Positions 1 through 21,054 of a stretch of DNA of 21,054 bases are shown here, in pieces. The stretch lies in IMG/VR virus record IMGVR_UViG_3300032322_001871, positions 1-21,054 of that record. The stretch is one strand, 5' to 3'. The position numbers and the translations under genes were made by a program. Numbering within the stretch: the stretch's first letter is position 1; each line of letters begins with the position of its first letter. The notes under the pieces were generated by a model. That model did no database searches, had not been told where the DNA came from, and was given only the letters and a program-made list of their open reading frames with translations. This DNA is from a virus.

Positions 1-627
1 ACCATTTCGTTCATTGGTTTTGATAAGGTCAGACTGCGATGCATCACCACAGAAATGGATCTTACAATTTTCACCAACTCTAGTAATTATACTATCTAAT
101 TCGTGAAAATTCAAGTTCTGGCATTCATCTACAATAACAATACAATCATCTAGTGTAGTGCCACGAATGAAGCTTGTGGACCAGAACTTTACACTTTCTT
201 GCGTCTTTAGATTTCCCCACAGCATTTCAAAGTCATTGTCTGTAGGAAGTTCAAACATATACTTTACCATATTCTTATAAGGAATTTGATAAAGCGAAGA
301 TTTATCTTCATGATCTCCTGGAAGGAACCCAATTTCTCTTGTCGCAACTAATGATCTAACAACTACAACTCTATTATATGGTGTCAAAGGATTAAGTACT
401 TCTTTCAATGCAAGATACATGGTAATAAAAGTTTTACCTGTACCTGCTGCACCATAAACAAAAAGATTTTTATCTTCTTTATATGCATTAAAAACTTTTG
501 TTTGGTTTTCTGTTAATGGTTCAATCTCGACCATCATATCGACATTGAAAGGTTTTTTTCTTTGCATTTGTTTTGCTGATAGTCCAGCTCCGACTTGAGA
601 AGAAGTTCTTTTTTTCCTTGATGGCAT
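1..627 (-). CDS. phoH: PhoH-like P-loop ATPase, 3' end cut by the window edge
   Basis: I translated this by hand because it runs off the left edge: 209 codons are open from an ATG at 627. PhoH proteins are cytoplasmic P-loop NTPases of the helicase/ATPase type. They are very common in T4-like cyanophages, where their role is unsettled despite the historical phosphate-starvation link. A basic N-terminus (MPSRKKRTSSQ) leads to a Walker A motif GAAGTGKT near residue 60, a VVVVRSLVATREIGFLPGD segment, a Walker B motif IVIVDECQN near residue 168, and CGDASQSDL near the cut. These are the canonical PhoH motifs in order. The ATG follows the stop of the gene upstream by one base (TAATATG) and has no clear Shine-Dalgarno, suggesting translational coupling. 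Family is certain; cellular role is not. Confidence 0.95.
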   Translation of the reverse strand, partial: MPSRKKRTSSQVGAGLSAKQMQRKKPFNVDMMVEIEPLTENQTKVFNAYKEDKNLFVYGAAGTGKTFITMYLALKEVLNPLTPYNRVVVVRSLVATREIGFLPGDHEDKSSLYQIPYKNMVKYMFELPTDNDFEMLWGNLKTQESVKFWSTSFIRGTTLDDCIVIVDECQNLNFHELDSIITRVGENCKIHFCGDASQSDLIKTNERNG

Positions 628-628
628 A

Positions 629-880
629 TTAGAAATGCGTTGTTTTCTGAGGCTTTACTTTTGAACCTGGAACTTTACTAACTTTGTGAAGGACTTCATT
701 CCATCCTCCATCAGTTCTACTGTAAACATCACCAGTAGCACCTACCGCTGATGCAATTCCAGCAGACCAATCTTTATCCCATTCGGGATTGTCTTTTCTC
801 CACTGATCATAATCAGCGATAGACATAACAAGTTCCTGTGTTTCCCCAGTTTCTAAATGTTTTACAGGATATACGGGCAT
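629..880 (-). CDS. Small FmdB-like protein without zinc-binding cysteines
   Basis: An 83-residue protein starting MPVYPVKHLETGE and containing YDQWRKDNPEWDKDW and DGGWNEVLHKVSK. The beginning and the basic 'EVLxKVxK' end resemble small FmdB-family (putative regulatory, zinc-ribbon) proteins that occur in cyanomyoviruses, but there is no cysteine, so no zinc could be bound in the classical way. A longer reading from 952 is possible. I chose the ATG at 880 because a late-promoter motif (900-907) lies just upstream of it, inside the longer version, and because the MPxY start matches the family. The stop TAA is one base from the phoH ATG, so the two are probably co-transcribed late in infection. 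The family assignment rests on recall of sequence style. Confidence 0.7.
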   Translation of the reverse strand: MPVYPVKHLETGETQELVMSIADYDQWRKDNPEWDKDWSAGIASAVGATGDVYSRTDGGWNEVLHKVSKVPGSKVKPQKTTHF

Positions 881-899
881 AGTTATTTCAATTCGTAAA

Positions 900-907
900 T
901 ATTTATT
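900..907 (-). promoter_or_regulatory. T4-like late promoter for the FmdB-like gene and phoH
   Basis: The minus strand reads AATAAATA, one base from the T4 late consensus TATAAATA. It straddles the TAA stop of the radical SAM gene and lies 20 bases upstream of the ATG at 880. Transcription would start near 893-895, giving a leader of about 15 bases. The same AATAAATA occurs at 6087-6094 in front of another gene, which supports a real element over chance. Confidence 0.55.
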
Positions 908-1709
908 GGGTGGTGATAACTTTTTTACTACTATTGATCTGTAATGCTGCACTAAACTTTAATGGCTTAGCAGTACACATGTTACAAATCTGTTCTGGTT
1001 TGGTAGAGTTATCACAGAATTTTACCAGATCTTCATCATTACAGTCAACCTGCAATCCATCACTAATAAAAGGTTTCCAACAGTCATCTTCCAATTGGTC
1101 CGTAACATACAAAAGTTCTTTTAGAAACGCTGCATTAGGACACTTCCACAATTTACCATTGTATAATTGAGGATTTGGGCATGAGCACATTTCAAAACTT
1201 TGCTTGATGTTGTTATGCCCATATGGATAAACCTTTCGATTAGATTGTTTAATTGAATTAAACCAACGATCTTTACCATCGTGATGTTCCGTGACAAGAA
1301 CCTTGGAACTTTTTACCTTCTTAATGTTATCAATTACTTCTGGAATATGAACACTAACTCGTAAAAACATACTAGGATAGGTTTCTAGATCCTCCTCTAT
1401 CCATCGTCTATTTTCTTCGTTCAAGAGGATACCATTGGTGTACAGATAAACCGTTTCATTATGCTCTAGACAAGCGTGCAGGATGTCTCTACAGCGTGGA
1501 TTGAGTAAAGGTTCTCCGCCAATAACTGAGACACGTTCTACGTCAATTCTGGGCAGGATCGTGTGGATATCCTGGATAAGTTTATCCGTATCAAGTTTAC
1601 TTCCTGGGGCAAAATAGTTACTGAAATGATTACACCCCTTACAACTTAGATTGCATCCAACAGTTGCACTGATATCAAGAATTTTTAATTTTGGGATTGT
1701 AGTAAGCAA
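903..1709 (-). CDS. Radical SAM protein with SPASM-like cysteine-rich C-terminus
   Basis: A 268-residue protein expected to cleave S-adenosylmethionine at a 4Fe-4S cluster to start radical chemistry on an unknown substrate. The cluster motif CxxxCxxC is C19-NLS-C23-KG-C26, preceded by KILDISATVG; IGGEPLLNP (63-71) is the SAM-binding 'GGEP' motif, and VYLYTNGILL follows. The C-terminal half carries eight further cysteines: C175, C177, C190 (in the SPASM-like context NGKLWKCPN), C210, C223, C232, C242 and C245, suggesting an auxiliary cluster. The start is a TTG at 1709; a well-placed AGGAG (1719-1723) nine bases upstream supports it. It overlaps the short carbamoyltransferase by 35 bases, so the two are probably co-expressed. 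The substrate cannot be read from the sequence; peptide, sugar or nucleotide are all possible. Confidence 0.9.
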   Translation of the reverse strand: MLTTIPKLKILDISATVGCNLSCKGCNHFSNYFAPGSKLDTDKLIQDIHTILPRIDVERVSVIGGEPLLNPRCRDILHACLEHNETVYLYTNGILLNEENRRWIEEDLETYPSMFLRVSVHIPEVIDNIKKVKSSKVLVTEHHDGKDRWFNSIKQSNRKVYPYGHNNIKQSFEMCSCPNPQLYNGKLWKCPNAAFLKELLYVTDQLEDDCWKPFISDGLQVDCNDEDLVKFCDNSTKPEQICNMCTAKPLKFSAALQINSSKKVITTQ

Positions 1710-2526
1710 GATAAGCAGCTCCTATAGCAGTTCCACCATCGTGTGCAGTTGGTTCAGCATATATTCTAACATCATTTGGTAACTGTTTGCGAAGTTTATA
1801 ATTAACCACACAGTTTAAGAAGCATCCACCAGACAAAACAATATTCTTACATTTTGTTTTCTTCAGAGCAATATTAACTAGTTCAATTGCTCTTTCTTCC
1901 CAAAGCGTTTGGATTGTATATGCTGCATCTTCCTTGGATTTGCGTGCAAGATTATTCAAATCAATTTTATTGGATCCATACGCAGATAATCCCATGACTT
2001 TACCAGCATCATCTGGTCCAAACCCACAGAACTTTGATACGTATTCAAACAATTTACCAATGCCATTTTCTTCAATTTTCCAATATTTTTTATGGACAGT
2101 CTTCCACTGAAATCTGTTTCCAGTTTTTGCATGGATAATAGTTTCAATTTCTACCGTATCTAAATGACTAGATCCGTTACTATCAACAACAATACATGCT
2201 GCTTCATCAAATCCAGAATTATAAAATCCGCCAGCAGCGTGTGTGAGATGATGTGATTTTCTATAATCAATGAACTTAGCGTTTGGAAATGTTCGCTTAA
2301 ATTTTGCAATGTCCCTTGCAGTAATCATGTTTTTCTCGGGAAGAACCCAATGGGCATCAACAACTGCAATAATATCAATATTGCTGACATAATCTATTAG
2401 ATCTTTGACAACATAATCTAGTTTCTTTCTTGTGATCCGTTCTGCTTCCAAATATAAATCAATCTGCCCATCTTTGAGAAGACAGATCGATCCATTATTT
2501 GAAACATTTATTCCCAGTACGTTCAT
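1675..2526 (-). CDS. Single-domain carbamoyltransferase (N-terminal Kae1-like domain only)
   Basis: A 283-residue paralogue of the full-length carbamoyltransferase just upstream. Shared features in order: MNVLGINVSNNGSICLLKDG, AERITRKK (28-35), the metal-binding HHLTHA (92-97), AGKVMGLSAYG (174-184), SGGCFLNCV (232-240) and HDGGTAIGAA (262-271). It ends soon after this last motif, exactly where the first domain of the family ends; the whole C-terminal YrdC-like domain is missing. In the family (TobZ is the studied case) the Kae1-like domain transfers the carbamoyl group and the YrdC-like domain makes the carbamoyl-adenylate donor. This protein could only transfer, or would need the donor from its neighbour. 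The reading frame is clean and the ATG overlaps the upstream stop as ATGA, so it looks like a maintained gene, not debris. Confidence 0.9.
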   Translation of the reverse strand: MNVLGINVSNNGSICLLKDGQIDLYLEAERITRKKLDYVVKDLIDYVSNIDIIAVVDAHWVLPEKNMITARDIAKFKRTFPNAKFIDYRKSHHLTHAAGGFYNSGFDEAACIVVDSNGSSHLDTVEIETIIHAKTGNRFQWKTVHKKYWKIEENGIGKLFEYVSKFCGFGPDDAGKVMGLSAYGSNKIDLNNLARKSKEDAAYTIQTLWEERAIELVNIALKKTKCKNIVLSGGCFLNCVVNYKLRKQLPNDVRIYAEPTAHDGGTAIGAAYLAYYNPKIKNS

Positions 2527-4109
2527 TTTGCCACTAACTTACCAACTTCAGGAAAATACAAGTAGTTAATATCACTATTATGAAATGTTTTTAAAGCATC
2601 TTCTGGGGTTTCTACCAATGGTTCTCCCGCAAGATTGAATGATGTATTGAATAAAATTGGAACACCAGTTAATTTATAGAAGGCATCAATCAATTTATAA
2701 TAATGCTCATTCTGTTCTTGTGTTACTGTTTGAACTCTGCATGTATTATCTACATGAAGTACTGCAGGAATTTTGTTATAAGTATGCTCCAATGCATCTA
2801 CTGCATACATCATAAAAGGACTTTCTTCCAATCCAGCCATATCAAACCATTCGTGAACATGTTCCTTTAGAATTGTTCCTGCAAAAGGTCTAAATGCTTC
2901 ACGCTTTTTGATTGTATTTACATGATCCTTTCCATTAGGATCTCTAGGATCATAGAGAATAGATCGATTTCCTAATGCTCTTGGTCCTGCTTCAGATCTT
3001 CCTTGAAACATTGCAACAATATTTTTATTGGAGATAAGAGAAGCAACTTGTTCATAGGTTACAGATAAACCTTCAATATGAGAAAGATCGTAAGTAGGAC
3101 CCAAGTATAATGTTTTCATAGCACACTTTTTATCTGAAACGAGCATGGCAGACCCAAATGCATGTCCACCATCGTATGATAATGGATCAACATATAGATT
3201 GATGTCTAAGGATTTTAGTATATTATAGTTGGAAACGCAATTCAAAAAGAACCCGCCAGATACAACTACATTTCTTTTACCAGAAAGTTCAACCGCTTTC
3301 TTGACTATGTATAGTGCATGGGTTTCTGCAGATTTCTGTAGATTATACGCTAAGTTTTCCTTTGTAGTTTCTTCACCATAATACTTTGTCCACCCAACAT
3401 CATCCCTTGGATAGATGTCTTTACTGCAAAGACTGTGACCATATTCTTCATTGAAAAGATTGACTAGACCAGATCCATAAGCAGACAATCCCATGGTTTT
3501 GCCTGCTTCGATTTCATCAAATCCGCAGTATGCAGAAACACATCTAAATGCTTGTCCTATACTAACTCTATTACTGAATAAATTTATTCCATCCCAAAAA
3601 GGTTCACCAACTTTCTCACATAAAGAACGATTATAAAAACAAGAATAGTGTTTGAATAATGGAATAAATTCTCCGTTTACAACATCATAAATGCTTTCGA
3701 TTTCACAGAACAAAGTACCATCTTTTCTTACAACAGATCCTTTACCATCCATCACCAAACATACAGCGTCATCAAATCCAGATCCATAAAAAGCAGATGC
3801 TGCATGACACTCATGATGTTTATCAGAAAAATCTAAAACTTCTTTTACTCCTCGCGAATGTAAAAGTTCTGTTAGTTTCTTTCTGGCAGTAAGTTTTTCA
3901 AGGTGTCCCTTGAATGAATATCGTGTAAAGCAATCAGAATAAACCGCAATGCCAATAGTATCGTCTACATACTTTTCGCATAATGCATAAGCACCAACAT
4001 CACGCTTCTTTCTAGTAACCCTTTCCTCTTCAAGATAGAATTCTAACTTACCATCATTGACGATTGCAATTGATCCATTCTTTGCTAAGTTTATTCCTAA
4101 TACTTTCAT
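2523..4109 (-). CDS. NodU/CmcH-family carbamoyltransferase, full length
   Basis: A 528-residue O- or N-carbamoyltransferase, which uses ATP and carbamoyl phosphate to carbamoylate a hydroxyl or amino group of a small molecule, sugar or other acceptor. The Kae1-like N-terminal domain (about 1-325) shows HHECHA (98-103; metal ligands), VMDGKGS, AGKTMGLSAYG (202-212), SGGFFLNCV (284-292) and DGGHAFGSA (313-321). The YrdC-like C-terminal domain shows GRSEAGPRALGNRSIL (370-385), EAFRPFAG and FNTSFNLAGEPLVETPEDA (487-505). All expected motifs are intact. The ATG at 4109 forms TAATG with the thyX stop; a GTG six bases upstream is possible but less likely. Such genes occur in marine T4-like phages, but the acceptor is unknown. 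The position between thyX and a second carbamoyltransferase is compatible with nucleotide or glycan modification; that is inference. Confidence 0.95.
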   Translation of the reverse strand: MKVLGINLAKNGSIAIVNDGKLEFYLEEERVTRKKRDVGAYALCEKYVDDTIGIAVYSDCFTRYSFKGHLEKLTARKKLTELLHSRGVKEVLDFSDKHHECHAASAFYGSGFDDAVCLVMDGKGSVVRKDGTLFCEIESIYDVVNGEFIPLFKHYSCFYNRSLCEKVGEPFWDGINLFSNRVSIGQAFRCVSAYCGFDEIEAGKTMGLSAYGSGLVNLFNEEYGHSLCSKDIYPRDDVGWTKYYGEETTKENLAYNLQKSAETHALYIVKKAVELSGKRNVVVSGGFFLNCVSNYNILKSLDINLYVDPLSYDGGHAFGSAMLVSDKKCAMKTLYLGPTYDLSHIEGLSVTYEQVASLISNKNIVAMFQGRSEAGPRALGNRSILYDPRDPNGKDHVNTIKKREAFRPFAGTILKEHVHEWFDMAGLEESPFMMYAVDALEHTYNKIPAVLHVDNTCRVQTVTQEQNEHYYKLIDAFYKLTGVPILFNTSFNLAGEPLVETPEDALKTFHNSDINYLYFPEVGKLVAK

Positions 4110-4741
4110 TACCACTCAAGTGCTTCAGAGACAACAGGAAACTGCTCTACAAATACTTTCCTACATTCATTTGCAATGTCCATATGCTCTTTCTGTGTTC
4201 CGTTTGCAGAACGTAGATTGATATAATGGATCCAAGATCTGACACTACCAGTCATATAAATACGCGTAGGAGTTGCAAGAGGAAGAACAAAGCGAGCGCA
4301 TTCTTTAGCAACGCCCTGACTTAGAAGAAAATTATAAACATCTTGTGCATCTTTGAATAAATCCTGGATCATTTTATTCATCACAAAAACTTTGTCTTCC
4401 TCCAAATCGTCAATAGAATTCTGACGGTTCTTGGTATCCTGACGACGAAGTTCTGGGATTGGAATTTCAGTTGCTAAAAGATTAGTATCAGCATATCGCT
4501 GCGAGAATTCCTGATATGTAAATGATCTATGACGCAAAATCTGTGCAGCAATGCCACGATTTGTTTCAATCTCAAGTGTCATAAAGGCTTGCTCAAACAC
4601 AGACCAATGATTATGTTTGATACAATATCGTAAAAGTCCTGCATAACTTTCATTATCTTGATTTGCAGGGTTAGAAACTCTGGCAACATATGCCATAGTC
4701 TTTTCTGCATCTGGTGTCACACTAATCAGTCGTACTGTCAT
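4109..4741 (-). CDS. thyX: Flavin-dependent thymidylate synthase ThyX
   Basis: A 210-residue enzyme that makes dTMP from dUMP using FAD, NADPH and methylenetetrahydrofolate, giving the phage thymidine independently of host ThyA/ThyX levels. The signature RHR-x7-S is R70-H71-R72-SFTYQEF-S80, followed by QRY; HWSVFEQ (45-51) and the C-terminal RSANGTQKEH segment are also typical. Length matches the family. I start it at the ATG at 4741 (MTVRLISVTPD), with AAGGA about ten bases upstream, instead of an ATG 33 bases earlier whose lysine/arginine-rich extension is unlike the family. It overlaps the upstream 60-residue gene by 20 bases and the downstream carbamoyltransferase by TAATG, forming one transcription unit from the promoter at 4926-4954. 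Confidence 0.96.
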   Translation of the reverse strand: MTVRLISVTPDAEKTMAYVARVSNPANQDNESYAGLLRYCIKHNHWSVFEQAFMTLEIETNRGIAAQILRHRSFTYQEFSQRYADTNLLATEIPIPELRRQDTKNRQNSIDDLEEDKVFVMNKMIQDLFKDAQDVYNFLLSQGVAKECARFVLPLATPTRIYMTGSVRSWIHYINLRSANGTQKEHMDIANECRKVFVEQFPVVSEALEW

Positions 4742-4904
4742 CGTATCCAAATCCTTGTTTCTTTTTCTTTTCAAATTTTTTTCTTGCCAAACCTAGAATA
4801 GCTTTATCCAATGCTACTTTCATATATTGAAGTTCTGCTTCGGAATAGTTCCAGGGTTGTTGCAATGCTTTTTTTACCAACCTGATGGTATCTTTATAGC
4901 GCAT
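4722..4904 (-). CDS. Small basic hypothetical protein ahead of thyX
   Basis: A 60-residue protein, MRYKDTIRLVKKALQQPWNYS..., helical in appearance, with a lysine-rich patch (KKFEKKKKQ, about 43-51) and an acidic end (DDSTTD). I do not recognise a named family, though small proteins of this style are common beside thyX in cyanomyoviruses. It has the best ribosome-binding site in the window, AGGAGGT (4913-4919), eight bases before the ATG. The host-type promoter just upstream places it first in the thyX/carbamoyltransferase operon. No catalytic motif or membrane segment is visible. Confidence 0.8.
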   Translation of the reverse strand: MRYKDTIRLVKKALQQPWNYSEAELQYMKVALDKAILGLARKKFEKKKKQGFGYDDSTTD

Positions 4905-4925
4905 TAGATATTACCTCCTGTACTA

Positions 4926-4954
4926 ATTATACCAACAAAAAAGGGGGAAGTCAA
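4926..4954 (-). promoter_or_regulatory. Host-type (early) promoter for the thyX/carbamoyltransferase operon
   Basis: The minus strand has TTGACT (4949-4954), a 17-base spacer, and a perfect TATAAT (4926-4931), i.e. a near-consensus sigma-70 promoter. Transcription would start around 4919-4921, so the leader is only about 15-18 bases and begins at the ribosome-binding site AGGAGGT. The -35 box is formed by the loop and adjoining base of the terminator at 4937-4961. Early transcription by unmodified host RNA polymerase is the likely mode. Confidence 0.85.
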
Positions 4955-4961
4955 TTCCCCC
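4937..4961 (-). terminator. Rho-independent terminator after the DUF4278-like gene
   Basis: On the minus strand GGGGGAA, loop TTGAC, TTCCCCC, then six T: a perfect 7-bp stem, five G:C pairs at its base, followed by a T run. It lies 10 bases after the stop of the 43-residue gene (4971) and ends its transcript. Its loop and T run also serve as the -35 region and spacer of the next promoter. Confidence 0.88.
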
Positions 4962-4970
4962 AAGAACATA

Positions 4971-5102
4971 TTATCCTTTTAGTTGCAATTGTGCTTGCTT
5001 CAAGCGTTCTGCCTTTTCAATTTGATCCTTTAACAGTTGAAGAACATTTAATTTGCGTTCTTCAACTTCATATTTTACGCCACGATATGTTGCAGTAGTC
5101 AT
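4971..5102 (-). CDS. 43-residue DUF4278-like small protein
   Basis: A very short gene translated by hand. It starts MTTATYRGVKYEVEER and continues as a charged helix (LLKDQIEKAERLKQAQLQLKG). The YRGxxY motif near the start is the hallmark of DUF4278, a small domain of unknown function found in cyanobacteria and their phages. Expression signals are complete: AGGAG six bases before the ATG, a consensus promoter at 5231-5259 with a leader of about 120 bases, and a strong terminator 10 bases after the stop, so it is a single-gene transcription unit. Probably an early host-takeover or host-derived accessory protein; function unknown. Confidence 0.82.
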   Translation of the reverse strand: MTTATYRGVKYEVEERKLNVLQLLKDQIEKAERLKQAQLQLKG

Positions 5103-5230
5103 GTGTTTCTCCTGAATGAATGGATTTTTAAGTCCGTTCCTTCAGTCGTTTGCGTTCGCTATTTGCGAATAGCGAATGAACGATCCGTTCCGCGACTTAC
5201 TTGCGTCCCAAAGGGGATGAACGTAGACGC
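5103..5230 (-). promoter_or_regulatory. Structured 5' leader of the DUF4278-like gene
   Basis: About 120 bases between the predicted start site (near 5224) and the ATG at 5102. It contains a perfect 9-bp hairpin (5155-5176, stem TTCGCTATT, loop CGCA), two copies of GGAACGGA (5133-5140 and 5184-5191), a GAACG-GAT-CGTTC inverted repeat around 5177-5190, and further CGTTC/GAACG complementary boxes that could pair over longer distances. Such a long structured leader is out of keeping with the few-base spacing elsewhere. It could be a regulatory leader or the source of a small RNA. I recognise no known riboswitch. Confidence 0.5.
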
Positions 5231-5259
5231 ATTATAACGTCTATACAGTATCTAGTCAA
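5231..5259 (-). promoter_or_regulatory. Host-type promoter for the DUF4278-like gene
   Basis: Minus strand TTGACT (5254-5259), 17-base spacer, perfect TATAAT (5231-5236). The -35 hexamer and spacing are identical to those at 4926-4954 and ahead of psbA. It starts about 20 bases after the stop of the DUF6433-like gene. Expected start site near 5224-5228. Confidence 0.85.
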
Positions 5260-5277
5260 GCAATTTTGTATAATCTG

Positions 5278-5727
5278 TTACTTATCTCGCCAAACAATTT
5301 CAGGATATGCTTGTTCTACAACACTTCTAGTGATGCGATATTTTGATTGCAAATCTTTATCCTTGACCAAAGAAACAATTTCAGCTTCATCTGCATGAAG
5401 TGCTTCAAGAAGCTGAACAAACATTTGTTCACGCTTCATTTGTGAAATTTTATCGTTACCACCTTTCACAAAATTATAAAGCATTCTCCATTCATGAACA
5501 AGCCTTGTATGTCCTGCAGTTCCAGCAGGCGCTTCATTTTTTTTATATGGAACTTCTCCTGGTGGAAGAGCACTTTCAATACCCTTATCAAAATTCCAGA
5601 TAAGAAGTGCTTTAATATGATCTCCTCTGTGTTCTTGAAGAATTTCAACCTTACGTTCTACAGTCTTACCACCGTGAGCAGCTTTTAAGACTTCAGAAAC
5701 CAAGGGATTATTTGGTAGTTTTGTCAT
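5278..5727 (-). CDS. DUF6433-like conserved T4-type phage protein
   Basis: A 149-residue soluble protein resembling the DUF6433 family of T4-like phages in order and style: a 'NPLVSEVLKAAHGGKTVERKV' type start, then LIWNFDKGIESALPPGEVPYKKNEAP (about 42-67), HEWRMLYNFVKGGND (about 78-92), MKREQMFVQLLEALHADEAEIVSLVKDK and a YRITRSVVEQAYPEIVW end. Function is unknown; no catalytic motif can be named. The ATG at 5727 is two bases from the upstream stop (TAACTATG) and lacks a clear Shine-Dalgarno, so translation is probably coupled to the small membrane protein gene. No terminator follows it before the next promoter. The family name is from recall of the sequence pattern. Confidence 0.8.
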   Translation of the reverse strand: MTKLPNNPLVSEVLKAAHGGKTVERKVEILQEHRGDHIKALLIWNFDKGIESALPPGEVPYKKNEAPAGTAGHTRLVHEWRMLYNFVKGGNDKISQMKREQMFVQLLEALHADEAEIVSLVKDKDLQSKYRITRSVVEQAYPEIVWRDK

Positions 5728-5729
5728 AG

Positions 5730-5948
5730 TTAATCGTCAAATTCATCTAAGTGTTCTGCGTTACCTTCAAATCTGAAAGCAATAATTTCGTCTGGAAGCG
5801 GATTACCATTAGCGTCAAACATTTCAGGATGAGAATATTGTGGTGTGACATCTTGTAAATATTGTCTAACCAAATATCCAACAACAACTCCTAATCCTAA
5901 TGTCAACAGGCAACATAAAGTTGCTAAACAAATAACAGCTGCTAACAT
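5730..5948 (-). CDS. Small single-pass membrane protein, conserved cyanophage type
   Basis: A 72-residue protein with a hydrophobic segment covering about residues 2-27 (LAAVICLATLCCLLTLGLGV and on), followed by a soluble acidic tail (QYLQDVTPQYSHPEMFDANG ... EGNAEHLDEFDD). The segment could be an uncleaved signal anchor; there is no lipobox. Proteins of this layout are common hypothetical genes of cyanomyoviruses. AGGAG seven bases before the ATG is a strong ribosome-binding site. The late promoter at 6087-6094, about 140 bases upstream, is the nearest expression signal. A role in the host membrane during lysis, assembly or exclusion is possible but not shown. Confidence 0.82.
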   Translation of the reverse strand: MLAAVICLATLCCLLTLGLGVVVGYLVRQYLQDVTPQYSHPEMFDANGNPLPDEIIAFRFEGNAEHLDEFDD

Positions 5949-5964
5949 CTTTGTTCTCCTGGGA

Positions 5965-6054
5965 TTACCGTTCTCTTATTTCTAAGCAAATGGTAAATTC
6001 CTTATTTGTAAAAGGAAGAAACCACTTTCCAAATCTTATGATTTTAGTAGTCGT
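5965..6054 (-). pseudogene. Possible small gene with ACG in place of its start codon
   Basis: Between the late promoter (6087-6094) and the membrane protein gene is a strong Shine-Dalgarno, AAGGAGG (6058-6064), with no ATG, GTG or TTG in the right place. Three bases after it an ACG opens a 29-codon frame (TTKIIRFGKWFLPFTNKEF...) ending in TAA at 5965. Either this is a tiny gene with a non-standard start, a gene whose ATG has mutated to ACG, or leader sequence. The SD-to-start distance is short. Low confidence. Confidence 0.25.
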
Positions 6055-6086
6055 TTTCCTCCTTCTCAGTAGAAGTTCTACACCTT

Positions 6087-6094
6087 TATTTATT
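6087..6094 (-). promoter_or_regulatory. T4-like late promoter for the membrane protein/DUF6433 unit
   Basis: Minus strand AATAAATA, seven bases after the TAG stop of the glutaredoxin gene, identical to the element at 900-907. Transcription would begin near 6081. The leader of about 130 bases contains the Shine-Dalgarno without a standard start codon described at 5965-6054. An inverted repeat TTCTCA/TGAGAA flanks the motif. Confidence 0.5.
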
Positions 6095-6101
6095 GAGAAA
6101 T

Positions 6102-6338
6102 CTAGATTAGATTTTGTTCCTTTAAGTATTTGATTGTGTCTGTGCATCCGCCAACGTGCTTGTCGTCTAATACAACTTGTGGAAAAGTTGACTCTTCGCC
6201 AAATTCTGCATAAAATTGGTTACGATCAAAATCTCTATCATATATGTATTCAGTGTACTCAATGGCACAATGACTTAAAACCACTTTTATTTTTTCACAA
6301 TATGGACAATCTGGTTTTGAATATACTACGGCTTTCAT
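6102..6338 (-). CDS. Glutaredoxin
   Basis: A 78-residue dithiol glutaredoxin of the cytosol. It reduces disulfides using glutathione and could serve as electron donor for phage ribonucleotide reductase, which most T4-like cyanophages carry elsewhere. The fold signature is complete: MKAVVYSKPDCPYCEK with redox CPYC (11-14), the cis-proline segment TFPQVV (P53) and GGCTD (63-67) for glutathione binding. I chose the ATG at 6338; starting at the earlier 6377 would add 13 residues inside the preceding gene that the family lacks. The ATG is one base past the stop of the upstream gene, so translation is probably coupled. Confidence 0.95.
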   Translation of the reverse strand: MKAVVYSKPDCPYCEKIKVVLSHCAIEYTEYIYDRDFDRNQFYAEFGEESTFPQVVLDDKHVGGCTDTIKYLKEQNLI

Positions 6339-6339
6339 T

Positions 6340-6615
6340 TTAGTCGATAGTAACTGGGATTGAGGTTCCTTCCTCAATTTTATATATTATTTTCTCCTCC
6401 AACTTATAAGTTCCTGATGGCAATCCAATTTGCCCTGGAAGTTGTTTATCAGTTGTTGATGTAACTGTAATAACTTGATCCATAATAAACCGTTGTTTTC
6501 GATAAGATCTTTTATCCTTATCAAATCCAACCAACATTATAGCATCAGTTTGTTCACCACAGTGTGCGATAACTCGACCAGTTCTGGTGTCTGTGACTAC
6601 CCAGTAATCGTACAT
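6340..6615 (-). CDS. Conserved small hypothetical protein downstream of psbA
   Basis: A 91-residue protein, MYDYWVVTDTRTGRVIAHC..., probably beta-rich (VVTDTRTGRVIAHCG at the N-terminus, a KLEEKIIYKIEEGTSIPVTI end), with no membrane segment or catalytic motif that I recognise. Its style is that of a conserved cyanomyovirus hypothetical protein. It has an odd start: the ATG directly follows the seven-T run of the psbA terminator and there is no Shine-Dalgarno. Expression could come from the possible promoter at 6642-6670 that starts inside the terminator, or from read-through out of psbA. It sits one base before the glutaredoxin gene. Confidence 0.78.
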   Translation of the reverse strand: MYDYWVVTDTRTGRVIAHCGEQTDAIMLVGFDKDKRSYRKQRFIMDQVITVTSTTDKQLPGQIGLPSGTYKLEEKIIYKIEEGTSIPVTID

Positions 6616-6639
6616 AAAAAAAGGGTTCTTATCGAACCC
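6616..6639 (-). terminator. Rho-independent terminator of psbA
   Basis: Minus strand GGGTTC, loop GATAA, GAACCC, then seven T: a perfect 6-bp stem and T run, 27 bases beyond the psbA stop. The T run abuts the ATG of the next gene. Confidence 0.88.
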
Positions 6640-6641
6640 CC

Positions 6642-6670
6642 AGTTTATCAGATTGTAATGAACTTGTCAA
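6642..6670 (-). promoter_or_regulatory. Possible host-type promoter overlapping the psbA stop codon
   Basis: Minus strand perfect -35 TTGACA (6665-6670), which includes the psbA TGA stop, 17-base spacer, then TAAACT (6642-6647), a four-of-six match to TATAAT. A start near 6635 would fall inside the 5' arm of the psbA terminator, so the new RNA could not fold the hairpin. The weak -10 keeps confidence moderate. Confidence 0.4.
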
Positions 6671-7746
6671 CCAATACTTGGAGCAGTCAAGGCAACTTGA
6701 GTTGTCTCAGCAGTAGCAAGATCTAGTGGAAAGTTGTGTGCATTACGTTCATGCATAACTTCCATACCCAAACCAGCACGATTTAGAATGTCAGCCCAAG
6801 TGTTGATAACATGACCTTGACTATCTTGGATAGACTGATTGAAGTTGAAACCGTTCAGGTTGAATGCCATCGTGCTAACTCCAAGAGCAGTGAACCAAAT
6901 ACCAACGACAGGCCAAGCAGCCAAAAAGAAATGTAGAGAGCGAGAATTGTTGAAGGACGCATACTGGAAGATCAAACGACCGAAATATCCATGAGCAGCA
7001 ACAATGTTGTAAGTCTCTTCTTCTTGACCGAACTTATATCCATAGTTTTGCGATTCAGTTTCAGTAGTTTCACGAACGAGGGAACTTGTGACCAAAGATC
7101 CATGCATAGCACTGAACAGAGAACCCCCGAATACACCAGCAACACCAAGCATGTGGAAAGGATGCATAAGAATGTTATGCTCTGCCTGGAACACAAGCAT
7201 GTAGTTGAAGGTTCCGCTGATACCCAATGGCATTGCATCAGAGAAAGATCCTTGACCAAAAGGATAGACCAAGAATACTGCAGATGCAGCAGCGACAGGA
7301 GCACTATATGCAACACAAATCCAAGGACGCATACCTAGACGGTAAGAAAGTTCCCACTCACGACCCATATAGCAATAGATGCCAATAAGAAAGTGAAAAA
7401 CAATCAGCTGAAAAGGACCACCATTATAAAGCCATTCGTCAAGCGAATCTGCTTCCCAAATAGGATAGAAGTGAAGTCCGATTGCGTTGCTTGAAGGAAC
7501 AACAGCACCAGAAATGATGTTGTTGCCATACATTAGTGAACCAGCAACAGGTTCACGAATGCCGTCGATATCGACAGGAGGAGCAGCGATGAAAGCAACA
7601 ATGAAACAGATAGTCGCAGCAAGAAGGGTAGGAATCATTAGCGTTCCAAACCAACCAACATAAAGACGATTGTTGGTTGATGTTACCCACTCGCAGAATT
7701 GTTCCCAAGTATTGCTTCCACGCTGTTGAGCGATGGTTGCAGTCAT
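6667..7746 (-). CDS. psbA: Photosystem II reaction-centre protein D1
   Basis: Complete 359-residue D1, a five-helix thylakoid membrane protein that binds P680, pheophytin, QB and the Mn4CaO5 cluster. Standard numbering fits exactly: Y161 (YZ), D170, E189, H190, H198 and H215 are all in place, as is the conserved C-terminus [13 protein letters not shown] followed by a 15-residue cleavable extension ending TAPSIG. Residue 130 is Glu (GREWELS), the form linked to high-light D1 isoforms. The start is the ATG at 7746 ([11 protein letters not shown]) with CGGAG six bases upstream; a longer frame to 7794 is not D1-like. There is no intron. Phage D1 is known to replace the photodamaged host protein and keep photosynthesis going during infection. 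It has its own promoters and terminator. Confidence 0.99.
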
Positions 7747-7805
7747 ATAAAACTCCGAGTATTGTAGATTAGGAATGTTAAGAAATGTTTCCATCTCTTA
7801 ACATT

Positions 7806-7813
7806 TATTTATC
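7806..7813 (-). promoter_or_regulatory. T4-like late promoter of psbA
   Basis: Minus strand GATAAATA, one base from the T4 late consensus, 60 bases before the psbA ATG. It overlaps the -10 box of the host-type promoter (7811-7816), so psbA could be read both early and late. Confidence 0.5.
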
Positions 7814-7839
7814 ATACATCAGAATTCCCTGACAGTCAA
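7811..7839 (-). promoter_or_regulatory. Host-type promoter of psbA
   Basis: Minus strand TTGACT (7834-7839), 17-base spacer, TATGAT (7811-7816; five of six). Expected start near 7804, leader about 58 bases. It separates psbA from the glycan block, whose last stop codon is at 7859; no terminator is visible between them, so read-through is also possible. Confidence 0.82.
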
Positions 7840-7858
7840 TGCGTATAAATACTCATCA

Positions 7859-9874
7859 TCAATATTGAGAAGATTTAAGAGTTTTCAAAAAATCTTTTCT
7901 TACTACTAGCATATAGTCATATCTAGAAATTGTTTTGCGATATTTTTTTTTTACCTCATCAATTCTTTCTTGCATTTCTGCGGCTTCAATCACATCACGG
8001 TGCCAAATACAATCATTAAAAGATATTTGTTTATCCCTGATAGGATTATTTTCATCCCATAATTTACACTGTCTCATAAAGTTCTTAATTGTTCTAGATT
8101 TTAAAGTATATTCAGATCTCTTTCCTGGGGCATCAAATATTCCATTCCAATCCATCATTGTTATGTGTTCATGTTTAGCATAAATTCTTGGTGACATAGC
8201 AGCATAAGAATTCATTTCTTGAACAAACTCTTCCCTGCGACGCCATTGGTCCAAATTACCTCCTCTAGGATGCTTTCCTTTTCTATTTTTATTTTTTAAA
8301 TCAAATTTTAAATTGATACCAGCAACAATAGTTGATGGTGGTTTATTATACACTTTATTAATTTGTATTCCAGAAAACTGTCGAGCAGCGTCAAATGATA
8401 CTTGATCTCGATTTGATCCCACTAAAGACCATTCCCACCAAAGATCACAAAATTTATTAAACTCTGGAGCATCATCTTCATCCCACACGGTTCTCCAAAT
8501 AATAGTACAACAAGGGCTACAATATTCTTTAAAATTATATCCAGCTTCGTAAAGTTTTTTTGTTAGTTCTATACCTTCATCATAAGAAAAGAATGAGCAT
8601 AGAAATCCTTCAAGCATTTCATCATAATAACTAAAGTCATAACAATGTTCCATAGTAGTGACTGTAGTTGGGAACATTTTTCTTGAAGTTTCAATAAATT
8701 CTTCGGTTTGAATATAACAGGCATCAATCCAAACGCAATGAGTTCCACTTTCAAAAATTCGATGTGGGTTAATTTTAGGAAATGCAGATAATCTTCTTGG
8801 ACAAGTTAAGTCAGAATAATCTCTAACATCAATATATTCCCAAGGTCCTTTACTAGTATCTATTGTCCCATCATGAAAACAAACATATCTAACTTTAGGA
8901 TCATAATAATTTTCATTAGGAATATTATCATAATTATTTGTTATGCAAGTATACACCGTAAAATCATAACCGCCACGCTGATCTAACATCCCCAAGCGAT
9001 GTAGATTTTCTTCAGAATTTTCTAGTACGTTTTTATGGTCTTTTATATTGAAAGTATTTTCAATTTCTTGCAACTGTTCTCTAAATCCTATGGATTTTAA
9101 ATACCTTAAATTGAATGGATCGATACAATCTTTATAATCAACTTTTACAATATCAGTAATCTTTGTTACTACATCTTGCCAGGAAGATTTTGATCTTTTT
9201 TTAACAGAATAATTTCCAGAGTTACCATTAATATCTTTCCAGAAATCTTTATATAAAACAAATTGAGAAATTATTGGATACGTATACTCTAGTTGATACT
9301 CAATGCCAGATAGTTTAAGAGCTGCTGATCCAGGCAATTGATCCCTTGGATTTGATTTTTGATATAGTTCCCACCAAAGTTCACACCATTCTACTACATC
9401 ATCGGTAGGAGTTCTCCACAGTATTGTCCCTAAAAAAGTTTCGTGTTCAGAAAAATTATAGTTACGATCATTAAGATGTTTTGTTATATTTACTAAATTA
9501 GTTTCTGTGGTCCATGATCTTAAATAATACTCAAGACATTCTTCAAAATAATTATGATTTTCTGGATGTCTCATTAAGATTAAATCTCTTGAATTTAAAA
9601 TCTGTTCAGAGATATCAAAAAATTCTTTATTGTTTATTTGATGTAACCTAGAAGCATCTACATAAACACAAGGTTCATCAAAGTATTCGTGAAATAGAAT
9701 TTTAGGATGCCTAGAAAGAACAACAGGATCCTCATGCTCATATTTAATATTTCTCAATTGCCATGGCGACTTTGGTTTAACTGTGCCATCATGAAAACAA
9801 ATATATTCATGTCCAAGATCTTCAATCTCAGGCAACTCACAATAATTATTAGTAATGCTTGTGTAGATAATCAT
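7859..9874 (-). CDS. Two-domain DUF616 (TOD1/MUCI70-like) putative glycosyltransferase, copy B
   Basis: A 671-residue cytosolic protein with two divergent copies of a DUF616-type glycosyltransferase-like domain. Repeat 1 (about 1-205): MIIYTSITNNY, YICFHDGT, a YVDASR site (71-76), GTILWR, NPRDQ (175-179). Repeat 2 (about 306-505): VYTCITNNYDN, YDPKVRYVCFHDGT, WIDACY (382-387), CTIIWR, NRDQ (488-491). The invariant Asp of the W-x-D-x-C-Y site and the RDQ motif are present in both, but repeat 1 has lost the Cys-Tyr, suggesting a degenerate or altered site. A tail with RKGKHPRGG and EEFVQEM (about 531-555) matches the end of the next gene upstream; residues 580-671 are an extension found only here. 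The ATG overlaps the upstream stop as TGATG. It is the last gene of the glycan block. Donor and acceptor are unknown. Confidence 0.85.
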   Translation of the reverse strand: MIIYTSITNNYCELPEIEDLGHEYICFHDGTVKPKSPWQLRNIKYEHEDPVVLSRHPKILFHEYFDEPCVYVDASRLHQINNKEFFDISEQILNSRDLILMRHPENHNYFEECLEYYLRSWTTETNLVNITKHLNDRNYNFSEHETFLGTILWRTPTDDVVEWCELWWELYQKSNPRDQLPGSAALKLSGIEYQLEYTYPIISQFVLYKDFWKDINGNSGNYSVKKRSKSSWQDVVTKITDIVKVDYKDCIDPFNLRYLKSIGFREQLQEIENTFNIKDHKNVLENSEENLHRLGMLDQRGGYDFTVYTCITNNYDNIPNENYYDPKVRYVCFHDGTIDTSKGPWEYIDVRDYSDLTCPRRLSAFPKINPHRIFESGTHCVWIDACYIQTEEFIETSRKMFPTTVTTMEHCYDFSYYDEMLEGFLCSFFSYDEGIELTKKLYEAGYNFKEYCSPCCTIIWRTVWDEDDAPEFNKFCDLWWEWSLVGSNRDQVSFDAARQFSGIQINKVYNKPPSTIVAGINLKFDLKNKNRKGKHPRGGNLDQWRRREEFVQEMNSYAAMSPRIYAKHEHITMMDWNGIFDAPGKRSEYTLKSRTIKNFMRQCKLWDENNPIRDKQISFNDCIWHRDVIEAAEMQERIDEVKKKYRKTISRYDYMLVVRKDFLKTLKSSQY
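8820..8911. repeat. Direct repeat within DUF616 copy B (partner 10532-10623)
   Basis: A 92-base segment aligning without gaps to 10532-10623; by hand I count 79 identical positions. It encodes the YDPKVRYVCFHDGT to EYIDVRDY part of repeat 2. The DNA-level match points to fairly recent duplication or gene conversion between the two neighbouring genes. Confidence 0.8.
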
Positions 9875-11508
9875 CAGATAACTCCGTAGACTTTCATATA
9901 AAATTCGTGGTTTGGATACCCTGTATATAATTTAGGGTTTAATCCAGTTAACTTTTCCAAGTCGTTTAAAAATTCTTCTTTTCTTAAATGTTGCTTCATA
10001 TCCCCCCTCTGCGGATGCATTCCTCGTCTACCTCGCTTATTAAAATATCCCAAAGGAACTCCAGAATGTTCTCTATTTTCATATACTGATGGTAAATTTA
10101 CAGTAGAAAACCTCAATGCTGCATCAAATGCAATTTGATCTCTATTACAACCAATAAGAGACCATTCATACCAAAGTTTATTAAATTCTGTCATCTCATC
10201 GCTCATTGTTCTCCATACAATAGTTCCAAGTGGACTACCATATGTTCTAAAGTTATACCCCACTCTCTTCAATTCTTTAGTAAGATGAATTGCATCTTCA
10301 TATGAAAAAAATGCACAAGTAAATCCTTCCAACATTTCATCAAAATATGAAAATCTAGATGCATGTCTTAACATTGTAAAAGGAAAGCACCCTCTACTTC
10401 TATTAATGAATTCTCTGGTATGTTGATAACACCCATCAATCCAAATGGTATTTGTTCCATTTGGAAACCAAATATGTGGATTTGCTTTTGGAAAAAATGA
10501 AAGTCTACGAGGACATTCCTCTTGATGATAGTCTCTAATATCAATATATTCCCAAGGTCCAACAGTAGTATTGATAGTTCCGTCATGAAAACAAACATAT
10601 CTTACTTCTGGATCATAATAATTAATTGGTACAAATTCATCATACCCATTTGTAATGCAGGTATAAATGACCATATCTTTTTTATCAATATAATCATTAA
10701 GTTCGAAAGGCGTGTACCTTACACAAGCATACATTCTATTGACAGTAAATGTATCAACGGGCTCATTAAATATTTCTCTAAGTTTATCTAATAATTCTAT
10801 CCTTTGTTTCATTAAAGGAACTGGATTTATTTGATAAGCATCTTTATATTCTTTTTGTCTAGTACTACTAATTTTAAAACTTATTTGGGGATCTACTTTA
10901 TTAATAATATAATTCAATGGAGATTTATATTTTTTTGCAACTAAAAACTCAGCGATAGAACTAGAAATTTGATCTCTATTTACACCAAGATCATACCATT
11001 CGCGCCAAAGTTCATTCCAATCATTTACTACGGGGCAAATTTTTCTCCAAATTGCACAATTAATTGTCTGTTCATAATTTACTAAAGTATATTCAGTATC
11101 TTTAATAGATTTTGCCATTTCAAGTATTTCATTTGATGTAGAAAATCCTTGAAAGTAAAGTTTAGAAAATTCGGCAAGTAAAGATCTTTTGTCTGGATGT
11201 TTTTGAAGTGTAAAATCATGCTCAAGAAATATCTTTTTAGAAAATTCTACAAACTCTTTTGTAATAGTATAACATCCATCAACCCATACAGTTAAATCCC
11301 CATCATTAAAATAGTGATGAGGTAGATGTTTTGGATGATATGATCTTCTAACTGGGCAAGATATATTTAAATCTAATTCTATGAATTCCCAAGGACCAAT
11401 TTTTTCAAGGTTTCCATCATAGAAACATACATACCTGACATCAGGATCGTAATAGTTTTCTTCAGAAATTCTATCATATCCATCGGTAATACATGTGTAT
11501 ATAATCAC
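9874..11508 (-). CDS. Two-domain DUF616 (TOD1/MUCI70-like) putative glycosyltransferase, copy A
   Basis: A 544-residue paralogue of the next gene downstream, built the same way. Repeat 1 (about 1-205) has YTCITDGYDR, YDPDVRYVCFYDG, WVDGCY (75-80) and NRDQ (177-180); repeat 2 (about 279-475) has YTCITNGYDE, YDPEVRYVCFHDGT, WIDGCY (356-361), GTIVWR and NRDQ (455-458); a short tail carries RRGMHPQRG and EEFLNDLEKL. Both sites look intact, unlike repeat 1 of copy B. The D-x-C-Y position resembles the metal/nucleotide-sugar aspartate of GT-A enzymes, but that role is inferred. The start is GTG at 11508 in a GTGA overlap with the upstream stop. DUF616 proteins are known mainly from plants and bacteria as glycan-linked proteins. 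Confidence 0.85.
   Translation of the reverse strand: MIIYTCITDGYDRISEENYYDPDVRYVCFYDGNLEKIGPWEFIELDLNISCPVRRSYHPKHLPHHYFNDGDLTVWVDGCYTITKEFVEFSKKIFLEHDFTLQKHPDKRSLLAEFSKLYFQGFSTSNEILEMAKSIKDTEYTLVNYEQTINCAIWRKICPVVNDWNELWREWYDLGVNRDQISSSIAEFLVAKKYKSPLNYIINKVDPQISFKISSTRQKEYKDAYQINPVPLMKQRIELLDKLREIFNEPVDTFTVNRMYACVRYTPFELNDYIDKKDMVIYTCITNGYDEFVPINYYDPEVRYVCFHDGTINTTVGPWEYIDIRDYHQEECPRRLSFFPKANPHIWFPNGTNTIWIDGCYQHTREFINRSRGCFPFTMLRHASRFSYFDEMLEGFTCAFFSYEDAIHLTKELKRVGYNFRTYGSPLGTIVWRTMSDEMTEFNKLWYEWSLIGCNRDQIAFDAALRFSTVNLPSVYENREHSGVPLGYFNKRGRRGMHPQRGDMKQHLRKEEFLNDLEKLTGLNPKLYTGYPNHEFYMKVYGVI
10532..10623. repeat. Direct repeat within DUF616 copy A (partner 8820-8911)
   Basis: Counterpart of the 92-base segment at 8820-8911. 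The first 29 bases differ at a single position. A weaker third copy of the same coding segment lies near 11380-11460 in repeat 1 of this gene. Confidence 0.8.
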
Positions 11509-12134
11509 AGTTCTGATAATACCTTATTGCTAATATTTCCAGGTTCTCTAAGAAACCATCCTGTTGCAATATATTTATCAATAGGTCCAGTCAAAAATCC
11601 ACCTCGATGCATATGAGTATATGCAGCTGGCCAAAGAACTACTGTACCTTTTCTTGGATTGAGTGCTAGTCTTTGATAAAGAAACTCAGTAGCACCTCCA
11701 TTTTCTGGAGGAACATCATTAAGATATACCATCCAAGTTAAGACACGATCTCTATACATAAAGACACCATTTTCACAGTGCCATTTATGGTATCCGCCAC
11801 CAGCAACAGTTTTTTGTACCTTAGTTGTCCAGGATGAAACTGGATCACTATCTTGGACAATGCCTTGATAATGTTTTGCATATTTCTCAAAACATTGTCC
11901 AATAAAAGTATTAAGTTGCATTGCCATTCTCAAATCAACATACTCAAGATATAATTGTTCATCCTTTCTACTCAAATCACCATCCTGAAATTGATCTTCT
12001 CCAGAGGCAGTCCATTCCTCAACTTGAGGTGTAAACTTTTTAACCATCCAATTATCAAATATTGTGATGATAGCATCACACATATCATTAGGAACAGCAT
12101 TTTCAAAAATGCCAATATGATCTATAATTTTCAT
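11505..12134 (-). CDS. 2-oxoglutarate/Fe(II)-dependent dioxygenase (prolyl-4-hydroxylase-like)
   Basis: A 209-residue oxygenase of the double-stranded beta-helix type that would hydroxylate a substrate using O2, 2-oxoglutarate and iron. Visible features: HKWHCENG with the HxE iron ligands H119 and E121, LTWMVYLNDVPPENGGATEFLY (about 132-153; typical strand and loop), KGTVVLWPA, the distal histidine in THMHRGG (H174 or H176) and K187 at the usual 2-oxoglutarate carboxylate position. Such oxygenases are frequent in cyanomyoviruses. Here it sits inside the glycosyltransferase block with ATGA and GTGA overlaps, so it may hydroxylate the protein or sugar that the neighbouring transferases glycosylate; hydroxyproline or hydroxylysine as sugar attachment sites are the obvious precedents. 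The substrate is not evident. Confidence 0.9.
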   Translation of the reverse strand: MKIIDHIGIFENAVPNDMCDAIITIFDNWMVKKFTPQVEEWTASGEDQFQDGDLSRKDEQLYLEYVDLRMAMQLNTFIGQCFEKYAKHYQGIVQDSDPVSSWTTKVQKTVAGGGYHKWHCENGVFMYRDRVLTWMVYLNDVPPENGGATEFLYQRLALNPRKGTVVLWPAAYTHMHRGGFLTGPIDKYIATGWFLREPGNISNKVLSEL

Positions 12135-12928
12135 TGTTGTTGATTTAAGTATACTTGTGGTGGTATTCTACCACAATATTCATCAAGTTCCATGATCTGC
12201 TCTACTTTTTGATCTGGACCTTGTTGTTGCCAAAATTCTGCAAGGGCATTTCTACTGTCTTTATGAAAGATGTCAATGTGTTCTTCATGAATTGCAGATC
12301 CAAGATCAAGTCTATAGTTGAATAGTGGGGTAGAATATCCTTTTCCACTATCAAGAATTAGATCTTCAGATACAGCTCTTGGTTTTATGTTTTGATCGAT
12401 CTTCCAACAAGATCCTCTGTTGTGAAGTTTGAAAACTTTTTCGGCATGATGTCTGGTGATTAGATAACATGCAGCAGAAAAATCATTGATAAATCTGTGA
12501 TGTAACTTCAGAGTAATCCCATTTGGATTGATAATTGTAAACTGACAGGTATCAAAATTGATAGGAAGTCTTTTCCTTACCTCTTTCCAAGTGAAGTTCC
12601 AATACTTAGCAGTAGAAAGATCAACGTCATCTTCCATTATCATAATTTCAGGAAGATCTGTTTCGTATAAGAAATACTTGATTGCATTCAAATGAGAAAG
12701 CACACAAGCAATCTCACCTTGGTTCATGTTTGGTGGGATTGTTCCTTTCAAATATGAAGTAGGATCATCTTCTTTACCATCAATGCCAGCAATGCGATGA
12801 TGGTCCTCGATTTGCCAATACTCAAACTGATCCTCCATATATTTCCTACGTTCTGGATATCTATCAAGATTAATCCACAAACATTTAGGAAATTCTTTCA
12901 GTTTATATACGGACTTATTCTTATCCAC
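12131..12928 (-). CDS. GT25-family glycosyltransferase
   Basis: About 265 residues. GT25 enzymes include bacterial LPS galactosyltransferases and the collagen hydroxylysine galactosyltransferases. Visible motifs: CLWINLDRYPERRKYM near residues 17-32 (the family's 'INLDRxxxR' start), HHRIAGIDG, GEIACVLSHLNAIKY (about 71-85) and the metal-binding IMIMEDDVDL (about 95-104), then SAACYLITRHHAEK. The first codon may be GTG at 12928 or TTG at 12931; both overlap the upstream gene's end, and I chose GTG. It overlaps the dioxygenase gene as ATGA. A GT25 next to a prolyl/lysyl-hydroxylase-like oxygenase echoes collagen-type hydroxylation followed by glycosylation. Confidence 0.92.
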   Translation of the reverse strand: MDKNKSVYKLKEFPKCLWINLDRYPERRKYMEDQFEYWQIEDHHRIAGIDGKEDDPTSYLKGTIPPNMNQGEIACVLSHLNAIKYFLYETDLPEIMIMEDDVDLSTAKYWNFTWKEVRKRLPINFDTCQFTIINPNGITLKLHHRFINDFSAACYLITRHHAEKVFKLHNRGSCWKIDQNIKPRAVSEDLILDSGKGYSTPLFNYRLDLGSAIHEEHIDIFHKDSRNALAEFWQQQGPDQKVEQIMELDEYCGRIPPQVYLNQQQ

Positions 12929-13820
12929 CAATCTTCTTTCCGTGAATAACGCCTCGATTTGCCATATACGTTTGATTAGTATAGTACTCTAGAATTTTAT
13001 CTGGAGACATTCTTGATAAAAATTCAAATAATTTTTTATTCTCTTCAATATGAGGATTATTAAACCAAGAATTAGAAGTTCTCTTGTGCTCTAAGTGATA
13101 AACTGCATCATCAATTCTTGCCACATGGGATAGTTGATTGAAGCGAAGATAACGTTCATCATCCTCATACCCATATGATACAAAATTTTCATTCTCCATA
13201 CCTAAACGTATATACTCTTCCCTATCAAAGAACTGGCAGAACCCATACTTAGCATCCCAAACTTTTGTATTCGTGAGTGCTAAGAAATTGAAATTAGAAT
13301 TGATAAAGTTAGTTGCTTGTTCATCATTGAAAAATACTTGACGCTGATAATCACCATACCCATAAGGATAAACTACCTTGATGGGTTCTGGTTTTGCATC
13401 AGGAAATTCTGGATTTGAATATCCATTCAAGATCAAATCTACTGCTTGTTTATAAGCATGTTTTGGTAGAATAATATCACTATCATAATTGACAACAATT
13501 GGCGTTTTAGCCATCAAGATCATATCGTTGAGCAACCTTGTTCTATGAAAAACATATTGATCAGTTTCCTCAAAAACATGAATCAGATTTTTGAGTTGAT
13601 CCTCAGTTAGTGCTTGTTCAATCTGAGGGAGAACAGATCTTTCAAACGTAGATACACTATCATACTCTTTTACAATGGCAGTAGTATCAAAGTTGCGAAG
13701 CAAATAGATTAGGGTAGTAATAATATTACGCATCCTATCTTCAGTCTCAATCCGCAACGGAATAATAAATGTTGCTTCTTTTAGTGAAATGTATTCTTGT
13801 TCTAATGTTTCTAGTTCCAT
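12921..13820 (-). CDS. GT-A glycosyltransferase with DSD and GYEDDE motifs
   Basis: A 299-residue GT2/GT27-like enzyme. After a short helical start it shows ATFIIPLRIE (16-25), RTRLLNDMILMAKTPIVV with NYDSD (111-115; DxD metal site), and YGYEDDERYLR (216-226), the acidic motif seen in the C-terminal part of galactosyl- and N-acetylgalactosaminyltransferases of the chondroitin-synthase type. The start is the ATG at 13820 because GGGAGGT stands seven bases before it and it forms TGATG with the upstream stop; a TTG 24 bases earlier is not needed. It is soluble, with no membrane segment. Donor likely a UDP-sugar by family analogy. Confidence 0.88.
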   Translation of the reverse strand: MELETLEQEYISLKEATFIIPLRIETEDRMRNIITTLIYLLRNFDTTAIVKEYDSVSTFERSVLPQIEQALTEDQLKNLIHVFEETDQYVFHRTRLLNDMILMAKTPIVVNYDSDIILPKHAYKQAVDLILNGYSNPEFPDAKPEPIKVVYPYGYGDYQRQVFFNDEQATNFINSNFNFLALTNTKVWDAKYGFCQFFDREEYIRLGMENENFVSYGYEDDERYLRFNQLSHVARIDDAVYHLEHKRTSNSWFNNPHIEENKKLFEFLSRMSPDKILEYYTNQTYMANRGVIHGKKIGG

Positions 13821-14602
13821 CAAATTACCTCCCAATTTGAACAATATAAGTCAGATGTATCATGTGCTGCAGTATAGCCCGTACCAAACCACCTTTTAGG
13901 TGCAATAATGCGCTTATCATCATTCTCACATAACCAAGATCCCCACCAAGAGAATGATGAGTTAGCAATAATAAAGTCTGTGCATAATGTCATCATGCAT
14001 AAGTCAGCTAAATTATCACCGCCTTCAGAAATCAAGAACCTATCATCAGTAAATACAGTCCCACACCATTTAGGATCATCAGAAAACACAATAACATTAC
14101 GAGTGTTATCAAATCTGGATAGTGCTTCATCGTAATATTCCTTTGGGCATGGTGGATGATTATCAGAGTTTACAAGATAATCTCCACGGCGAACATGCAA
14201 TGCAATAGGAGCATCAACACTACCAATGAGTTCTTTACATGGTCCATAGATATCATTTTTAAACTGGAAATCTTCACGAATTTCTTTTTCAATGTGTGAA
14301 AAATATTTTTCAGTTTGAAGATATCCATAGACATTATGCCCGTCTGGCATATTTTCAAACAAATTTTCATCGAACTTGAATGATGTTTCCTGAATATATG
14401 GACCAGGAACGACAGTAATGTTTGTAAGACCAGTTAGTTTGAATGCTTCAAATAATTGATGATCTGTCCATGGATCTTTGAAATCGCTAGGGGGAATAAC
14501 AAAATCAAATCCACGATGTGCAGCAATACCACGAAGTCCAGCGTACTGGAACATCTGATTGCCTAGGCGACCATGACGACCTAGATGATTGAAACCTATC
14601 AT
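13820..14602 (-). CDS. GT11-family glycosyltransferase (alpha-1,2-fucosyltransferase-like)
   Basis: A 260-residue protein with all hallmarks of GT11: GRLGNQMFQYA (11-21), ALHVRRGDY (134-142; the GDP-sugar-binding HxRxGDY motif), VIVFSDDPKWC (170-180) and ADLCMMTLCTDFIIANSSFSWWGSWL (199-224; quoted here only as positions of the conserved DL..M..C and NSSFSWW motifs). Length is near the family norm. GT11 enzymes normally use GDP-fucose; because this block encodes a GDP-mannose 3,5-epimerase, GDP-L-galactose is an alternative donor (inference). ATGA overlap with the upstream GT2 gene and TGATG with the downstream gene. Confidence 0.93.
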   Translation of the reverse strand: MIGFNHLGRHGRLGNQMFQYAGLRGIAAHRGFDFVIPPSDFKDPWTDHQLFEAFKLTGLTNITVVPGPYIQETSFKFDENLFENMPDGHNVYGYLQTEKYFSHIEKEIREDFQFKNDIYGPCKELIGSVDAPIALHVRRGDYLVNSDNHPPCPKEYYDEALSRFDNTRNVIVFSDDPKWCGTVFTDDRFLISEGGDNLADLCMMTLCTDFIIANSSFSWWGSWLCENDDKRIIAPKRWFGTGYTAAHDTSDLYCSNWEVI

Positions 14603-15285
14603 TTATACTTTTCCTTCAAATACTCAATTTCAGTTGGTAAAAGATGCTCGTGCAATCTTTGGGTTTGGTTTTTATGTTCTCTATTCGAAATGTGATAATC
14701 AGTTAGAACTGCTGGTTCACCGTGATATTTATAGAGGCGATAATACATATCACAATCCATAAGCATGGTAAGTTTCTCATCGAAAAATTCGTTGAGACCA
14801 TTCCTCATAGCAAGAATAGAAGGAGAACTCAAAGTGTTTACTCCTTCTAAAAGTCGATCATTATATTCTGGAAGTTTTGGGTTGTAATGAGTGTGCCCAT
14901 TGTCAATAGTATGTGCAAACCCAGTTACTGCCCATAATACATCATTTTGGAATGCGTTGTCAAGCTCTTCTACTAAAGTTTTAGTCAAGATAAAATCATC
15001 CTGAAACATAACTTTTAGGATTTCTCCATCAGCATATTCCATGGCACAATTTGTATTTGCAGATATGTTTCCTAGTGAATTATTATTTTTCAAATAATTG
15101 ATCTCAAATAAATCTGCATACTCTTGACAGGCTTCTAATACATCATCATCAGTTTGACTTTGATCAGAAACCCAAACGTTGAAGTCTTTACACGTCTGCT
15201 GACTTAATGCATAAAAAATTTCAAACAAATACTGCTTAGCTTTACCGTGACTTTCATAGCACGGAATACAAAAACTTACTCTCAT
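14599..15285 (-). CDS. GT2-family glycosyltransferase
   Basis: A 228-residue inverting GT-A enzyme. It shows VSFCIPCYE at the start (the 'IPxYN' region), ALSQQTCKDFNVWVSDQSQTD (25-45; the 'lxQt..dfei.vvDdgStD' motif with an altered DQSQTD), GNISANTNCAMEYADGEIL (72-90) and MFQDD (93-97; DxD-like metal site). It is soluble and short, as single-domain GT2 enzymes of phages are. Donor and linkage cannot be inferred. ATGA overlaps on both sides place it in the coupled block. Confidence 0.9.
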   Translation of the reverse strand: MRVSFCIPCYESHGKAKQYLFEIFYALSQQTCKDFNVWVSDQSQTDDDVLEACQEYADLFEINYLKNNNSLGNISANTNCAMEYADGEILKVMFQDDFILTKTLVEELDNAFQNDVLWAVTGFAHTIDNGHTHYNPKLPEYNDRLLEGVNTLSSPSILAMRNGLNEFFDEKLTMLMDCDMYYRLYKYHGEPAVLTDYHISNREHKNQTQRLHEHLLPTEIEYLKEKYK

Positions 15286-15956
15286 AGATCTAACAGAAGT
15301 TGATATGCTTCACAATTTCCATGACGCAATGCATCACGAATTTTTTTATCTACACTTTCATGAATGAACCATTCTTCCATTGTACATCCACCATTACGAA
15401 GATTTTCGCCAACCAAATCATAACCATGCTTAGTAAAAACTTCACGATGTTCATAAATTGGACCCCATTGACGATAAGCATCATGCTCGTATGTAATAGC
15501 ATTGAAAGACAATTGATCTAAAGGAAATGATTTCAATGCTTCTAGGGTAATCGCTGGTGGTTCAAGATCAAATGACAGATAATCCATATGGCGAGAAAAC
15601 CCAAGTTCATCTACCTTTGAGACATAATCAAAAGTAATAGCGTCTGCTTTGAACATCGGTGTCAGTGGACGATTACCATCCCACATAGAAGAAAGGTCTT
15701 CGTCTAATTCAATTGAAAACCCTTGCCAGTTGTATTGCTCTTCAAGCAACCAAGTATTATTTCCAACAAAAGGTTGAGCTCCACCAACTTCAATGAAGGT
15801 TCCCTCTTGCTTAGCATTGTTCACAACAAGAGCAAAGATATCTTGCCAAACTTGTGAATAGTTTTTCTTTAGATCTTTCATTGCTTGTGGTCTAACACGA
15901 AGGAATTCATAATCCTTTTGAATATAATTTGTTTGATTAGATCCGTTGAGTGGCAT
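15282..15956 (-). CDS. FkbM-like SAM-dependent methyltransferase, copy 1
   Basis: A 224-residue protein resembling FkbM-type methyltransferases. SQVWQDIFAL (34-43) is followed by the SAM-binding GTFIEVGGAQPFVGNNTWLL (52-71), YNWQGFSIELD (75-85) and the DYLSFDLEPP segment (125-134). These enzymes O-methylate sugars or related hydroxyls. The gene at 19918-20577 shares the same motifs in the same order at similar length, so they are paralogues with probably different acceptors. The ATG at 15956 lies within the last 20 bases of the upstream GT10 gene and has no strong Shine-Dalgarno. A capping role, ending chain growth by methylation, is an inference. Confidence 0.85.
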   Translation of the reverse strand: MPLNGSNQTNYIQKDYEFLRVRPQAMKDLKKNYSQVWQDIFALVVNNAKQEGTFIEVGGAQPFVGNNTWLLEEQYNWQGFSIELDEDLSSMWDGNRPLTPMFKADAITFDYVSKVDELGFSRHMDYLSFDLEPPAITLEALKSFPLDQLSFNAITYEHDAYRQWGPIYEHREVFTKHGYDLVGENLRNGGCTMEEWFIHESVDKKIRDALRHGNCEAYQLLLDL

Positions 15957-16746
15957 TGGTTTTCACATCTTGAATAATTTTTCTTGTCAGTCTGGGCACA
16001 ACATCATTGACGCCATGAAACTGTTTAGCAATCTCATAATTTTCTTCAATTGCTTCTTGTCTACTATTATAGTAGTCTTCATCAATATAGTCAAAGATAT
16101 GTTCTAAATCTTTGATATCATTGAAAGTAATAATCCCATCCATATTGAACCAGTCGCCAATATTAGGACATCCGTAGTAGATAGGAATAGTTTTACTGGC
16201 GAAGCAGTCAATAATTTTTTCAGTGAAGTAATTTTTTTGTTGGGAATTTTCTGCTGCAATATGAAACATTGCAGTTTCAAAAAAGTCGTTTCTCCTTTCA
16301 TGGAATGGTGGAGATTTGTGTTGATAGATTTCTAATCCATTGACTTCATCAAGATTGGCAAGTACTTCATGAATTGCCAATCTTAGTTCATGCCCTGGTG
16401 CTTGACTTTTGCTACTAGTTACAAATGTAATGTGTGGTTTTTTGTTGACTTTGAGATCTTTGAAGTCCAACCACGAGGATCCCCAAGGAAACAATTCTGC
16501 AGTTTTATATTTGTCTAAAATTGCTTGTCCAAAGGTATAAATTTTATCAAACGAATTAGCATTTCTTAGAGCACCTTCATTGACTGTAGGAGCAATTGCA
16601 TAAGGTTCTGCAAGAAATAAAATTCTATAGTCAGCATCTTGATCAAAAGATAAATTATCAATTGAAATACTAACTTTATGATCGCCCAAATCAAGTCCCT
16701 TTTCTCCCCAAGGGTTCCACCATAGTGGATATATGTTTGCCTTCAT
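15937..16746 (-). CDS. GT10-family glycosyltransferase (alpha-1,3/4-fucosyltransferase-like)
   Basis: A 269-residue protein whose C-terminal half is the GT10 signature: FHIAAENSQQKNYFTEKI (161-178), IDCFASKTIPIYYGCPNI (179-196) and DGIITFND. The conserved ENS, YxTEK and PIYYG elements bind the GDP-sugar. The N-terminal half (HITFVTSSKS at 105-114, HELRLAIHEVL) matches the smaller bacterial and phage forms, without a membrane anchor. The donor is normally GDP-fucose; GDP-L-galactose from the epimerase of this block is possible. ATGA overlap with the DUF5672 gene upstream. Confidence 0.93.
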   Translation of the reverse strand: MKANIYPLWWNPWGEKGLDLGDHKVSISIDNLSFDQDADYRILFLAEPYAIAPTVNEGALRNANSFDKIYTFGQAILDKYKTAELFPWGSSWLDFKDLKVNKKPHITFVTSSKSQAPGHELRLAIHEVLANLDEVNGLEIYQHKSPPFHERRNDFFETAMFHIAAENSQQKNYFTEKIIDCFASKTIPIYYGCPNIGDWFNMDGIITFNDIKDLEHIFDYIDEDYYNSRQEAIEENYEIAKQFHGVNDVVPRLTRKIIQDVKTNATQRI

Positions 16747-17411
16747 CTGATCTCTTGAAAATGATAATGAAATCCAAAGGTTTCTTTCTCGCTATCGGGC
16801 AAGGTTTCTTCTCTGGAAAATTTAGATGCAACTTCTACGGGTGCAAATTTACACCCCTGTGCTTCAAAAATATGTCTATTATGAACACAAATATTGCCGT
16901 CTTCATTATATAGACCAGCATTCATGTGCTTATAAAAATCTCCTACGTTGACTTCCCATGGTACTTCTACATGTTTTGGAACATCTAGAAGTTTCTTACT
17001 TCTCAAGGAAAACCCACCATTACCAACACGTTGATTTTTACCCCATGGATCTAAGTATGCATTTGGATCATCTCTCCATGGTGCTCCGATATAATCATAT
17101 TGAAGCCAATCATTATCCCACAACCAAGGGCGAATGACATATCCATCTGGGTGAATGAGTAATGAATGAGATGTATCTACGTGATTAGCCAGATTATAAA
17201 TGCAATAGAAATTAAAATCATTGATACTTTGAATTGGATAAGTCACTTCATAAGTTGCTTGATTACATAGTCCTTCTGGTTTACCCTTGCTACCAAGAAA
17301 CTTTACAGCACCCCATTCAATTTCTTCACAAGATTTATTGACAGCATACACCGCATCTGGGATATCAATGTCTGCCAACATCAATAAAGTTACGTCAGGA
17401 ATTTTTAGCAC
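16743..17411 (-). CDS. DUF5672-family glycosyltransferase-like protein
   Basis: A 222-residue protein with the usual DUF5672 pattern: SLLIHPDGYVIRP (83-95), YDYIGAPW (105-112), RVGNGGFSLRSKKLL (128-142), EDGNICVHNR (170-179) and FGFH (212-215) close to the end. DUF5672 is a GT-A-like domain commonly found in glycan clusters; the enzymatic activity is poorly defined. The start is GTG at 17411, giving a 17-base overlap with the upstream gene; the first strand VTLLMLADIDI follows directly, so no later start is likely. No membrane segment. Confidence 0.9.
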   Translation of the reverse strand: MLKIPDVTLLMLADIDIPDAVYAVNKSCEEIEWGAVKFLGSKGKPEGLCNQATYEVTYPIQSINDFNFYCIYNLANHVDTSHSLLIHPDGYVIRPWLWDNDWLQYDYIGAPWRDDPNAYLDPWGKNQRVGNGGFSLRSKKLLDVPKHVEVPWEVNVGDFYKHMNAGLYNEDGNICVHNRHIFEAQGCKFAPVEVASKFSREETLPDSEKETFGFHYHFQEIR

Positions 17412-18315
17412 GTTTCACAGCTCGATTGAATACGGAATATAAGTCTAGCAGATTATTGTCTAGATTTCTAGCTTGATCGTAAAGATATTCATTGTTTGTT
17501 AGCAAAGTCTTTGTAATCTCAGCATAGTCATCTACCCAAAGAACAGGATAATCTTTATATAATTCTTGCAGGTATGGAGTTCTCTTCATAATAGGAACTC
17601 TTTTGAGATATAAAACTTCCCAATTTCTATGACAATCAACACCGTTGCCCTGAGGGCAAATCATAAACTTATGATTTTGAATTTGATTGCAATAGATATC
17701 ATAGGATACTCTACTATCAACAGTAGCGTACTTTAGATTTGCAAATTTTTCCCTAATATTACCACGCTCACTAATGTTTGTGTGCTCTGCATGATTGATG
17801 TAAAGCAATTTAGATGGTTTTATATCCTTCTCCATTGCATCATGTAGAATCGCAATGCGATTATCGGAAGGGTGAATAATACGCTGAACGCCATATGGAA
17901 ATGGATGTACCTTACCACCAAATCCAACAGCATTGACACCATAAATTGCCTTTACATTATCGGGAATTAGATCATGAACGTCATCATTGATCGGGGTATC
18001 TTCCAGATTGGTAAAGATAATAAATTTGGTTTCAGGAAACGCTGCACATGTTTCTAACATGTTGTTAGTTTCGAGTAAAGTATCGACCCACTTCTGATCA
18101 TCATCATTTGTGCATATAATCTGACGATTATAAAGACGAATGTTGTCAATGAAAATTGTCATCCACTCTTTACCCTTCACAAGTTCAGCAAATTCTAGAT
18201 TAGATGAATCTGCTTGCTTCATGAACGATCCAGGTACACGTCCAATGCACCCAGATTGATCTCCAAAAGAATAATCGCAGTGATTAGAAACTGCTACGCC
18301 TTCAATAATGTTCAC
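17395..18315 (-). CDS. Exostosin/GT47-like glycosyltransferase
   Basis: A 306-residue protein resembling the C-terminal part of exostosin-type (GT47) or related GT-B enzymes. Most telling are HKFMICPQGNGVDCHRNWEVLYLKRVPIM at about 215-243, where the CPxGxGxDxHRxWE motif and the 'lKRVPIM' strand match the 'P.G.g.d..R.wEal..G.iPVi' pattern, and VLWVDDY (about 258-264). FIIFTNLED (98-106) and LLYINHAEHTN (170-180) look like core strands. The start is GTG at 18315 in a GTGA overlap. Family assignment is by pattern, so a neighbouring GT-B family cannot be excluded. Confidence 0.75.
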   Translation of the reverse strand: MNIIEGVAVSNHCDYSFGDQSGCIGRVPGSFMKQADSSNLEFAELVKGKEWMTIFIDNIRLYNRQIICTNDDDQKWVDTLLETNNMLETCAAFPETKFIIFTNLEDTPINDDVHDLIPDNVKAIYGVNAVGFGGKVHPFPYGVQRIIHPSDNRIAILHDAMEKDIKPSKLLYINHAEHTNISERGNIREKFANLKYATVDSRVSYDIYCNQIQNHKFMICPQGNGVDCHRNWEVLYLKRVPIMKRTPYLQELYKDYPVLWVDDYAEITKTLLTNNEYLYDQARNLDNNLLDLYSVFNRAVKRAKNS

Positions 18316-19151
18316 TTGATAAAATTTGCTAACTTATCTTGATTTTGAATGATGTACTCTGGAAAAGTATCATCAATAGGGACAACTTGCGGAGAGTATA
18401 GATAGTCTCTTCCAAAAGGATCAACTCCATTTTCAATACGTTGTTCCATACTTTCCCTAAATTCTGGAAGATTGTTTTCTTGATGTTCATACGCATCCAT
18501 TTTAGCACGAACAGTATCAGCATCACCAAAAAAACTCCAATGCCAAGATCCATTTTCTACTTTCCATGCATCTTGATGTGATTGTCTGAGTTTATCAACA
18601 CTCATAGATTTTAGCATCTTCATAGTAGATACTCTTGTACCCATCCAATTTTTTTCACAAAGCAAATTTAAATAATAGTAATAAACTGGACCCATAAGAA
18701 CGTAATGTTCATTAGGATCGAACCATTCTGCTATTGATTTAATTGCTTCTGGATTAGCAATCTCATCAGCATCGCTTGTTAAAATAATATCATCGTCTTT
18801 TGCATAATCTAGTAAGGCATAGATTGCACTATCTTTATGAAAACATGCACGCTGATAATGAATTGGAAGTTTGTAAATATTATCTTCCATCATACTTCGA
18901 TGATATTGAACTCCACTCCAATATTTTTCTAAAGTTTCATTATTATCAATAGTAACATGATGGATGATTTTATCTTCCCATTTTTTAAATCGCTCTTTAT
19001 TTTTTAAAAAATAAAATGGTTTTTCTTTTCCTGTAAAGGTGATGCTTGCTTCATTAATAACAAAATAATCTACAACATCACCAAGAATATTCATTCTCAG
19101 TTCCAGTAGATCTAATTCATTATAGAAAGTAAATACATCAAAAATTTTCAT
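18312..19151 (-). CDS. GT17-family glycosyltransferase
   Basis: A 279-residue protein beginning MKIFDVFTFYNELDLLELR, the characteristic GT17 start, followed by VDYFVINEASITFTGKEKP (27-45), HYQRACFHKDSAIYAL (98-113) and the metal-site strand DDDIILTSDADEIANPE (119-135). GT17 is typified by the eukaryotic beta-1,4-mannosyl-glycoprotein N-acetylglucosaminyltransferase (MGAT3); bacterial and phage members exist with unknown acceptors. There is no membrane anchor, unlike the eukaryotic enzyme. ATGA overlap with the gene upstream and GTGA with the one downstream. Confidence 0.93.
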   Translation of the reverse strand: MKIFDVFTFYNELDLLELRMNILGDVVDYFVINEASITFTGKEKPFYFLKNKERFKKWEDKIIHHVTIDNNETLEKYWSGVQYHRSMMEDNIYKLPIHYQRACFHKDSAIYALLDYAKDDDIILTSDADEIANPEAIKSIAEWFDPNEHYVLMGPVYYYYLNLLCEKNWMGTRVSTMKMLKSMSVDKLRQSHQDAWKVENGSWHWSFFGDADTVRAKMDAYEHQENNLPEFRESMEQRIENGVDPFGRDYLYSPQVVPIDDTFPEYIIQNQDKLANFIK

Positions 19152-19927
19152 AAAACATATTCAAGAATAAAATTTCTCTGCTCTTCTGTATTTTTCCACT
19201 CGCCAACTTGAAGGTAGTTATTTAACTTCAATTGACAAACATCAATATCAGTACCTATAAGCATACTATAATTTAGATGTTCTGTCAACATCAAATCTGT
19301 ACAATAAAAGTTTTGAATTTTATCACTACACAATGCAGCAGCAATACAAAAAGTTCCTACTCCAGAATTTGCTAAATTTTTTGCTGCTAAAAGTGTGGCA
19401 AAATCTTCAGCAACAGAAGAAGATTGAATAGTTACTTTGGGGTTTTGTTTAAGAATTTCAATGATAGGATTATTTGTATCTGGTTCTGTAACTACTATTG
19501 CCCTTTCAAATCTATCAAGTAATTTAAGATAAAAATCAAGGGGATTGGGTGTATACTGATGCCCATTGGGATGGATCTGATCAAAAATATCCCCACTTCT
19601 AATATGAATAACAATAGTATCGTCACCAATAGGATCCTTTTTAGGAACTTGTAGATATTTTGAAATATATTCCTTACATATTCTACGCATATTATGATAG
19701 ATGTAATCTACTGGGAGATTAATCTCTTTATATGGACCTTCCCAATAAAAAAACTTCGATATCAATTCCTGCTCATTATCCCCAAAAGATATTAATATTT
19801 TAGAAATAATTTCATGATTAATCGTTTCAAAATTTGATCCCAATATCTCAGCAATCATACATCCAACAGCACACTGTTGAATATTATTGCCAAGTCTTCC
19901 ATACCAATGAGAAATTTTTATCGACAT
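19148..19927 (-). CDS. GT11-related glycosyltransferase, divergent
   Basis: A 259-residue protein with the same layout as the GT11 gene at 13820-14602 but divergent: HWYGRLGNNIQQCAVG (7-22) corresponds to the 'GRLGNQ' start, TIVIHIRSGDIFDQ (104-117) to the HxRxGD motif, and an S-G-V-G-T-F-CIAAAL segment (about 213-224) replaces the usual NSSFSWWG. IHPNGHQYTPNPLDFY (118-133) is a further ordered motif. It most likely uses a GDP-sugar. The linkage may differ from true GT11. It overlaps the FkbM-like gene upstream by 10 bases and the GT17 gene downstream as ATGA. Confidence 0.8.
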   Translation of the reverse strand: MSIKISHWYGRLGNNIQQCAVGCMIAEILGSNFETINHEIISKILISFGDNEQELISKFFYWEGPYKEINLPVDYIYHNMRRICKEYISKYLQVPKKDPIGDDTIVIHIRSGDIFDQIHPNGHQYTPNPLDFYLKLLDRFERAIVVTEPDTNNPIIEILKQNPKVTIQSSSVAEDFATLLAAKNLANSGVGTFCIAAALCSDKIQNFYCTDLMLTEHLNYSMLIGTDIDVCQLKLNNYLQVGEWKNTEEQRNFILEYVL

Positions 19928-20577
19928 ACGAATAAATCTCTTGCTTCAGCACCTTCAGAAATAAATGGACTCCAAATAGTTTCCGATATTACTGAAGGAT
20001 TTACATACCAATCTTCATATGGATTGCCACCATTACATACGTTAGATGCAACCAATTGAAATCCTTTATTAATCAAAAATTCTCTAGATAATTCTCTTGC
20101 TTTTGGTCCATCCTTATAAACATCAGTCTCGTATGTAATCACAGAAACTTTATATTCATCAAAAGGAATTCTAGTTAAAATTTTATAAGTTGTCATTGCA
20201 GGTTCGCAATCAAGAGAAAGATAATCGATGGATTTTTCTTTCCATCTGCGACCATCTAGTTTCTTTAAAAAATTAAATACTGTCCCATCCGCATAATCAC
20301 ATTTGTTATGTCGAACTGTATTGAATAGTTCGACCATATCTTTATCAATTTCTACAGAAATACCTTTCCAATTAAACTTATTCTCCAAAAGAAATGTATT
20401 ATTAAATTCTACTGGATGATTTGCTCCAACTTCAAGATACTTTCCGCTACGTTTTCCTTCAAGCATAGTCAAGACAAACAAGTCTTGATATGCTTGAGAA
20501 AAATTTCTTTTAATTTTTTCTTTTCCAGGAAAGGGATTATTTAGAATGTCGTGATCTGCATCGTAATTTGTATTCAT
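19918..20577 (-). CDS. FkbM-like SAM-dependent methyltransferase, copy 2
   Basis: A 219-residue paralogue of the methyltransferase at 15282-15956. Matching elements: NFSQAYQDLFVL (25-36), GKYLEVGANHPVEFNNTFLL (45-64, SAM-binding), FNWKGISVEID (68-78) and DYLSLDCEP (118-126), with the same C-terminal 'NGGNPYEDWYVN' region matched by 'NGGCTMEEWFIH' in the other copy. I start it at the ATG at 20577 because it forms TGATG with the stop of the epimerase gene; a TTG one codon earlier is less likely. Predicted to methylate a sugar hydroxyl or similar group in the glycan made by this block. Confidence 0.86.
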   Translation of the reverse strand: MNTNYDADHDILNNPFPGKEKIKRNFSQAYQDLFVLTMLEGKRSGKYLEVGANHPVEFNNTFLLENKFNWKGISVEIDKDMVELFNTVRHNKCDYADGTVFNFLKKLDGRRWKEKSIDYLSLDCEPAMTTYKILTRIPFDEYKVSVITYETDVYKDGPKARELSREFLINKGFQLVASNVCNGGNPYEDWYVNPSVISETIWSPFISEGAEARDLFVCR

Positions 20578-21054
20578 CAATCAATAGTATAAGTCTTTTT
20601 CAGAATTTGTTCATTGATCCATTTATAAGTTTTAGCAATCCCTTCTCCCAATGACATTGAGTAATCCCAATCCAATTTTTCACGAATAAGATCGTTGTTA
20701 GAATTGCGTCCACGAACACCAAGAGGACCTTCAATATGTTCCTTATCAACAAACTTACCTGCAACCTTAGCAGCGGTTTCTACTAACTGATTGATCGTGA
20801 CCATTTCTTCAGATCCAATATTAACTGGACCCATAAAATCACTGTCCATCATACGACGAGTTGCTTCAATACATTCATCAATGTAAAGGAATGATCTGGT
20901 TTGTTTACCATCACCCCAGACTTCTATAGTCCCACCTTCTTTAGGAAGATATGCAACTTTACGACAAATTGCTGCAGGAGCTTTTTCACGTCCACCTTCC
21001 CAGGTTCCTTCGGGGCCAAAGATATTATGATACCTGGCAACACGGACAGGAATA
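20577..21054 (-). CDS. GDP-mannose 3,5-epimerase, C-terminal 158 residues
   Basis: The frame is open to the right edge; the N-terminal Rossmann part lies outside the window. The visible part reads VRVARYHNIFGPEGTWEGGR, then EKAPAAICRKVA, IEVWGDGKQTRSFLYIDECI, GPVNIGSEEMVTINQL and PLGVRGRNSNNDLIREKLDW. This follows plant and bacterial GDP-D-mannose 3',5'-epimerase very closely: the GTWxGGREKAPAA and GVRGRNSxNxLI elements set it apart from other extended SDR epimerases. The enzyme turns GDP-mannose into GDP-L-galactose (and some GDP-L-gulose). The catalytic Tyr-Lys and Cys residues lie upstream and cannot be checked. It precedes fifteen kilobases' worth of block in name only: here it is followed directly by 14 coupled genes, for which it probably supplies the nucleotide sugar. 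Confidence 0.93.
   Translation of the reverse strand, partial: IPVRVARYHNIFGPEGTWEGGREKAPAAICRKVAYLPKEGGTIEVWGDGKQTRSFLYIDECIEATRRMMDSDFMGPVNIGSEEMVTINQLVETAAKVAGKFVDKEHIEGPLGVRGRNSNNDLIREKLDWDYSMSLGEGIAKTYKWINEQILKKTYTID

Follow-up and report, generated by a model that had tools for sequence, protein, structure and literature searches.

A variant type-1 glutamine riboswitch of T4-like cyanophages with a nested P3 module, and relatives whose aptamer loops hold genes

The stretch of DNA analysed here, hereafter the window, comprises 21,054 nt (positions 1 to 21,054 of the IMG/VR virus record IMGVR_UViG_3300032322_001871), and its genes and profile matches—thyX, a psbA-like gene, a glutaredoxin, and a Nol-like carbamoyltransferase—mark the source record as a fragment of a T4-like cyanophage. 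On the minus strand, a 122-nt leader lies between a consensus promoter and a 43-codon, DUF4278-like gene (ORF3), with transcription predicted to start near position 5225 (Table 1). An earlier note, made from the sequence alone, had pointed to a structured leader ahead of a 43-residue gene, to a perfect 9-bp hairpin within it, and to a consensus promoter and strong terminator around the unit; all of these are present, and everything reads on the minus strand. The minus-strand fold of the leader, taken with its flanks, is better than 199 of 200 dinucleotide shuffles (z = -3.3), and the plus-strand fold of the same region beats all 200 (z = -4.9).

Table 1. Features of the leader and its gene in the window.
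Feature	Position	Strand	Basis
Sigma-70-like promoter, TTGACT-17-TATAAT	5231..5259	-	11/12 consensus matches
Inverted repeat AGACGT/GCGTCT around the -10 box, 6-bp arms at 5243-5238 and 5229-5224, ending at the aptamer	5224..5243	-	
Aptamer with enlarged P3	5131..5225	-	RF01739
P1 5′ strand CGUUC(1); partner GAACG(2) at 5139-5135	5219..5223	-	Rfam alignment; invariant in 277 relatives
P2 hairpin UCCC-CUUU-GGGA; loop holds ORF1 in 48 relatives	5206..5217	-	
Conserved aptamer core CGCAAGUA	5198..5205	-	Rfam alignment
P3 5′ strand AGUCG; partner CGACU at 5148-5144	5193..5197	-	Covariation
Inner hairpin GAACG(1)-GAU-CGUUC(2)	5178..5190	-	100% paired in relatives, covariation
P2′ hairpin, 9 bp, UUCGCUAUU-CGCA-AAUAGCGAA; loop holds ORF2 in 231/277 relatives	5155..5176	-	
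P3 3′ strand CGACU	5144..5148	-	Covariation
GAAGGAACG, aptamer core plus P1 3′ strand GAACG(2)	5135..5143	-	Rfam alignment
Predicted expression platform, CUGAA (5145-5141) pairing with UUCAG (5116-5112)	5112..5145	-	Folding, covariation
Shine-Dalgarno AGGAG of the 43-codon gene	5109..5113	-	
43-codon gene (ORF3): N-terminal YRG (DUF4278-like) segment, then helix segment like the phrog_545 N-terminus	4971..5102	-	
Intrinsic terminator, GC-hairpin/U-run	4943..4961	-	

Among the relatives described below, the commonest promoter form is TTGAC followed by TATAAT 17 nt on, and CTAAATA/CTATATA motifs are also common upstream. Dyads around the -10 box, with arms of at least 5 bp, occur in 217 of 258 unique upstream regions, as against about 14% in shuffles, and comprise 84 distinct arm sequences; thus, the dyad is kept while its sequence changes. 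It could act at the DNA level or form an RNA hairpin in transcripts of a (late) promoter farther upstream.

Decisive was a covariance-model search (cmscan, Rfam), which returned a single RNA family match across the 21-kb record—RF01739, the glutamine type-1 (glnA) riboswitch, scoring 42.9 bits where the gathering cut-off is 35 (E = 1.7e-6 over the whole window, 4e-10 in a search of its own genome). In the Rfam alignment, the window has the P1/P2/P3 order of that family with conserved CGUUCA, CGNAAGUA, and GAAGGAACG, and its core has CGCAAGUA in place of CGGAAGUA, the consensus in Rfam. Beyond this order, the CGUUCA, CG-AAGUA, and GAAGGAACG core, and a DUF4278-like target gene, all shared with RF01739, the phage RNAs differ in that P3 bears a nested CGUUC/GAACG hairpin module and that whole genes occupy the P2′ and P2 loops in relatives. 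The window element is a variant of a known riboswitch, carrying the empty (ORF-free) form. Type-1 glutamine riboswitches are distributed in cyanobacteria, marine sources, and cyanophages (PMC2864571, PMC6316151), and glutamine is the probable ligand of the phage variant. The type-2 family RF01704 (Downstream-peptide RNA) resembles the element in its CGUUCA-hairpin-CGCA start and precedes short DUF4278-type genes in picocyanobacteria (PMC6316151); membership there was rejected, as the two halves of the window score 27.3 and 20.8 bits against a threshold of 33, and the phage element further differs in its covarying pairings, which we assign to type-1 P3 and P1.

Read from 5′ to 3′, the leader consists of CGUUC(1), P2, CGCAAGUA, AGUCG, the inner hairpin GAACG(1)-GAU-CGUUC(2), P2′ (the 9-bp hairpin of the earlier note), CGCAAA, CGACU, GAAGGAACG(2), and, further on, UUCAGGAG and the start codon. 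Two copies of GGAACGGA (5191-5184 and 5140-5133, minus strand) and two of CGUUCA (beginning at 5223 and 5182) are spaced along it. The GGAACGGA copies had been noticed before, together with the CGUUC/GAACG pairs, and the two observations resolve into a pair of P1-like modules, of which one is enclosed by the other's P3.

Relatives were collected from IMG/VR by a pattern scan, a scan with the 3′ half, and two protein-based scans, yielding several hundred cyanophage loci from which 277 unique nested elements were parsed. These fall into three forms—46 with two plain hairpins as in the window (for example, S-PM2 and S-CREM1), 183 with an ORF in the P2′ loop, and 48 in which P2 and P2′ each hold an ORF, none having an ORF in P2 only—in proportions that mirror how the loci were searched for. 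Isolates with the ORF-bearing arrangement include P-RSM4, S-TIM4, S-SM2, P-SSM7, and S-SM1. The exact nested core pattern was absent from 386 cyanobacterial genomes and thus seems to have been elaborated in phages; glnA switches of the canonical kind, which lack the nested module, are likewise found before YRG proteins (four loci). At gathering thresholds, cmscan found the riboswitch in none of nine ORF2-bearing loci and also missed P-RSM4 and the plain-form S-PM2; it did recover plain or canonical forms.

Several individual loci depart from these forms. One (L020) has a reduced nested element without GAACG(1), and its downstream 33-aa gene has the helix segment and no YRG motif. In some ORF2-bearing leaders (L012, L034, L046, L068, and others), an additional hairpin, ACGGAUCC-hairpin-GAGAAGGUU, separates the aptamer from the Shine-Dalgarno sequence of ORF3. 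In P-TIM40, a manA RNA (RF01745, 141.7 bits, positions 2978-3172 of L003) directly follows the riboswitch unit, ahead of talC, placing two structured leaders consecutively. Outside the phages, double and triple tandem glnA riboswitches were seen in uncultured marine Alphaproteobacteria and SAR86 (L131, L145, L148, L164, and others), with up to 8 glnA matches per genome.

Conservation and covariation in relatives, which the earlier note had named as a check, proved strong across the 277 unique elements. Around ORF2, P2′ is paired in 919 of 924 cells (0 of 1000 shuffles as good), and with one sequence per cluster in 403 of 408, with double changes at three of four positions. P3 shows double changes at three of five positions across all representatives (0 of 1000 shuffles as good); in ORF2-bearing elements, where most P3 sequences are invariant, it takes the forms AGUCG:CGACU, AAUCG:CGAUU, AUUCG:CGAAU, and AGUCA:UGACU (0 of 2000 shuffles). 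The inner hairpin is paired in 690 of 690 cases, and in 15 sequences CAACG:CGUUG replaces GAACG:CGUUC with CGUUC(1) and GAACG(2) unchanged, a substitution that fits nesting and not tandem pairing. For P2, pairing was required by the parser, and pair types rather than the percentage paired count as evidence; P1 never varies, and its assignment comes from conservation and the Rfam model rather than from covariation. The pairings of ORF-bearing forms are retained in forms that lack ORFs.

The same elements could be read as two tandem glutamine aptamers, CGUUC(1):GAACG(1) and CGUUC(2):GAACG(2), under cooperative control as in known tandem glnA riboswitches, which are common (PMC9481103). Both pairs are complementary in sequence, the type-2 scores given above amount to a weak match for each half of the window, and in one relative (L016) the inner half alone just passes as a type-1 match. 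However, the second half lacks the AAGUA core, so two complete serial aptamers are not present; the 15 CAACG/CGUUG variants retain GAACG(1):CGUUC(2) while breaking one pair in each tandem helix; P3 covaries between the halves; and the alternative CGUUC(1):GAACG(1) pairing shows no gain over shuffles. In the window, the tandem fold (-18.8 kcal/mol) is 7 kcal/mol worse than the nested fold (-25.9 kcal/mol; the platform fold reaches -27.7 kcal/mol). We consider a tandem arrangement quite improbable, and compensatory changes in the 277 unique relatives support the nested fold over it—like tandem leaders, the phage leader has two CGUUC/GAACG sets, but these are nested in one aptamer and not serial.

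In 231 of the 277 elements, P2′ is opened by an ORF of 50–66 codons (ORF2). Its reading frame begins at the P2′ 5′ strand and runs into the conserved 3′ half of the aptamer, where it terminates, giving the protein a C-terminus of WDAND, WDAHD, or WDAKAD; a typical element reads CGUUCAUCCC-AUG...UGG-GAC-GCA-AAC-GAC-UGA-AGGAACGG. The stop codon occupies an identical position in 228 of the 231, synonymous changes make up 57% of the differences between codons that involve one base, where 24% would be expected, and the second codon position is the least variable. The proteins (50–66 aa) have a hydrophobic N-terminus and two cysteines, belong to phrog_504, phrog_13397, or no phrog, all function-unknown families, and gave no significant match in a fold comparison (model pLDDT 73, best E 5.9). 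In isolates, they are annotated as hypothetical proteins—‘T4-LIKE GC 430’ in P-RSM4, S-SM2, P-SSM7, S-SSM7, and S-SM1—and are often encoded between nrdB and talC. A GAG loop in the inner hairpin creates a GGAG Shine-Dalgarno sequence 10 nt before the ORF2 start, and is found in 197 of 231 elements with ORF2 versus 1 of 46 without it (79/102 versus 1/38 among cluster representatives; Fisher p = 7e-17). As a check on circularity, we searched with an ORF2 query lacking the C-terminal residues that the riboswitch encodes; in all 69 readable loci, CGUU(C/G) immediately precedes the ATG and RAAGGAACG immediately follows the ORF. The result was the same, and a discovery bias introduced by the riboswitch pattern was rejected.

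A second gene, ORF1 (65–79 codons, mostly phrog_6471), opens P2 in 48 elements, and in most of these its stop codon forms part of the P2 3′ strand, tracking the sequence of the 5′ strand: UCC(A/U/G) occurs with UAGGA, UCUU with UAAGA, and UCUC with UGAGA. The three-gene form is seen in P-RSM4 (PRSM4_205, 206, 207) and S-TIM4 (ORF_197, 198, 199), where ORF1 extends beyond P2 and stops in the core AAGUAA. Its synonymous fraction is 76% against 24% expected, and by codon statistics both embedded ORFs are genes; chance ORFs in the loops were rejected on the synonymous excess, the identical stop position, and family conservation. In several ORF1 forms (L257, L269, L283, and others), ORF1 begins about 9–13 nt after the start of CGUUC(1) and, in a transcript initiated at the -10 box, would have no clear Shine-Dalgarno sequence.

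It might be argued that these ORFs do not lie inside a switch—that an ordinary gene has a separate regulatory element on either side, or that ORF2 is a leader peptide whose translation governs the downstream gene through attenuation or coupling, and that no closed, ligand-bound form exists. ORF2 translation must indeed unfold the 3′ half, and its stop lies in CU(R)AAG of the expression platform, such that a terminating ribosome would itself open the platform helix. P2′ and P3 nevertheless covary across the ORF, the ORF1 stop matches the opposite P2 strand, and the pairings persist in ORF-free forms; moreover, an ORF of 50–66 codons with its own conserved protein family is unlike a leader peptide. 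Either version seems to us improbable beside an aptamer that closes around genes.

The product of the 43-codon gene in the window falls under the Pfam DUF4278 (PF14105) cut-off (14.6 versus 25.3 bits, residues 3–20 only), is related by parts to phrog_5049 (E = 2e-6) and phrog_545 (E = 8e-8), and has few tblastn matches in phages. Its YRG segment comes first and its helix last, the opposite order to other members, as if permuted or recombined. In nearly all relatives, the downstream gene encodes a small protein carrying one YRG motif or two, with scores that reach the DUF4278 cut-off or fall slightly short of it. A model of ORF3, of low confidence (65.9), comprises a helix and two beta hairpins, and a profile search found no solved structural relative. 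In cyanobacteria, both types of glutamine riboswitch have DUF4278 genes as their principal targets, and the N-terminal part of IF17, an inactivating factor of glutamine synthetase, is covered by DUF4278 (PMC6316151); the phage protein may have a role in host nitrogen assimilation.

Between aptamer and gene, the predicted platform helix CUGAA:UUCAG covers the start of the Shine-Dalgarno sequence, is exclusive with P1/P3, and has a probability of 0.995 in the modelled ligand-free ensemble of the window. Its variable pair, formed by the R in CU(R)AAG and the Y in UU(Y)AGG, is A-U in 95 cases, G-C in 93, G-U in 46, and A-C in 0. This variable base is also the middle base of the ORF2 stop (UGA/UAA), and the choice of stop thus follows the strand that sequesters the Shine-Dalgarno sequence. 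Together with the RF01739 match and the YRG/DUF4278-like downstream genes, this covarying helix supports one of two alternatives raised in the earlier note, a leader controlling a DUF4278-like protein. The other, which makes a trans-acting small RNA of the phage the principal product and treats the 43-codon ORF as incidental, would suit the compact promoter-terminator unit and its strong fold; however, the Rfam match is to a cis-regulatory riboswitch, nearly all relatives have the same kind of gene downstream of the covarying helix, and the conserved pieces point to a cis-acting 5′ UTR switch of a coding gene. On the Rfam match and covariation, we rejected the small-RNA reading, which we consider extremely improbable.

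The best-supported mechanism is a translational switch, off by default and opened by glutamine. Without glutamine, CUGAAG at the 3′ end of the aptamer would pair with (C)UUCAG across the Shine-Dalgarno sequence and keep the gene off; glutamine binding would fix P1 (CGUUC(1):GAACG(2)), P2, and P3 (AGUCG:CGACU), thereby consuming CUGAAG and freeing the Shine-Dalgarno sequence. P3 is extended by the nested decoy module, first the hairpin GAACG(1):CGUUC(2) and then P2′. With the aptamer enforced in a nearest-neighbour model of ORF2-bearing elements, the platform probability fell from 0.80 to 0.00, and mean Shine-Dalgarno accessibility was not raised (0.42 to 0.34); the modelling thus does not support the gene-on direction, which is presumed from published switches of the class, in which glutamine binding activates expression in those tested upstream of DUF4278 genes (PMC6316151).

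In the relatives, the aptamer would close around a single gene or a pair of genes, with stop codons that belong to the aptamer's own stems, and this gene-cassette anatomy—start codons in or next to stems, stop codons made of stem nucleotides—is well supported. The 3′ half cannot serve a translating ribosome and a folded aptamer at once; ORF2 translation must therefore compete with ligand-bound folding, and we infer that translation of the embedded ORFs and aptamer folding are mutually exclusive. We hypothesize that ORF1/ORF2 and ORF3 are reciprocally controlled: in this tentative cassette model, which we regard as possible but not yet probable, ORF1 and ORF2 would be translated at low glutamine, and at high glutamine they would be shut and the DUF4278-like ORF3 opened. 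Taken as a whole, a type-1 glutamine riboswitch with a nested P3 module, translational control of the 43-aa protein, and relatives whose aptamer closes around genes is, in our assessment, a highly probable reading of the locus.

The glnA riboswitch of cyanophage S-CREM1 (PMC9964418) is a direct homologue of the two-hairpin form in the window, with the same small downstream gene; it is annotated there as a plain glnA riboswitch, and the section consulted mentions neither the nested module nor ORF-bearing relatives. As far as the searched literature shows, the gene-in-loop architecture is undescribed: we found no literature on ORFs inside riboswitch aptamers, although a mention in the two main primary papers of the class is possible. 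Group I introns offer a parallel, as structured RNAs that host protein genes in peripheral helix loops; the phage element differs in being a metabolite switch that is not self-splicing, in its small secreted-like proteins, and in stop codons that lie in core stems.

Riboswitch aptamers are regarded as non-coding, yet in this widespread group of marine viruses the conserved 3′ half of an aptamer also encodes the C-terminus of a protein and supplies its stop codon, and the aptamer loops accommodate entire genes. The arrangement lets a dual-coding constraint be read directly, as where a compensatory change in P3 converts the protein end from DAND to DANE, and it explains why riboswitch surveys miss such loci. 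The compact, ORF-free form in the window is the easiest for laboratory testing. More broadly, these findings suggest that at least three small phage proteins are coupled to how much glutamine the host contains, which is an important nitrogen signal in nitrogen-poor oceans.
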